Both the position numbers and the translations under genes were made by a program. 64,000 nucleotides of DNA, taken from assembly GCF_024518835.1 (NCBI RefSeq), contig NZ_JANIGO010000001.1, forward strand, positions 124,001 through 188,000. Direction: 5' to 3'. The notes below the pieces were generated by a model, which did not search any database, was not told the DNA's origin, and saw only the letters and a program-made list of their open reading frames with translations. This document shows positions 1 to 64,000 of the stretch, piece by piece. This DNA is from Limnobacter humi. GTDB taxonomy: Bacteria > Pseudomonadota > Gammaproteobacteria > Burkholderiales > Burkholderiaceae_B. Each line of letters starts with the position of its first letter. Within the stretch, counting starts at the first letter, position 1.

Positions 1-107
1 TCTAGTACAGGATACTCGCCTAAAACCCAAACAAATGCCAGTTCCGCCTATACTGGACCAGTTTTGTGGAGCGTGTGCCACACCTTGACTGCACCTGAAA
101 ACCTGCC

Positions 108-1058
108 ATGACCAACACCCTTGAACAACTGAAAACAGTCACCACGGTGGTTGCCGACACCGGTGATTTCCAAGCCATTGGCGCTTACCAGCCCCAAGAT
201 GCCACCACCAACCCGTCGCTTATTCTGAAAGCGGTTCAGAAGGCAGACTACGCGCACTTACTGAACACGGTTCAGACCCGTCACGGCGGTGAATCGCTGG
301 ATCTGCAGACCGACCGGTTGCTGGTGGACTTCGGACTGAAAATTCTCGGCATCATTCCCGGGCGTGTGTCCACCGAAGTGGATGCAAGGCTGTCGTTTGA
401 TGTGCAAGCCACGGTGGAGCGGGCGCGCCGAATCGTCCAGCTGTACCGGGCCCATGGTGTCGACACCGAGAAACGTCTGTTGATCAAAATTGCATCCACC
501 TGGGAGGGCATTCAAGCCGCCCGAGTGCTGGAACAGGAAGGCATTCACTGCAACCTCACCTTGCTGTTTTCACCCATGCAAGCCCATGCGTGTGCCAAGG
601 CTGGTGTTCGTCTGATTTCACCGTTTGTGGGTCGCATCTACGACTGGTACAAAAAGTCTGCGGGCACCCAATGGAACGAGCAAGCCCATGCGGGCGAACA
701 TGACCCCGGGGTGCAGTCCGTGCGCCGCATCTATGCCTATTTCAAACAACAAGGTATTTCAACGGAAGTGATGGGTGCCAGCTTTCGAAACGCAGGACAA
801 ATCAAGGCACTGGCGGGTTGCGATTTGTTGACGATCAGCCCCGAGCTGTTGGCCGAATTGCAACAATCAACCGAGACGCTGAAGGTCGACCTCAGCCCAA
901 GCTGGGCTTTACAACAACCGAAAGAGCATTTTGGCGACACCGAGGCCGAGTTCCGCTATGCCGTGAATGCCGACGCCATGGCCACCGAAAAACTGGCGGA
1001 GGGCATTCGCGCGTTTGTCAAAGACTCAATCACGCTGGATGGTTTGTTGAAGGGTTAA
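108..1058 (+). CDS. tal: Transaldolase
   Basis: Catalyses reversible transfer of a dihydroxyacetone unit between sugar phosphates in the non-oxidative pentose phosphate pathway, in the cytoplasm. The 316-residue product has the usual TalB length. It carries the N-terminal block [10 protein letters not shown] (residues 31-40) and the Schiff-base lysine K127 within [12 protein letters not shown], which matches the family signature. The ATG at 108 is the first start matching family N-termini (MTNTLEQLK); no strong Shine-Dalgarno is visible. The next gene lies convergent on the other strand, so it is probably monocistronic. Identification is secure. Confidence 0.96.
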
Positions 1059-1083
1059 ACAGACCGGCCTGCCCTGGCTGGTT

Positions 1084-2307
1084 TTAAACCACCCCACCCC
1101 GCCTCAACGCGGCAATCTCATCCTCGCCATACCCCAAACCACGCAACACCGAATCGGTGTGCTCCCCAAGGGCGGGGCCAAGCCACCGGGTGCCACCAGG
1201 CGTGTCGCTCAGCTTGGGCACCACGCCGGGTACCTTCAGGGTTTTACCATCCGCAAACGGGTGCTCTTCAATCATGCCGCGTGCAGCAAACTGCGGGTCC
1301 TGCACAATGTCAGCGATGCTATAAATTTTACTGACAGGTACATCTGCCGCTTCCAGCACAGCCAGGGCCTCATCAATGGGGCGTTGTGCGCACCACTGCG
1401 CAATCGTGTGGTCAATCAGGGCGGTGTGCTTCACGCGGCCATCGTTGGTGGCCATGTCGGGGCTGTCGGCGAAATCGGCACGGCCAATGGCCATCATCAA
1501 ACGTTTGAAGATGGCATCGCCGTTGCCACCAATCACGATGTAACCACCATCACTGCAGGTGTAGGTGTTGGACGGCACGATGCCCGGCAAACTGGCACCG
1601 GAGCGTTGCCGCACCACACCCGCAAAATCATATTCAGGCAGCAGGCTTTCCATCATGTTAAACACCGACTCATACAGCGCCACATCCACCACTTGCCCCT
1701 GACCGGTTTTGTGGCGTTGCTGCAAAGCCAGCAACGCACCAATGACCGCATGAAGGCCAGCCAGGGAATCACCAATCGAAATGCCCACCCGCACCGGTGG
1801 TTTGTCCACCTCACCACTCAGAAAACGCATGCCCCCGATGGATTCGGCGATGGCACCAAAACCAGGGCGATCCTTGTAGGGGCCGGTTTGACCGTAACCA
1901 CTGAGGCGCACCACGATCAAACCCGGGTTCAAGGCTTTCAAGGCCTCCGGGCTCAGGCCCCACTTCTCCAACTGCCCCGGTCGAAAGTTCTCCACCAAAA
2001 CATCGGTACTGGCGAGCAGCTTTTTCAGCACAGCCAACCCCTCGGGCGACTTCAGGTTCAGGGTGATGGATTTTTTATTGCGCGCCTGTACAGCCCACCA
2101 CAACGAATTGCCCTCGTGCAGTACACGCCATTTGCGGATCGGGTCGCCGCTTCCCGGTGTTTCCACCTTCACCACCTCAGCGCCAAATTCACCCAGCATG
2201 CGGCTGGCAAACGGGCCTGCAATCAAGGTGCCCAGTTCAAGCACGCGGATGCCAGTCAACGGGCCAGCGGGTGACATCGGGGGTTGGGCTTGTGGGGTTG
2301 TATTCAT
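1084..2307 (-). CDS. Class III (CaiB/BaiF) acyl-CoA transferase
   Basis: Formyl-CoA transferase-family enzyme that moves CoA between acids through acyl-enzyme intermediates; the acid substrates cannot be read from sequence. The start is the ATG at 2307 (MNTTPQAQPP, 407 residues). The longer frame reads back into recR and adds a non-family N-terminus. Visible family blocks are GIRVLELGTLIAGPFASRML, NKKSITLNLKSPEG, LVENFRPG and LSGYGQTGPY. Where Frc-type enzymes have the catalytic Asp (QDAVLN), this protein reads LYESVFN, i.e. Glu; from memory this is common in one subfamily. It starts 4 bp after recR stops, so it is probably co-transcribed with dnaX-ybaB-recR. Confidence 0.88.
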   Translation of the reverse strand: MNTTPQAQPPMSPAGPLTGIRVLELGTLIAGPFASRMLGEFGAEVVKVETPGSGDPIRKWRVLHEGNSLWWAVQARNKKSITLNLKSPEGLAVLKKLLASTDVLVENFRPGQLEKWGLSPEALKALNPGLIVVRLSGYGQTGPYKDRPGFGAIAESIGGMRFLSGEVDKPPVRVGISIGDSLAGLHAVIGALLALQQRHKTGQGQVVDVALYESVFNMMESLLPEYDFAGVVRQRSGASLPGIVPSNTYTCSDGGYIVIGGNGDAIFKRLMMAIGRADFADSPDMATNDGRVKHTALIDHTIAQWCAQRPIDEALAVLEAADVPVSKIYSIADIVQDPQFAARGMIEEHPFADGKTLKVPGVVPKLSDTPGGTRWLGPALGEHTDSVLRGLGYGEDEIAALRRGGVV

Positions 2308-2311
2308 GGCG

Positions 2312-2947
2312 TTATTCCGGGTCAGCACCCAACGGTCTGCGATCCAGCAGTGCGCGGGCCACGGTGGTGGGGTCGGTGTATTCCAGTTCGCCGCCAATCG
2401 GCACACCGCGGGCCAGTCGGCTCACCTTCACACCCTGTTTGCGAATTCGGTCTGTCAAGAACACCGCAGTCGCTTCGCCTTCATTGGTGAAATTGGTGGC
2501 CAGAATCACCTCCCTGACCTCACCGTCATCCAGGCGGGTGGCGAGCTTGGGCCAGTCCAGGGATTCCGGTCGTACACCATCCAGGGGCGATGCGCGCCCC
2601 ATCAGCACATAGTAGTAGCCTTGGTAGGTGTGGGTGGCCTCAATCGCAGCCAAATCTGCGGGTGTTTCGACAACACACAACACGCTGGCATTGCGACGGG
2701 TGTCACTGCAAATTGGACACAAAGCCGTGTGACTGAAGCTGTTGCAACGCGCGCAGTGTTGCACATCGCGAACGGCAGTCAGCAAAGCCTGGCCCAGGTC
2801 AGTCGCGGCTTGGCGATCATGCTGTAACAAATGAAATGCGAGCCGCTGGGCAGACTTGGGACCCACGCCGGGCAAGCGCTTCAAGGCCTGAACCAAGTCA
2901 GCCAAAGGGCCGAGCCCGTCAAATGGGTCGAGGGTGTTGCGCGTCAT
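2312..2947 (-). CDS. recR: Recombination mediator RecR
   Basis: DNA-binding recombination mediator that acts with RecO/RecF to load RecA at gaps. The 211-residue product shows the full RecR architecture. There is an N-terminal helix-hairpin-helix (LPGVGPKSAQRLAFHLL, about 25-41), a four-Cys zinc finger (C65, C68, C77, C80), and a Toprim domain opening with VLCVVETPADLAAIE. The C-terminal Walker-like region TRLARGVPIGGELEYTD is very highly conserved in the family (here SRLARGVPIGGELEYTD). It follows ybaB by 22 bp in the conserved dnaX-ybaB-recR order. Confidence 0.97.
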   Translation of the reverse strand: MTRNTLDPFDGLGPLADLVQALKRLPGVGPKSAQRLAFHLLQHDRQAATDLGQALLTAVRDVQHCARCNSFSHTALCPICSDTRRNASVLCVVETPADLAAIEATHTYQGYYYVLMGRASPLDGVRPESLDWPKLATRLDDGEVREVILATNFTNEGEATAVFLTDRIRKQGVKVSRLARGVPIGGELEYTDPTTVARALLDRRPLGADPE

Positions 2948-2969
2948 GAATACATCCGGTGGGGCGTAT

Positions 2970-3302
2970 TCAGAACGGCATTTTAAAACCGGGTGGCATG
3001 GGGAAGCCGGATGTCACTGTCGACATTTTTTCCTGCATCAGGGCCTCTGATTTGCGAACGGCGTCGTTGAATGCAGCAGCGACCAAATCCTCCAGCATGT
3101 CCTTGTCGTCAGCCAGCAAACTGGGGTCGATGGTTACACGCTTCACATCGTGCTTACAGGTCATCACCACTTTCACCAAGCCACCACCGGAAGCGCCTTC
3201 CACTTCCAACTTGGCAAACTCGGCCTGCATGCGCTGCATGTTTTCCTGCATCTGTTGGGCCTGTTTCATCAGGCCGGCCAACTGGCCTTTCATCATGTTC
3301 AT
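2970..3302 (-). CDS. ybaB: YbaB/EbfC nucleoid-associated protein
   Basis: Small dimeric DNA-binding protein of the YbaB/EbfC family, found next to dnaX and recR in most bacteria. I take the ATG at 3302 ([17 protein letters not shown], 110 residues). It is preceded by a strong GGAGGAG Shine-Dalgarno, and the upstream in-frame ATG at 3332 adds ten non-family residues. The N-terminal helix is rich in Met/Gln ([14 protein letters not shown]). The core strand [18 protein letters not shown] and the C-terminal helix are typical. It lies 26 bp after dnaX. Confidence 0.95.
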
Positions 3303-3328
3303 GGTGTTCTCCTCCGGGGACGGTTCAA

Positions 3329-4978
3329 TCACACATCAGCAGGGCCGATGTCATTCAATGTACGCTCAGAACCTGGCACCACTGTGGCACCCATGAGGTT
3401 CTGTATGCCCTTCAAAAATGGGTCTTCATCCAGCGACTTTTTCGCGCCTTCCATGGCTTGTCGCCGGTTTTCGCTGTGCACCGCATGGGCGGTTTGCTGT
3501 GCTTCACCCAAGGTCATGGTGACTTTCACAGGCGCTCCATAGTGCGCTGACAACAGACCTTCAATACGGCTCACCATGCTGGCGTCGGTGTAAGGGCGGA
3601 TGGCGGTGCGCAAATGGAACTGGATTCCAGCCCCTTCACGTGCAACGCTCACCAACTCCGCCTGTACCAATGCCTGCCGGGTCAGGCCCTTGGCCGGAAT
3701 CTGTTGGGAGGCTAGAGGCCAACTTTCTGGCGTGGGCAAGTCAGGCTCAACCGCTGAGCCTGTGAATGCCGGGCTGGCCTCCACCACGACCGGTTTGGCC
3801 AGGGGCATTTCCTGCACAGGAACGGAGGTCGCCACCACCGGTGGCGCCAAGGGCCGTGCAGGCGCGTTGGCCACCACGGGCGCTTGACCCCCGGGCTTGA
3901 ATGCCAACATGCGGATCAAGGCCATGGAAAAACCAATCGACTCCTCGGGTGCCAGGTGCAAATCAGCACGGGCATGGGTCGCAATCTGGTAGATCAGTTG
4001 CAGGTCTTCTGGGGTTAGTGTCTGCTGCAAACCGGTCAAGGCTGCATCGTCCGGATCGTCACTGTTCAGGCCTCCGGCAAACACCGCCACCGACAAACGG
4101 TAGGCCACCGCCGCCAATTCATCCAGAATGGCTGGAAAGGGTGCTGCAACGGCAGCCAGTCCACGGGCAATGTCCAGCAAGGCCTTGCCATCGCCACTGG
4201 CCAATGCATTCAGAATTTGAAGCACCACTTGCTGGTCAACACTGCCCAGCATTTGCCGGACCACCGCCTCGCCAACCGTGCCTGCACTGTAAGCAATCGC
4301 CTGATCGGTCAGTGACAAAGCATCCCGCACACTGCCTCGAGCTGCCTTGGCCAACAAGCGCAAGGCACCAGGCTCATGCGCAATACCCTCTTCTTTCAGA
4401 ATATGGCCCAGGTGGTCGGCCAGCAAATCGGGCGGCAAATTGCGCAAACCGAATTGCAGACAACGCGACAGCACCGTGGCTGGAATTTTTTGGGGATCAG
4501 TGGTGGCCAAGATAAACAACACATGGCCAGGCGGTTCTTCCAGCGTTTTCAACATCGCATTGAATGCACTGGTGGACAGCATGTGCACCTCATCGATGAC
4601 ATACACCTTGTAACGGCCAGCGGTGGGCGCATACATGGCGTTTTCCAGCAATGCGCGCATTTCATCCACGCGGGTGTTGGTGGCTGCATCCACTTCCAGC
4701 AAATCCACAAACCGGCCTTGGCTAATTTCGAGGCAGGCCTGGCACTGACCACAGGGGTTTTTGCTGATGCCGCGCTCACAATTCACCGCCCGGGCGAGAA
4801 TTCGCGCGATGGTGGTTTTGCCCACGCCGCGGGTACCGGTAAACAGGTAGGCATGGTGCAGGCGCTGGTTCTCAAGGGCATGCGACAAGGCACGCACCAC
4901 ATGGTCTTGTCCCACGAGGGAATCAAAATCACGCGGGCGCCATTTGCGGGCCAGCGCTTGAGAAGCGGTTTGAGTCAT
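3329..4978 (-). CDS. dnaX: DNA polymerase III clamp-loader subunit gamma/tau
   Basis: ATPase of the replicative clamp loader. From the ATG at 4978 ([18 protein letters not shown]) the product is 549 residues; an alternative TTG at 4984 adds two residues. The AAA+ domain shows Walker [10 protein letters not shown] (48-56), zinc ligands C67, C76, C79 and C82, Walker B VIDEVHML (about 127-134) and the sensor LATTDPQK. A proline-rich linker near residues 365-430 leads to a tau-type C-terminal domain, which is shorter than in E. coli (643 aa). I found no convincing slippery heptamer for a gamma form. The SRP RNA gene lies just upstream. Confidence 0.96.
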
Positions 4979-5001
4979 TCGCAATGGACCTCAAAAGAAA
5001 A

Positions 5002-5098
5002 GGCGAGCCAGAACCCCGGCACTGACTTCACGGTTGTGGCTGCTTCCTTCCGGACCTGACCAGGTTGGCCGCTACGCCATGCGGGGAGGCCCGCCGGC
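5002..5098 (-). ncRNA. ffs: 4.5S/SRP RNA (small bacterial type)
   Basis: RNA scaffold of the signal recognition particle that binds Ffh. Reading the minus strand, the conserved apical loop region CAGGTCCGGAAGGAAGCAG lies near the middle, flanked by complementary arms: GCCGGCGGGCCTCCCCGC at the 5' side and GTGCCGGGGTTCTGGC at the 3' side. The length of about 97 nt fits the short Gram-negative form, and a T-rich stretch follows. Ends are judged by base pairing and may be off by a few nucleotides. It sits between addA and dnaX; the position beside dnaX is common in Burkholderiales. Confidence 0.93.
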
Positions 5099-5105
5099 TT
5101 GAATT

Positions 5106-8100
5106 CTACACCGAAGTGAGCCAATGGATTTGCCCTACCCGGTCAATCAGGGCAGCCCGTGTGCGCCCGGCAGTCTGCCCAACATTCAGGGTTTGGTCCA
5201 CCAAACCCACATATTCAAGCACTTGCGCGGTGTAGTCAGCCAAATTGTGCGCATTCACCGCCCATTTGTAGTCCAGCACCACCGGGCCTTCCAAGGACAA
5301 CACCACCCGGTCTGCCCTCAAAAAACGGCCATTGGGCAATGTCCATTCCAATTCATTCCAGGCCTGCACTGCATCAGCCAGAAAAGGCCTCAGCACATCA
5401 CAATTCAGCACGGTTTCGCACGCAGCACGCACGGCGGCCAGCTCATCATCGCCCAGTCGAAGGAATTCCGCCTCACAGTCCAGCCAACGTGCCTGCCACC
5501 AGTCCTCAAACCGCACACCGCGCGCTGTGTCCACCTGTTCCATGGCCTTGTGCCAGGCAGTGCCCATGCGCAACTCTGGTGAATCAATCCGGACAATGGC
5601 CTCGCCCACTGGCTGCCGCAGCAGAGGCACTGCCGGACAGGCTGTTCGGCTCCACACCACGGGCTCTGCCGGTGAAAACAGGTCGGTTTGAACGGCTTGC
5701 CGCACGTCAAGGGCTGGTGGAACCAAGGGTTGGCGCTGACCATCGGGCCAGGCGGCGAGCTCACCCTGCACCTGCGCCAACAGCCGCTCATACCAAGCAC
5801 CAGCCGCACTTTTGCTGCCAGCACGACCACTCACATGGACTGAAAAACGCGCGCGGGTTAGGGCCACATACAACAAGTGGTCTTCCTCGTCCCGGTAGGC
5901 TGCCTCATCCTGTGCAAAGGCCTCCGCCCGGCCACGGCTGGGCTTTCGGGTGTTGGCCATCACGGTCACGCTGCGGCACATCCGCTCACCCAAAGGCCAA
6001 TCCATCAACAGGCCCGCTGCGCTGCCCATGCCACCCACATTGCGGTTTGCATCCAGCAGCCAAACATGGTCGGCCTCCAGGCCCTTGGCGGCATGCACGG
6101 TCATGATGCGCAAGACACCCGGCTGAGGCTCGCCACCATCACCGTCCGACCCCCCGTACACCTGCAACCGCTCAGCTTCCGCCAGCGCGTCGGTCAGGGA
6201 AGGAAAGCGCCCCTTGTTCACACCCAAGGCCCAGGCCTTCAACCAATCCCAATGGCCAGCAAACAAGGCGCGCTCTCGAGGCTGCGCCACGGCCAAGTAT
6301 CGCCGCGCCGCATCGGTGTCATCCACAATCAAACCCAGGGTTTCAAACAAGGGCAGGCTGCGTGACCATGCCAGCCACTGTTCAATCTGTGTGACCCAGT
6401 TCTCGAAAGGCTGCTGTCCCACCGTTTTCAAGTTTGCCAGTGTTTGCCACACGGTGGTGTGTCCCTGCCCTGCCGCTTGCTCCATCAACCGTTGCAGTTG
6501 GTCGGATTGAGCGCCCAACAGCGGACTGCGCAGTAGCTGCAGCAGGGCCATATTGTCATCTGGGTTGTTCAGCACCCGAAGCAGCGCCACTGTATCGGCC
6601 CACACCAGGGAACCATAGCGTTCACCCTGATCTTTGACGGTGTAAGGCAGATTCGCCTCACGCAGCGCGGCGATCAAACCCGCTGCGCTGCCATGGGCTT
6701 GAACCAGAACCAATACTTGATGCAAACCAGCAATGCGCCCTTGTTGCAACCAAGCCTGCAAGGTGCAGGCACACAACTCACCTTCAGACCGTTCCGCCTC
6801 CTTCTCGACCAGGGGATAAACGCTCAATGCGGGCCAGACCTGGGCAGGCTTGGGGGTGTCGGTGCTTAGACTGCGGTGTGGCCGAAACGGGGTTCGTCCG
6901 CGTTTGCCGTCCCCGGCATACACTGCGTTGACCAGCTCTACCATGGTGGCACTGCACCGCCGGGTATCGTCCGAGTACAAACAGACTGCATCAAAGTGGG
7001 TTTGTAGCCACGCCGTGGCCTGTTCAAACAAACGCGCCTCGGCCCGCCGGAATCGGTAAATGGACTGTTTGGGGTCGCCCACCAAAAATACGGTGGGCCG
7101 CTCGCCGGCACCATACTCGCCCAACCAGTGTCGCAACACATTCCATTGCACTGGGTTGGTGTCCTGAAACTCATCGACCAGCAGGTGTTTGACACGCGTG
7201 TCCAGCTTTTGCAGCATGTAGGCCGATTGCTGGGGGTCCATGGTCAGCTGCAAGGCTGTGGCTTCCAGGTCGTCGAAGTCACACAGGCCTTGTGCACTTT
7301 TCAACTGTGAATATTCATCAAACAGGGGCTTCACCAACACGGCCAGTGCCTGCGTACACTGGAGGTCAATCTGGTCTCTTTCACGGGCCAACGCTTCCAT
7401 GCACTGGCCCTGCAGTGTTTCAACCAGGCTCACAAATTGAGCCTGATCAAAGCCGGGCGCAGTCGTCAAGGCCTTGTTGGTTTTGATTAAAGTCTTGTTG
7501 GGCTCCTGTTTTTGGGTCAGGAAAAAACCCTGCACCTCGGCAAACAAGGCCTGTCGACCATCCACATCACCTGGCAAATGTTGAATCTGCTCGACCAAAC
7601 CTTGCAACTCCGTGGCTTTGCGCTGGTTGGCCTCAGTGCCCATGCCCAACAGGCGGGCCAAGTCTGCACAGTCGCGGGCGAATGCAGCGTCCAGCAGGCA
7701 CTGACTGGGCCAGTGTTCACGGCTGTTCAGGTCAAACAGGGCCTCCCAATCCCGCTCGCTGATGCGCGCTTGAGCATTGCCAAACACCATCTCGCAAGCC
7801 ACCCGGTTGGACATGGCCTGCACCAGCACCTGCCGCTGCCCATCCCGATTCAGGTGCACTGCCAACACGTTCAGCGCATCCAGCACCGCTTTGCCTGCCT
7901 CACAGGCCAACACAGCCTTGCGCGTCAGACTATCAATCGCCTGATCCATCCAGAAAGCGGTTTGCTCGGTGGGTTCGCTCTGCCGGGAAAAACCACTGGA
8001 CAGCGGTGCCAACTGGCACAAGGATGTAAACCATCCATGGAACGTGTTCATGGTCACGCCCCGTGAATTGGTCAGCACCAACCCAGCCAGGTCACGGGCC

Positions 8101-8408
8101 TTCAAGAGATTCCCGGCAGAGGCCACCGCACCGCGCTCACTCAACAACACGGCAAGGCGTTCGTCATCGGCCAGTGCGCATTCCTGCAACAATCCAAACA
8201 AACGCTGGCGCATTTCCTCGGCCGCTTTCCGAGTGAAGGTAATGGCCAATATTTCATCAGGCTTCGCGCCCGCCAACAGCAACCGAAATAGCCGTGCGGT
8301 CAGCAGCCAGGTTTTACCACTGCCAGCGCAAGCCTCCACCACGACACTGCGCTGGGGGTCGCAGGCAATTGCTGTCCAATCCGCGGCGGCGAGGGTCGGC
8401 TGGTTCAT
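5106..8408 (-). CDS. addA: AddA-type UvrD/Rep helicase-nuclease subunit
   Basis: Double-strand break repair helicase with a C-terminal nuclease, partner of the overlapping addB. The protein has 1100 residues. Superfamily-1 motifs are Walker A EACAGSGKT (25-33), the motif II box LLVDEFQDTNPVQW and motif VI LLYVALTRAR. The C-terminal RecB-like nuclease is seen as GTAWHKAMEQ, then DRVVLSLEGPVVLDYKW with D1046 and K1048 as the D-x-K pair. The ATG start overlaps the addB stop (ATGA), implying translational coupling. Some databases would name it simply an UvrD-family ATP-dependent helicase; the partner makes AddA more likely. Confidence 0.9.
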   Translation of the reverse strand: MNQPTLAAADWTAIACDPQRSVVVEACAGSGKTWLLTARLFRLLLAGAKPDEILAITFTRKAAEEMRQRLFGLLQECALADDERLAVLLSERGAVASAGNLLKARDLAGLVLTNSRGVTMNTFHGWFTSLCQLAPLSSGFSRQSEPTEQTAFWMDQAIDSLTRKAVLACEAGKAVLDALNVLAVHLNRDGQRQVLVQAMSNRVACEMVFGNAQARISERDWEALFDLNSREHWPSQCLLDAAFARDCADLARLLGMGTEANQRKATELQGLVEQIQHLPGDVDGRQALFAEVQGFFLTQKQEPNKTLIKTNKALTTAPGFDQAQFVSLVETLQGQCMEALARERDQIDLQCTQALAVLVKPLFDEYSQLKSAQGLCDFDDLEATALQLTMDPQQSAYMLQKLDTRVKHLLVDEFQDTNPVQWNVLRHWLGEYGAGERPTVFLVGDPKQSIYRFRRAEARLFEQATAWLQTHFDAVCLYSDDTRRCSATMVELVNAVYAGDGKRGRTPFRPHRSLSTDTPKPAQVWPALSVYPLVEKEAERSEGELCACTLQAWLQQGRIAGLHQVLVLVQAHGSAAGLIAALREANLPYTVKDQGERYGSLVWADTVALLRVLNNPDDNMALLQLLRSPLLGAQSDQLQRLMEQAAGQGHTTVWQTLANLKTVGQQPFENWVTQIEQWLAWSRSLPLFETLGLIVDDTDAARRYLAVAQPRERALFAGHWDWLKAWALGVNKGRFPSLTDALAEAERLQVYGGSDGDGGEPQPGVLRIMTVHAAKGLEADHVWLLDANRNVGGMGSAAGLLMDWPLGERMCRSVTVMANTRKPSRGRAEAFAQDEAAYRDEEDHLLYVALTRARFSVHVSGRAGSKSAAGAWYERLLAQVQGELAAWPDGQRQPLVPPALDVRQAVQTDLFSPAEPVVWSRTACPAVPLLRQPVGEAIVRIDSPELRMGTAWHKAMEQVDTARGVRFEDWWQARWLDCEAEFLRLGDDELAAVRAACETVLNCDVLRPFLADAVQAWNELEWTLPNGRFLRADRVVLSLEGPVVLDYKWAVNAHNLADYTAQVLEYVGLVDQTLNVGQTAGRTRAALIDRVGQIHWLTSV

Positions 8409-10900
8409 TCTGGCGTCCCCAGCATGCTGTCAGGCCGGCACACCCAATGCGCATCACAATGTGTACAGGCATCGCCCGGTGAGGCCTGCCAGTCCGCTTG
8501 CGCAGAAAAAAACGCATCCAGTTCCACAGCAAAGGTTTGCCAAACCACCTCACCCCAGTTCCCTTGGCCCTGCTGGGACTGTTCCTGGGTGGGTGGTGGC
8601 ATGGGTACCCATGCGACATCGTCGGTGTGGATTCCCAAAAACATCAATTCAGCAGAGGGCGCTTTCAGCAACGCCTGGTACATCGGCAATTGCGGCGCAC
8701 TCAGTGGTTCGGCAGCCATTTTTTTCAGCACGGGCAACGGTTTGAACTTAATGTCCACGATACTCACGTGTGAACCCAGCCGATCCAATCGATCCACACG
8801 ACCAGACAGTGGCAGGTCAACCCCCGTTTGTTTCAAGGGCAACGCGCCGTCCACCCTTGCCTCAGCCGTGTCCATTCGCCACCCCTGCAAGTATCGGCCC
8901 ATCAACTGGCCCGCCACTCGGGGAATCAACCGGTCAAACACAGCAATAAACGGGTGAAGAAGGCCCTGCTCTTCCAGCGTTAATCCGTGCCAAACCGCAT
9001 TGGCCTGTTGCTGCAAGGCGGTTTTCCAGGTTTGAAGATCATCGACTTTTACACCGGGCATCTGCAGTTGGCGGGCGGCTTTTTCCAATACCCGGTGAAC
9101 AAAGATACCCCTTAACTGCGGAAAGCTCGGCAAACCCTCGTCACGCTGACGTGGCCAAGGCATGGCATGCTTCAGGCCGAAACGCAGCGGGCAGGCCGCG
9201 AAATCGTCCAACGCTGTCACGCTGAGCTGGGCCGGCACCGACAGTGCGTCCGGCAGGGCCCGCAGGGCCAAGGCCTCAGTCGCGCACGCGTCCACCTGAA
9301 CCTGCTGCCCATTGGGCACCACCTGCCAGCCAGGGTAGGAAAAGCGCTGTTGCAGCAAACCGACCCACAACAGCTCAGGCAGCAATGACTCAGGTTTGCC
9401 AGCAGACTGGACACAATGCACCAGGCTCACCACATGAGCCTGATTCAGCAATTCGTACAAAGCAGACAGTTTCTGCATGCGAGCTTGCCTGGGCCCGGGA
9501 AAGCCCAATTCCTGCGCGACGGCAGGTGGCAATAATCCCGGCGGGCTTTCCTGAAAATGCGAGGCAGCACAGCCCAGGACCAGCACATGGTCCAACGTTC
9601 GTAAGCGCGTGGACATCAGTGGCACCATGCGCACCGGGCTGCGCACATCCTCTGGACGGAAACGTTCCTGTTCAGCCCAATGGCGCCAAGCGGCCAGCAG
9701 CCCTGCGGCCGAAAATTGCGCATCGGCCTGTAACAGACGCATTTGCCGCCAGCCCTGCACCACCAGTCGTCCAGCCTCATCCTGAAGCAGGTCGCTGAGC
9801 AAACCGCGATGCTCGAGCATATCCAGCACAGCCTGCGCCCACTGCGCCAATGTCCGATCACCGTGCAAGGCCCAGGGCTGGGCGTCGGGCTTCACCTCAC
9901 CAGTCAGCGGGTGCCGAAACAGATCAATTTGCCCCTGCTCAACCCACTGCCGCAACAAGGCGTCCATCCAGCCTGCCACATTGGCCGTGGACAGTCGCCA
10001 GCCAGTCCGGTCATCCACTTGAACGCCCACCTCGGCCAACAACGCCACCAGCCGACGGGCAGCCAGGCGGTCCAGCACAGCAACGGTGATGGATCGCCCA
10101 GGGCCAGAGTCATTCGCGGTGGATTCCAGCCAGTTCACGATGCAGGCTGCAGCCTGATGGGCCTGAGCCGTTTCATCCGGCGCCTCGTGCAACACAACGG
10201 GCGGTGCCACTGGGCCTGCCGGGCCGGATACCCAGCGCCGATGCACCCAATCCACCCAGGCCTGTGGCCCTTCAATCATGGGCAAGCTCAGGCGTTTAAC
10301 TGGTACTTCGGGAAAGAAACGCTCAATCCACCAACCCGGCAGGGGTTCACCATCATCCAGCCAGACAATCTGGTCAAGTGCCTGGGGTGGAATGGACGGG
10401 GACGCGATTTGGCGTTCCAGTTCATCACCGAACGCATCAGCCAGGCGGCTGACCACCTGCCCCTCTTCTGCGGAAAACGCATTGGACTGCAGGTATTCAG
10501 CCCATCGCGTTGGGCCGGAAGCCCGCACCCAGGTCAAGCGCAGCGCAAGGTCGAGGTATTCCTGGGCCAACGCCCACACCTGCGGCAGGGATAAACCCCC
10601 AGTCAAATTCGGCAAACCCTGGAGAATACTGACCAACTCGGCCTTCAACGCCCACCAGGCTGTTGGGGCAGCAGGCTGACTCAGGCGGTCGGCTGTCTGG
10701 ATGTGGGGTGAGAGCACAGGCCCATCGGGTTGCCCTGCGCGGGCAGCCATCACGGACTGGAAACGTGTCTTGAATTCAGCCGCTGCCTCCACCCTGGGCA
10801 TGATCCACAGCACCCGCTGAGGGTCCAGTGGTTGCCCGGCAAACCATTGCAGGGCCTCATCCAGTGGGTTGTTCACGCCGGTGTTAACAGGCTGAGACAT
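8405..10900 (-). CDS. addB: AddB-type PD-(D/E)XK nuclease subunit
   Basis: Second subunit of an AddAB-like break-resection complex, 831 residues. The N-terminal half resembles a degenerate helicase fold with no good Walker A (VLWIMPRVEAAAEF). The C-terminal nuclease has SGRVDRLDRLG and the core strand HVSIVDIKF. A likely 4Fe-4S cluster is built from C570 (FAACPLRFG) and C812, C815 and C821 (CTHCDAHWVC). This CX2CX5C spacing matches that of Bacillus AddB as I remember it. It is first in the leftward addB-addA operon and divergent from trxA. Shorter than Bacillus AddB (about 1160 aa), as is usual in proteobacteria. Confidence 0.88.
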   Translation of the reverse strand: MSQPVNTGVNNPLDEALQWFAGQPLDPQRVLWIMPRVEAAAEFKTRFQSVMAARAGQPDGPVLSPHIQTADRLSQPAAPTAWWALKAELVSILQGLPNLTGGLSLPQVWALAQEYLDLALRLTWVRASGPTRWAEYLQSNAFSAEEGQVVSRLADAFGDELERQIASPSIPPQALDQIVWLDDGEPLPGWWIERFFPEVPVKRLSLPMIEGPQAWVDWVHRRWVSGPAGPVAPPVVLHEAPDETAQAHQAAACIVNWLESTANDSGPGRSITVAVLDRLAARRLVALLAEVGVQVDDRTGWRLSTANVAGWMDALLRQWVEQGQIDLFRHPLTGEVKPDAQPWALHGDRTLAQWAQAVLDMLEHRGLLSDLLQDEAGRLVVQGWRQMRLLQADAQFSAAGLLAAWRHWAEQERFRPEDVRSPVRMVPLMSTRLRTLDHVLVLGCAASHFQESPPGLLPPAVAQELGFPGPRQARMQKLSALYELLNQAHVVSLVHCVQSAGKPESLLPELLWVGLLQQRFSYPGWQVVPNGQQVQVDACATEALALRALPDALSVPAQLSVTALDDFAACPLRFGLKHAMPWPRQRDEGLPSFPQLRGIFVHRVLEKAARQLQMPGVKVDDLQTWKTALQQQANAVWHGLTLEEQGLLHPFIAVFDRLIPRVAGQLMGRYLQGWRMDTAEARVDGALPLKQTGVDLPLSGRVDRLDRLGSHVSIVDIKFKPLPVLKKMAAEPLSAPQLPMYQALLKAPSAELMFLGIHTDDVAWVPMPPPTQEQSQQGQGNWGEVVWQTFAVELDAFFSAQADWQASPGDACTHCDAHWVCRPDSMLGTPE

Positions 10901-11091
10901 GCAAGACCTTGAATTTCAGAAGATTGTCCACAGTTACGAGGTGATGGTTTGTATTTGGCGTGTTTTTCGCTGTAACATCCAGAGTAGCATTTTCTTAACC
11001 CAGATTTTTCGCGGTTGTCCGAGTTGGTTTTCAGCTTTGACGGGCTTTTGGCACATTCACCAAGCCCCGACCCGATAAAGGATTGATTTCA

Positions 11092-11421
11092 ATGAGCAGT
11101 GATCTCATCAAGCATGTGAGCGACGCCACTTTCGAAAGCGACGTGTTGAAAACCGACGGCCCCGTGCTGGTCGATTACTGGGCCGAGTGGTGTGGTCCCT
11201 GCAAAATGATCGCCCCGATTCTGGACGACTTGTCAGCCGACTACAAAGGCAAGCTGCAAATCGCCAAGCTGAACGTGGACGAAAACACCGACACACCCGC
11301 CAAATACGGCATTCGTGGTATTCCAACCCTGATGTTGTTTAAAAACGGCGCTGTGGTGGCCACCAAGGTGGGCGCGCTGTCCAAATCGCAACTGGCTGCT
11401 TTCATTGACAGCCATCTGTAA
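11092..11421 (+). CDS. trxA: Thioredoxin 1
   Basis: Cytoplasmic dithiol-disulfide oxidoreductase, 109 residues. The active site is WCGPC (C34, C37). The cis-Pro loop [11 protein letters not shown] is intact. I prefer the ATG at 11092 ([10 protein letters not shown]): AAAGGA lies about 9 nt upstream, and the in-frame TTG at 11083 adds three residues. The gene lies just upstream of rho in the same direction, an arrangement conserved in many proteobacteria. Confidence 0.97.
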
Positions 11422-11435
11422 TACAATGCAAAAAA

Positions 11436-11456
11436 AGCCCGGTGAAATGCCGGGCT
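11436..11456. terminator. Hairpin between trxA and rho
   Basis: AGCCCGG and CCGGGCT form a 7-bp perfect stem over a 7-nt loop. An A6 run immediately left of the stem becomes a T tract on the minus strand, so it is a canonical intrinsic terminator only for leftward transcription. Rightward it lacks a T run and may act only as a 3'-end stabiliser for trxA mRNA. Confidence 0.5.
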
Positions 11457-11539
11457 GCTGATCTGCAGTAAATTCACCCAACACCCTTTCTCCCTCGTTT
11501 GTCACCCCTGGCGTTCGCCACCCTTCTTCCCGCACAGCT

Positions 11540-12802
11540 ATGTATCTTTCTGAATTAAAAACCCAACACGTGTCTCAACTGCTGGAAATGGCTGCAGGGC
11601 TGGACATTGAGAACGCCAACCGGTTGCGCAAACAGGAACTGATGTTTGCAATCCTGAAGAAGCGGGCCAAAAACGGCGAGCAAATTTTTGGAGATGGTGT
11701 GCTGGAAGTGCTGCCCGATGGTTTTGGCTTCCTGCGTTCGCCAGAAACATCCTACCTGGCCAGCCCAGACGACATTTACATTTCCCCCAGCCAGATTCGC
11801 CGCTTTAACCTGCACACGGGTGACAGCATCGAAGGCGAAGTGCGCACGCCCAAAGATGGCGAGCGTTACTTTGCGCTGGTGAAAGTGGACAAGGTCAATG
11901 GCGAAGCACCCGAGGCCAGCAAACACAAAATCCTGTTCGAAAACCTGACGCCCCTGCACCCCAACCAGCCCTTGAAGCTGGAACGCGAGATGCGGGGCGA
12001 AGAAAACAACACTGGTCGCATCATCGACATGATTGCACCCATCGGTAAAGGCCAGCGTGGCTTGCTGGTGGCGCCGCCCAAGTCCGGTAAAACCGTGATG
12101 CTGCAACACGTGGCCCACGCCATCACCGACAACCACCCAGACATCACCCTGATTGTGCTGCTGATCGACGAGCGCCCGGAAGAAGTGACGGAAATGATGC
12201 GCTCGGTGCGCGGTGAAGTGATTGCTTCCACCTTTGACGAACCGGCAACACGCCACGTGCAAGTGGCCGAAATGGTGATTGAAAAAGCCAAGCGCCTGGT
12301 TGAACACAAGCGTGACGTGGTCATTCTGCTCGACTCCATTACCCGCTTGGCCCGCGCTTACAACACGGTGGTGCCCTCCTCTGGCAAAGTGCTGACCGGT
12401 GGTGTGGATGCCAACGCATTGCACCGCCCCAAGCGTTTTTTCGGTGCTGCGCGAAACATTGAAGAAGGTGGTTCGCTCACCATCATTGCCACGGCACTGG
12501 TGGACACCGGCAGCCGAATGGACGAGGTGATTTACGAAGAATTCAAGGGCACGGGCAACATGGAAATCCACCTCGAGCGCCGCATGGCCGAGAAGCGGGT
12601 TTACCCAGCCATCAACATCAACCGCTCGTCCACACGCCGGGAAGAACTGCTCATCAAACCCGACCTCCTGCAGAAGATTTGGGTACTGCGCCGCCTGCTG
12701 CACGACATGGACGAAATCGCGGCGATGGAATTCCTCATGGACAAGATTCGCCAAACCAAGAACAACAACGAATTTTTCGAGATGATGAAGCGGGGCAATT
12801 AA
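11540..12802 (+). CDS. rho: Transcription termination factor Rho
   Basis: Hexameric RNA-dependent ATPase that terminates transcription. The 420-residue length is normal. The N-terminal domain ([18 protein letters not shown]) leads into the cold-shock-like RNA-binding fold ([20 protein letters not shown]). The ATPase core has Walker [12 protein letters not shown], Walker [16 protein letters not shown] and the conserved [20 protein letters not shown] block. Nothing is missing. About 120 bp separate it from trxA. Confidence 0.98.
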
Positions 12803-12825
12803 GTCCGCAGCCTGATTCGAGTTCA

Positions 12826-12857
12826 CAAAAAACCCGGCCTTGCTGCCGGTTTTTTTC
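12826..12857. terminator. Bidirectional terminator between rho and msrA
   Basis: CCGGC (12834-12838) pairs with GCCGG (12845-12849) over a CTTGCT loop. The stem is preceded by an A run and followed by T7 (12850-12856). It lies between the convergent stops of rho (12802) and msrA (12858), so it can serve both strands. Confidence 0.8.
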
Positions 12858-13460
12858 TTATTTCGACGAACCCCACACCTCAACCAAACGGTCATCCCGA
12901 CCGCAGCGGCTGCGGTAATAGTTGTAGCGAATCGGGTTTTTCTTGTAGTAGTCCTGATGGTATTCCTCAGCAGGATAAAAACCGATCACTGGCGCAACCT
13001 CGGTGTATACCACCGGAAATCGTTTGCTGTTCACCAAGCGAGCCAAGCTGTCCTGAGCAATCTTTTTTTGCTCATCATTTGCATAAAAAATTGCGGTGCG
13101 GTACTGGCGGCCCACATCGCAAAACTGGCGGTCTTTCACAGTCGGGTCAATGGTTTTCCAGTAATGCTCCACCAATTGTGCATAGCTCACTTTCGCCGGG
13201 TCAAACTCCACCAGCACCGCTTCAGCATGCCCTGTTTTCCCGCCGCCCACCTGCTCATAGGTGGGGTTCTTCTCGGCTCCACCCGCGTAGCCCGAGGTGG
13301 TTTTGATCACACCGGGAACCTTGTCAAAGTCGGACTCGGTGCACCAAAAACACCCGCCAGCAAATACGGCTGTTTGTGTGGCGGCTGCCCAGGCGGTCGA
13401 ACCGATCGATGCACCCAGCGACAGCACCAAGCCAGCCAACATGATTTGAATGCGCCTCAT
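12858..13460 (-). CDS. msrA: Peptide methionine (S)-sulfoxide reductase MsrA, exported
   Basis: Reduces S-epimers of methionine sulfoxide in oxidised proteins. The 200-residue protein has the catalytic GCFWC motif (C37 nucleophile, C40), followed by VIKTTSGYAGG, GHAEAVLVEFDP and the C-terminal YHQDYYKKNP. A Sec-type signal peptide is visible (residues 1-25, ending STAWA), so it probably acts in the periplasm. Its ATG overlaps the msrB stop (ATGA), making a coupled msrB-msrA pair that covers both epimers. Confidence 0.95.
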   Translation of the reverse strand: MRRIQIMLAGLVLSLGASIGSTAWAAATQTAVFAGGCFWCTESDFDKVPGVIKTTSGYAGGAEKNPTYEQVGGGKTGHAEAVLVEFDPAKVSYAQLVEHYWKTIDPTVKDRQFCDVGRQYRTAIFYANDEQKKIAQDSLARLVNSKRFPVVYTEVAPVIGFYPAEEYHQDYYKKNPIRYNYYRSRCGRDDRLVEVWGSSK

Positions 13461-13969
13461 GATTTCAACACCTCAGGCAAGGCCTCTCCATCGGCCACAA
13501 ATTTCAAGGCCAAACCATTGTTGCAATACCGCTTGCCGGTGGGGGGCGGACCATCGTCAAACACATGCCCTTGGTGTCCACCGCAGTTGCTGCAGTGGTA
13601 TTCGGTGCGGGGCAATATCAGTTTGAAATCCCGTTTGGTGCCCAAAGCACCTGCAATCGACTGGAAAAAGCTGGGCCAGCCGGTGCCACTGTTGAATTTG
13701 GAATCCGACTTGAACAGGGGCTGACTACACGCAGCACACACAAAGGTTCCCTTGCGCTTTTCGTCATTGAGAGGGCTGCTCCAAGGGCGCTCCGTGTCCT
13801 CTTGAAAAAGCACGCCATATTGTTCTTTGCTGATGATTTTCAACCAGTCTTCTTTGCGCTTGTTCACTTTGAACTCTCCTGCCAGGGCAACCTGCTGAAC
13901 CAGGCTTGTTGCAAACCAACCAGTGCCCAGGGTACCCAGCGTACTCAATAAAAAATGTCGTCGTTTCAT
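13457..13969 (-). CDS. msrB: Peptide methionine (R)-sulfoxide reductase MsrB, exported
   Basis: Reduces R-methionine sulfoxide; 170 residues. Zinc is held by C78/C81 (CAAC) and C126/C129 (CSNC). FNSGTGWPSF and GHVFDDGP are family blocks. The catalytic Cys is C149 in RYCNNGLALKF; most relatives read RYCINSAALRF, so the two following residues differ. The N-terminus MKRRHFLLST has a twin-arginine look (RRxFL) with a hydrophobic stretch, suggesting Tat or Sec export. Coupled to msrA by an overlap. Confidence 0.94.
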   Translation of the reverse strand: MKRRHFLLSTLGTLGTGWFATSLVQQVALAGEFKVNKRKEDWLKIISKEQYGVLFQEDTERPWSSPLNDEKRKGTFVCAACSQPLFKSDSKFNSGTGWPSFFQSIAGALGTKRDFKLILPRTEYHCSNCGGHQGHVFDDGPPPTGKRYCNNGLALKFVADGEALPEVLKS

Positions 13970-13987
13970 TCAAATTATCCTATTCAT

Positions 13988-14806
13988 TCAACTGTTTGGG
14001 CATTGGGACAACGCCTTCGGCGCATTCAAGGCCTGCAATACCTCTCCAGTGCCGCGGGCTTCAACAAAGGCGCCGACACCCAATTGGCTGGATTTCCATG
14101 CGCTGGGCAGCAGGGCTTGAATGGGTATGCCCGCTTTGACCTTGGACACCGGGTACGGACCAAATACGCGCCGAACCACACCGTCATGGGTCAACACCTC
14201 ACCCCGGTTTTCACCGGAATTCACAGCCGATGTTAATCCATCTTCATACAGCACCACAGTCACTGTGGCCTCTCCGTCCACAGCACCCTCTGTGTCTTGA
14301 ATACGCACCGTCGCATTCAATTTTCCGGAATCCGCGGGGATGGTCTCCAGCTGCAAGGCCCACGGCACCGGTATTTTCTGGGCAGTGGCCAATTGGCGGC
14401 TCAATGTCGAACGCAGGTTCCAGTCGCGGGATTCCGCACTGTTCATCACCACCTGCGGCGTGTAAATGCCACGGGTGTGACCAATGTTTCGGTGCCCGTA
14501 TTGGCGCGCGGTGTATTGCGGGCTGCCGTAGGGATCTTTCCAGCCAATGTAATCCCAATAGTCCACATGAAAAGCCAATGGCAACACCTGGGTGGCCAAT
14601 TCGGGTGTTTTCAAGCGGGAACTCAACCAGCGATCGGCGGGTGGACAACTGCTGCAACCCTCGGAGGTGAACAACTCCACCAGCACCACCTTGTGGGCAG
14701 GACTTGCCCAGGTACAACGCTGCTCGGCCGCCATGGCAGGCAATGCAGCGGTCAGCGTGGCTGACAGGATTGCCGTATTCATCCACATCTTTTGAACGGT
14801 CTTCAT
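13988..14806 (-). CDS. DUF1223 family exported CxxC protein
   Basis: 272-residue protein with a signal peptide ending in PAMAA (about residue 27), then the DUF1223 hallmark LVELFTSEGCSSCPPADRWL with C51 and C54 in a thioredoxin-like CxxC. The family has no established biochemical role; a redox function outside the cytoplasm is inferred. WSLNLRSTLSRQ-like and AVDGEATVTVVLYEDG segments form the C-terminal half. It is transcribed just before msrB-msrA (18 bp gap) and after the MxKDx protein, consistent with an envelope oxidative-stress group. Confidence 0.85.
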   Translation of the reverse strand: MKTVQKMWMNTAILSATLTAALPAMAAEQRCTWASPAHKVVLVELFTSEGCSSCPPADRWLSSRLKTPELATQVLPLAFHVDYWDYIGWKDPYGSPQYTARQYGHRNIGHTRGIYTPQVVMNSAESRDWNLRSTLSRQLATAQKIPVPWALQLETIPADSGKLNATVRIQDTEGAVDGEATVTVVLYEDGLTSAVNSGENRGEVLTHDGVVRRVFGPYPVSKVKAGIPIQALLPSAWKSSQLGVGAFVEARGTGEVLQALNAPKALSQCPNS

Positions 14807-14825
14807 ACGACAACCCTCCTCGCCC

Positions 14826-15071
14826 TTATTTCTTCATCATGTCGTCTTTTTTCATGTCATCTTTTTTCATCATGTCGTCTTTCTTCATGCCGTCTTTGTT
14901 GGACATGGTGTCTTTCTTCATGTGGTCTTTTTTCATGTGATCCTTCGACATGGACTCCTTCTTCATCATGTCGTCTTTTTTCATCATGTCGTCTTTCTTC
15001 ATCTCGTCGGCGTAGGCGCCTGAGAACAAGAATGCGGAGGCAGACACCAGGGCGAACAGTACTTTCTTCAT
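14826..15071 (-). CDS. Pentapeptide MxKDx repeat protein
   Basis: 81-residue secreted or periplasmic repeat protein. A signal peptide (MKKVLFALVSASAFLFSGAYA, cleaved near residue 21) precedes a mature part made almost wholly of MKKDDM-type units, with variants MKKES, MSKDH, MKKDH, MKKDT and MSNKDG. This corresponds to the known pentapeptide MXKDX repeat family, whose function is not established. The ATG at 15071 has GGAAG upstream; the longer open frame has no family match. Alternating Met and Lys/Asp residues could scavenge oxidants or bind metals, which would fit the neighbouring msr genes; this is inference. Confidence 0.85.
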   Translation of the reverse strand: MKKVLFALVSASAFLFSGAYADEMKKDDMMKKDDMMKKESMSKDHMKKDHMKKDTMSNKDGMKKDDMMKKDDMKKDDMMKK

Positions 15072-15512
15072 TGCAATCTTCCTTCTGAAAAGGCGCGGGA
15101 TGCGCATGCCGGGAACGATTCCCGAAGAGGAGTTCGGTGGCTTGTGCCGGGTGGTTACAAGGCGGAGAGAAATATTTTGGGTGGCCCAAGCAATGCCGGG
15201 TGCCCGTGCCTTTTTAGCCCCCCCCAGCAAAGCCGGTAGCCCGGTCCGAACGCCCCCCGAATGTAAAGGTTGCCCCGCGCATTCTGAACCGGACCGATAA
15301 CTCGCCACTGCGTGGCTCAAACATCTCGGTCCGTGTGTTCGAATGCTGTGCGGGTCAAACCAATCGGGTGGCTGAATGTTCGGAGCCGGGCACACCGGTG
15401 TTGCTGGGGCGGCCTGCGCGGTTCACCTCGCCTGCAGCGACAGTCAGGACAATCTGCAAAACCGTGACAAGCAGGCGTGGTGACCGAGCGGTGACACAAT
15501 TCAGATTCGCGA
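15072..15512. other. Gene-free stretch, promoter region of the MxKDx gene
   Basis: No convincing coding frame. Two short palindromes lie close to the MxKDx start: ATGCGCAT (15100-15107) and CGGGAA-CGA-TTCCCG (15110-15124, perfect arms). They could be an operator for the leftward redox group. The part near emrB (15300-15512) shows no terminator hairpin with a T tract that I could recognise. Confidence 0.4.
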
Positions 15513-17036
15513 TCAATGGTCTGCTGCTACCCGGCTAAACGGCCCTTTCGCCAACCAAATGGGAAAGATCAAGGCCACCATCATCATGCCGCAAATGCAC
15601 AGCACCGCATTGGTGGACAGCAAGTACGCCTGTTGATTGATCAATCGGTCGGTGGTGGCCAGGGCGCTGTCCATGTTCATGCCCAAGCCCTGCAGCGTAC
15701 CCACATAGCCCATGGCATTGTCGGAAGCTGTGTTCACATTCTCGACCAACCTGGCGTGGTGCATGGTCGCTTTGTGCTCCCACAGGGAGGTGATGGTCGC
15801 CGTGCCCACACTGGAACCCATGTTGCGGATGAAACTGTTCAAACCCGAGGCCCCAGCCATGCGGTCTGGTGAAATACCGGACAAACTGATGGTAATCAAC
15901 GGCAGGAAGAAGCAGGACACACCAATGCCCATGATCAAGCGGGTGCCCGCCAAGGTTCCGTAGGTCACATCGGGTGTAAACCGGGCGCACACAAACGCGT
16001 ACACCGCAAACATGAAAAAGCCGAAACTGGCCACTGCCCGGGCATCCACCTTGGCAATGTTGGCCCCCACGATCGGGCCTAAAAACACGGCCAACACGCC
16101 GCCCAGGGCCATGGTTCGGCCAGCCCAGGTGGGCGTGTAGCCCATTTGTGTTTGCAGCCACAGGGGCAGCACCACTGTAGAGCCAAAAAAGGCAATGGTG
16201 CCAATAAACAGACACACCATACCCACTGCAAAATTGCGCTGGGTAAACAGCTTCAAATCCACCAGGGGGTGCTCGTCATACCACTCGTAGATGATGAACA
16301 CACCCAAGCCCACAAAGGCGACCACGCCCAAGGCAATCACCGTGGGGCTTTCAAACCAATCCAGCTCGTTGCCTTTGTCGAGCATGATCTGCAACGCACC
16401 CACCCCAATCATGAGCAACACCAAACCGACCAGATCAATCGGCAGCTGGCGCTTGGGCGTCTCGCGCTTTCTAAAAATGGGATACACCAGAAACAGGCAC
16501 AGCATGCCCACGGGCAAGTTGATGAGGAACACCCAGTGCCAACTCAGGTTGTCGGTTAGCCACCCCCCACTCAATGGACCGATGATGGGCGCAGCCACCG
16601 TGGTCATGGCCCAGATGCCGGTGGCCAAACCAGCCTTTTCCGGAGGGTAGGCAGACAACATCAAGGTTTGCGACATGGGAATCATGGCGGCACCAAAAAT
16701 GCCTTGCAGCACCCGGGCGGCAAGCAACACTTCAAACGAGGGCGCCATGCCGCACAACAACGACGCCATGGTAAACATGAAGGTGCTGATACAAAACAGC
16801 TTCACCTGCCCCAAGCGGCCTGCCAGCCACCCGGTGAGTGGCAACATAATGGCCTCGGCCACCGCATACGAGGTGATGGCCCAGGTGCCTTGGGATGGAG
16901 CAACCCCCAAGTCACCCGAGATGTTGGGAATGGACACGTTGACGATGGTCAGGTCCAGCACATTCATGAACGACGCCATGCCCAAGGCCAGTGTGGCCCA
17001 CAGGCGCTGGCCTGCAGGCAAGGGTTGGGGGTTCAT
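15513..17036 (-). CDS. emrB: EmrB/QacA-type (DHA2) MFS drug transporter
   Basis: Inner-membrane proton antiporter with about 14 transmembrane helices, 507 residues. Family marks are FMNVLDLTIVNVSIPNISGD in helix 1 (motif D1), GWLAGRLGQVKLF (motif A), RVLQGIFGAAMIPMSQ (motif B) and LINLPVG. Its ATG overlaps the emrA stop. With the membrane-fusion protein and outer-membrane factor it forms a complete tripartite exporter; substrates cannot be predicted. Last gene of the marR operon. Confidence 0.93.
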   Translation of the reverse strand: MNPQPLPAGQRLWATLALGMASFMNVLDLTIVNVSIPNISGDLGVAPSQGTWAITSYAVAEAIMLPLTGWLAGRLGQVKLFCISTFMFTMASLLCGMAPSFEVLLAARVLQGIFGAAMIPMSQTLMLSAYPPEKAGLATGIWAMTTVAAPIIGPLSGGWLTDNLSWHWVFLINLPVGMLCLFLVYPIFRKRETPKRQLPIDLVGLVLLMIGVGALQIMLDKGNELDWFESPTVIALGVVAFVGLGVFIIYEWYDEHPLVDLKLFTQRNFAVGMVCLFIGTIAFFGSTVVLPLWLQTQMGYTPTWAGRTMALGGVLAVFLGPIVGANIAKVDARAVASFGFFMFAVYAFVCARFTPDVTYGTLAGTRLIMGIGVSCFFLPLITISLSGISPDRMAGASGLNSFIRNMGSSVGTATITSLWEHKATMHHARLVENVNTASDNAMGYVGTLQGLGMNMDSALATTDRLINQQAYLLSTNAVLCICGMMMVALIFPIWLAKGPFSRVAADH

Positions 17037-18268
17037 GATCCTTTCAACTCCCGGTTCAGGTGGGCTTGAACATACGCGTCGGCTTTCTTGCCGAGTTCAT
17101 CAAACACGGTGGTTTGACGTGCAGCAGTTTGCTCACCCGCCACCAGCGCACCGTCCTGCGAATGGGTGTCCACTTCAGCACGCATCGACAAACCGACACG
17201 CAAGGGGGCTTTTTTCAGTTCCTCCGCATCCAGCGCAATGCGCACCGGCACCCGTTGCACAATCTTGATCCAGTTGCCGGTTGCATTCTGGGCAGGCAGC
17301 AAAGAAAACGCACTGCCGGTACCCGCGGACAATCCTGCCACCTTGCCGTGGTAGGTCACTGCGCTGCCGTACACATCCGCTTCCAATGTGACTGGTTGGC
17401 CCACGCGAATGCGACGCAACTGGCTTTCCTTGAAATTGGCGTCCACCCACACAGCATCCAAGGGGATCACGGTGAGCAATGGCGTGCCAGGCGCAACCCG
17501 TGCACCCGGCTGCACACTGCGTTTGGCCACCTGGCCTGACACGGGTGCTTCAATGCGGGTGCGCTGGTCGTTCACAAAGGCGGCGCGTAATTGCGCAGCC
17601 GCTTGCAGCACGCGGGGGTGACTGGACACCTTCACATCGCGGGTTTGGTTCAGTGAGGCATCCAGCGTCGCTTGGGCCTGCGTCAAACCCGCCTGGGCCT
17701 GCAGCAATGCAGCCTTTGCAGCCGACAATTGCGCAGCCATTTGCGTGGCGGTGCTGCGGGCATGCTCCAGTTCTTCCGCGGACACCGCACCCAGCTTGAA
17801 TGCCGCTTCACGCCGGTTAAGGTCCGATTGTGCACGGGTGTTTTCAGCGGTCAACCGGTTCACGTCTTCTGTGGCTTTTGCGATATCCGCCTGACGGCTT
17901 TGTGCTCCGGCTTTGTTGATATTGACCTGGTCATACAGCGACTTCACGGCACGCACGGTATCGGCCAGTTGAGCTTCGGCCTGCGCCAGGGCCACTTGGG
18001 TATCGGTATTGTCCAATTCAATCAGTGCCTGGCCGGCAGTGACCACCTGATTGTCATCGGCCAACACGCGTTTCACGTTGCCAGTCACTTGGGAAGAAAC
18101 CACCACCAAGTCACCCGCAACGTAGGCGTTGTCAGTCTCTTCGCTGAAACGACCAAATGCATATTCGTAAGCTGCAAAGCCGAGTCCACCGAGCACCACC
18201 GCACTCAGGAAGATGGCGATGACTTTTTTTCGTTTGCCGGCATTGATTGGTGTTTGTGTTGTGCTCAT
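17033..18268 (-). CDS. emrA: EmrA-type periplasmic adaptor (HlyD family)
   Basis: Membrane fusion protein linking the EmrB-like pump to the outer-membrane factor; 411 residues. One N-terminal transmembrane helix (about 15-35) is followed by a split lipoyl domain (YVAGDLVVVSSQVTGNVKRV and VSGQVAKRSVQPGARVAPG). Between the halves is a long alpha-helical hairpin rich in Ala/Gln (about 75-215). The C-terminal barrel includes VWVDANFKESQLRRIRVGQ. Overlaps both neighbours by 4 bp. Confidence 0.94.
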   Translation of the reverse strand: MSTTQTPINAGKRKKVIAIFLSAVVLGGLGFAAYEYAFGRFSEETDNAYVAGDLVVVSSQVTGNVKRVLADDNQVVTAGQALIELDNTDTQVALAQAEAQLADTVRAVKSLYDQVNINKAGAQSRQADIAKATEDVNRLTAENTRAQSDLNRREAAFKLGAVSAEELEHARSTATQMAAQLSAAKAALLQAQAGLTQAQATLDASLNQTRDVKVSSHPRVLQAAAQLRAAFVNDQRTRIEAPVSGQVAKRSVQPGARVAPGTPLLTVIPLDAVWVDANFKESQLRRIRVGQPVTLEADVYGSAVTYHGKVAGLSAGTGSAFSLLPAQNATGNWIKIVQRVPVRIALDAEELKKAPLRVGLSMRAEVDTHSQDGALVAGEQTAARQTTVFDELGKKADAYVQAHLNRELKGS

Positions 18269-19722
18269 GATGCGTCACCTTGAATGTTGTTCATTTGGAA
18301 ACCGCCACCCAGGGCGTTCACCAAGTCAATCTGATTGCCCAATGATTTCAATTGGAGCTCGAGGCCGCGCAGGGTCTGCGCCCGATAAGCCAACTCGCTT
18401 TGAATGGCGGGCATGGCGGAGTCCAGTCCGAGCGTGCGACGTTGCTGCGCCCGGTCCATGATGCGTTTCAGGCTGTTGCTGCGGTCATCCAGCTTGGTTG
18501 CCTCCGCTTTGTATTGCTCCAGCATCAACACCTCGGTGATCACCTCCTGGGCTGCGTTGGTAATCGACGACTCGTAATGCGCCTTCATGGCTTCAAACTG
18601 CGCCCGTTTGGCCTCGGTGGCGAAGCGGATTTTTCCGGCATCAAAAATAGGAAACTGAACAACCCCACCCAGCAAAGCCACCTTGCTGTCGGCCTGCGTC
18701 AACTTGTTAAAGCCGATGGCCTGAGTTCCCAGGTAAGCCTGCAGGTTGATGTTGGGCAACAAGGCCAAACGTTGTGCGTCCACCTCGGCTGCAGCCGCCT
18801 CAACGCGGAAGCGCTCACCGACCAGGTCGGGTCGGCGGGTCAACAGGCTCAGGGCAATGGGTTGTTGGCTGCTGTAGTTCAACAAAGGGGCTGGCAAGCC
18901 AGGCTGCAGTTCCTTCAAAGCGGCTTGGGTAATGGCAGGGTCACCCACCAGGCTGTCCAGCGCTGCCAGCAAACGCGCTTGCAAACCTTCGGCCTGCGCC
19001 AGCTGCTGCTGGGTTTGGGCCTGTCCATCACGTGCTTGATCAAGGCCATTGCCGTTGTCCAAGCCCAAGTCCAGTCGGGTTTGTTGCAGGCTCACCAGTT
19101 GAGCCTGAAGATCGACCATGCGCTGTAACTCGGCAATTTCCGTTTTGGCATAACGCAATTGCACATAGGCCCGCGCGATTTGTGTGGACAGTTGCAGCGA
19201 TACCAAGGCCTGTTCGGCTTGGGTTGCTTTTAGCTCTCCCAGCGCGGCTTCAATCGCTTTGCGTTGCTGGCCCCACAAATCCAGGTTCCAACTTGCGTTG
19301 AAGGTGGTTTGTCCGATGTCCAGCGGCCTGCCGCCAAATTGGGGCGGCACGTAATAGTTTTTGCTCAGTTCCTGGCGATTGAACTCCCCCCGGAAACCCA
19401 GCGAGGGCAGTTCATCCGCCTTTTGTATACCCAGCTGTGCTGCAGCAGCGGCCGTGCGGGCGGCAGCGGCACGCGCACCTGCGCTGTCTTTCAGGGCAGC
19501 TTCAATCAGTGCCGACAAGGCTGGGTCATTGACTTGCGTCCACCAACGGTCGGAATGAAACTCAATGGCTGGTGCTTTGGGGTCAGCCTGTGCATTGCGC
19601 GCGTTCACCCAATTGGGCAAGGCATCGCCTGGCACGGGTCCAGCAGCCGGGGGCAGCGCGCAAGCCGCCAGGCTAAGGCTCAACATGGCCTGGACTACTT
19701 GGTGGATGGGGCGGGTTCGCAT
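18265..19722 (-). CDS. NodT-family outer-membrane efflux lipoprotein
   Basis: TolC-like outer-membrane channel subunit, 485 residues. The signal peptide ends in a lipobox LSLAAC, so C21 is probably acylated. Two OEP repeats are visible, with LNASWNLDLWGQQRKAIEAA in the first and RPDLVGERFRVEAAAAEVDA opening the second. It starts 28 bp inside the 3' end of marR and overlaps emrA by 4 bp, so all four genes form one transcription unit. Confidence 0.93.
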   Translation of the reverse strand: MRTRPIHQVVQAMLSLSLAACALPPAAGPVPGDALPNWVNARNAQADPKAPAIEFHSDRWWTQVNDPALSALIEAALKDSAGARAAAARTAAAAAQLGIQKADELPSLGFRGEFNRQELSKNYYVPPQFGGRPLDIGQTTFNASWNLDLWGQQRKAIEAALGELKATQAEQALVSLQLSTQIARAYVQLRYAKTEIAELQRMVDLQAQLVSLQQTRLDLGLDNGNGLDQARDGQAQTQQQLAQAEGLQARLLAALDSLVGDPAITQAALKELQPGLPAPLLNYSSQQPIALSLLTRRPDLVGERFRVEAAAAEVDAQRLALLPNINLQAYLGTQAIGFNKLTQADSKVALLGGVVQFPIFDAGKIRFATEAKRAQFEAMKAHYESSITNAAQEVITEVLMLEQYKAEATKLDDRSNSLKRIMDRAQQRRTLGLDSAMPAIQSELAYRAQTLRGLELQLKSLGNQIDLVNALGGGFQMNNIQGDAS

Positions 19723-20258
19723 GGTGTTGCAGGTCCTGCATCAAAAAGTTTCATCAAAAGCGCTGTCATTTGCGCTTTCTCAGCATTGTTTAAAGTTGAA
19801 AGGCTTTGCTCATAGCGCGCCCAGATTTTGGGCATCAGAATTTCGACCTGCTTTCGCCCGGTCGTTGACAACACCATCCAGCAACTGCGTTTGTTGTTGG
19901 GATCGGGAGTGCGCGTCACCCACCCCTTGTCCATCAGGAAGGTGGTGGTTTTGGTGGTGTTGGGTCCAGACTGGCCAATCGCATTGGACAGCTCCTGCGG
20001 ACGTCGGCGAAAGTCTTCGCTGCCGTAGAGCATGGCCAGCACCATCCAATGAGAAATCAGCAGGCCTTCAACCGCCAACACGGTGGCCAGTTCGGATTCC
20101 AGCTGGCGCTGGGCGAAGTGCAGCAAGCGGTTCAACAACACCGTTTCAAATGGAAACGCGGGCTGCTGCGCTTTAACCCGGTGCAGGCTGGCAATCAGTG
20201 GGGCCAGCCGTGGCGGGAATTCCAGGGTGTTGGGGATGGCATCCTCAGTCATATTCAT
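19695..20258 (-). CDS. MarR family repressor of the efflux operon
   Basis: 187-residue winged-helix regulator. The DNA-binding part shows ISHWMVLAMLYGSEDFRRRP, then ELSNAIGQSGPNTTKTTTFLMDKGWVTRTPDPNNKRSC with the characteristic wing (TPDPNNKRS). It is the first gene of the marR-OMF-emrA-emrB run, matching autoregulated MarR/EmrR systems in which a bound ligand relieves repression of the exporter. Inverted repeats in its upstream region are candidate operators. Confidence 0.9.
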   Translation of the reverse strand: MNMTEDAIPNTLEFPPRLAPLIASLHRVKAQQPAFPFETVLLNRLLHFAQRQLESELATVLAVEGLLISHWMVLAMLYGSEDFRRRPQELSNAIGQSGPNTTKTTTFLMDKGWVTRTPDPNNKRSCWMVLSTTGRKQVEILMPKIWARYEQSLSTLNNAEKAQMTALLMKLFDAGPATPCEPAPSTK

Positions 20259-20271
20259 TCACTGGTGCATT

Positions 20272-20339
20272 GTTTACCAGTAAACTATATTCTCGAAAAG
20301 CTTCCAGAATCAAGTAGTAAATGAACAAACAGTCATTTA
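20272..20339 (-). promoter_or_regulatory. Putative operators of the marR-efflux operon
   Basis: Two inverted repeats lie upstream of marR. GTTTA-CCAG-TAAAC occupies 20272-20285, 13 bp before the start codon. TAAATGA-N8-TCATTTA occupies 20318-20339 with perfect 7-bp arms. The second has the size (about 22 bp) expected of a MarR or TetR dimer site. Function is inferred from position and symmetry. Confidence 0.5.
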
Positions 20340-20388
20340 TTTACACTAGGGATTACCCGCAAATCGGCCGGATCGAACGGGCATTGAC

Positions 20389-20754
20389 TTAATAGGTAAC
20401 GACTTTGTCGCTGTCCAGAATCAACTGAAGCAGATCTTGCGGAAACACAAACCGGGCTGGCGTGTCTGCCAAGTCTGCATCGGTAACGCCCCGCGCGCGG
20501 GACGACAAGGTGGACAGGCAGATGTTGCCTCCGCCAGCCACAAACCCGGCGTAGTGATCACCCACAGGCCCGGTGCCCACGCCCACCACGCTGTCACGGC
20601 AGGCCTTGCGAATAAGTTGAACGCCCTCGCCCACCAAAAACAGGGTGACATCGTGCCCGGCCTCAACCGCTATTTTGCCCAACAAAAAGGCCAGGGCTGC
20701 TTTGGTGGGCTCCTCAGGGCCGCAAGTGAGTTGAATCAACAATCTGCTCATCAT
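20389..20754 (-). CDS. DsrE family protein
   Basis: 121-residue DsrE/TusD-fold protein. Family signs are LIQLTCGPEEPTKAALAFLLGK at the N-terminus, the HDVTLFLVGEGVQL strand-helix and GNICLSTLSSRARGV, where a Cys sits at the position of the functional thiol in related proteins. Role unknown; many DsrE-fold proteins handle sulfane sulfur. It follows tetR by 24 bp in the same direction, so the two are probably co-expressed. Confidence 0.8.
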   Translation of the reverse strand: MMSRLLIQLTCGPEEPTKAALAFLLGKIAVEAGHDVTLFLVGEGVQLIRKACRDSVVGVGTGPVGDHYAGFVAGGGNICLSTLSSRARGVTDADLADTPARFVFPQDLLQLILDSDKVVTY

Positions 20755-20778
20755 CGGGTCTCCAAATCAAGGTGAGGG

Positions 20779-21411
20779 TTAGGTTGTTGCAGCCAACCGG
20801 TTTAAGAGGTGGCCCAGGTGTGCTTCAAACAGTTGGGCCGGGTTTTGACCAAACAGGCGAATGCGCCCGGTGTGCTGCAACATGAGCAGACCCACACTGT
20901 GGGCAAACAGGGCTGTGGTCTCAGCGATGGCCTTGTCCTCGCTTAACCCCTGGGATTGCAAGGCTGACTGAATGGGCTGGAGGCAGGCCAGCAGCCCAGC
21001 ATTCAACGCCGCATTCAGGTTCTTGTTCAAGCCCTGCGGCTTTAAGCCATTGAACAGGTAAAAGCCCAGCTCAAGGTCTTGTGGATGGTCAGCGTAGAAC
21101 TGATAGAAGGCCAACGCAGCCGCCTGCAGTTTGCGCAAAGGCAACCGTGGTCTGACTGCCGCCGCCTCAACAACGCTTTGTAAACGCTGCAGTGACTCGG
21201 CCAGCAAAGCACCGTACATGTCTTCTTTGCCGGGGAAGTAACTGTAGATGGCCCCTGGGGTGTAGCCCGCCCGCTTGGCGATTTCACGCAACGAAGCCGC
21301 CTCCAGGCCCTGTTCCCGGAACACAGCGCGCGCTGCATCCAGAATCAGGCTGCGCCGGTGGTCAATGGCAGCCTGTTTTCGCTGCGACGAAGGATGGGGG
21401 TTGATGGTCAT
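20779..21411 (-). CDS. TetR family transcriptional regulator
   Basis: 210 residues. The helix-turn-helix is textbook: LILDAARAVFREQGLEAASLREIAKRAGYTPGAIYSYFPGKEDM (about 22-66). The C-terminal ligand domain resembles TetR_C families seen beside fatty-acid or aromatic catabolism genes. It is divergent from the AbfD-like gene at 21507, and the 95-bp gap holds two palindromes, so it very likely represses both directions until a ligand (perhaps an acyl-CoA) binds. Confidence 0.92.
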   Translation of the reverse strand: MTINPHPSSQRKQAAIDHRRSLILDAARAVFREQGLEAASLREIAKRAGYTPGAIYSYFPGKEDMYGALLAESLQRLQSVVEAAAVRPRLPLRKLQAAALAFYQFYADHPQDLELGFYLFNGLKPQGLNKNLNAALNAGLLACLQPIQSALQSQGLSEDKAIAETTALFAHSVGLLMLQHTGRIRLFGQNPAQLFEAHLGHLLNRLAATT

Positions 21412-21429
21412 GACTGATTCTCAATTTTC

Positions 21430-21484
21430 TTGACAACAGTTTGACATTGAATTGAACAGTGTTCAATAATTGAACACTGTTTAA
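21430..21484. promoter_or_regulatory. Promoter and double TetR-type operator
   Basis: Two 15-bp palindromes lie 18 bp apart centre to centre: TTGAACA-G-TGTTCAA (21452-21466, perfect) and TTGAACA-C-TGTTTAA (21470-21484, one mismatch). Together they create a larger perfect palindrome with 13-bp arms (21455-21467 and 21469-21481). TTGACA hexamers occur at 21430 and 21441; the second puts a -10 region (AATAAT) inside the first operator. Binding would block the rightward promoter. Confidence 0.75.
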
Positions 21485-21506
21485 TTTTTAGAACACCAAC
21501 GCAATC

Positions 21507-23075
21507 ATGATGATGGATGCCCAGCAATACCGCGAGTCTTTGCGCACCTATTCCCCCACCGTGTACCTGGACGGCCGTCGCGTGGACTCAGTGGCTGACG
21601 AGGCCGCGTTTATACCAGGCATTAACGCAGTTGGGCTGACTTACGATTATGGCCTGAAGACCGAGTGCGCCCCCATCATGACTGCCACGCAACACACCAG
21701 CGGCAAGGTGGTCAACCGCTTGCTGCACATCAACACCAGCGCAGGCGACTTGCTGAACAAACTGGAGGCCGTGCGCCTGGTGTGCCAGGAAACCGGCTGC
21801 GCACAGCGCTACCTCACCCACGATGCATTGAACGCCATTTACCAAGTGGCTGCCCGCATGGACCACGCTGCGGGCAGCACCGAGCACATGGCACGCTTTC
21901 TGAACTACTTGCACACCGTGCAGGACCGGGACCTGACCCTGGGTGTGGCCATGACAGATGCCAAGGGGGACCGAAGCCGCAAACCCCACCAGCAAGCCAA
22001 CCCGGACACCTATGTGCATGTGGTGGAACGCAATGCTCAGGGCATTGTCATTTCAGGGACCAAAGCCATCGTGACCGGGGCCCCTTACATGCATGAACTG
22101 TTGGTCATGCCCTGCCGCAACATGGGCGAGGCCGATGCTGACTTTGCTGTGTGCTGTGCGGTGCCGATTGATGCACCGGGCATGACCATCATTGCCCGCC
22201 CGGCCGGTCGTCCCGGTGAAAAGGCTGCGCTGTTTTCCAACCGGTATGGCCAATCCACCGGTGTGGTGGTGTTTGACCGTGTGCAAGTGCCTTGGGACCG
22301 GGTGTTTTATGAAGGCGCCTGGGAACATTCTGGCCATTTGACTTATCACTACGCCACCCACCACCGCCACAGTTGTATTGGTGCACGGGCCGGGTTTGGC
22401 GACCTGTTGATTGGTGCCGGCGCGCTGATGTGCGAGGCCAATGGGTTTGACCCGGGCAAAGAAACCCACCTGCGGGAACAGATGGTGGAACTGATCAAAA
22501 TCACCGAGGGCTTTTATGCCTGCGGTGTGGCGGCATCGGTGTACGGCAAGGCCGATGAATTCTCGGGCAGCTTCATGCCCGACGCGGTGTATTCCAACAT
22601 CGGCAAACTGCTGCTGGCCACACAGATTTACGACATGCACCGCATTGCACACACAGTATCGGGCGGTCTCATTGTGGCCTTGCCCGGCCCCGATGAAGAC
22701 CACAACCCGGCCACAGCCGCCACGCTGGCTGACATGCTGCAGGCCAACCCTGATATTCCGTATGACAAACGCATCCAGACTGCGCGGTTTATTGAAGACT
22801 TGACCGCCTCGTACCAAGGCGGCTGGTATTCGGTCATCAGCTTGCATGGAGGCGGCTCACCGGCAGCCATGAAGCAGGAAATTTACAGGAATTACCCCAT
22901 CGGCAACAAAGTGGACCTGGTGGAACGATTGCTGAACCGTGGCCTTGCCGCTGAGCCTGGAACAGGTTCGGACAGGGCCATTACCCAAAACCGGCAACCC
23001 GGCAAATGCTGTGCGCAAGGCTGCACAGTGCCGGGCCAACCAGTGATGGTGGACTTACCGAACAGCCGGGCGTAA
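21507..23075 (+). CDS. 4-hydroxybutyryl-CoA dehydratase-like flavoprotein (HpaB/AbfD superfamily)
   Basis: 522-residue member of the 4-hydroxyphenylacetate 3-hydroxylase/4-hydroxybutyryl-CoA dehydratase superfamily. N-terminal MDAQQYRESLR, central GVAMTDAKGDRS and C-terminal SLHGGGSPAAMKQEI follow the AbfD pattern along the whole length. AbfD holds a 4Fe-4S cluster with three Cys and one His. Here C98 and a His (HHRHS) align, but the second Cys position is Y102 (CAQRY) and the third reads Ala (IGARAG). The dehydratase cluster is therefore probably absent, and a flavin-dependent oxidation or monooxygenation is more likely. The alignment is from memory. Controlled by the divergent tetR; followed by an isomerase-like gene. 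Confidence 0.8.
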   Translation: MMMDAQQYRESLRTYSPTVYLDGRRVDSVADEAAFIPGINAVGLTYDYGLKTECAPIMTATQHTSGKVVNRLLHINTSAGDLLNKLEAVRLVCQETGCAQRYLTHDALNAIYQVAARMDHAAGSTEHMARFLNYLHTVQDRDLTLGVAMTDAKGDRSRKPHQQANPDTYVHVVERNAQGIVISGTKAIVTGAPYMHELLVMPCRNMGEADADFAVCCAVPIDAPGMTIIARPAGRPGEKAALFSNRYGQSTGVVVFDRVQVPWDRVFYEGAWEHSGHLTYHYATHHRHSCIGARAGFGDLLIGAGALMCEANGFDPGKETHLREQMVELIKITEGFYACGVAASVYGKADEFSGSFMPDAVYSNIGKLLLATQIYDMHRIAHTVSGGLIVALPGPDEDHNPATAATLADMLQANPDIPYDKRIQTARFIEDLTASYQGGWYSVISLHGGGSPAAMKQEIYRNYPIGNKVDLVERLLNRGLAAEPGTGSDRAITQNRQPGKCCAQGCTVPGQPVMVDLPNSRA

Positions 23076-23164
23076 AGTGAGGGTTCAGGCTTAAGACCTG
23101 AGCCCAGTCCGACTCCCATTGGCTGGCCATAAAACCCGATGAACGCCCCAATGAGACCACATCC

Positions 23165-23809
23165 ATGACAGCACACCCGGCAGCCGACCTGACGGTGTAT
23201 TTCGACTTTTCCAGCCCCTATTCCTACCTGAGCGTGATGCGCTTGCCCGACTTGGTGCGGGAACGCGCATTGACGGTGCGCTACGCGCCGATCGTCTTGG
23301 GCGCCATTTTCAATAAACTGGGTTGGGAGTCGAGCCCGTTCAAGTCACAGCCCCTGAAGATGAATTACATGTGGCGTGACATGGAACGGCAAAGCCGGCA
23401 ATTGGGCTTGCGGTACCGAAAACCGTCGGAGTTTCCAGTGAGCAGTATCAATGCAGCCCGTGTGGTGAGTTCAGCCCCTGATGCCGACTGGATTCCCGAG
23501 TTTTGTCAAACGGTGTTTCAGGCCTATTTCGAATGCGACCGAGACATCAACTCGCCCGACAGCCTCATTCAGATTCTGGATGGTCTAGGCCTGGATGGCG
23601 AAACCCAGCTTCAGGCCGCCATGACGGAGGACAATAAACTGCGCTTGCGTCACCTCACCGACCAGGCGCTGATGTGCGGGGTGTTTGGTGCACCCAGCGT
23701 CGTGGTGGGTCATGAACTCTTTTGGGGCAATGACCGCTTGGATGAGGCGCTGGACTATGCGCAAGCCTTCAAAGCCAGCCACCCCCGAAACACGGTGATC
23801 GCAGCCTAG
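23165..23809 (+). CDS. 2-hydroxychromene-2-carboxylate isomerase-like protein (DsbA fold)
   Basis: 214-residue kappa-class GST/DsbA-fold enzyme. Hallmarks are DFSSPYSYLS at the N-terminus, with Ser in place of a redox Cys, and GVFGAPSVVVGHELFWGNDRL at the C-terminus. The known founding reaction is the glutathione-dependent isomerisation in naphthalene degradation; whether that substrate applies here is not clear. It follows the AbfD-like gene by 89 bp in the same direction, so both may act in one catabolic step series. Confidence 0.85.
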   Translation: MTAHPAADLTVYFDFSSPYSYLSVMRLPDLVRERALTVRYAPIVLGAIFNKLGWESSPFKSQPLKMNYMWRDMERQSRQLGLRYRKPSEFPVSSINAARVVSSAPDADWIPEFCQTVFQAYFECDRDINSPDSLIQILDGLGLDGETQLQAAMTEDNKLRLRHLTDQALMCGVFGAPSVVVGHELFWGNDRLDEALDYAQAFKASHPRNTVIAA

Positions 23810-23812
23810 CGG

Positions 23813-25525
23813 CTACGGTTCAATGACCACGGGTTGACGGGTTTTCAGCCAGGCCTCCACTTTGGGTAAATAATGCGCCTCAATGATATTGCGGCGTATT
23901 TTCATGGTGGGCGTGAGAAAACCGTTCTCCATGGTCCACAGGTCTTTCACGACAATCAGGCAGTCCAACTGCTCATGGGCCTCCAGCTTTGCATTCACCG
24001 CATTCAACAGCTCGGTCATTTGACTGAGCACATGCGCGCGTTCTTCGGGGTTGTGTTCAACCGCCTGGTGCTCTTCCAGCGGCAACATCACCAATGCAAT
24101 GGGTTGCGGCAATGACGGGCCGGTCACGCACACCGCTTCAATCAAGGCATGCCCCATCAGCCGGTTTTCAATGGGCACAGGGGCCACGTACTTGCCCTTG
24201 CTGGTCTTGAACAGTTCTTTCACACGGCCGGTAATCTTCAGACGCCCCAACTCGTCCACCTCACCCATGTCGCCGGTTTTCAGATAGCCGTCTTCGGTAA
24301 AAGCCTCTTCGGTTAATTCCGGCAACTTGTAGTAACCCATCATCAACGTGGGCCCCTTGACCTGAATTTCGCCTTGCTCGGAAATGCGGCAGTCCACGCC
24401 CGGGAACGGTAAACCCACATAACCGGGGCGTGCAGAGTCCAGCCGGTTGCCATGCGAATACGCAAAGTTTTCAGTCATGGCATAACCTTCCAACAGCTCA
24501 AGACCCAAGCCGCGATACCACTCAATCAGTTTGGCCGACAACGGGGCAGAACCGCTCAAGGCCATGCGAACCTCGGACAAGCCCAACTGTTGGAGGATTT
24601 TGCGTTTGAACAGGCCGGACAACACCGGAATACGGAACAACACGGACTGCACACGGGGCGAAATTTTGGCGCAAATACCATTGTAAAACTTGGCCCACAA
24701 CCGGGGCACTGAGAAAAACAGCGTGGGCCGTGCGCGACGCAAGTCCTCAATGAACGTAGACAAACCCAAGGAAAAATAAACCCGGAACCCAAAGACCATG
24801 GAACCGGTTTCCACCACAGCCCGCTCGGCCGCATGGGCCAGCGGCAAGTACGACAGCATGCGATCGCCACGATGGATGCCATAGAGTTGAGCCGTCCCCA
24901 GCAAGGCACGGGTCATGGCCCCAAAACGCACCATCACGCCCTTGGGGTTGCCCGTGCTGCCCGAGGTGTACATCAGAGTGGCCAATTCATCCGCGGTGCG
25001 CTGGGCGGGCTGCTGGGTGGGAGCAAACTCGCTCAGCAATTGGTTCCAACCCTGGCTGCCGGATTTGCTTGGCCCCAGCGGCAACACCACCGTGGGTAGC
25101 CCTTCGGGAATGCCCTCTTTCACCACGGGCCACAACTCTTCCATTTTGCCCAGAAACAGCAGTTTGGCCTCGCTGTGCGCCAGCACGTAAGCGGCAGTTT
25201 CAGCATTGACTGTGGGGTAAATGGGCACAGAAATGTGGCCAGCCATCCAAATGGCCAAGTCGGCCATAATCCAGTGCGCCGAGTTTTTACCCAGAATGGC
25301 AATGTTGCTTCGCGGTGGCAAGTTCAGCGATTGTAAATACGCAGCCATGCGCTGCACCTGGTCATTCACCTGCGCCCAGGTGTACTCCACCACTTCACCA
25401 GGCCCCATGGGCTGCACAAAGTGCACCTCGTCGGCACAGGTGGTTGACCAATGCTGGAGGCAATCCAGCAGGGTCTCAAATTGAGGTAAATCGGCATTGC
25501 TGTACTGCGGTGCGGCTGGGCTCAT
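23813..25525 (-). CDS. AMP-forming long-chain acyl-CoA synthetase
   Basis: Activates fatty or similar acids with ATP and CoA. From the ATG at 25525 (MSPAAPQYSNADLP, GGGAGA upstream) it is 570 residues; a TTG at 25576 overlapping the previous stop is a possible alternative start. ANL motifs: P-loop LMYTSGSTGNPKGVMV, the GYAMTENFAYSH A5 motif, TGDMGEVDELGRLKITGR and FKTSKGKYVAPVPIE. The C-terminal lysine-bearing end is shorter than some homologues but plausible. Convergent with the isomerase-like gene (3 bp between stops). Confidence 0.92.
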   Translation of the reverse strand: MSPAAPQYSNADLPQFETLLDCLQHWSTTCADEVHFVQPMGPGEVVEYTWAQVNDQVQRMAAYLQSLNLPPRSNIAILGKNSAHWIMADLAIWMAGHISVPIYPTVNAETAAYVLAHSEAKLLFLGKMEELWPVVKEGIPEGLPTVVLPLGPSKSGSQGWNQLLSEFAPTQQPAQRTADELATLMYTSGSTGNPKGVMVRFGAMTRALLGTAQLYGIHRGDRMLSYLPLAHAAERAVVETGSMVFGFRVYFSLGLSTFIEDLRRARPTLFFSVPRLWAKFYNGICAKISPRVQSVLFRIPVLSGLFKRKILQQLGLSEVRMALSGSAPLSAKLIEWYRGLGLELLEGYAMTENFAYSHGNRLDSARPGYVGLPFPGVDCRISEQGEIQVKGPTLMMGYYKLPELTEEAFTEDGYLKTGDMGEVDELGRLKITGRVKELFKTSKGKYVAPVPIENRLMGHALIEAVCVTGPSLPQPIALVMLPLEEHQAVEHNPEERAHVLSQMTELLNAVNAKLEAHEQLDCLIVVKDLWTMENGFLTPTMKIRRNIIEAHYLPKVEAWLKTRQPVVIEP

Positions 25526-25572
25526 GGTCGGCGTCTCCCGTTGTTGTTGCTGTTGTGCCCTGATTGAATGGT

Positions 25573-26424
25573 TCAATGGGTTTCTGTGAACCCTGCTGAT
25601 GCTGCGTGGGTTGGTAGGCCCTCGCGAATTCGAGTTGAAAAATTGTCGGTTGGGCTCACCGTTTGAGCCCGCTCAGTGATGCGCCCCAGGCGGTGCAGTG
25701 TTTCAAAATCATAGCCAGCCACCAAACCGCCTTGGTCAAAGGCATACTCCGCGAAGTGGCCCGAGGCCAGCAGACGGTAGTCCATCGGCAAGCCAGGCGC
25801 AATGTGCCGTGCAATGTCCACCACGATGGTGGTGCAGTTGCTGGTCAAGGTGTTGTAAAACTGGGGGTGCTGCTCAATGTCCCGGGCTTTTTCAAGATAA
25901 GCCATGAACAGGGTTCGAAGCTGTTCCGGTGGTATGGCCAGGCGATACAGATAGACATCCTCACCCCGCGCATTGGTGCGGGTTTTGATGATGTCGTCTT
26001 CCTCAGAAGCAATCAACACACTTTCGTATTGCCTGAAAAAACCAGCCACGGCCGAGAAGGCTTCCCCGCGCTCCTTGCGAATTTCAAGCGAGAACACCAG
26101 GTGCCGGCCGTCTTTGAAACCGAACGACACCAAGGTGTGGGCAATGTGAGGGCCCATCCAGTAAGACAGCACGAGGTCGGCTGACTCCAGGGTATCCAGA
26201 TCGTATTGGCGGGTTTCCCAGCGCGGCGTGAAATCGGTTTCACTGCGCCAGTCAAAATGCCGCACTTGGTGAAGCGTGACAATGCTGCCCCGCTGCTCCC
26301 AACGCAGCAATTGGCTCACGTCCTCGGCCCAGTCGCGTTGGTGTGATGGTTTTTGACTAACCCACCACAAGGCAAAGGCCAGCAGCGGCAGAAGCAGTAA
26401 AACCATGACCACGCGCGTCATCAC
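25573..26424 (-). CDS. DUF4105 (Lnb N-terminal-like) membrane-anchored protein
   Basis: 283 residues with one N-terminal transmembrane segment (about 5-22) and a large extracytoplasmic domain. Matches the DUF4105 pattern: HTLVSFGFKDGRHLVFSLEIRKE and FYNTLTSNCTTIVVDIARH, the latter with the conserved Asn-Cys that suggests a papain-like thiol fold (related to the lacto-N-biosidase N-terminal domain). Function unknown. Overlaps the cupin gene stop by 4 bp. Confidence 0.82.
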   Translation of the reverse strand: MMTRVVMVLLLLPLLAFALWWVSQKPSHQRDWAEDVSQLLRWEQRGSIVTLHQVRHFDWRSETDFTPRWETRQYDLDTLESADLVLSYWMGPHIAHTLVSFGFKDGRHLVFSLEIRKERGEAFSAVAGFFRQYESVLIASEEDDIIKTRTNARGEDVYLYRLAIPPEQLRTLFMAYLEKARDIEQHPQFYNTLTSNCTTIVVDIARHIAPGLPMDYRLLASGHFAEYAFDQGGLVAGYDFETLHRLGRITERAQTVSPTDNFSTRIREGLPTHAASAGFTETH

Positions 26425-26981
26425 GCGGCGTCAACAGACAGCAATCGACCCAACTGGCCATACAGGCCCTGCTCGGGGGTCAACGTGCTGCGCAGCCGCT
26501 CCGACTCTTCCAAAATTCGCGTCCAACGCCGATTGACTGCTTGGTAATGGGCATCGGTCTGCTTGTCCTCATAAGCATAGGCAAACGCTTCCAGCCCCAA
26601 TTTCAAATCCGAGTGTTTGTAAAAACAGGTCTGAATGCCTTCCACGGTGTCGCGGTCCAACACTTGCGCGCAATGCGTGTCAATGGCACCGCCAAACACC
26701 TCATCCAGCCAGTCGATTTGCGGGTCGAAGAACAGGTTGATCTGGCTACCCGTGTTCACGGAATGGGCGTGTCCAGCCGGGACAAACACTGCTTTGCTTT
26801 GGAAGATCTTGCCATCGCAATGGCAATTCAGCAGGGTGTTGTCCATGGAAATGGCGATTTGATGACACCAGTGTGCATGCTCGTCCACATTGCCCCGCAC
26901 GTCGACAAACACGGCCAGCCCCAGAGTGCAGGCAAACTCGTGACCAATGATGACGCAGGGCAATTGAGATGACATGGTCAT
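26421..26981 (-). CDS. Cupin-fold protein of unknown function
   Basis: 186 residues. A cupin-like metal-binding strand pair is suggested by EHAHWCHQIAIS and VFVPAGHAHSVNTG. The layout recalls the sensory half of AraC-type regulators, but no helix-turn-helix follows; the C-terminal half is helical (RWTRILEESERLRSTLTPEQGLYGQLGRLLS). I do not recognise the exact family. Overlaps the NUDIX stop by 4 bp and the DUF4105 start by 4 bp, so the three genes are coupled. Confidence 0.7.
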   Translation of the reverse strand: MTMSSQLPCVIIGHEFACTLGLAVFVDVRGNVDEHAHWCHQIAISMDNTLLNCHCDGKIFQSKAVFVPAGHAHSVNTGSQINLFFDPQIDWLDEVFGGAIDTHCAQVLDRDTVEGIQTCFYKHSDLKLGLEAFAYAYEDKQTDAHYQAVNRRWTRILEESERLRSTLTPEQGLYGQLGRLLSVDAA

Positions 26982-27538
26982 GCTCCTTCGGACGGCATGT
27001 CTTGATTTAACCAGAAAGCGCCGATGATTGTTTTAACGTCGCTCACTTCACCGTTGCGAATTTGGGCCATTAATTCGTCTGGATGAACCAACACCACGTC
27101 GAGAAACTCGTTGTCGTCCAACTGCTGTTGTGCTGCAGTCAACCCGCGCGCCACATACAACACGATGCGCTCGGTGGAATAGGAAATCACCGGGTGAATG
27201 GTGGTCAGGTACTGAAGCGATGTTGCGCTGTAACCGGTTTCTTCACGCAATTCACGGTGCGCAGTGGCCAGGGGCTCCTCACCGGGGTCAATTTTCCCAG
27301 CGGGAAATTCCAGAAACACGCGGCTTAGCGGGTACCGAAACTGCCGCTCCATCACGTAGCGGCCATCGGCCAGTACCGGAATCACCATGACAGCACCTGG
27401 GTGTTCGGTGTATTCGCGCACCGACTCAGCCCCATTGGGCAAGCGCACAGTATCACGGTTGATTTTCAGCAAGGCGCCATCGTACACGCGCTCGCTGGTC
27501 AGGCAGGTTTCCTGAAGGTGGGAATCGATGGGGTCCAT
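26978..27538 (-). CDS. NUDIX hydrolase, ADP-ribose pyrophosphatase-like
   Basis: Hydrolyses ADP-ribose or related nucleotide sugars. The Nudix box GKIDPGEEPLATAHRELREETGY fits GX5EX7REUXEEXGU exactly. The N-terminal block NRDTVRLPNGAESVREYTEHPGAVMVIPVL is typical of the ADPRase subgroup. I start at the ATG at 27538 (MDPIDSHLQ, 186 residues); a TTG at 27547 is in frame. No Shine-Dalgarno is visible, and a strong hairpin sits 8 nt upstream (see terminator at 27547). Confidence 0.9.
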   Translation of the reverse strand: MDPIDSHLQETCLTSERVYDGALLKINRDTVRLPNGAESVREYTEHPGAVMVIPVLADGRYVMERQFRYPLSRVFLEFPAGKIDPGEEPLATAHRELREETGYSATSLQYLTTIHPVISYSTERIVLYVARGLTAAQQQLDDNEFLDVVLVHPDELMAQIRNGEVSDVKTIIGAFWLNQDMPSEGA

Positions 27539-27546
27539 GAATGGCA

Positions 27547-27570
27547 AAAGAGGCTCCAGTGAGCCTCTTT
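27547..27570 (-). terminator. Terminator-like hairpin just upstream of the NUDIX gene
   Basis: AAAGAGGCTC and GAGCCTCTTT form a perfect 10-bp stem over a 4-nt loop. On the minus strand TTTT ends the stem. It lies 32 bp after the stop of the solute-binding gene and 8 nt before the NUDIX start codon, so it probably terminates the former but would also fold in the 5' leader of the latter if transcription read through. Confidence 0.7.
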
Positions 27571-27602
27571 ATTAACACAGATCTGCCAGTTTTCTGAAAT
27601 GC

Positions 27603-28661
27603 TCAAGGTCGAACCGGGCAGTTGGCCGCCACCTTGTACTCTTCCGGCAAGCCACACTCCGCCGCAGCACCATCAACTGCACAGCGCACTTTCTTCATCA
27701 GGCGCAACGCGCAGCCGTCGTAGACACCCTCTTTGCTCAGCGCAATCCGCGACTCGCGCATCATCCGACTGTAGTCCGCTTTGTCGGCATCTGACAAGTC
27801 CATGTAGTACTTTTCGGGAATCAGCTTGTCGACTTTTTTCACAGCCTCCAGTGCCTTGGGCATTTCCTGCGCCACGAATTTGCGCAACTTCAGGCCCGAG
27901 CCTGGCTGGAATTTCGTTTTTCGAAGAATGATTTGATAAGTCACCATGGCCACAGGGAATCGCACCACGGCACCTCGCTTGCGGATGCCCTTGTAAAGCT
28001 CCAGGGGCTGGTAGGCAATTGATGGCGCCACAATAATGTCCACTGCACCGTTGTTGAACAGCGACCCATAGTTGGACACATCGGCGGCCACTGGCTGGGC
28101 CCCCACCTGCTCAATCAGTTTGATTTGCGATTCATCATGGGCCAGCGCGGCAATTTTTTTGCCAGCGGCCTTGGCCAGGGTGTTGATGTCTTTGTCGTTG
28201 ACAAAGATGTAGGCGGCACCAAAAGGCAATACACCACCCACCTCGTAGTCACCCTGCTCCATCACCGATTGCAATTGCCCACTGCCCATGCTTTTGAGAG
28301 CCAGCAATACAGCCTCGTAGTTGGGCAATGCACCAATTGCATCCAGGCTGCCCGTAAAACTGTTGAAACGGCGGGTGCGAATGCCAGTGGCCACCAACCC
28401 ATCACATTTGCCGATTTCAAAGTCTTTGGTGGCCACCGCTTCATTGGTGTACACCACTGGCTTGAAGCCATAGCCATTCTTTCGACCTTCCAGTGCATAT
28501 TCAGTGGCCAGGTTGGCGATCGGGCCTTTGGCGCCCAGGTAATCGAACACACAAATGGCAGGTTCGGACTTGTCTTTGGCTTGGGCCTGTGCAAGGTCTG
28601 CATGGCACAGCATGGCGAACGCTGCGGTGGCCCCCAACAGGGATTTGAAGACTGTGTTCAT
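27603..28661 (-). CDS. Putative periplasmic solute-binding protein (DUF6091-like)
   Basis: 352 residues. A signal peptide ends in LAQAQA (about residue 27). The mature part begins AICVFDYLGAKGPIANLA and contains a TRAP/phosphonate-binding-like layout (FEIGKCDGLVATGIR, ANYEAV-type helices, GAVDIIVAPSIAYQPLELYKG). Four C-terminal Cys (C330, C338, C349 region) may form disulfides. No transporter genes adjoin it. From memory it resembles the DUF6091 putative solute-binding family; function unknown. Overlaps the SRPBCC stop by 4 bp. Confidence 0.65.
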   Translation of the reverse strand: MNTVFKSLLGATAAFAMLCHADLAQAQAKDKSEPAICVFDYLGAKGPIANLATEYALEGRKNGYGFKPVVYTNEAVATKDFEIGKCDGLVATGIRTRRFNSFTGSLDAIGALPNYEAVLLALKSMGSGQLQSVMEQGDYEVGGVLPFGAAYIFVNDKDINTLAKAAGKKIAALAHDESQIKLIEQVGAQPVAADVSNYGSLFNNGAVDIIVAPSIAYQPLELYKGIRKRGAVVRFPVAMVTYQIILRKTKFQPGSGLKLRKFVAQEMPKALEAVKKVDKLIPEKYYMDLSDADKADYSRMMRESRIALSKEGVYDGCALRLMKKVRCAVDGAAAECGLPEEYKVAANCPVRP

Positions 28662-29179
28662 TCGGTTCTCCCGGGCTGCAGGGCCCGCAAGGTGATGATC
28701 TGCGTCAGATTGGACAAGGTTTTGGTCATCATCCGGTTCCAGATGACGTTGACGATGAGGGCATTGAACACACCGCGTTTCACGGCGGCCCCAAGCCCAC
28801 CCCGCAAATAGAAGTTATACCGCCAGGTGATGTCAGTACCATCGCCGTTTTTTTCAAATTCAAATGAGCCCTTGGCATGGTCCAACCAGGTCAACAGGGG
28901 CTGTGTGAACCCGGTGCCCTTGTACACAAATTGCCGGTTGGGCACAAAGGCCAGCAATTCCTCGCGAATGGTGTAGCCGCCTTTGAATGTGATGTGCTGC
29001 ACATCGCCAATCTCGGTGAACGTTTGCCCCGGCGCGCGGTCTACTTGCACAATGGGCGCAATCACTGCATCGTGGTGGATGTATTCCTGTGCACCCAGTC
29101 GCGTGAACAAGGCAAAACAGTCTGCCACAGGCACGGGCACATGGCAGGTACGTTGAATGGTCAATGGTGCTTGTGTCAC
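28658..29179 (-). CDS. SRPBCC (START/Bet v1-like) family protein
   Basis: 173 residues with the polyketide-cyclase/START layout. N-terminal RTCHVPVPVADCFALFTRLG, middle TEIGDVQHITFKGGYTIREE and the strand GDGTDITWRYNFYLRGG precede a long C-terminal helix ending NRMMTKTLSNLTQII. Such folds bind hydrophobic ligands; the ligand is unknown. Cytoplasmic, no signal. Coupled by overlap to the downstream solute-binding gene and divergent from the YkvA gene (39 bp gap). Confidence 0.75.
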   Translation of the reverse strand: MTQAPLTIQRTCHVPVPVADCFALFTRLGAQEYIHHDAVIAPIVQVDRAPGQTFTEIGDVQHITFKGGYTIREELLAFVPNRQFVYKGTGFTQPLLTWLDHAKGSFEFEKNGDGTDITWRYNFYLRGGLGAAVKRGVFNALIVNVIWNRMMTKTLSNLTQIITLRALQPGRTE

Positions 29180-29218
29180 GGTTGTCCCTGTTTGTATTTT
29201 GATCTTGGGGTGCTGCGT

Positions 29219-29500
29219 ATGTTCTCTCGCTGGTTTCCGTTGTGGTCCAAGCTAAAAGCCCTGAAAACCCATGGCCGATTGATGTGGCATGCTTTTCGTC
29301 ACCATGACACCCCGCTGTGGATCAAGGTCTTCATGGTGGCCGTGGTGGTTTACCTGCTCAGCCCCATCGACCTGGTACCGGACTTCCTGTTGTGGTTTGG
29401 CTTCACCGACGACCTGATTGTGGTGACGCTGGCCATGTGGCTGCTGGGCAAATGCATACCGGACGCAGTCAAATTGTCTGCCCCGGGTCAATCGGTGTGA
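29219..29500 (+). CDS. YkvA family (DUF1232) small membrane protein
   Basis: 93-residue protein; the ATG at 29219 has GGGG upstream. The longer frame runs back antisense through the SRPBCC gene and is not credible. The DUF1232 core KVFMVAVVVYLLSPIDLVPDFL is clear and is followed by GFTDDLIVVTLAMWLLGKCIP, giving two hydrophobic segments. Function of the family is not established. Confidence 0.85.
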   Translation: MFSRWFPLWSKLKALKTHGRLMWHAFRHHDTPLWIKVFMVAVVVYLLSPIDLVPDFLLWFGFTDDLIVVTLAMWLLGKCIPDAVKLSAPGQSV

Positions 29501-29875
29501 ACATTGAACCATGATTGTCTGTTCGGTGCGCAGGCCCACGCCCGGGAAATGTCCAAGAGCCGACAGTTAAAATGAAAAAACCCCAGTGAAATCAATCCAC
29601 TGGGGTTCTTTGAGCATTTGCTCGATTTTTGTCGTCTTGTTGTAATTACAGCAGACGGGCATCGGGTCACATCCCTCCACGCCTAGCTAACCGCTATTAA
29701 ACCGATCATCCCTTACAACAGCCTGACCCCCCTATTGGGGCCAATTCTGTGGAATGAGCCAGACTTTCTACCCCTATTCGGGGTTTTCCCCGGTTGCGAA
29801 ACCCTCACACTAGGCTCAAAGCCCATCGCTTGACGGGCACAACCCGATGCATTGATCGCCCCCAAGGAAACAGAC
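29501..29875. other. Gene-free stretch before the chemoreceptor
   Basis: Holds the hairpin at 29579-29607 and the leader of the chemoreceptor gene (AAGGAAA Shine-Dalgarno at about 29864). GGGG/CCCC-rich short inverted repeats occur near 29730-29790 (for example CCCCTATTGGGG at about 29731). I see no clear sigma-28 or sigma-54 promoter. Confidence 0.4.
29579..29607. terminator. Strong hairpin after the YkvA gene
   Basis: AACCCCAGTG pairs perfectly with CACTGGGGTT over a 9-nt loop. An A6 run on the left makes it a canonical terminator on the minus strand; rightward only CTTT follows. It lies 79 bp after the YkvA stop and probably ends that transcript. Confidence 0.65.
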
Positions 29876-32313
29876 ATGTCGGAAGCCGAAAACCACGCCA
29901 GCCCGCAAGACTCTACCAACCGCGCACTGGACAGCACCCAAGCCATCATCGAGTTCGACCCCAAAGGTTATATCCTGTCGGCCAACCAGAACTTCCTGGA
30001 CACCATGGGCTACCGGGCTGCCGAGGTGTTGGGTCAACACCATCGCATGTTCTGTACGCCGGAATATGCCGAGAGCGCTGACTACCAGCATTTTTGGAAG
30101 GACATGGCCAACGGACAATACAAAACCGGCGAGTTCATGCGGTTGAACCGCCAAGGCGAACCAGTGTGGCTGCACGCGACGTACACCCCCATTCAGGGTC
30201 CAGACGGCCAAGTGACCAAAGTTATAAAGTTTGCCAGCAACATTACTGCGAACAAGCAGGAAGCGCTGGAGAACCAAAGCAAAGTGTCTGCCATCAATCG
30301 ATCCCAAGGTGTCATCGAATTTGATCTACAGGGGAATATTCTGTCGGCCAACCCGAACTTTCTCGAGTTGGTGGGCTACACCCTGAAGGAAGTGGTTGGC
30401 CAGCACCACAGCATTTTTGTTGAACCGGCCGACGTCAACAGTGCTGCTTACCGTGCTTTCTGGAAAAGCCTGGGCGAAGGCAACTACGATTCAGGTGAAT
30501 ACCTGCGTGTGGGCAAAGGGGGTCGGCGGATCTGGATTCAGGCCAGCTACAACCCGGTGATGGACCTTCAAGGCAAGCCGGTGAAGGTGGTGAAATTCTG
30601 TAGCGACATCACCAGCCGAAAGCTGCAGTCCATCAAAGTTCAGGCCAAGCTCGATGCGATGTCCAAGAGCAACTGTGTATTGGAGCTCAACAGCAACCGT
30701 GAAATTGTGGGCAGCAACCCACTGATGCGCACCACGTTGGGCTATTCAGACAGTGACCTGCACGGCAAGCTGGATTCGTTCCTGATGTTTGATGAGGACG
30801 TCAGCCACGAGCATTATTATGCCGAGTGGGCCAAGCTGCGAGATGGCCGTTCCATCACCGGGGAACTGCGCCTGAAAGGTGCGGGTAACCGCCAAATTTG
30901 GCTCACTGGCACGCGCAGCCCGATTTTCGGTATCAACGGTGAATTGCTCGAAGTGATTTACCTGATGCAGGACGTCACCGACGGCAAGAACCTGCAAATG
31001 GACGCCCAGGGTAAACTGGGGGCCATCGACCGGGCTCAAGCGGTGATTGAATTTGACATGACTGGCAAGGTGTTGACCGCCAATGCCAATTTTCTGAATT
31101 TGATGGGATACGGTCTGGAAGAAATCCAGGGACGTCACCACCGCATGTTTGTCGATCCAGAATACGGCGCCTCAACCCAATACCAAGCTTTTTGGGAAAG
31201 CCTGGGCCGCGGACAATTCGAGCAGGGCGAATTTAAAAGGGTCTCAAAGAATGGTCGGGAAATCTGGATTCAAGCCACGTACAACCCGGTGTATGACCCC
31301 CGTGGCAACCTGGTCAAAGTGGTGAAATTCGCCAGCGACATCACTGACTCCAAATTGCGCAATCAGGAATTTGAGGCAAAGGTTGCAGCCATTAACCTGG
31401 GGCAGGCGGTGATTGAATTCAATCTGGATGGCCAGGTGCTAACGGCCAACCGCAATTTTCTCAACGCCATGGGCTACACCTTGCGGGAAATTCAAGGCCA
31501 GCATCACAGCATTTTCTGTTCACTGGAATACACCCAGAGCGAGCAATACCGTGATTTCTGGCTCAAGCTCAATGAAGGTCAATTCATCAGTGGTCGCTTT
31601 CACCGGGTGGGCAAATTCAATCGGGACGTGTGGATACAAGCCACCTACAACCCGATTCTGGACTTGAATGGGAATGTGACGAAGATCATCAAATACGCGT
31701 ACGACGTCACCAAGGAAGTTCAACTGGAACAAAGCATCAACCAGAAAACGGAGTTGATGCGCAAGAGCATTGGGCATGTGGTCGAACGCATCGACCAGAT
31801 CGCGGCAGAGTCTGGCAAAGTGGTCAAGTCGGCTGACGGCGGACTGGATTCTGCCCAGCAGGGTGCCCGTGACATCAAACGCTCCTTGGCCGCCATTCAC
31901 GCGGTGCAGCATGGCACCCAGAAAGTGTCGGAAATTGTCCGCTCCATCAGTGACATTGCCAACCAAACCAACCTGCTGGCGTTCAACGCCGCGATTGAAG
32001 CTGCACGGGCCGGACAGCACGGGGTGGGCTTTTCAGTGGTTGCGGCCGAAGTTCGCAAGCTGGCCGAAAGCAGCGGCTTGGCAGCACGCGAGATTGCCAC
32101 CCTGATTGAAGAAAATCTAGCTCAGGTCAATGACAGTTCGGAAACGCAACAATCCGTGGCCGCACACATGGACCAGATTGTGTCACTGCTGCAATCTGCC
32201 GGTGAATCGTTGCGTGATGTGATCGGGAAAGTCAGCGGTCAGGAATTCAACGCACGGGAAGTAATTCAGCTGATTGAGGCCTTGTCGGTATCCACTCAAC
32301 GCGGGCGCACAGC

Positions 32314-32317
<4 letters not shown>
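29876..32317 (+). CDS. Soluble methyl-accepting chemotaxis protein with five PAS domains
   Basis: 813 residues, no transmembrane segment, so a cytoplasmic receptor. Five PAS units of about 120 residues run from about 15 to 625. Units 1, 2, 4 and 5 share VIEFD, AN-NFL--MGY, GQHH-(M/I)F and a PAC strand ending VVKF-SDIT. Unit 3 ([19 protein letters not shown]) is clearly diverged and lacks the HH pair. The signalling domain has the tip [23 protein letters not shown], then [13 protein letters not shown]; tip residues QHGVGF replace the common EQGRGF. The ATG at 29876 is chosen for its AAGGAAA. Overlaps the triple-CheW gene by 4 bp. Confidence 0.93.
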
Positions 32318-34945
<2,628 letters not shown>

Positions 34946-35112
34946 TCAGGCCTGCGAACAGGCGTCATGTGTGCTTGAAAAGGCGCATATTCTAAATCAT
35001 TTCAATCACATGCACTTCATTTTCGGTGTTTGGAGTGGCGATTCAAAAACGAATCCAAGCACAGCAGGCGAAGGTTTGGCACAATGAGGGCATTCAAGAT
35101 CAGAAGTACATC

Positions 35113-35652
35113 ATGCATAAACCTGTGGACTCGCCCCTGCAAGCCGAAGAATTCGTGCGAGCCGAGAAACGCGAAGGTGACGCCGAGCTGGATGCCCACT
35201 TGTTCCGACAAGCATTGGCACAATTTGCAACCGGCATCACCATCATCACCACCCGCAAAGCGAACGGACAACTGGTGGGGGTCACTGCCAACTCCTTCAA
35301 TTCCGTCAGCCTGCACCCGCCGTTGGTGTTGTGGAGCCTGTCCAAGAAATCCAGCAGCAACGACGCTTTCGCGGCGGCTGAGTACTATGGGGTGAGTGTA
35401 CTGGCTGCGGACCAGCAAGAGCTGTCCACGCGCTTTTCCACTTTCAAAGGCGACCGTTTTCAAGGCCTGGACATCATCGAAGGACTGGGGGGCTGTGCAC
35501 TCATTCCCCATGCCCTGGCCCACTTTGAATGCAAGGTCAAAAGCCGTTACGAGGAAGGCGACCACACCATCATGATTGGCGAAGTGCTGCGTTGCGATTA
35601 CCGCGAGGGTGAAGCCTTGGTGTACCGCTCTCGGAAATATTTCCGGAACTGA
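35113..35652 (+). CDS. Flavin reductase-like FMN-binding protein
   Basis: 179 residues from the ATG at 35113 (MHKPVDSPLQAEEF); a GTG at 35026 would add 29 non-family residues. Flavin_reduct signature: FRQALAQFATGITIITTRK, GVTANSFNSVSLHPPLVLWSLSKKSS and the C-terminal HTIMIGEVLRCDY. Such proteins supply reduced FMN to two-component monooxygenases or act as split-barrel reductases. No monooxygenase partner is adjacent; the AbfD/HpaB-like gene at 21.5 kb is a possible distant client (speculation). Confidence 0.87.
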   Translation: MHKPVDSPLQAEEFVRAEKREGDAELDAHLFRQALAQFATGITIITTRKANGQLVGVTANSFNSVSLHPPLVLWSLSKKSSSNDAFAAAEYYGVSVLAADQQELSTRFSTFKGDRFQGLDIIEGLGGCALIPHALAHFECKVKSRYEEGDHTIMIGEVLRCDYREGEALVYRSRKYFRN

Positions 35653-35662
35653 ATCGGTTCAT

Positions 35663-36268
35663 TCAGTCCCAGTTCAATTCACCATGTCCGCTAAAGCTTT
35701 GCACCGGGTTTCGTCCGGAGGGTGTTTCCCGCGCCTGCAAATCGTCAGGCAATGCCTGCTTGGGGCCAGGCTGGCCAACCGCCACACAGGCTTGCACGGT
35801 GTAATGCCCAGGCACTTTCAGGTAGGCTTGAACTTTTGCGGCATCAAACCCACCCATGGCGTGAGTGGCCAAGCCCATGGCGTGCGCTTGCAGCGCCAGG
35901 TTGGCCCAGGCAGCACCGGTGTCGAATGCGTGGTTTTTTAAAGGCGCATACTCGGTGGAGTCCCGTTTGAGCGCGCTGTTTTTGGCGATGATCACCAACA
36001 AAGCCCCTGCCTGTTGCGCCCAACGCTGATTGGCAGGCACCAGGAAATCCAGGAAGGCTGACCAATGCGAATCACCCCGCAGCGCCCATGCAAAGCGCCA
36101 AGGTTGGGTATTGCTGGCAGACGGCGCCCAGCGGGCCGCTTCGAACAGGCTCATCAACTGCGCCTGTGTGACCGGCTCAGCCGAAAATGATCGGGGGGAC
36201 CAGCGTTCCAGGATCAAGGATTCCACTGGATAATCCGGCTGGCGGCCGGTTGTGTTGGATTGGCTCAT
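35663..36268 (-). CDS. Nitroreductase family protein
   Basis: 201 residues from the ATG at 36268 (MSQSNTTGRQ); a GTG at 36289 is the alternative. FMN-dependent NAD(P)H oxidoreductase: ERWSPRSFSAEPV, LFEAARWAPSASNTQPWRF and a C-terminal GLATHAMGGFD. Physiological substrate unknown. Convergent with the flavin reductase (10 bp between stops) and downstream of cysB (36 bp gap), so it could be the tail of the sulfate transcript. Confidence 0.88.
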   Translation of the reverse strand: MSQSNTTGRQPDYPVESLILERWSPRSFSAEPVTQAQLMSLFEAARWAPSASNTQPWRFAWALRGDSHWSAFLDFLVPANQRWAQQAGALLVIIAKNSALKRDSTEYAPLKNHAFDTGAAWANLALQAHAMGLATHAMGGFDAAKVQAYLKVPGHYTVQACVAVGQPGPKQALPDDLQARETPSGRNPVQSFSGHGELNWD

Positions 36269-36304
36269 GGCTTGCACTGTGTCGATCACAATGCTTGATT
36301 GTAG

Positions 36305-37237
36305 TCAATCCACCAGCCGTTCGTTCAAAACCGACTGCAATCGGGCTTCATTCAAGTCTGTATTGCACAGCTCGATGAATTTGTAGGCGAAGCTGCGCAG
36401 GTAGTGGCCTTTGCGCACCGCAATGCTGGTGGTGTTTGCCGGAAAAGGGTTTTCAAGGTTGAGCAAAGCCAGGCCTGTGTCCTTGGATTTGCTGAATGCC
36501 ATGCTGGCGATGATGCCCACACCGAGTCCCAGCTCCACGTAAGTCTTGATCACATCGGCATCCAGTGCAGAAATGGCGATGTCGGGATTCAAGCCATGGG
36601 CCGTGAAGGTTTCATCAATTTTGATACGCCCAGTAAAGCCCTCCTGATACGTGATGACCGGATACTCGGCCACGTCGGCCAGTGTGGGTTTGTCCAATTG
36701 CAGCAACGGGTGGTCGTTCTTGACCACCACTTGGTGCTTCCACTGGTAATACGGGAAGGTCACCAAGTCGTCCACATTGCCCAACACCTCGGTGGCAATG
36801 CCAATGTCCGCCTGGCCATCCAGCAGCATTTGGGTGATTTCCTTTGGGCTGCCCTGGTGCAGGCGCAAATGCACTTTGGGAAACAGCCGCTTGAATGCGT
36901 TCACCACCTCAGGCAAGGAATAGCGGGCCTGCGTGTGGGTAGTTACCACGGTGAGTTGACCCACATCGCGGCTGCTGTACTGCTCGGCTAGGTTCTTGAT
37001 GTTGCGTGCATCCAGCAACATGCGCTCCACCACCACCAACAATTCCTTGCCAGGGTCGGTTAAGCCCATCAAGCGTTTGCCCTTCCGAACAAACAATTCA
37101 ACCCCCAGTTCCTCTTCCAGATCACGAATGTGCTTGGACACACCCGGCTGCGAGGTGTACAGACTGTTGGCCACTTCCGTCAGGTTATAACCTTGGCGGA
37201 CGGTTTCGCGGACAATGCGCAGCTGCTGAAAATTCAT
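36305..37237 (-). CDS. cysB: CysB-type LysR regulator of sulfur assimilation
   Basis: 310 residues. LysR helix-turn-helix [28 protein letters not shown] (about 18-45) in the exact CysB/Cbl style, with [23 protein letters not shown] at the N-terminus. The effector domain contains [11 protein letters not shown], the conserved loop that in CysB binds sulfate or N-acetylserine. Activates sulfate uptake and cysteine genes. Its ATG overlaps the cysA stop, so it lies at the end of the operon it presumably controls. Confidence 0.93.
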
Positions 37238-38247
37238 GATGCCAGGGCCACCTTGGAATGTTCAAACACCTTGAGCTGTTTGGCTGACAAATGAACCAAC
37301 TGGCCTTCGGACAGGTTCAACGCCTGCGCCTGCTCAGCACCCAGTTCAACCTCGTAGTGCTGCGTGGCTGTTTCATCCAGCGAATCCAGCTCCACCCGGG
37401 TGCTCAGACCAAACCGCAGCAAGCGCACCACGCGTGCAGGAATGCCAGCAGCATGACCGGGTGCGGTGTGGATGTCAATTTCATGGGGACGCGCAAACGC
37501 CACCGACTCTTCGCGATGAAACTGGTTGGCCGACCCCAAAAAACCATACACAAATGGCGTGGCCGGGTGCTGATAAACCGCCTCCGGCGTCCCGATCTGT
37601 TCCACCCTGCCCTGATTCATCAAAACCACCCGATCGGCCACTTCCAGGGCTTCCTCCTGGTCGTGGGTTACAAAGATGGAGGTGATGTGCAGTTCATCAT
37701 GCAAGCGGCGCAGCCAGCGGCGCAATTCTTTGCGCACCTTGGCATCCAGCGCGCCAAAAGGCTCATCGAGCAACAATACTTTGGGTTCCACAGCCAGCGC
37801 CCGTGCCAGTGCAATCCGTTGACGCTGGCCACCACTGAGCTGAGACGGGAATCGATCGGCCAGCCAGTCCAATTGAACCAGCTTCAAGAGGCTGTGGACC
37901 TTCTCCGCAATTTGGGCCTTGTTCAAACGTTCGGCGCGTGGCTTCATGCGCAAACCGAATGCGACATTGTCAAACACAGTCATGTGCTTGAACAGGGCAT
38001 AGTGTTGAAACACAAAGCCGACATTGCGGTCGCGCACATGGGTGTTGGAGGTTTCCTCACCATCCAGAATCACCTCACCAGAATCGGCCTGTTCAAGCCC
38101 GGCAATGATGCGCAGCAAGGTGGTTTTACCGCAACCCGACGGGCCCAACAAAGCCACCAGTTCGCCGCTGTGGAAATCGAGGTTGACGTTGTGTAACGCG
38201 GTAAAGGTGCCGAATTCCTTGTGAATATTTCTGACCTGAATGCTCAT
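37234..38247 (-). CDS. cysA: Sulfate/thiosulfate ABC transporter ATPase
   Basis: 337 residues. Walker [10 protein letters not shown] (about 34-42), Q-loop [14 protein letters not shown], signature [15 protein letters not shown], Walker [13 protein letters not shown] and the H-switch VTHDQEEAL. The C-terminal TOBE-like regulatory domain (about 240-337) is typical of CysA. Energises the CysTW permease at the inner membrane. 22 bp after cysW, overlapping cysB. Confidence 0.96.
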
Positions 38248-38269
38248 GATATTTGCCTGAATTGTTCAA

Positions 38270-39151
38270 TCAATGATTGCCCAGCTGTGCTGCACGGTGC
38301 TCAACCCAGGTTTTGATACCCAGGGTGATCAAGGCGAGGAAGGCCAGCAGGGATGCCACTGCAAAGGCCGCTGAAAACTGGTATTCGTTGTAAAGAATCT
38401 CGACATGCAACGGCAGCGTGTTGGTTTCACCACGAATGTGGCCCGACACCACCGACACGGCGCCGAATTCGCCCATGGCGCGGGCATTGCATAAAATAAC
38501 GCCGTACAGCAAACCCCATTTGATGTTGGGCAGAGTGACGTACCAGAATGTTTGCCAACCCCGTGCGCCCAAGACGACCGCTGCTTCCTCTTCTTCTTTG
38601 CCCTGCGCTTGCATGAGGGGAATCAGCTCCCGAGCAATAAATGGAAAGGTAACAAACACCGTCGCCAACACAATGCCCGGGACTGCAAAAATGATTTTGA
38701 TGTCCCAAGCTTGCAACCAGGGTGCAAACCAGCCTTGCGAACCAAACAACAAGACATAAATCAGACCGGCAATGACGGGCGACACCGAGAACGGCAAATC
38801 GATCAAGGTGATGAGGAAATGCTTGCCGCGGAATTCGAACTTTGCAATCGCCCAGGCCGCCGCCACACCAAACACCAAATTCAGGGGCAGTGCAATCGCA
38901 GCAGCCAGCAGTGTCAACCGCAGTGAATACAGTGTCTCTTCATCCAGCAGTGCATTTTTGTAAACCTCAACCCCTTGTCGGAATGCTTCCGCAAACACCG
39001 CCAGCAAAGGCAGCAATAAAAACAAGGTGAAAAAGCACAAGGCCAGACCAATCAGGCTGAATTTAACCCAGGGTGCTTCCCGGGTGGCCGACAGGCTTTG
39101 CAGGTGTTCAGCGCGTGAATGCCCCACACGCAAGGCCACCGCACCACTCAT
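38270..39151 (-). CDS. cysW: Sulfate/thiosulfate ABC permease CysW
   Basis: 293 residues, six predicted transmembrane helices. The EAA coupling motif reads EEEEAAVVLGARGWQTFWYV followed by TLPNIKWGLLYG. The N-terminal tail of about 30 residues is hydrophilic. Pairs with CysT; its start overlaps the cysT stop by 4 bp. Confidence 0.95.
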   Translation of the reverse strand: MSGAVALRVGHSRAEHLQSLSATREAPWVKFSLIGLALCFFTLFLLLPLLAVFAEAFRQGVEVYKNALLDEETLYSLRLTLLAAAIALPLNLVFGVAAAWAIAKFEFRGKHFLITLIDLPFSVSPVIAGLIYVLLFGSQGWFAPWLQAWDIKIIFAVPGIVLATVFVTFPFIARELIPLMQAQGKEEEEAAVVLGARGWQTFWYVTLPNIKWGLLYGVILCNARAMGEFGAVSVVSGHIRGETNTLPLHVEILYNEYQFSAAFAVASLLAFLALITLGIKTWVEHRAAQLGNH

Positions 39152-39999
39152 GAGGCTCTCCCAGTTCGTTTGGCCGTCCAGGCTTGCAGGCCATTGATGG
39201 CCAACAGCAACAGAAATGAAATGACCAGCATGACCACGGCAATGGCTGTTGCGCCGTTGTAGTGGTACTGCTCCAACTGGCTGATGATCATGAGCGGCGT
39301 GATTTCAGACACCATGGGAATGTTGCCTGCGATAAAAATCACCGAACCGTACTCGCCCACGGCCCGGGCAAACGCCAACGCAAAACCGGTGAGCAGCGCC
39401 GGAAAAATAATGGGCAACACCACATGCACAAAGGTTTTGAGTCGATTGGCACCCAAACTGGCCGCAGCCTCTTCAAGCTCGGTTTCCACGTCCTCCAACA
39501 CAGGCTGAACAGTTCGTACCACGAACGGCAAACCAATGAAAATCAACGCCACCAAAATGCCCAGTGGTTTAAAAGCCACTTGTATGCCATGGGGCTCCAG
39601 GTATTGCCCCACCCAGCCATTGCCGGCATACAAGGCGGTCAGCGCAATACCGGCCACGGCCGTGGGCAAGGCAAAAGGCAGGTCCACCAGCGCATCAATC
39701 ACGCGCTTGCCGGGAAAGGTGTATCGAACCAGTACCCAGGCTAGCAAAAGACCGAATACCGCATTGATGGCTGCTGCCAACAGGGATGTACCAAATGACA
39801 GCTTGTAGGATGCCACCACGCGGGGGCTGCTGATGACGGCCCAAAAATCAGCCCAGCCCATGTGGAATGTTTTCAGGAACACAGCCGACAGCGGAATGAG
39901 CACAATCAGGCAAAGGTAGGTGAGCGCGTAGCCAAGCGTCAGATGAAAGCCAGGCAGTACGCGCCGGGCGGAGGCCTGCGACACGATCAATCCTTTCAA
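39148..39999 (-). CDS. cysT: Sulfate/thiosulfate ABC permease CysT (CysU)
   Basis: 283 residues, six transmembrane helices. EAA motif ELEEAAASLGANRLKTFVHV then VLPIIFPALLTG. Conserved PFALPTAVAGIALTALY segment in the translocation path. 82 bp separate it from the EAL-like gene upstream, the largest gap inside this seven-gene run, so an internal promoter is possible. Confidence 0.95.
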   Translation of the reverse strand: MKGLIVSQASARRVLPGFHLTLGYALTYLCLIVLIPLSAVFLKTFHMGWADFWAVISSPRVVASYKLSFGTSLLAAAINAVFGLLLAWVLVRYTFPGKRVIDALVDLPFALPTAVAGIALTALYAGNGWVGQYLEPHGIQVAFKPLGILVALIFIGLPFVVRTVQPVLEDVETELEEAAASLGANRLKTFVHVVLPIIFPALLTGFALAFARAVGEYGSVIFIAGNIPMVSEITPLMIISQLEQYHYNGATAIAVVMLVISFLLLLAINGLQAWTAKRTGRAS

Positions 40000-40081
40000 A
40001 GGGTGTTTTGACGAAAGAACAGTCTAGGGGAGGGGTTGTGAAAACCGAACGATTAAAAAATTGCTTGGATATAAGAAAAAT

Positions 40082-40852
40082 TTATGTAGGGCCCACTTGC
40101 TGAAATTCAAATCCGGCTTGCTGTACCGCATGCGCCAGGGACAGATCACCGGAATACCGGGCAATGGGTGTGACTCGGAATTCAGCTGCGGCTGCGTACA
40201 AGGCTGGAAGTTCAGACAGATTCCAGTCTGTTGTGACCCACACCGACAGGAAGTCTGGACGGATTTGCGCAATCAGGCTATTGGCCTCCAGTGAACTGTG
40301 GGCGTGCAAACCCGTTAAAAAGCCATTGCGCCGGTAGTTGTCGGCTGCAAATGCCAGGGTACTCAGGTCGGTGACTGCATTGGCCACCACTTGAATCACG
40401 AAATGGGTGGGGCTCAAACCGAGCGACTCAATCAAAGTTCTGAATGCTTTACCGTGGTTGTCGACCACCGAGGTGAAAAACCGTTGATTCACATCCAGAA
40501 ACAAACGAACTGGTTCTGGGCTGACGCCAAAATAATTCAGGGTGTGCAGCGCGCGAATCAGGCGGTCACTGGCGATGTAGGTGTTGCTGTCCAGATTTTC
40601 GAAGGTGAGTTCTTGAATTGCACCATCCAAGCCCACGGTGTGGGCAACATGGCCAATGCGCTCGCCCGACAACACATGCGCAATGGGGGACAAGCCGCTG
40701 CTGACCACCAGGTCCTGAAATCGCCCAAGGACAACGCCGTTGTCATGCCGCCAGAAGGCCTTGTCATCCCGTGGCAAGGCAGGCAGACGCGCAACAGCCT
40801 GCTGAACACGCTCCAACGGCTGGGTGTGGGGATATGTGTGATGTGCACTCAT
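40082..40852 (-). CDS. Degenerate EAL-domain protein in the sulfate operon
   Basis: 256 residues. The fold of an EAL phosphodiesterase can be traced: FQDLVVSSGLSPIAHVLS where ExL would lie, LFLDVNQRFFTSV, then LSPTHFVIQVVANAV in place of the catalytic E-T/N-E strand, and EFRVTPIARYSGDLSLAHAVQQAGFEFQQVGP at the end. EAL, DDFGTG and the lysine motif are all lost, so cyclic-di-GMP hydrolysis is unlikely; it may be a binding or scaffold protein. It lies between an alpha/beta hydrolase and cysT, both on the same strand. Confidence 0.65.
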   Translation of the reverse strand: MSAHHTYPHTQPLERVQQAVARLPALPRDDKAFWRHDNGVVLGRFQDLVVSSGLSPIAHVLSGERIGHVAHTVGLDGAIQELTFENLDSNTYIASDRLIRALHTLNYFGVSPEPVRLFLDVNQRFFTSVVDNHGKAFRTLIESLGLSPTHFVIQVVANAVTDLSTLAFAADNYRRNGFLTGLHAHSSLEANSLIAQIRPDFLSVWVTTDWNLSELPALYAAAAEFRVTPIARYSGDLSLAHAVQQAGFEFQQVGPT

Positions 40853-40872
40853 GAAATGATCCAGCTGTTTGT

Positions 40873-41538
40873 TTACTGTAGACCGACCCGGGTAATGCGC
40901 CGGGCCTTTGCCAACGCGGTAAAGCGCTGCTTGACTGGTTGTGTTTGGGGCTCCAGCTCACCCAAGGGGATGGGCGACCAGTTGTCCCGCAAACCTTGAA
41001 CCAAACGAAGCACGGATGGCCATCGTCCATGGCCCGATGCGGTGTTGATGTGACCCGCATTGGTCAAACTGAGGGCATGCAGGCCCCAGGTGTCGGCCCA
41101 TCCAAATGCTTCCTCGGCACTCATCCATGGATCGTTGGTGCTGGCAACCACCAGGCCAGGCACCTTCAATGGCACAACGGGCATGCACTCCACAAGACTG
41201 TGAGCCTGCCCGGCCTGCTCACCAAGAAGCCCGGAAGCACCGAACCGACGGGGCGTTGCCGGTGCGACCAACACCACTGCACACACCTTGCTTTCATGGT
41301 CGGAAATGGCCATCACACTGGCCAGGCATCCAAAGCTGTGCGCCAACAAAATGACATGTCCTGGCGCCTGTCGGACATTGTCGCGAATCGCGTCAGCCCA
41401 GGCAGCAACCACCGGTTTGTCAAAATCAATGCCCTGTACGCGGCGGGTGTTGGGTAGCTCACGTTCCACCCAGCTTTGCCAGTGATCGGGATCACTGCCA
41501 TGCAAGCCGGGTACAGTCAGGCAAAGCGGGGGTTGCAT
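40873..41538 (-). CDS. RBBP9/YdeN family alpha/beta hydrolase
   Basis: 221 residues. Serine hydrolase with LTVPGLHGSDPDHWQSWVE near the N-terminus, the nucleophile elbow LLAHSFGCLA (Ser in HSFGC), the acid loop VVASTNDPW and the catalytic His in LTNAGHINTASGHG. This is the RBBP9/YdeN pattern; natural substrates are unknown. It sits 42 bp after sbp and 20 bp before the EAL-like gene, within the sulfate-uptake run. Confidence 0.85.
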   Translation of the reverse strand: MQPPLCLTVPGLHGSDPDHWQSWVERELPNTRRVQGIDFDKPVVAAWADAIRDNVRQAPGHVILLAHSFGCLASVMAISDHESKVCAVVLVAPATPRRFGASGLLGEQAGQAHSLVECMPVVPLKVPGLVVASTNDPWMSAEEAFGWADTWGLHALSLTNAGHINTASGHGRWPSVLRLVQGLRDNWSPIPLGELEPQTQPVKQRFTALAKARRITRVGLQ

Positions 41539-41580
41539 GGCAGACCTCGTCGGTGAACAAGCAAGGGATAGCCCGAAAAA

Positions 41581-42600
41581 TCAGCGCTTGAAAATCTGGT
41601 CGAACACGCCGTTGTCATCAAAGTGGGTTTTCTGCGCCTTGGCCCAACCACCAAACACGTCATCGATGGTGAAAGTTTTTACTTTGGGAAAGCGCTTGAT
41701 GTCCTTGGGGTCCGCCAATTCGGGCTTGATGGGTCGGAAGTAATTTTCAGCAGCAATCTTCTGCCCCACCGGTGAATACAGGTATTCCAGGTAAGCCTGA
41801 GCCACTTTGGTCGTGCCTTTCTTTTCAGCATTGGCAGTGACCACCGCCACGGGGGGCTCGGCCAGAATACTCAGGGACGGCACCACGATGTCAAACTTGT
41901 CCGGCCCCAGTTCGTTCACAGCCAAAATGGCCTCGTTCTCCCAGGCCACCAGCACGTCTCCAATACCCCGCTGCACAAAGGTGTTGGTAGAGCCTCGCGC
42001 ACCGGAATCCAATACAGGCACATTCTTAAACAGGTTGGCGGTGAATTCCCGGGCTTTGGCCTCACTGTTGCCGTACTTCTTCAGGGCATACCCCCAGGCC
42101 GCCAGGTAGTTCCAACGGGCCCCTCCCGATGTTTTGGGATTGGGGGTGATCACGGCGACGTTCGGCTTGGTCAGGTCATCCCAATCTTTAATGCCTTTGG
42201 GATTGCCCTTGCGCACCAGAAACACAATGGTGGATGTGTAGGGTGAACTGTTGTGCGCAAAATTTTTCTGCCAGCCAGCGGGCAGCTTTTTGCTTTCCTG
42301 GGCAATGGCATCAATGTCATAACCCAAAGCAAGCGTCACCACATCGGCATCCAGCCCATCAATCACTGCACGGGCTTGCTTGCCCGATCCACCATGAGAC
42401 TGCTTGATGGTGACGTTGTCACCGGTTTTTTCTTTCCAGTATTTGGCGAATTCCGGGTTGTACTGCTGGTACAGCTCGCGGGTGGGATCATAAGACACGT
42501 TCAGCAATTGAATGTCGGCTGCATGGGCAGGCGAACCAAAGGCAGCCACTGCTGCCAGGCCCAAGCCGGCCAGGTGTTTGATCAATGTCTTGGAAATCAT
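41581..42600 (-). CDS. sbp: Periplasmic sulfate-binding protein
   Basis: 339 residues from the ATG at 42600 (AAGGAC upstream). Signal peptide ends in GSPAHA (about residue 27). Mature N-terminus [21 protein letters not shown] and the sulfate-binding loops [19 protein letters not shown] and [19 protein letters not shown] are those of Sbp/CysP. Delivers sulfate to CysTWA. It is the first gene of the leftward run down to cysB; its promoter must lie in 42601-42827, shared with the divergent unknown gene. Confidence 0.96.
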
Positions 42601-42827
42601 GGGGAGTCCTTGTTCTGATTCAGGGTTCAACAAGGACCATGGTAGGAAAAGGGCTGCCTGCTGTGAACGAAGAAAAACTTCTGAGCTTATGCGTTTCAGT
42701 TGCAGTAACCGCCGTGCGCCGGCAGTTCCAACATCCTCCATATAAGGTTCGACAATTTGTGTCGTTGCCGAAATCACCAGCACTCCCCTATCGTCAAGTG
42801 CTGCCCAACCATGCACCTGAAACTGAC

Positions 42828-45038
42828 ATGTCCACCGCAGTTCATCCACAACAGGCGAAATCCCTCGGCCGCTGGCAATGGGGAGTTCAGAATCGCAACA
42901 CACAAACGCTTTGGTTTTCCAGATCCTCGTCGCTGGCCACAGCGTTGAAACCTCTCAAGGCAGTGGTGCCCGCTGTGCCCAATCCGCCCATACCACACAG
43001 CTCACCCACTGAACCGAAGTACCCAACCCTGCCCGACAACCATACGCTGGACAAGATGATTCTCGACAGGGTGTTGACCCACGGAACAAGCCTGCAAGCG
43101 TTGTGCGACTTTGACCCTGTTCAATACATTCACCGCCGTGCACAGGGTCCATCGACGCCCGGTGAATTGGCGGTTTGGTCTGCTTTCATGACGGCTTTGG
43201 CCATGCCAGCTGGCGGCGAATGGCTAAGATCCAAAGGCGTTCGTCATTTACCACACGACGAACATCAAATCCGTTGGCTGGAAAATCTCGCCAAAGCTTG
43301 TTGCGCTGTGAGTCGGAGCATGGGACGATTTCCGGACATTGTTTGGCAATCTGAATTGCCAGTCCAACAAACGGATCTAGCCGTTCAGGCCGCAAACCTT
43401 GCACTATCGCGATTGTGCGGGCAGCCTTCCCAACCGGCATCAGCAGATTGGGTGGTCAATGCGCTTCGTAACGGACTGGATCCAGACAAGCAGTCCGCAC
43501 AATTTCAACGGATTGAACGACGCCTGCTCAAACTCGGTACCTGGCTCAAACGGGCCGAGCAAAGCCGGCGATGGGCCCGCGCATGGCCGATGGCCGGTAA
43601 GCATCCATTCAACAACCTGCAATGGGGGTTACTGGGTGCGGACCGCGGCGGCAGCAAGCCGATCACGGAACTGCCTTCACAGCCAGGCCGCGCTTTTAGC
43701 CGTGGCGGACTGCTGAGCACACTGAACCACCTGGTGGACAACATTCAGGGCGCGTCACGGCTGCGTTGGTATGGCGGTGGACGAGCTGGTCTTGCATTGC
43801 AGGGCTTGTCGATCCGTCTGATTCAATGTCTGACGGGACTGTTGATCCGCGTCAAAATCAAACTCAGCTTGCATGGCATTCGCCAGGCTGGTTTCGAAAT
43901 GGCCATGCCACCCTACAACATGGAGCTGTTATTGATCAGCCGTCGAGGAACACTGTTTCGCACCGGCGTTGGTATCGGCGCTGGCCCGGGGATAGAACCC
44001 TTGGATATTCATGGCGGTGTCGAGCTGGAGGCTCTGCAGAGCGAGGTCAACCACATGGAGGGTATCGCTTTGCGCATGCCAAGAATTCGCGGCCAGGAAT
44101 CCACTCTGCGAGAACGCTTCAAAGCCTTGCTGGCTGACCTGGTAAACAGGCCCGGGGGATTGTCTGAACCGGGTGATTTTTTAAAATACCTACTGGCCAA
44201 CTATCCGGAGTTGTCGATTTCAGAACTGGGGAACTATCGTGAAAAAACCCACAGCCACTCAGCGCAGTTGGAAGCCACCGCCAGCCTGAAATGTGTGGTG
44301 TTTGAATTGTGCTGCAATCTGTTTGCAAGGTTGCGGTGGACACGTCGGTCCAGACGAGAACTGGTGGACAACACAGGCGCAATCCGGGTGCACAAGAAGA
44401 GCCGGTTGCACGGACTTGAATGCGCTGTGGGTGCGAAGCTGGAGGTGAAATCGCCAATGAACCATTCCGACCCATCCATGCGGTTGACCAACGGAACCCC
44501 ATGGTCGGCAGATTGGACAGTGGGTAGCGCAAGTCGATCATTCAGACAGGACTGGGTTGAGTCAGACGGCCTTGTGCACCCCATGTCATTCATCGAGGTC
44601 GAATATCAACATGTGCATGATTTTGTATCAAGCATCCAGGCCCACAAAGCGACATGGATTTCCGAGCGCGCACAACAAAAGCAGTGCTCTCATGCCCAGG
44701 CTGAACAGGAATTAAACACATTCCTGAATGATTGCAGAAACAACCGGGCCAGCAATTTAACTTATGCAGCCAGGGCGGAGCTTCGACCACACTGTGTTAC
44801 CCAAATTAACCGGGCCAAAGCACTGCTTGACTTGCTGGCCAATCATCATCCAGCGCTGAGCCAAACGCTTCAACAGGGTATCAACACTGTCCAGCACAGT
44901 CCTGATTCATACCGACCAACCTCGTTTCGGGTCTATCACCGTCAGTCGAATCAGCGCCGTTGCGGCTTGCAAATTGGATTGCAACTGGAGTGTATTGACC
45001 AGGCCGACGGTGTTCACGCACACAATCGCTTGATGTGA
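42828..45038 (+). CDS. Large protein of unknown function (effector-like)
   Basis: I do not recognise this 736-residue protein. I start it at the ATG at 42828 ([16 protein letters not shown]), since the open frame further left would run across the sbp promoter and into sbp antisense. There is no signal peptide. A Pro-rich disordered stretch (about 40-75) precedes a largely helical body. A glycine-rich amphipathic section near the middle ([18 protein letters not shown], then [15 protein letters not shown]) could be beta-structured. The C-terminus is Gln/His-rich. Layout (disordered N-terminus, no homology, same strand as two similar orphans) suggests a secreted effector, but this is inference. 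Confidence 0.6.
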
Positions 45039-45046
45039 TCAAAGGC

Positions 45047-45937
45047 TCACGCGGTGCGCCTGGGCAACAGCACAACCACCATGGCTGTCAGAATCAGACC
45101 CAGCGCTGCAAAGTCAGGCCAGTGTGGTGCCTCGCCCAGAAAGAATGCGCCGGCCATGACACCGACCACCGGAATCATCATGACGGACAAACTGGATGCC
45201 ACTGGCGGCAACGACTTGGCCAAGGTGAACCAGCCCACCTGTGCAAATGCAAACACGCCCACGGCGTTGTACACAATCGGCCAGATTTGTGGCCAAGTGG
45301 TCGGCAAGTGACCAGGACCCAAACCTTCCAGCACCACAGCCAGTGTGCCCATGGCTGCCATGGTGGGCCACATCATGAAATGCGTAAACGCCAGCGGATG
45401 CAGATCCACCGGAAAACGTTTGATGAGGGTGGTACCCAACCCCCAACTGCCGGCTGCGATGCACATCAGGAGCACACCCAACGGGCTTCCGGCAATCGCA
45501 TTGAATTCCGAGCTCAGCAACAACAGCGTTGCCACCATGGCCAACGCCAATCCGATCCAGCCCCGTGCACCCACCGGGTGCTTGAAAAGAAGCCCAGTGA
45601 GCACCGTCCACACCGGCATGGTGTAGCCGAGAATGGCTGCCCGACCTGAACTCAATTCTTTCACCGCCAACACACAGAACACATGCCAACCAATCATGTT
45701 GGGCAGGCAGAGCCACAGCATTCGCCCCCACAATGCTTTGGGAACGCGCAGCGATACCTTCATGGCCGCCGCCAAACCCCACATGATGAAGGCCCCCAGC
45801 AACATGCAGAAAAAACGGAAGCTCAAGGGCGTGTAATGCGTGACCGCGTACTTCATGACTGGCCAGTTGATGCCCCATACCACGGTCATGCCCAGCAGAA
45901 GCTGCAATTGAAGAAGGGTAAGACGAACAGCGGGCAT
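45047..45937 (-). CDS. EamA/DMT family transporter (RhaT/YdcZ-like)
   Basis: 296 residues from the ATG at 45937 (MPAVRLTLLQLQLLLGM); the longer frame adds a non-family N-terminus. Ten transmembrane helices in two EamA repeats: WGINWPVMKYAVTHYTPLSFRF opens the first; YNAVGVFAFAQVGWFTLAKSLPPV and a C-terminal PVVGVMAGAFFLGE mark the second. Metabolite exporter of unknown substrate. Convergent with the unknown gene at 42828 (8 bp between stops). Confidence 0.88.
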   Translation of the reverse strand: MPAVRLTLLQLQLLLGMTVVWGINWPVMKYAVTHYTPLSFRFFCMLLGAFIMWGLAAAMKVSLRVPKALWGRMLWLCLPNMIGWHVFCVLAVKELSSGRAAILGYTMPVWTVLTGLLFKHPVGARGWIGLALAMVATLLLLSSEFNAIAGSPLGVLLMCIAAGSWGLGTTLIKRFPVDLHPLAFTHFMMWPTMAAMGTLAVVLEGLGPGHLPTTWPQIWPIVYNAVGVFAFAQVGWFTLAKSLPPVASSLSVMMIPVVGVMAGAFFLGEAPHWPDFAALGLILTAMVVVLLPRRTA

Positions 45938-46135
45938 GGACCAGGCAATAAAACCGACAGGCCTGTAGTGTAATGGATACCCCCAACACTGGCCCTTGGT
46001 GCAAGCCCTAGCTGAATACCCAGATACGCGCGGCTCGGGTTGGCGACCAGAACCAGGTTCTGCACACCGGAACCATGGACGAACCATCTGAATGGAAGTC
46101 GCACATAGTGGTCCATTTCATGGCGGGGACACGCA

Positions 46136-48103
46136 ATGCCACACACACAAGCATCGGCTGGATCAAGTTCTTCCAACAGGGCGTTATTGGACCATCAATT
46201 CCAGCCCCCTGAGGCAACACCCGAGCGTCGCCAGCCATTGCGCGGCAAGTTATACGGCATGGTTCAGGCGCTGGCCCGTGGCTCATCGGACATTTTCAAG
46301 AGACCCATGTGCCTGAATGCGAACGACAGCCCGCATCTGGAGAATCTGGCCCGGAAAACCCCAGCGGCGCAACACCCGGCGGCTCATCACCTTCGCTCCG
46401 TCACCTTTTCCACGCAGCGCCCTTCAAACCAACCACCACCATTTCCTTTCGGTGTTACCCATCGGTTCACCGGTGGGGTCGAATCCATGTCACATCCACC
46501 AACGGTGGCCAGCCTGATGCCGCAGCTTCGTGCCTCGCTCAGCAGCAAACAAGGCTTTGTTTACATTCGAGATGCAAATGGTCTGAGTCCAGTTGAGCAA
46601 TATGTCGAGCAACTGAGGCGAAGTGACGCAATTCCCTTGGGCCACGGGTGTTCGCTGGTTGGTGCGTTCACCACGCCGCCAGCGATTGCATCGGTGTTTT
46701 CTCCTCAATGGACTTTTCAGGTTTACGATGCCAATCTTCAGTACACCTTTGATGTTCCTGTCACAGAGATACCGTTGGTTGACCTGCCCAACCCCAACCA
46801 ACGGGCTCAGCAACTCATGCACATCAAAGACTGCATGGACAGCCACCTGCGCTCACTGCCCGACACTTACAAGGACAGTCCGCAGTGCCCAAGTATTATT
46901 TGCCCCCAATATCCCCGCATCGCCCAATTGGTGACTGCACAGGAAGAATGTCTGGGCCGACAGTTTCGGGGCGAGCTGAACTGCCGCCACGGCGGCGAAT
47001 GGATTGGTGCTGTTGAAGAACTGTTACCGATCATCAGCCCGGAAAAGCCCCAGTTTCGGGGTGAAGAGTCGTGCGATGTTGAAACATTTTTTGTTCAAAA
47101 GGGCATCCGGGACGTTGGCATGCATCTACTGCCGCCATCGCTTGGAAACATCTGTCAACCGCTGATCGATGGTGCATGCATCCGAGGCTTCAAACGGCAC
47201 CTGTTGAATCGCCCCGCCCAAGCCGAACCCAAACCTGAACCAGCAAGGCCCGTGCACAGGACTGCCTCAGCCACCCCTTGGCTGGACTGTCGGGATCACG
47301 GACTGGCCTTTAAAACCCCGGTTGAACACATGCAATGCGGCACACAGGCCATCAACGGCTTTTTCCAGCAACACCGACTCCGTGCATCAGCCATGGCTGC
47401 ACACGTCGCCGCCCGACAACTGGATACCTACCAGGCACTGGGCCTACCGATTCATGAGCAAAAAGGCTTCATGCACCCCAAACTGTTGAGGGCACTGTTT
47501 GCTGAAAAACCGGTGCAGCTCACCCAACAGGAATTTATCGGGAATGACCCCCAAGCGTTGGACATGAGCAGTGAGTTGACCCGCTGGCAAGGATGGCAAC
47601 AACTGGTCAACGCCAGTCCAGCTGCACAGGGAAAGAACTGGATAAACCACCGTGCTGAACTCATGGCGATTCGCGATTTGGTGATCACGCCGGACATGTG
47701 GTTGGCGGCCCAACGTGGCATTGATGTTGCTGATTTGAAGGCTGTACTGAACACAGAACTTGAACGCAATCACCCACCGCACCTACCCAGCCGCCTGATG
47801 CACCTCGACATCCACGCACAACCTCAGACCATGCAAGGGCTGGAAAGTTTTGCAATGCAGTCGCTGGCGCAAGGCAAGGACTGTCCGATCATCGTCCGGA
47901 CGGGTCGGCAGGCCGGGCACTTTTTGACCATTGTGCCGGACCGCCATGGGAATTGGCTCAGCCTCAACAGCGACGGCACCCAGGAGTCTGGCGTGCAACG
48001 CTGCAAACTTTGGTGCCGCGCCGGTGAATTGGCCCAGTCTTTTCGAGCCCATGGCGTTGGTGATGTCTTAATCGATGAGCAATTCAACCGCGGGGGACAC
48101 TGA
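46136..48103 (+). CDS. Putative Josephin/papain-like cysteine protease, effector-like
   Basis: 655 residues; the ATG at 46136 follows GGCGGGGAC. An ATG at 46487 (MSHPPTVASL) is a shorter alternative. The first 130 residues are Ser/Pro/His-rich and probably disordered. The C-terminal third has MQCGTQAINGFFQ (C401) and GHFLTIVPDRHGNWLSLNSDG (H595, W607, N611). In Josephin deubiquitinases the triad is Cys, then His, then Asn in W-F-N-L-N-S, with His and Asn 15 apart; here 16. The order Cys-His-Asn and the LNS context match. No database search was possible; protease activity is inferred. Two bp separate it from the next gene. Confidence 0.6.
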   Translation: MPHTQASAGSSSSNRALLDHQFQPPEATPERRQPLRGKLYGMVQALARGSSDIFKRPMCLNANDSPHLENLARKTPAAQHPAAHHLRSVTFSTQRPSNQPPPFPFGVTHRFTGGVESMSHPPTVASLMPQLRASLSSKQGFVYIRDANGLSPVEQYVEQLRRSDAIPLGHGCSLVGAFTTPPAIASVFSPQWTFQVYDANLQYTFDVPVTEIPLVDLPNPNQRAQQLMHIKDCMDSHLRSLPDTYKDSPQCPSIICPQYPRIAQLVTAQEECLGRQFRGELNCRHGGEWIGAVEELLPIISPEKPQFRGEESCDVETFFVQKGIRDVGMHLLPPSLGNICQPLIDGACIRGFKRHLLNRPAQAEPKPEPARPVHRTASATPWLDCRDHGLAFKTPVEHMQCGTQAINGFFQQHRLRASAMAAHVAARQLDTYQALGLPIHEQKGFMHPKLLRALFAEKPVQLTQQEFIGNDPQALDMSSELTRWQGWQQLVNASPAAQGKNWINHRAELMAIRDLVITPDMWLAAQRGIDVADLKAVLNTELERNHPPHLPSRLMHLDIHAQPQTMQGLESFAMQSLAQGKDCPIIVRTGRQAGHFLTIVPDRHGNWLSLNSDGTQESGVQRCKLWCRAGELAQSFRAHGVGDVLIDEQFNRGGH

Positions 48104-48105
48104 GT

Positions 48106-49488
48106 ATGCCGTTTGGAATCAAAAGCGCGATTTTTTCCTGTTTTGGGCAGAAAACGCCCCCCACAGAAACCACCCCAACCCAACAGCCCACCCAAGCCAA
48201 TCCCGCTGGGCTTCGGGTGGCCGCCATTCCGCAACCCGTGCGCTTGAACCAGCTCGATGCAGTGCCAACCAACCCACTGGCCCTACCAGACCCACCACCC
48301 CGACCTGTCGACACTGGATTCCAACCGGGGCGACGCTACACGCCAACCGAACTTCAGTGTTTCGCAACCAATCGGCAGTTCAGCGAGAGCAACCGCATGG
48401 CGCTCTTGCAAGCCATGGCCAATGCCATGAACGAGGCTGATTGCCCGAAAGCGGTCAAGGCATCGTTGTGCCAGGTTCTAAGCGATCAATTGCGTGATCA
48501 CGACAGCATCCAGTTTTTAAATGCGCCGAGGCAAGCCAATTACTTTGCGTCTTACGGCATCGACATGGCCTTGCAATGCCTGAGCGATCAATACTCCGTG
48601 GTGTTGGAGCGAAATCTGCGACAGATGCTCGACCGTTGGGTGAAGCAACTGTGTCCAGCCCAGACCGAATTCAATCTGGACGGCGTGGTGTACAGCCGTC
48701 AGGAAATAACCGCCCTGTTGAACAACCGCACCCTGATTTCCCGGCAGATTCCACTTCGCCCCGATGACCTCGCCACACGACTGGAAAACCGGCTCAACGG
48801 TGTGGGTACATCGCTACCTGGGCAAACCGTGCACGACGCTGCAGTGCGTGACAACGGCGAGCGGCTGCTCAACCTGATGAAGGCAGCGCACAGGCAATCC
48901 AACGAGATGACGCCAACCAACATGCGACAGGCAATTCAACAACTGGCTGACAAACACCCTCGGCAACAGGACATTCTGCGCGGCATGGAAAAAACCTTGA
49001 CCAACCCACACGCCGACTCGAATTGGCGTGTACCTGTCATCGCGCGGCAAGTGCTGGGCCATGTCATCCAGTACATCTCGGCAAAAACCGACATACCCCT
49101 GAAAAATAACCTGAACCAGGCACTGCTGGAGCGTTTGATCGAAATTGATCGGGAAGACCCCTGCGCCCCCGGCATCATGCAACGGCTGTTGGACGTGCCC
49201 AGTGGCATCGACCCAGCCATGGACATCGCTGCCAAATCAAGGCAAGTGGGTGAAGACCTGGCCACACTGGCTGGCAAAACACGCCAACGTGTCGACGCGT
49301 TGATTGAGGAGGGGTTGGAGGCTTTGCCAAACCAGGACCGAACATTGGCCAATCAGCAAGGCCCGATGGCCATCATCGGCGAAAACATGTTCGAAGCCCG
49401 CGTCAATCTTGAGATGCAGCGCCTGAGAGGCCTTCCAGCCGGTGACTTGACAGAGCATGTCAACAAACTGAAGTTGGGGTTCCGCTAG
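48106..49488 (+). CDS. Protein of unknown function, paired with the Josephin-like gene
   Basis: Unrecognised 460-residue protein. The N-terminus MPFGIKSAIFSCFGQKTPP is followed by a Pro/Thr/Gln-rich linker (about 17-75), then a helical body with many charged amphipathic helices (for example QYSVVLERNLRQMLDRWVKQL and QQLADKHPRQQDILRGMEKTL). No transmembrane segment or catalytic motif is evident. It begins 2 bp after the Josephin-like stop and is surely co-transcribed. Possible roles are chaperone partner, second effector, or structural partner; I cannot choose. Confidence 0.6.
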   Translation: MPFGIKSAIFSCFGQKTPPTETTPTQQPTQANPAGLRVAAIPQPVRLNQLDAVPTNPLALPDPPPRPVDTGFQPGRRYTPTELQCFATNRQFSESNRMALLQAMANAMNEADCPKAVKASLCQVLSDQLRDHDSIQFLNAPRQANYFASYGIDMALQCLSDQYSVVLERNLRQMLDRWVKQLCPAQTEFNLDGVVYSRQEITALLNNRTLISRQIPLRPDDLATRLENRLNGVGTSLPGQTVHDAAVRDNGERLLNLMKAAHRQSNEMTPTNMRQAIQQLADKHPRQQDILRGMEKTLTNPHADSNWRVPVIARQVLGHVIQYISAKTDIPLKNNLNQALLERLIEIDREDPCAPGIMQRLLDVPSGIDPAMDIAAKSRQVGEDLATLAGKTRQRVDALIEEGLEALPNQDRTLANQQGPMAIIGENMFEARVNLEMQRLRGLPAGDLTEHVNKLKLGFR

Positions 49489-49583
49489 ACAAGCACACAG
49501 CGGGCGTGCTTGAGGGAACCGCAAATTGTTGGATGTTTACACTGTACAATCCGGGTACTTCATCACCTGAAACAACGTGGACC

Positions 49584-50441
49584 ATGGGCCAGCGCTTCTC
49601 CCAATTCAAAACCTTTCCTGAACGTCTGGCCCACAGCTTCCAAACCAGCCATTCCATGTTGTGTGTGGGCCTGGACCCGGACATCAGCCGCATGCCCACA
49701 GGCTATGGCACCAGCGCAGCCGACATCGAGCGCTTCTGCGTGGAAATTGTGAAGGCCACAGCGGAATACGCCTGCGCCTTTAAACCGCAGATTGCTTACT
49801 TTGCCGCCAACCGGGCTGAAGGGGCGCTGGAGAACATCATTGGTCGCATCCATGAACTGGCGCCACATGCCACCGTGGTGCTGGATGCCAAGCGGGGCGA
49901 CATTGGCGCCACCGCCAAGCAATACGCCATTGAAGCGTTTGATCGTTTTCAGGCCGACAGTGTGACCTTGAGCCCCTACATGGGCCATGATTCGGTAGAA
50001 CCCTACCACGCCTACCCAGACCGGGGTTTGTTCATTTTGTGCCGCACCTCCAACCCTGGTGGCAACGATTTGCAATTTTTGGTCACCGGCCGGGAAGAGC
50101 CCATTTACCAAACTGTGGCGAAGTTGGCCACCAACGCCTGGAACCCGCATCAGCAAGTCGGCCTGGTGGTGGGCGCGACCTATCCCGATGAAATCCGGGC
50201 AGTTCGCCGGTTGGCGGGTGATGCGCCCTTGCTGGTGCCCGGTGTAGGTGCCCAAGGCGGTGATTTGCTAAACACCGTTAAAAACGGGCTGTGCAGCCAG
50301 GGCTGGGGGTTACTCATCAACTCCTCCAGAGCCATTCTGTATGCCAGCAGCGGGGCCGATTTTGCACAAGCCGCTGCCCGGGAGGCGGAATCGACCCGCG
50401 CTGCCATTCAAACAGCCAAAGACCAAGCCCATTCGGGCTAA
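49584..50441 (+). CDS. pyrF: Orotidine 5'-phosphate decarboxylase
   Basis: Last step of UMP synthesis. 285 residues from the ATG at 49584 (MGQRFSQFKTFPERL), which matches the long bacterial PyrF subgroup. Catalytic strand VVLDAKRGDIGATAKQYA with the Lys-Asp array; phosphate loop VVGATYPDEIR and LLVPGVGAQGGD. A seven-bp inverted repeat (CAAGCAC/GTGCTTG, 49490-49512) lies just upstream but lacks a T run. Confidence 0.95.
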   Translation: MGQRFSQFKTFPERLAHSFQTSHSMLCVGLDPDISRMPTGYGTSAADIERFCVEIVKATAEYACAFKPQIAYFAANRAEGALENIIGRIHELAPHATVVLDAKRGDIGATAKQYAIEAFDRFQADSVTLSPYMGHDSVEPYHAYPDRGLFILCRTSNPGGNDLQFLVTGREEPIYQTVAKLATNAWNPHQQVGLVVGATYPDEIRAVRRLAGDAPLLVPGVGAQGGDLLNTVKNGLCSQGWGLLINSSRAILYASSGADFAQAAAREAESTRAAIQTAKDQAHSG

Positions 50442-50520
50442 AATTCGGGGTAACACACACCCAACACACACAGCGCACCAAGCCTTGGGCAACAAAGGCG
50501 TGCAGCCGGGGAGACACGGG

Positions 50521-51225
50521 ATGAAAATACTTTTGGCCGAGGACGACAACCTGTTGTCCGAGGGGCTTGCACAATCGTTGCGACAAACCGGCTACGCGGT
50601 GGACTGCATGTTCAATGGCAGCGATGCCGATACCGCACTGACCACCATGAGCTACGACCTGCTCATTCTGGATTTGGGTTTGCCCAAAATGAGTGGCTTG
50701 GAGGTGCTGCGCAAGTTACGGGCGCGCAACAACCACATGCCCGTGCTGATTTTGACGGCCGCCGACAGTGTGGAACAACGGGTGCAAGGCCTGGATGCCG
50801 GAGCCGACGACTACATGGCCAAGCCCTTTGACCTGAAAGAGCTAGAAGCCCGTGTGCGAGCGCTCACCCGCCGAGGTTCAGGCGGCGGGGCCAGCATCTG
50901 GAAACATGGTCCACTGACCTATGACCAGGTCGGCCGAATTGCCTACATCAACGAGGACATGCTGGACCTCTCGGCCCGCGAAGTGGGGCTGCTGGAGATT
51001 CTGCTGCAGCGGGTGGGGCGACTGGTCAGCAAGGAACAATTTGTGGACCACCTGTGCGAATGGGGCGAAGAAGTGAGCAACAACGCCATTGAGGTCTACA
51101 TTCACCGGCTTCGAAAGAAGATCGAAGTCAACGGAATTCGGATTGCCACGGTGCGGGGCCTGGGCTACTGCCTGGAAAAATACACCGACAAAGAGGCCCA
51201 AGCCAATGCACACCCCAACGCCTGA
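50521..51225 (+). CDS. OmpR family response regulator
   Basis: 234 residues; the ATG at 50521 has GGGGAGA upstream. Receiver domain: acidic pocket EDD (7-9), phospho-acceptor D51 in LILDLGLPKMSG, and the Lys in AKPFDLKELEARVRAL. The C-terminal winged helix has LSAREVGLLEILLQRVGRLVSKEQF and NAIEVYIHRLRKKI. Works with the kinase gene 10 bp downstream; the pair resembles TctD-TctE/QseB-QseC. Confidence 0.94.
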   Translation: MKILLAEDDNLLSEGLAQSLRQTGYAVDCMFNGSDADTALTTMSYDLLILDLGLPKMSGLEVLRKLRARNNHMPVLILTAADSVEQRVQGLDAGADDYMAKPFDLKELEARVRALTRRGSGGGASIWKHGPLTYDQVGRIAYINEDMLDLSAREVGLLEILLQRVGRLVSKEQFVDHLCEWGEEVSNNAIEVYIHRLRKKIEVNGIRIATVRGLGYCLEKYTDKEAQANAHPNA

Positions 51226-51235
51226 GGATGCCTGA

Positions 51236-52693
51236 TTGGCCTGGTACAAACGCAATCCGCTGGCCTCGGGCAAACAACAGCGACGCTCGTTGTTTGGCGA
51301 AATCCTGGACTGGATGTTGGCCCCCTTGCTGATTTTGTGGCCCATGAGCATCGGCGTCACCTACCTGGTGGCCAAGTCCATCGCCAACGACCCGTTCGAC
51401 CACATTCTGGACGACAAAATCACCGCCCTGGCGCAGGAAGTTGCCGTGCAGGCATCCAGCAACGCATTCAAATTGCCCGACCAGGCACTGGAAATTCTGA
51501 AAGCCGACGGGACCGACCAATATCGCATTCAGGTGGTCGGCAAGCGGGGGGAATTCCTCATGGGTGACGAGCGTACCCTGCCCGTGCCCGAACGGCGACG
51601 ACTTGAAATCGGTGTGGTGGTGTTTCGAGACGTGGTCGTGAACAGCGAAGACTTTCGGGTTGGACATTTGTGGATTGAACTGCCAGTGCCGGGCGAGCAG
51701 CGCTTCATGCTCATCCAGATGGCTGAAACGCTGGGCAAACGCGAACGCCTGGCCAACGAAATCATCAAAGGCGTGATCTTGCCGCAGTTTGTGGTGTTGC
51801 CACTGGCCGTGCTCTTGGTGTGGTTTGGCCTGTCACGCGGCATTGCACCGCTCAACACCTTGCTGGATGTGATCCGCAATCGCAAACCCGACGACCTAAG
51901 CGCCCTGCAAAGCAAAGACACCCCGGAAGAGCTGATGCCGGTGATTTTGGCGTTGAATGAACAACTGAGCCGATTGGAACAAACCATTGAGACCCAGAAG
52001 CGGTTTGTGGCCGATGCAGCCCATCAACTCAAAACCCCGCTGGCCGGCCTGCGCATGCAGGTTGAACTGTTGAGCGACGAGCCCGACCCCGCCGCGCGGG
52101 CCCGCAGCCTGCGGCGCCTGAAGGTGGGCACAGAACGTTCAACCCGCCTGGTGAACCAATTGCTGGCCCTGGCCCGCACCGAGGCCCCGCTGGTGCTGCG
52201 GTTTGAACAGATTGACCTGTGCCACATTGCCCGAACGGTGACGCGGGACTTTGTCCCCGAGGCCATGAACAAGCGGATTGACCTGGGTGTGGAAGTGCCT
52301 GAGCACCCGGTCTACATCCAGGGCCAAACGCTCATGATCACCGAAATGCTGAAAAACCTGGTGGAAAACGCCCTACGTTACACCCCCGAGGGCGGACTGG
52401 TGACCGTGCGGGTGGATGACAGCAGCCAGCAAGATGGTATTCGGCTGGACGTGGAGGATGACGGCCCGGGCATTCCCGTCAATGAGCGCCCACTGGTGTT
52501 TGACCGTTTTTACCGGGTGCTGGGCACGAGCGAAGATGGCTCGGGCCTCGGGCTGGCCATTGTTCAGGAAACCGCCCACCAGCACAGCGCCCATGTGGCC
52601 ATTCTCGACAACCCCCGCAGCACCCAGCCAGGCAGGCCTGGTTGTTTGATGCGAGTCAGTTTCCCGCCAACCCACAGTCAGCTAGAGTACTGA
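51236..52693 (+). CDS. Sensor histidine kinase (TctE/QseC-like)
   Basis: 485 residues. The start is a TTG at 51236: an in-frame stop lies immediately upstream, and GAGGA is correctly spaced. Transmembrane helices at about 23-46 and 180-200 flank a periplasmic sensor of about 130 residues. Then come HAMP, the dimerisation box FVADAAHQLKTPLAGLRMQ (H263), N-box VENALRYTPEGG, G1 DDGPGIP and G2 GSGLGLAIVQE. The sensor resembles the 2CSK_N type found in tricarboxylate-sensing TctE kinases. Confidence 0.92.
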   Translation: MAWYKRNPLASGKQQRRSLFGEILDWMLAPLLILWPMSIGVTYLVAKSIANDPFDHILDDKITALAQEVAVQASSNAFKLPDQALEILKADGTDQYRIQVVGKRGEFLMGDERTLPVPERRRLEIGVVVFRDVVVNSEDFRVGHLWIELPVPGEQRFMLIQMAETLGKRERLANEIIKGVILPQFVVLPLAVLLVWFGLSRGIAPLNTLLDVIRNRKPDDLSALQSKDTPEELMPVILALNEQLSRLEQTIETQKRFVADAAHQLKTPLAGLRMQVELLSDEPDPAARARSLRRLKVGTERSTRLVNQLLALARTEAPLVLRFEQIDLCHIARTVTRDFVPEAMNKRIDLGVEVPEHPVYIQGQTLMITEMLKNLVENALRYTPEGGLVTVRVDDSSQQDGIRLDVEDDGPGIPVNERPLVFDRFYRVLGTSEDGSGLGLAIVQETAHQHSAHVAILDNPRSTQPGRPGCLMRVSFPPTHSQLEY

Positions 52694-52736
52694 ACTACAA
52701 TAGTTTCACGCAGCAACCCCAAACCAGACCAACCCG

Positions 52737-53765
52737 ATGAGAAGCAAACCCCAAGAGTGGCAAGCCCCCGATGATGACAATTCAAAGCTGGCCAATTTGT
52801 GTGGCCCAGTGGATGCCAACCTGCGCCTGATTGAGCAGGCATTCCAGGTGAAGATTGCCCGACGGGGTGGCATGCTCAATGTGCAGGGTGACAAAGATGC
52901 AGCGCGGCAAGCCATTGTACTCATCAACCACTTTTTTGACAAAAGCGAAAAACCGGTGACAGCCGATGACATTCAACTGGCCATCGTCGAACTGAAAAAC
53001 ACAAGCACCTTGAGCTCACCCAGTGAGCCCACGGTGATTTTGGGGCAAGACGAAGTGGTCACCCTGCGGGTAAAACGGGGGGATTTGCAGGCCCGCACTG
53101 CCCGGCAGAAGGAATACCTGAAAAACGTGCTGGAACATGACCTGACTTTTGGCATTGGCCCAGCCGGTACCGGCAAAACCTACCTGGCCGTGGCCTGCGC
53201 GGTGGACGCGCTGGAGCGCGATGCCGTGAAACGGATTGTGCTCACCCGCCCTGCCGTGGAAGCGGGCGAACGACTGGGCTTTTTGCCCGGTGACCTGACC
53301 CAGAAAGTGGACCCCTACCTGCGCCCGCTGTACGATGCGCTCTACGATTTGGCGGGGTACGACCGCGTGCAAAAATGGTTTGAGCGCAACGTGATTGAAA
53401 TCGCGCCCCTGGCCTACATGCGCGGACGCACCTTGAGCCATGCGTTTGTCATTTTGGATGAGGCGCAAAACACCACGCCTGAGCAGATGAAAATGTTTCT
53501 GACCCGGATTGGATTTGGCAGCAAAGCGGTGATTACCGGGGATGTGACCCAAATTGACCTACCACGCGGCCAGCAAAGTGGCTTGGTGCAAGCCCAACAC
53601 GTGCTGCGCCAAGTCAAGGGCGTGGCCATGACCTACTTTAATGCGCAAGACGTGGTGCGCCACCCCCTGGTGGCCCGCATTGTGGAAGCCTATGAACGTT
53701 TTCACAACCCGGAACGCCGCAACTCTCCCATGGAGGATGCCAGTGCCCAGGAGCCACAGCCTTGA
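52737..53765 (+). CDS. phoH: PhoH family ATPase
   Basis: 342 residues (YbeZ-type). Walker A IGPAGTGKTYLAV (K147), TRPAVEAGERLGFLPGDL and Walker B FVILDEAQNTTPEQM are classic. The N-terminal KH-like segment (NLCGPVDANLRLIEQAFQVKI) fits YbeZ. Thought to act with YbeY in ribosome and RNA metabolism; the ybeY start overlaps its stop. Confidence 0.95.
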   Translation: MRSKPQEWQAPDDDNSKLANLCGPVDANLRLIEQAFQVKIARRGGMLNVQGDKDAARQAIVLINHFFDKSEKPVTADDIQLAIVELKNTSTLSSPSEPTVILGQDEVVTLRVKRGDLQARTARQKEYLKNVLEHDLTFGIGPAGTGKTYLAVACAVDALERDAVKRIVLTRPAVEAGERLGFLPGDLTQKVDPYLRPLYDALYDLAGYDRVQKWFERNVIEIAPLAYMRGRTLSHAFVILDEAQNTTPEQMKMFLTRIGFGSKAVITGDVTQIDLPRGQQSGLVQAQHVLRQVKGVAMTYFNAQDVVRHPLVARIVEAYERFHNPERRNSPMEDASAQEPQP

Positions 53766-54250
53766 ATAAATCCGACCGCCCTGCCCCCGTCAGTGTTGCC
53801 ATTCAGTGGGCACCGGAGGCTGACCACCCCCCGTTTTCGGAGGTGGACAATGCCCGTATTCGCCGCTGGGCCAAGGCCTGCTTTCGGGATGGGGCTGAAA
53901 TCACCATCCGCATGGTGGGCGACGAGGAAGGCCGACAACTGAACCGCGACTTCCGGGGCAAGGACTACGCCACCAATGTGCTGACCTTTCCCATGGACCT
54001 GCCCGACCTGGGCAGCGAGGCTGGTTTGCCCACGTTTATGGCAGACATCGTGATTTGCCCCGCCGTGGTCGAACGGGAAGCCAAAGAACAGGGCAAAGAC
54101 CCGATCGACCACTTGGCCCACCTGGTGGTGCACGGTTGCCTGCATGCGCAAGGCTATGTGCATGAACTGGACAGCCAGGCCGAACTGATGGAAGGCAAGG
54201 AAGTGGAAATTTTGAAGCGCTTCCGGATTTCAAACCCGTATGAGCGCTAG
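53762..54250 (+). CDS. ybeY: Endoribonuclease YbeY
   Basis: Metal-dependent RNase for 16S rRNA maturation and ribosome quality control. 162 residues starting at a TTG (53762) that overlaps the phoH TGA. The zinc motif reads HLVVHGCLHAQGYVH with H124, H128 and H134 in correct spacing; the usual GYDH is GYVH here. RDFRGKDYATNVLTFPM is the conserved core. The last 4 bp overlap the convergent PIN gene. Confidence 0.94.
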   Translation: MNKSDRPAPVSVAIQWAPEADHPPFSEVDNARIRRWAKACFRDGAEITIRMVGDEEGRQLNRDFRGKDYATNVLTFPMDLPDLGSEAGLPTFMADIVICPAVVEREAKEQGKDPIDHLAHLVVHGCLHAQGYVHELDSQAELMEGKEVEILKRFRISNPYER

Positions 54251-54633
54251 ACCAGCAATATAGTGGGGCTGTACTTCGCCACCGTGGCATCATGGGTCAG
54301 CAACTTCAAAGGTTCGGTCAGCGCCTGCGCCACCAGGATTCGATCAAACGGATCTTGGTGAATGGGCGGCAACTCGGCAACAGCCACCGCATGCTCCGCT
54401 TCAATGGGCAACAAAAAATATCCCGCTTGCTCAAAATACCGCTTGGCCTCACTGGCTGACACCGGCATTACGCCACGCCCAAGGCTGTGCTTGATGGCGA
54501 TTTCCCACAAACTGGCCACACTCACCCAAATGTGAGAACGACTGGATTCGATCCATTGGCGGGCTTGCTGCGGCAAACGGGGATGGTCTGTAATGGCCCA
54601 CAAGGCGATGTGAGTGTCCAAGATCAAATTCAT
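54247..54633 (-). CDS. PIN-domain toxin (VapC-like)
   Basis: 128-residue ribonuclease toxin candidate. PIN acidic residues: D6 (MNLILDTHIALW), E44 (VASLWEIAIKHSLG) and D94/D97 (HQDPFDRILVAQAL). This LDTHxxLW subgroup typically pairs with Phd/YefM-type antitoxins, exactly as here: its ATG overlaps the antitoxin stop. Expected to cleave RNA when the antitoxin is degraded. Confidence 0.9.
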   Translation of the reverse strand: MNLILDTHIALWAITDHPRLPQQARQWIESSRSHIWVSVASLWEIAIKHSLGRGVMPVSASEAKRYFEQAGYFLLPIEAEHAVAVAELPPIHQDPFDRILVAQALTEPLKLLTHDATVAKYSPTILLV

Positions 54634-54881
54634 GGTTTTTTGGTCTGCCCCACAAACAGCGCCTCAATGTGGGCATTGGCCACATCAATGTCGTCTGGAA
54701 CCTCAAACAGACCCTTGGCAATACCAATGCGCTGTTGAGACGCACCGTGGTCAATGGCGACCAACTTGGCAACGGGCCGGCCGTTGCGCGCGATGATGAT
54801 CTCCCTTTCACGGCCCTGCTCCAAGGCTTCCACCAAACGGGACAAATTGGACTTCGCTTCGAGCATGTTCACGGGTTGCAT
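54630..54881 (-). CDS. Phd/YefM-type antitoxin
   Basis: 83 residues. N-terminal Phd DNA-binding fold VNMLEAKSNLSRLVEALEQG, then EIIIARNGRPVAKLVAID; the C-terminal tail (LFEVPDDIDVANAHIEALF) would wrap the PIN toxin. Expected to autorepress. A 10-bp palindrome CTTAGCTAAG lies 17 bp upstream of the start. Confidence 0.9.
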   Translation of the reverse strand: MQPVNMLEAKSNLSRLVEALEQGREREIIIARNGRPVAKLVAIDHGASQQRIGIAKGLFEVPDDIDVANAHIEALFVGQTKKP

Positions 54882-54897
54882 TTGTCAGTTCCTATAC

Positions 54898-54907
54898 CTT
54901 AGCTAAG
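54898..54907 (-). promoter_or_regulatory. Candidate antitoxin operator
   Basis: CTTAGCTAAG is a perfect palindrome 17 bp upstream of the antitoxin start, followed by a repeated TCTAG (54908-54917). Position fits an autorepression site for Phd-type proteins. Inferred from symmetry only. Confidence 0.4.
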
Positions 54908-55056
54908 TCTAGTCTAGCCAAAAATAGTTCAATTTCAAATGTCCTGCAGACCTGCCCTCTACATGTGGCAATTTTCCATCGCAGGGCTGTTGACGAAAAG
55001 CTGAATTTCCACCATAATCGCGGTCTTTGGTTGAAAGCTACTTGGTTGCCAACCAC

Positions 55057-55132
55057 GGGTCGTTAGCTCAGCCGGTAGAGCAGAGGACTTTTAATCCTTT
55101 GGTCGCAAGTTCGAATCTTGCACGACCCACCA
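55057..55132 (+). tRNA. tRNA-Lys (anticodon TTT)
   Basis: 76 nt with encoded CCA. Acceptor GGGTCGT pairs with ACGACCC; D-stem GCTC/GAGC; anticodon stem GAGGA/TCCTT with loop CTTTTAA, anticodon TTT at 55090-55092; T-arm GCAAG-TTCGAAT-CTTGC. It marks the border between core genes and the accessory region to the right; tRNA genes are common island integration sites, but I found no second copy of its 3' end within the window. Confidence 0.97.
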
Positions 55133-55138
55133 AAATTC

Positions 55139-55173
55139 AAGGACCTAGACGCGCAAGCGGCTAGGTCCTTTTT
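55139..55173 (+). terminator. Terminator after tRNA-Lys
   Basis: AAGGACCTAG and CTAGGTCCTT form a perfect 10-bp stem, with an inner CGC-GCAA-GCG cap, followed by TTT. It lies 7 bp beyond the tRNA end. Confidence 0.85.
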
Positions 55174-55379
55174 CGTTTCTGGGTGGTTTTTGGTCAACTG
55201 CCCGGGCGGACCTACTTCCGGTTTCCGAGGTTTTGGTTTAGCTTAGCGGCTAAATGTGCGAGTTTCGCCTTTGGTTTATTTGGTGAAACGGACGGCAAGC
55301 AATTGAAAGTAAATCAGTATTGGGCTCGCGATGATTTGTTCACATAAAGAGGTATCGCCAATATTGTTCGATATATCAA

Positions 55380-55386
55380 GTTAGCC
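55380..55386 (+). repeat. Integron core site (GTTAGCC) before the first cassette
   Basis: GTTAGCC fits the GTTRRRY recombination core and is identical to the core of the attC at 56174. It lies 10 bp before the ATG of the first cassette gene, where attI or the preceding attC would end. No matching RYYYAAC box is found within 130 bp upstream, so it may be attI or a remnant. The rest of 55174-55379 holds no gene I can see. Confidence 0.5.
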
Positions 55387-55396
55387 AATTCAAAAC

Positions 55397-56119
55397 ATGA
55401 CCACTATCCTTAAGCCGCACTTTGGTATCCCTCTAGAACGTGAATATGAGGGTTGGATCGTCCATCGAATTGAAAAATACTTTCGCCACATTGGGAAGAG
55501 CGTGCATGTATGGGCTGTTTCCCCTACGGATGAAGCAACCTGGCCAGCAGATGAAGCAATGATCGTTGGGGGGAAGCTATTTGGTTTGCAGTTTAAACAG
55601 CCCAAACTTGGCACTTACGCAGCAGGGACTTCTCCCGACTTTTCTCGCCTCAAATGGATACTTACTTCACCACCGGGGCAAGCTGCATTGGTAGCTTCAA
55701 ACCCAGAGATTTATTACTGCCTTCCAACATTCACTAATCGAGAATGGCGTCGAGAGTCGCTTCATCATGCTCTTTTTTGGCACCCAACGTCATCGGATTT
55801 GGCAAATCCCGTCGATCTGAATGTCTGGTACGAAAACCTAAGCACCAAGGTAAAGTCGAAAAACAACAATATCGTTCGACACCCAAGCTGTTTCCGGTGG
55901 GGGGAGTTCATTGAGCGTGTTCTTAATTGCCAACTCCCAGACGGCTTTGAGCGAGCGACACCTGCACACACAGTGTTGCAGCGTATCCGCCGAAGCTATA
56001 GCGAGTTTATGAACATACCCCAGGGAGAGCGGCCTGATCAGCAAAACCAGGACAGCCAAGACGGCAGCCTTGAGACTGTTCTTTACCTCTTCTATTTGCC
56101 AGAGGAATACTTTGGCTAA
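55397..56119 (+). CDS. Integron cassette protein of unknown function
   Basis: 240 residues, unrecognised. The stop codon TAA lies inside the RYYYAAC box of the following attC, the usual cassette arrangement. E18, D52-E53 and Q65-F66-K67 (in ADEAMIVGGKLFGLQFKQPK) could form a PD-(D/E)XK-like core: acidic residue, hairpin, then Q-x-K. That is a weak suggestion. The remainder is rich in Trp and His and ends in a hydrophobic ETVLYLFYLPEEYFG. Base composition is AT-richer than the core genes. Confidence 0.65.
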   Translation: MTTILKPHFGIPLEREYEGWIVHRIEKYFRHIGKSVHVWAVSPTDEATWPADEAMIVGGKLFGLQFKQPKLGTYAAGTSPDFSRLKWILTSPPGQAALVASNPEIYYCLPTFTNREWRRESLHHALFWHPTSSDLANPVDLNVWYENLSTKVKSKNNNIVRHPSCFRWGEFIERVLNCQLPDGFERATPAHTVLQRIRRSYSEFMNIPQGERPDQQNQDSQDGSLETVLYLFYLPEEYFG

Positions 56120-56180
56120 CCCATCATTCCACCTGACCTGCGCGAAAAGCCGCGCAGGCCGGTGAATTCAAACGTTAGCC
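56114..56180 (+). repeat. Integron attC site 1
   Basis: 67 bp. GGCTAAC (R'', 56114-56120) pairs with GTTAGCC (R', 56174-56180). Inside, ATTCCACC faces GGTGAAT with one unpaired base, and a central hairpin CCTGCGCG/CGCGCAGG folds over AAAAGC. This is the standard folded attC architecture. Confidence 0.88.
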
Positions 56181-56195
56181 ATCTCAAAAGACACT

Positions 56196-56852
56196 ATGCT
56201 GAACGCTTTCTGGCAATGGCTGCAGACCGTTAAACCACAACATGCGATAGCTGCATTTTGCGTGGCCATTGTCATAGGTCGATTTGTCTATCCGTCGCTC
56301 GTATATGACTCGTCGTCTCGCGACCTAATCCTTATCGCAATGCTCTGCATACTTGTGCCTGATCTTGCAAAGCTCATTTCGCGAGTCAACAAAGTGAAGA
56401 TTGGTGACAAAGAAATCGAACTCGCTGAAGCTCTTGATGATCTGGCAAAGAAGACAGAAGAGGCCGAAGAGCAATTGTCAAAATCAGAAGACGGCGGGTT
56501 CAAGCGTGCCACGCCAGAAGCGTCGCCAAACATTGACAAGTATTTGAGAGACCCAAGAGGCGGGCTTATTGCTGTCGCGGTAGACATTGAGGAACGAGTC
56601 CAAACTATTCTCACGCAAAACAACCTAGACACTTCCCGAGGCTACATGTCGCCTATGCACGCAGCAGAATTGCTAGCGCGGCGCGGGATCGTTGTTCGCG
56701 AGCTGCCAATTCTGATGAAAGATTTCTGGGTCGTTAGAAATCGAGCCTTTCACAGCAGCAACGTAAAGCTTAGTGAGCAAGACGTATATCGGCTAGTCGA
56801 TCTAGGTGTTCGTATTCTTGAACTCTTGGCAGTTACGCGCTCCGATGGCTAA
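56196..56852 (+). CDS. Cassette-encoded membrane protein with HEPN-like RX4H motif
   Basis: 218 residues. Two hydrophobic helices (about 16-33 and 42-58) anchor it, then a charged coiled coil (about 66-97), then a helical C-terminal domain. There, R181 and H186 (VVRNRAFHSSNVKL) make the R-X4-H pattern of HEPN ribonucleases, set between helices as in that fold. The layout suggests a membrane-tethered HEPN RNase, perhaps anti-phage. The stop lies in the next attC. No partner antitoxin is in this cassette, which argues for caution. Confidence 0.65.
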   Translation: MLNAFWQWLQTVKPQHAIAAFCVAIVIGRFVYPSLVYDSSSRDLILIAMLCILVPDLAKLISRVNKVKIGDKEIELAEALDDLAKKTEEAEEQLSKSEDGGFKRATPEASPNIDKYLRDPRGGLIAVAVDIEERVQTILTQNNLDTSRGYMSPMHAAELLARRGIVVRELPILMKDFWVVRNRAFHSSNVKLSEQDVYRLVDLGVRILELLAVTRSDG

Positions 56853-56914
56853 CCTCTCATTCCACCGGACCTGCGCGAAAAGCCGCGCAGGCCGGTGAAT
56901 TAAAACGGTTAAGC
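56847..56914 (+). repeat. Integron attC site 2
   Basis: 68 bp. GGCTAAC (56847-56853) and GTTAAGC (56908-56914) bound it. Over the 44-nt inner part it differs from attC 1 at one base (ACCG versus ACCT). Such near-identical attC sites are typical of sedentary chromosomal cassette arrays. Confidence 0.88.
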
Positions 56915-56919
56915 CTCTT

Positions 56920-57495
56920 ATGCCACTCCCCAAACGCGCATTTGTTAAGGTTGCAATAGTCGAGCTCTTGCAACAACACGGTGTGCTTCCAGTGCCAGAA
57001 GTACATCGCCTGATAGCTGAACGTTTTTCTCTCAATGCGGAAAAGGCCATCAAGCTAACTTCTCAGCCTCAGTACAAGGTTGAGATCCGCTGGGCAAGGC
57101 AGGAACTCGTTGGTGAGGGAATCATTGCTCGACCAGAAGTGTCTGGCAGAGGCCACTGGAAGCTCGCGGGCACGCTCAATGCACTTGACGTTTATCCCGA
57201 CGAAGCGATTCCAGATGGTCCCTTTAAGGAAGGGGCATCAAAGAAGGTAGCGGTCAATCGCTACGAGAGAAATGAGAAAGCGCGTCTAGCTTGCCTGAAG
57301 CACTATGGTTATAGCTGCAAGGCATGCGGCTTCAACTTCGAAACCGCATTTGGCGTGCTAGGCAGGCAGCAGATTCACGTCCATCACACCATGCCAATAT
57401 CTACCTTGGGCGTTGATTACCAAGTTGATCCCGTTGATCATCTGGTTCCTTTGTGTCACCGCCAATGTAAAAATGACCCACTAGCGCCAACTTAA
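56920..57495 (+). pseudogene. Mrr_N-HNH endonuclease cassette gene, cut by IS21-family element
   Basis: The open frame of 191 residues is native only to about residue 178; the IS begins at 57454 and supplies the last 13 residues and the stop. An N-terminal winged-helix resembling Mrr_N (about 4-83, ending GRGHWKLAG) precedes an HNH domain: C133 and C136 (SCKACGF), H155/H156 (HVHHTMPIS) and DHLVPL. The second Cys pair and final His of the HNH metal finger are lost, so the nuclease is probably dead. Third gene of the cassette series; its own attC is not found after the IS. Confidence 0.8.
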
Positions 57496-57542
57496 AATTG
57501 ACCCACCTGAGCAACAATTGCCGCTTTTTGGCGGCGCTTTGA

Positions 57543-59346
<1,804 letters not shown>

Positions 59347-59448
59347 ACAAAATCAGAAAGAATTGCTTGGGTGGGTCAAATTTACTTTGGCGTTGACGAA
59401 GCAAAGTGGGTCAAAATTCAAGCGGCATTGACATTGGAGTGACTAAAC

Positions 59449-59772
59449 CTAGCAAACTGCCACTGTCGGCTCATCTGGACCTATCCAAGATATTCTTAGA
59501 TACTCACCAGCAACCAATCCCTGTTCACGAAAGAATTCAAATATCTCAGCGGGTGACCAATCTCTTCCCGCTGAAAATGCAAACTTATTTTTTCTTAGAA
59601 ATTCAAATACTCTCACCTGGTCATCACGGTGAGCGCAATGGATTGAATAGGTATCAGAACCACAAGACTGGAACTGATTAGAGAGGAGACAATCTCCGGC
59701 CTGACTATTCAGGCAGACAACGGTATTAACACCACCATTTATACTTGCAAGAAATCCATTGATCTGAGTCAT
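59449..59772 (-). CDS. Small hypothetical protein between two IS elements
   Basis: 107 residues, unrecognised. GGTGGGG lies just before the ATG at 59772 and there is an in-frame stop further upstream. The C-terminal half reads like a folded domain (DQVRVFEFLRKNKFAFSAG, then WSPAEIFEFFREQGLVAGEY). Cys-rich in the first half. It may be a genuine accessory gene or a fragment trapped between IS elements. The rest of 59434-59894 shows nothing else I can name. Confidence 0.4.
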   Translation of the reverse strand: MTQINGFLASINGGVNTVVCLNSQAGDCLLSNQFQSCGSDTYSIHCAHRDDQVRVFEFLRKNKFAFSAGRDWSPAEIFEFFREQGLVAGEYLRISWIGPDEPTVAVC

Positions 59773-59894
59773 GGCCCCACCTTGATGGTACCGAGCGTAC
59801 GAACACCCGATCCGTCCATAGTTGATATTGAGTCAATAACCATCTCTGGCGCGCCGCCGGGCAAATGCATACCTGGGCCTTGAAAGAATCGATT

Positions 59895-60746
<852 letters not shown>

Positions 60747-61003
60747 GGTGAAAACTTGGGTTTTTGGCGCCATACCGATTGAAGAGTTGCCCTCAGTTGT
60801 GATGACTTGTTAGCCGTATGGAGCGTTACTACAGATACTGATGCTAGGCAGAGAATTAATTCGCAAAGTTTCAGTTGCTCGCAAGCTATCAAAACTTGGC
60901 AGAATATATACAGTTTGAGGCGCTTGAGAGGTGGCCCCTGGTGAGGGTGTAGTCTTTCGAACGGTCAATAGGAAAGTATTGAATCTTTGGATAAAAATCA
61001 ACA
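60747..61003. other. Gene-free stretch before the methyltransferase
   Basis: AT-rich leader with a possible -10 TATATA (about 60905) upstream of the methyltransferase. A lone GTTAGCC at 60809-60815 equals the integron core seen at 55380 and 56174, but no paired box is present. Confidence 0.35.
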
Positions 61004-62542
61004 ATGAATGGCATACCTGTTATTGACCTTTTTGCTGGCCCGGGAGGGTTGTGCGAAGGTTTTGCATCTCTAACAAAAGGTGAATCGAGATGCTTTGAGA
61101 TTCGTGTTTCGATTGAGAAAGATCCTATCGCTCATAAGACTCTTTCACTTCGTGCTCTGTTCCGGTCCTTTCCTGTAGGGAAGGTCCCTGCTGCCTACTA
61201 TCAATATATCAGAGGGGAAATTTCACGGGAGCAGTTGGAAAGTGACCCAGTTGTAATTCCGTATGTCAAAAAATCATATGCTGAAGCTAGGTGCGCCGAA
61301 TTGGGGAAAAATGATCATAGTGAGATTGACTCTTGGATTCGGGATGGCCTTGCAGGTGCCAAAGAATGGGTCCTGATAGGTGGACCACCTTGTCAGGCTT
61401 ATTCAATCGTTGGCCGATCGAGGATGCGCGGCAATAATCCAAAGGAATTTGAGTCAGACAAGCGACATTTTCTTTACAAAGAATACTTGCGAATAATCAA
61501 GGAATTTTCTCCCTCTGTCTTCGTAATGGAAAATGTAAAAGGAATGCTGACCTCACAGCATTCGGGCTCATTAATATTTAACCGAATACTTGAAGATCTT
61601 CAGTTACCCGGAAACGGTCATGAATATCTGGTCAGATCATTTGTTGTTCCTGGCGAGATTAGTGACCCGGATGACTTTGTTATCAAGTCTGAGAATTTTG
61701 GAATCCCACAATCTAGGCACAGGGTCATACTGTTTGGCATCAGGGCCGATATTGCTGAGTCGGTGCCAGACCTAGTTAACCGTCCCGAACGTTTCTCATT
61801 GGAGCAGTCACCCTTAGTGTGCGCCCGGGATGTTCTTGATGGGCTGCCCCCGCTTCGAAGCAAGCTTTCAAACCGTTATGACGGGATGACCGACTCTGTC
61901 GCAAATTGGCAAAAGGCTCTTACTAACGGACTAAAGGTCCTCGAGAAGAAAAAAAGTGCGGTTCCACTGCGGGTGTTGGAACGTGCACAGTGGGCGGTGA
62001 CTAAGTCATGGATCCATAAGTCAACTGGTGGACAGTTCATCCAGTCGGATATCTCCATGAATGAACCTCTGGCTTCTTGGTACCTCGACCCCGAGATAGG
62101 TGGCGTAACGCTGCATGAGACGAGAAGCCATATGGAATCCGATCTGCATCGGTATTTGTTTGCCTCCTCATTCGCTCGAGAGGAAAAGAGATCACCGAGG
62201 TTGAGTGACTTTCCTCAAGCCTTGTTACCCAACCATCAAAATTTGAACAACGAATCAACGCCATTTCTAGACAGATTCCGAGTGCAGTTGCGTAATCAAC
62301 CATCGACAACAATCGTGTCCCACATTTCCAAGGATGGGCACTACTACATTCATCCCGAACCCTCACAGTGCCGTAGCCTAACGGTTCGCGAGGCTGCGCG
62401 CTTACAGACCTTCCCCGATAACTACTTTTTTGAGGGCAATAGAACACAGCAGTATCACCAAGTGGGCAATGCTGTCCCACCGCTATTGGCTAGGAAAATC
62501 GCTGAAATTGTCCTCAGGCTGTTGCAGTCGGCAGGTCTTTGA
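61004..62542 (+). CDS. DNA (cytosine-5-)-methyltransferase
   Basis: 512 residues. SAM-binding motif I VIDLFAGPGGLCEGF (6-20), catalytic motif IV IGGPPCQAYS (C130), motif VI VFVMENVKG, motif VIII PQSRHRVILFG, motif IX LTVREAARLQTFPDNYFF and motif X YHQVGNAVPPLLARKIA are complete. Between motifs I and IV there is an insert of about 50 residues compared with small enzymes such as HhaI. A long recognition region (about 240-430) implies a specific site, unknown. Likely the modification partner of a restriction system; converges on the AIPR gene. Confidence 0.94.
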   Translation: MNGIPVIDLFAGPGGLCEGFASLTKGESRCFEIRVSIEKDPIAHKTLSLRALFRSFPVGKVPAAYYQYIRGEISREQLESDPVVIPYVKKSYAEARCAELGKNDHSEIDSWIRDGLAGAKEWVLIGGPPCQAYSIVGRSRMRGNNPKEFESDKRHFLYKEYLRIIKEFSPSVFVMENVKGMLTSQHSGSLIFNRILEDLQLPGNGHEYLVRSFVVPGEISDPDDFVIKSENFGIPQSRHRVILFGIRADIAESVPDLVNRPERFSLEQSPLVCARDVLDGLPPLRSKLSNRYDGMTDSVANWQKALTNGLKVLEKKKSAVPLRVLERAQWAVTKSWIHKSTGGQFIQSDISMNEPLASWYLDPEIGGVTLHETRSHMESDLHRYLFASSFAREEKRSPRLSDFPQALLPNHQNLNNESTPFLDRFRVQLRNQPSTTIVSHISKDGHYYIHPEPSQCRSLTVREAARLQTFPDNYFFEGNRTQQYHQVGNAVPPLLARKIAEIVLRLLQSAGL

Positions 62543-62710
62543 ATTCTCCAGAAACCTAATTACCTTAAATCCAGCGAGCTAACCCTGCAGGCTGGACTTC
62601 AAGGGAGGCAGACGTCAAGTTGCACACCCAGATCTTCAGAACACACCATTCAAGTGCATGAAGTCTGGAGCGGGTTGTCACATACCTCAAACTATACCGG
62701 CCATTTTCTG

Positions 62711-64000
62711 TCAGCCGTTGTAGCGAACCTCTGGAATTCCTGTGGCTACAGGGGAGTAAGAAGCAGCGAAAACTGCATCCCTACACTCTGGCTTTTTGGC
62801 CCATTCCGAAATCATCTTACCACCAGCACTTTCGTGGAGAACCTCACTGACTTGGCGCGCCCATATCTCGATCTGTTTAAGGAGTTCATGGGAGACTGCC
62901 TGATTGCTCCAGATCTTATCGAGATCAATGCGATCACCCAACATCTTGGCGGTCACTGATACGGTATATGCCGTGATGTTTGCTTGGAAAGCTTGGAACA
63001 TGGGGCGGATCAGTTTTTGAGTATCGCGGTAGAGCTTTGCCTTCGCGATCATGGATTTGAAGTCGGCAGTAGAGGGCAGTTTGACTTCCTGTCCCTCCGG
63101 AGCAACGAGTGCTGACATGAAACGGTCAAAGTTTTTCTGGGAGCCGAGGCTGACGATCTCTGGTTTCTGAGCCCAGGCATTCAGATACTTTGCAAGATCC
63201 GTTTTGGTCAGGCGGCGACTCGTCGGGATCGCGTCCTTGATCTTCTTTAGCTTGGCAGGTGTTGTTCCTTCCCTAGCCAACAAGGTATTGTAGCTTCCTG
63301 CAGCGCGCTCATAGAACCACTGACTGACTCCATCTGGGCAGTACACATTACGGGAAATCTTTTCGATCTCCACATGGAATGGCTTGTTGGCTGAGAGGTC
63401 TGACTGTCTAACAGCGTTCTGGCTGTTCGCAAATCTGGAAATGTCTGAAACCAGGGCCTCTTCCTTGGCAGGGTCCTGAACTCTCATGACAATGATCTTT
63501 GCGGCCACTCTGACGCCGGACAAGTCGATTTCAGGATACTTCTTCTTTGTGAAGTACAGGGATGCAGTGGTCTGCCCACCGTTGACGATTTGAAGACCCT
63601 TGATCCATGCGATTCCGATCATACCGTCCAAGGAGTTCCCCAGCCTTATTTCGTCGGCGACCATAACAATGCCGTTGTTGTAGGCCATGAAGCGTTCAGG
63701 TGAATTTCTGAGAGTGTTTTGTATGCCGGCATTCACGCCTTTGCCCTTGACGCTCAAAAACGAACGAACGTTGGCTTCAAGAAGTCGCGCACCAAATTTT
63801 TCGTAAAGCAGGCGAAGAGCGTCACCGGGAACAGCGGTCAATGCGTAGTCATAGTCATCGTTCTGCCCATTGACGAATACGCATGGTAAGGGCTGACCAG
63901 ACAACTCATTGAAATCGATGACCAATTCGTCACGCGGCTTACCTTCAGAGATGTGGCGGTATAGCCGCTCAATATCCATAACCTCCAGCCTGACAGCCTT
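62711..64000 (-). CDS. AIPR family phage-resistance protein (5' end outside window)
   Basis: At least 429 residues; the frame stays open through 64000 with KAVRLEV before the Met at 63979, and family members are about 600 residues, so the true start lies beyond the window. AIPR pattern: ARLLEANVRSFLSVKGKGVN, NTLRNSPERFMAYNNGIVM, KGLQIVNGGQTTASLYFTKK, and ISRFANSQNAVRQSDLSANKPFH. These are hallmarks of the abortive-infection (AbiR/AIPR) family. It is commonly the last gene of operons with Z1 helicase, DUF4420 and a GHKL ATPase. The stop lies 168 bp from the methyltransferase stop. Confidence 0.88.
   Translation of the reverse strand, partial: KAVRLEVMDIERLYRHISEGKPRDELVIDFNELSGQPLPCVFVNGQNDDYDYALTAVPGDALRLLYEKFGARLLEANVRSFLSVKGKGVNAGIQNTLRNSPERFMAYNNGIVMVADEIRLGNSLDGMIGIAWIKGLQIVNGGQTTASLYFTKKKYPEIDLSGVRVAAKIIVMRVQDPAKEEALVSDISRFANSQNAVRQSDLSANKPFHVEIEKISRNVYCPDGVSQWFYERAAGSYNTLLAREGTTPAKLKKIKDAIPTSRRLTKTDLAKYLNAWAQKPEIVSLGSQKNFDRFMSALVAPEGQEVKLPSTADFKSMIAKAKLYRDTQKLIRPMFQAFQANITAYTVSVTAKMLGDRIDLDKIWSNQAVSHELLKQIEIWARQVSEVLHESAGGKMISEWAKKPECRDAVFAASYSPVATGIPEVRYNG

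What the first reader, a model, noticed from the sequence alone, without database searches (positions are those of the whole stretch)
55380..57453. Integrase-less integron cassette array next to tRNA-Lys
Two attC sites (56114-56180, 56847-56914) with the full R/L-box plus central-hairpin design differ by one base over 44 inner positions. Both take the stop codon of the preceding gene into the R'' box, and a third core site precedes the first gene. That is at least three cassettes with no intI in the window, a CALIN-type cluster in a betaproteobacterium, cut by an IS21 element.
Basis: partly seen in the sequence, partly recalled or inferred. Interest (0 to 1): 0.72.

Follow-up and report, generated by a model that had tools for sequence, protein, structure and literature searches.

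The report
Integrase-less cassette array with own attI
A small array of integron gene cassettes in a Limnobacter bacterium has its own insertion site but no integrase gene beside it, and its relatives carry up to six such insertion sites scattered round one chromosome, which suggests that one integrase once loaded genes at many places.

Summary
A covariance model trained on attC sites of other species finds exactly two attC sites in the window, at the stated coordinates (57.0 and 44.3 bits). The 'third core site' is a diverged attI, not an attC (55337-55384, 35.4 bits). The cluster is thus an attI-headed array: two complete cassettes and a third cut by an IS21-like element, near the left end of a ~19 kb island at tRNA-Lys.

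'No intI in the window' is right, but the genome has a larger integron 275 kb away whose intI lacks its C-terminal catalytic part.

The larger finding is genus-wide: 48 attI copies in 14 of 16 Limnobacter genomes, up to six each. Within 3.5 kb, 36 of 48 are followed by an attC in the same direction and none is preceded by one. Full-length IntI was found in 1 of 16 genomes. Twenty-eight copies match all (23) or part (5) of a ~280-bp unit without recognisable intI. Bases at the attI junction match the first cassette's own attC in 23 of 28, as expected of inserted circles. IntI acting in trans is inferred.

The parts
55057..55132 (+). tRNA-Lys (TTT), integration target of the island
   Evidence: ARAGORN, Rfam RF00005 75.4 bits
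55088..55133 (+). last 45 bases of tRNA-Lys plus one, repeated exactly (46 bases) at G000 C1:198108-198153, 19 kb downstream: island ends
55337..55384 (+). attI site (diverged); crossover between G55380 and T55381
   Evidence: only hit of attI model R2, 35.4 bits, E 5e-10; 41 of 52 bases equal the consensus
55381..56174 (+). cassette 1
   Evidence: bounded by G|TT of attI and of attC1; own 5' core complementary to R''
55397..56119 (+). ORF of cassette 1, 240 aa, no family found
56114..56180 (+). attC of cassette 1
   Evidence: 57.0 bits with model R1
56175..56908 (+). cassette 2
   Evidence: bounded by the G|TT of attC1 and attC2; own core 4/4 against R'' versus 2/4 for the following core
56196..56852 (+). 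ORF of cassette 2, 218 aa, no family found
56847..56914 (+). attC of cassette 2
   Evidence: 44.3 bits with model R1
56909..57465 (+). truncated cassette 3; ORF start 56920, Mrr_N domain; 3' end seems missing and no attC found
   Evidence: PF14338 E 4.3e-7; weak PADLOC mREase_IV match (E 5e-4) reaching profile position 255 of 277; no third attC
57466..59433 (+). IS21-like element (istA-like ORF 57543-58463, istB ORF 58555-59346); ends read by eye, no target duplication seen
   Evidence: PF01695 E 1.3e-90, rve E 2.8e-13; inverted repeat 57485-57528 / 59349-59392, 75%

Best explanation
The feature is an integron cassette array that sits on its own attI site and lacks an integrase gene. By the established integron mechanism, an integron integrase (IntI) inserted circular cassettes one at a time between G55380 and T55381 of this attI, recombining the folded bottom strand of each cassette's attC with it; the newest cassette lies next to attI. 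The site belongs to a multicopy attI family of the genus Limnobacter: attI has been dispersed over the chromosome (28 of 47 copies profiled match all or part of a ~280-bp unit without a recognisable intI), and a single IntI encoded elsewhere would have served the copies in trans. Here the attI lies about 200 bp inside a ~19 kb island integrated at tRNA-Lys, so the island is the likely vehicle. In this genome the only intI found, 275 kb away, lacks its C-terminal catalytic part, so the array is now frozen; an IS21-like event removed the end of cassette 3. Shown: attC and attI identity, the junction signature of inserted circles, dispersal of attI, the island repeat, the broken intI. Inferred: action of IntI in trans, the island as vehicle of this copy, the frozen state.
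For: attC covariance hits with a model trained on other species. attI model hit in the window, window copy not in the training set. The same attI lies beside intI in this genome, G010 and G012 and beside the full-length intI of G015. 48 attI copies of 34 bits or more in 14 of 16 genus genomes, 1-6 per genome, against a best of 24.1 bits, partial, in 252 other genomes of the family. 36 of 48 have an attC (E<=0.1) within 3.5 kb downstream on the same strand; 0 have one within 3.5 kb upstream or on the opposite strand in the sequence held. Junction signature: the four variable bases after G|TT equal the complement of the cassette's own R'' in 92 of 117 rows, the following core does in 19; first cassettes at attI 23 of 28 versus 4 of 28; type I attIs 11 of 14 versus 1 of 14 (three of these 14 are the same cassette in three genomes); 1000 shuffles of cores reach at most 2.62 of 4 against 3.66 observed. 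At one type I locus in five genomes (G004, G006, G009, G010 linked by wider synteny; G005 linked to G004 and G006 by the immediate flank) the first 1.5 kb after attI share nothing by blastn or tblastx at 1e-4, so contents have changed there, with no intI piece found in cis. IntI of this genome: residues 1-210 align, 211-318 are missing, about 18 C-terminal residues seem to follow. Island: 46-base repeat of the tRNA end, Mza defence genes inside. Further attIs lie 0.4-0.5 kb downstream of tRNA-Arg, tRNA-His and tRNA-Pro genes.
Against: No recombination was observed. The window attI is the third weakest of the 48 (35.4 bits; 41/52), and its upstream sequence matches neither the type I nor the type II profile, so how this copy arrived is unknown. 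12 of 48 attIs have no attC within 3.5 kb (6 of those had less than 3.5 kb of sequence). Of the 28 type I matches 5 are partial. Two of 15 further block copies found, both in G014, carry no attI. 12 copies match the type II profile, and intI pieces were found beside nine copies besides the full-length one: these are ordinary decayed integrons. The own-core match was not perfect in 25 of 117 rows and the following core matched better in 9; 34 of 151 rows were not usable. Full-length IntI was found in only 1 of 16 genomes, so trans supply would be mostly past, and loss of an intI once in cis cannot be excluded for any single copy. Many genomes are metagenome assemblies. Cassette clusters with no attI found also exist (e.g. 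G001 C10). Differences between arrays at one locus could in part come from exchange of whole segments rather than from IntI.
Confidence: 0.6

Rival explanations
1. Ordinary decayed integron: a complete integron (intI, attI, cassettes) once stood here and lost intI by deletion, for example when the island end formed.
For: intI is broken or reduced to pieces beside nine other attIs. Only about 200 bp remain between tRNA-Lys and attI, so intI could have been deleted.
Against: No intI remnant is seen beside the window attI: the upstream sequence matches neither profile and tblastn at E<=0.01 finds nothing. For type I copies elsewhere, a shared left edge in 23 of 28 argues that the unit spread without intI rather than losing it each time.
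Confidence: 0.3
2. attG-type insertion: cassettes from the resident integron inserted at a chance chromosomal G|TT site, leaving a CALIN.
For: IntI can use attG sites (Loot et al. 2024, known here only by its title in a reference list, and by a mention in PMC12901181). A window attC is 94% identical to one in the main array.
Against: Similarity to the genus attI extends over 48 bases, nearly all upstream of the crossover, which a chance G|TT site would not show.
Confidence: 0.03
3. Rearrangement: a piece of the main integron, including a copy of its attI, was moved to the tRNA-Lys region by IS or homologous recombination.
For: Both arrays are in one genome and share an attC subfamily. IS elements lie in the island.
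Against: The window attI (41/52 to consensus) and the main one (49/52) are well diverged, and the window's upstream sequence does not match the intI-proximal profile that the main one matches, so this would have to be old. It does not explain the other 46 copies.
Confidence: 0.06
4. Dispersed REP or terminator elements that merely look like attC and attI.
For: The type I unit is itself a dispersed repeat of ~280 bp.
Against: attC covariation (0 of 500 shuffles), polarity relative to attI and the own-core signature are specific to cassettes.
Confidence: 0.01

Closest known systems
CALIN (cluster of attC sites lacking an integron integrase; IntegronFinder 2.0, PMC9024848, passages read)
   Same: Two attC sites, no integrase gene nearby.
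   Different: This one is headed by a recognisable attI of a multicopy, genus-specific family; the paper says attI is not detected outside class 1.
Chromosomal integron with remote CALINs in Xanthomonas (PMC12444791, passages read)
   Same: intI at one locus, often broken; cassette clusters at other loci (seven are reported there for the well-sampled species).
   Different: The passages read (12 of 17 places) describe no attI copies at the remote clusters; here 48 attIs are placed genome by genome.
[quoted passage not shown]
   Same: A precedent for an attI-headed, integrase-less array.
   Different: One case in one prophage; here a repeated unit with up to six attI copies per chromosome across a genus.
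Delta-attI-type gene cassettes of class 1 and 2 integrons (PMC12901181, passages read)
   Same: attI sequence can be moved by an integron integrase as part of a cassette.
   Different: There attI pieces lie downstream of the gene and replace attC; here an attI lies upstream and heads arrays.
Mza defence system (PADLOC)
   Same: MzaB, C, D and E homologues lie in the same tRNA-Lys island.
   Different: A neighbour of the array, not part of it.

Membership tests
Integron cassette (attC site) | R''/R' and L''/L' inverted repeats with a central stem, found by covariance model | tested here: met
   57.0 and 44.3 bits with R1; covariation score of the training set reached by 0 of 500 shuffles
Integron cassette (attC site) | R'' complementary to the 5' end of its own cassette (scar of the circle) | tested here: met
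   4/4 for both window cassettes; 92 of 117 rows genus-wide versus 19 of 117 for the following core
Integron cassette (attC site) | Recombination by an IntI through the bottom strand | not testable with these tools
   needs an assay
CALIN | At least two attC sites | tested here: met
CALIN | No integron integrase nearby | tested here: met
   TIGR02249 search of the own genome at E<=0.001: nothing in C1:124001-188000; the one good match is 275 kb away
Complete integron | Intact intI in cis | tested here: not met
attI site | Sequence shared with attI sites next to intI of the same lineage, ending at G|TT | tested here: met
   35.4 bits; same core beside intI in G000, G010, G012, G015
attI site | Bound and recombined by IntI | not testable with these tools
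   needs an assay
Type I dispersed attI unit (defined here) | ~230-bp upstream block (-280 to -53) recognised by profile | tested here: not met
   window copy has no hit at E<=10; 28 of 47 copies profiled do, 23 over nearly the full length
attG secondary-site insertion | No attI similarity upstream of the crossover | tested here: not met
tRNA-integrated genomic island | Direct repeat of the tRNA 3' end at the far side | tested here: met
   46 identical bases at C1:198108-198153
tRNA-integrated genomic island | Tyrosine integrase gene inside | tested here: inconclusive
   none noticed by eye among ORFs listed, nor a match in the IntI-profile search; no dedicated integrase search was made

The most novel reading that the evidence does not exclude
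In Limnobacter the integron is a distributed system. The cassette-insertion site attI has become a dispersed multicopy chromosomal element, carried partly by tRNA-targeting islands. One IntI, probably under SOS control and acting in trans, loaded and exchanged cassettes at up to six attI platforms per genome, so that many 'integrase-less' clusters were active arrays rather than remnants.
Probability: 0.5. Interest if true: 0.75.

Novelty: new variant of a known kind. Interest (0 to 1): 0.6.

Why it matters
CALINs have been proposed to be degraded integrons (stated in PMC9024848, passages read). If an attI heads them and cassettes change at an attI with no intI in cis, the unit of integron evolution is one integrase with many platforms, and searches that look only for intI, or that ignore attI outside class 1, would miss it. 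The genus offers a natural test of a trans-acting integron integrase and of how attI moves, with one genome (G015) that has a full-length IntI frame and four attIs.

Tried and rejected
Rfam scan for attC: no attC family was reported; only the tRNA and a chance match were listed. A simple R-box and fold scan gave many false candidates, missed the second window attC, and was replaced by the covariance model. REP or terminator reading rejected. attG insertion rejected. I suspected by eye that the window attI had a decayed intI start upstream; nhmmer and tblastn did not support it, so I do not claim it. By eye the type I unit also seems to keep the first bases of intI (ATGAACAG on the other strand), but tblastn found no intI in it. 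I looked for an empty site of a type I unit at the tRNA-Arg locus. G010 shares the island end up to about the first 20-odd bases of the unit and then diverges; G014 and G009 hold different cargo. No target duplication or clean empty site could be read, so the way the unit moves is unresolved. The left edges of the units do not all begin at G|TT, which gives no support for IntI itself moving the unit. No match of the unit in plasmids. The cassette proteins gave almost no family. Promoter scan of the array: one weak site inside attI (55339-55367), against 2.1 expected by chance, so no promoter is claimed. One literature search was spoilt because 'attI' matched 'attitude'.

Full report
WHAT IS IN THE WINDOW. 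The window is C1:124001-188000 of a 3.24 Mb, 29-contig genome (G000). A covariance model (R1) built from 33 attC sites of other genomes of the genus, none from this genome, finds them with 57.0 bits (E 9.4e-12) and 44.3 bits (E 1.2e-8) and nothing else in 64 kb at E<=10. The training alignment shows a covariation score that none of 500 shuffles reaches. The inner 44 bases differ at one position and the stop codons lie in R'' as described.

THE THIRD CORE SITE IS AN attI. Window 55337-55387 matched many places in sister genomes, including bases directly beside intI in this genome, in G010 and in G012. A sequence model of 28 unique sites (R2, window copy left out) finds one site in the window, 55337-55384, 35.4 bits, E 5e-10. 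It equals the consensus at 41 of 52 bases, against 49 for the attI at the intI of the same genome. In the 23 copies aligned first, identity stops sharply at the G|TT, where cassettes begin.

THE ARRAY. Cassette 1 is 55381-56174, cassette 2 is 56175-56908, and cassette 3 starts at 56909 and is cut near 57465 by an IS21-like element (IstB E 1.3e-90; inverted repeats). I read no target duplication at its ends, and no third attC was found. In each cassette R'' is complementary to the 5' end of the same cassette, which is the scar of its circular form: 4 of 4 variable bases for both window cassettes, where the following core matches 2 of 4 for cassette 2. This explains the imperfect R' of the second attC. 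Cassette proteins 1 and 2 match no Pfam, PADLOC or NCBIfam family at the limits used; protein 3 has an Mrr_N domain and a weak match to a type IV restriction enzyme (E 5e-4).

CONTEXT. The last 45 bases of tRNA-Lys plus one recur exactly at C1:198108-198153, followed by a hairpin like the one that follows tRNA-Lys in several sister genomes, as read by eye. The array thus lies about 200 bp inside a ~19 kb island, together with homologues of Mza defence proteins B, C, D and E and a cytosine methyltransferase. The tRNA-Lys of the other 15 genomes is not followed by attI within 1.4 kb (best local score 8-11, against 32 here). Other attIs also lie just downstream of tRNA genes: 0.4 kb from tRNA-Arg in G001, 0.5 kb from tRNA-His in G005, 0.4 kb from tRNA-Pro in G010 (in the 32 loci scanned).

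THE INTEGRASE. The own genome holds one good IntI match, at C1:455.5 kb, 275 kb from the window array. Its first 210 residues are 78% identical to the protein of G015; residues 211-318 are absent and about 18 C-terminal residues seem to follow in the DNA. The missing part includes the HTLRHS and IYTHV segments, which align with the solved Vibrio integrase 2a3v (that these carry the catalytic His-Arg-His-Tyr is recalled). The locus has its own attI and seven attCs listed (an eighth, weak one). A LexA-box-like CTGT-N8-ACAG overlaps the intI start codon here and in G015 (about 0.2-0.3 expected by chance per 20 kb locus). At E<=1e-50, 4 of 16 genus genomes have an IntI match; two pass the family cut-off, G015 over its full length and G010 over positions 1-231 of 315.

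A DISPERSED attI FAMILY. With model R2 the 16 genus genomes hold 48 attI copies of at least 34 bits in 14 genomes: G000 2, G001 2, G002 1, G003 2, G004 2, G005 5, G006 3, G009 3, G010 5, G011 6, G012 4, G013 5, G014 4, G015 4; G007 and G008, the two least complete assemblies, have none at that score. In 252 other genomes of the family the best match is 24.1 bits and partial (run with stricter filters). Of 48 copies, 36 have an attC (E<=0.1) within 3.5 kb downstream on the same strand; of the 12 others, 6 had less than 3.5 kb of sequence. None has an attC within 3.5 kb upstream or on the other strand in the sequence held; a scan of 23 further loci, mostly the upstream sides, 339 kb, found one attC, which belongs to another counted array. 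Of 47 copies whose upstream sequence was profiled, 28 match a block from about -280 to -53 (type I; 23 nearly in full, 5 in part; eight trained the profile), 12 match the intI-proximal block (type II; eight trained it), and 7, the window included, match neither; the 48th, of G015, lies beside its intI. Of 15 further block copies found by similarity, 2 (both in G014) carry no attI. Pieces of intI were found beside nine of the 47 copies (eight and G009c), none of them type I. Among the 23 copies compared for flanks, one type I locus is shared by four genomes, one type II locus by four, and others by three, two or one.

WERE CASSETTES REALLY INSERTED AT THESE SITES? In 151 rows built from attI-to-attC chains, 117 had three canonical cores. 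The cassette's own 5' core matches its R'' perfectly in 92, the following core in 19; own is better in 82 and worse in 9; shuffled cores average 2.45 of 4 (maximum 2.62 in 1000) against 3.66 observed. For first cassettes, whose 5' core abuts attI, the counts are 23 and 4 of 28. For type I sites they are 11 and 1 of 14 usable out of 18; three of the 14 are one cassette shared by G001, G005 and G006. At the type I locus of G004, G005, G006, G009 and G010 the first 1.5 kb after attI share nothing by blastn or tblastx at 1e-4, although G004, G005 and G006 share the immediate upstream flank. So cassettes were inserted at attIs with no recognisable intI in cis, and contents there differ between species.

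READING. The cluster is a CALIN by definition, but one headed by an attI, in a genus where attI is multicopy. The best account is insertion by an IntI acting in trans (inferred), transport of at least some attIs by tRNA islands (inferred from position), and, in this genome, an array frozen since intI was broken (inferred). How the type I unit moves is unresolved: no clean empty site or target duplication was found.

LITERATURE. Remote CALINs at seven loci are described for Xanthomonas (PMC12444791, passages). [quoted passage not shown] attI pieces can move within cassettes (PMC12901181, passages). IntegronFinder 2.0 states that attI is poorly described and not detected outside class 1 (PMC9024848, passages). 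The attG paper (Loot et al. 2024) was seen only in a reference list. I saw no report of a dispersed attI family or of Limnobacter integrons in the listings of searches of an open-access library; each listing shows only the top rows, one search was spoilt by a word clash, and subscription papers are mostly not held.

Noticed in passing
window 61004-63979 and L180 492-5936: The tRNA-Lys island carries an Mza-type defence system: PADLOC MzaE, MzaD, MzaC and MzaB homologues plus a cytosine methyltransferase.
   Followed up: partly
L206 4150-4210 (IMG/VR contig) and L166 (Limnobacter sp. P1 contig42): A phage-like contig has a ~40-base near-identical piece of the genus attI between two divergent genes that look, by eye, like phage repressors; no attC in the 10 kb held. 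Either a captured attI or a clue to where part of attI came from.
   Followed up: partly
L148, L118, L186, window: Several attI copies lie 0.2-0.5 kb downstream of a tRNA gene (Lys, Arg, His, Pro), which points to islands as vehicles.
   Followed up: partly
L017 9497-9512 and L136 91-106: LexA-box-like CTGT-N8-ACAG overlapping the intI start codon in G000 and G015.
   Followed up: no
L017 2288-6428: The main array of this genome carries cassettes that look like defence genes: a CBASS-like nucleotidyltransferase (below cut-off, E 2e-10) with a partner gene, and an AAA protein weakly like a retron Eco8 effector.
   Followed up: no
window 54247-54881: PIN-domain toxin and Phd/YefM antitoxin gene pair just upstream of the tRNA-Lys.
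   Followed up: no
L145 (G014 C3:823733-824447): Two type I units back to back in inverted orientation; one lacks most of the attI.
   Followed up: no
window 57460-57470 and 59428-59440: The IS21-like element shows no target duplication by eye, and the end of the cassette-3 gene and its attC are missing, as if a deletion ended at the element.
   Followed up: no
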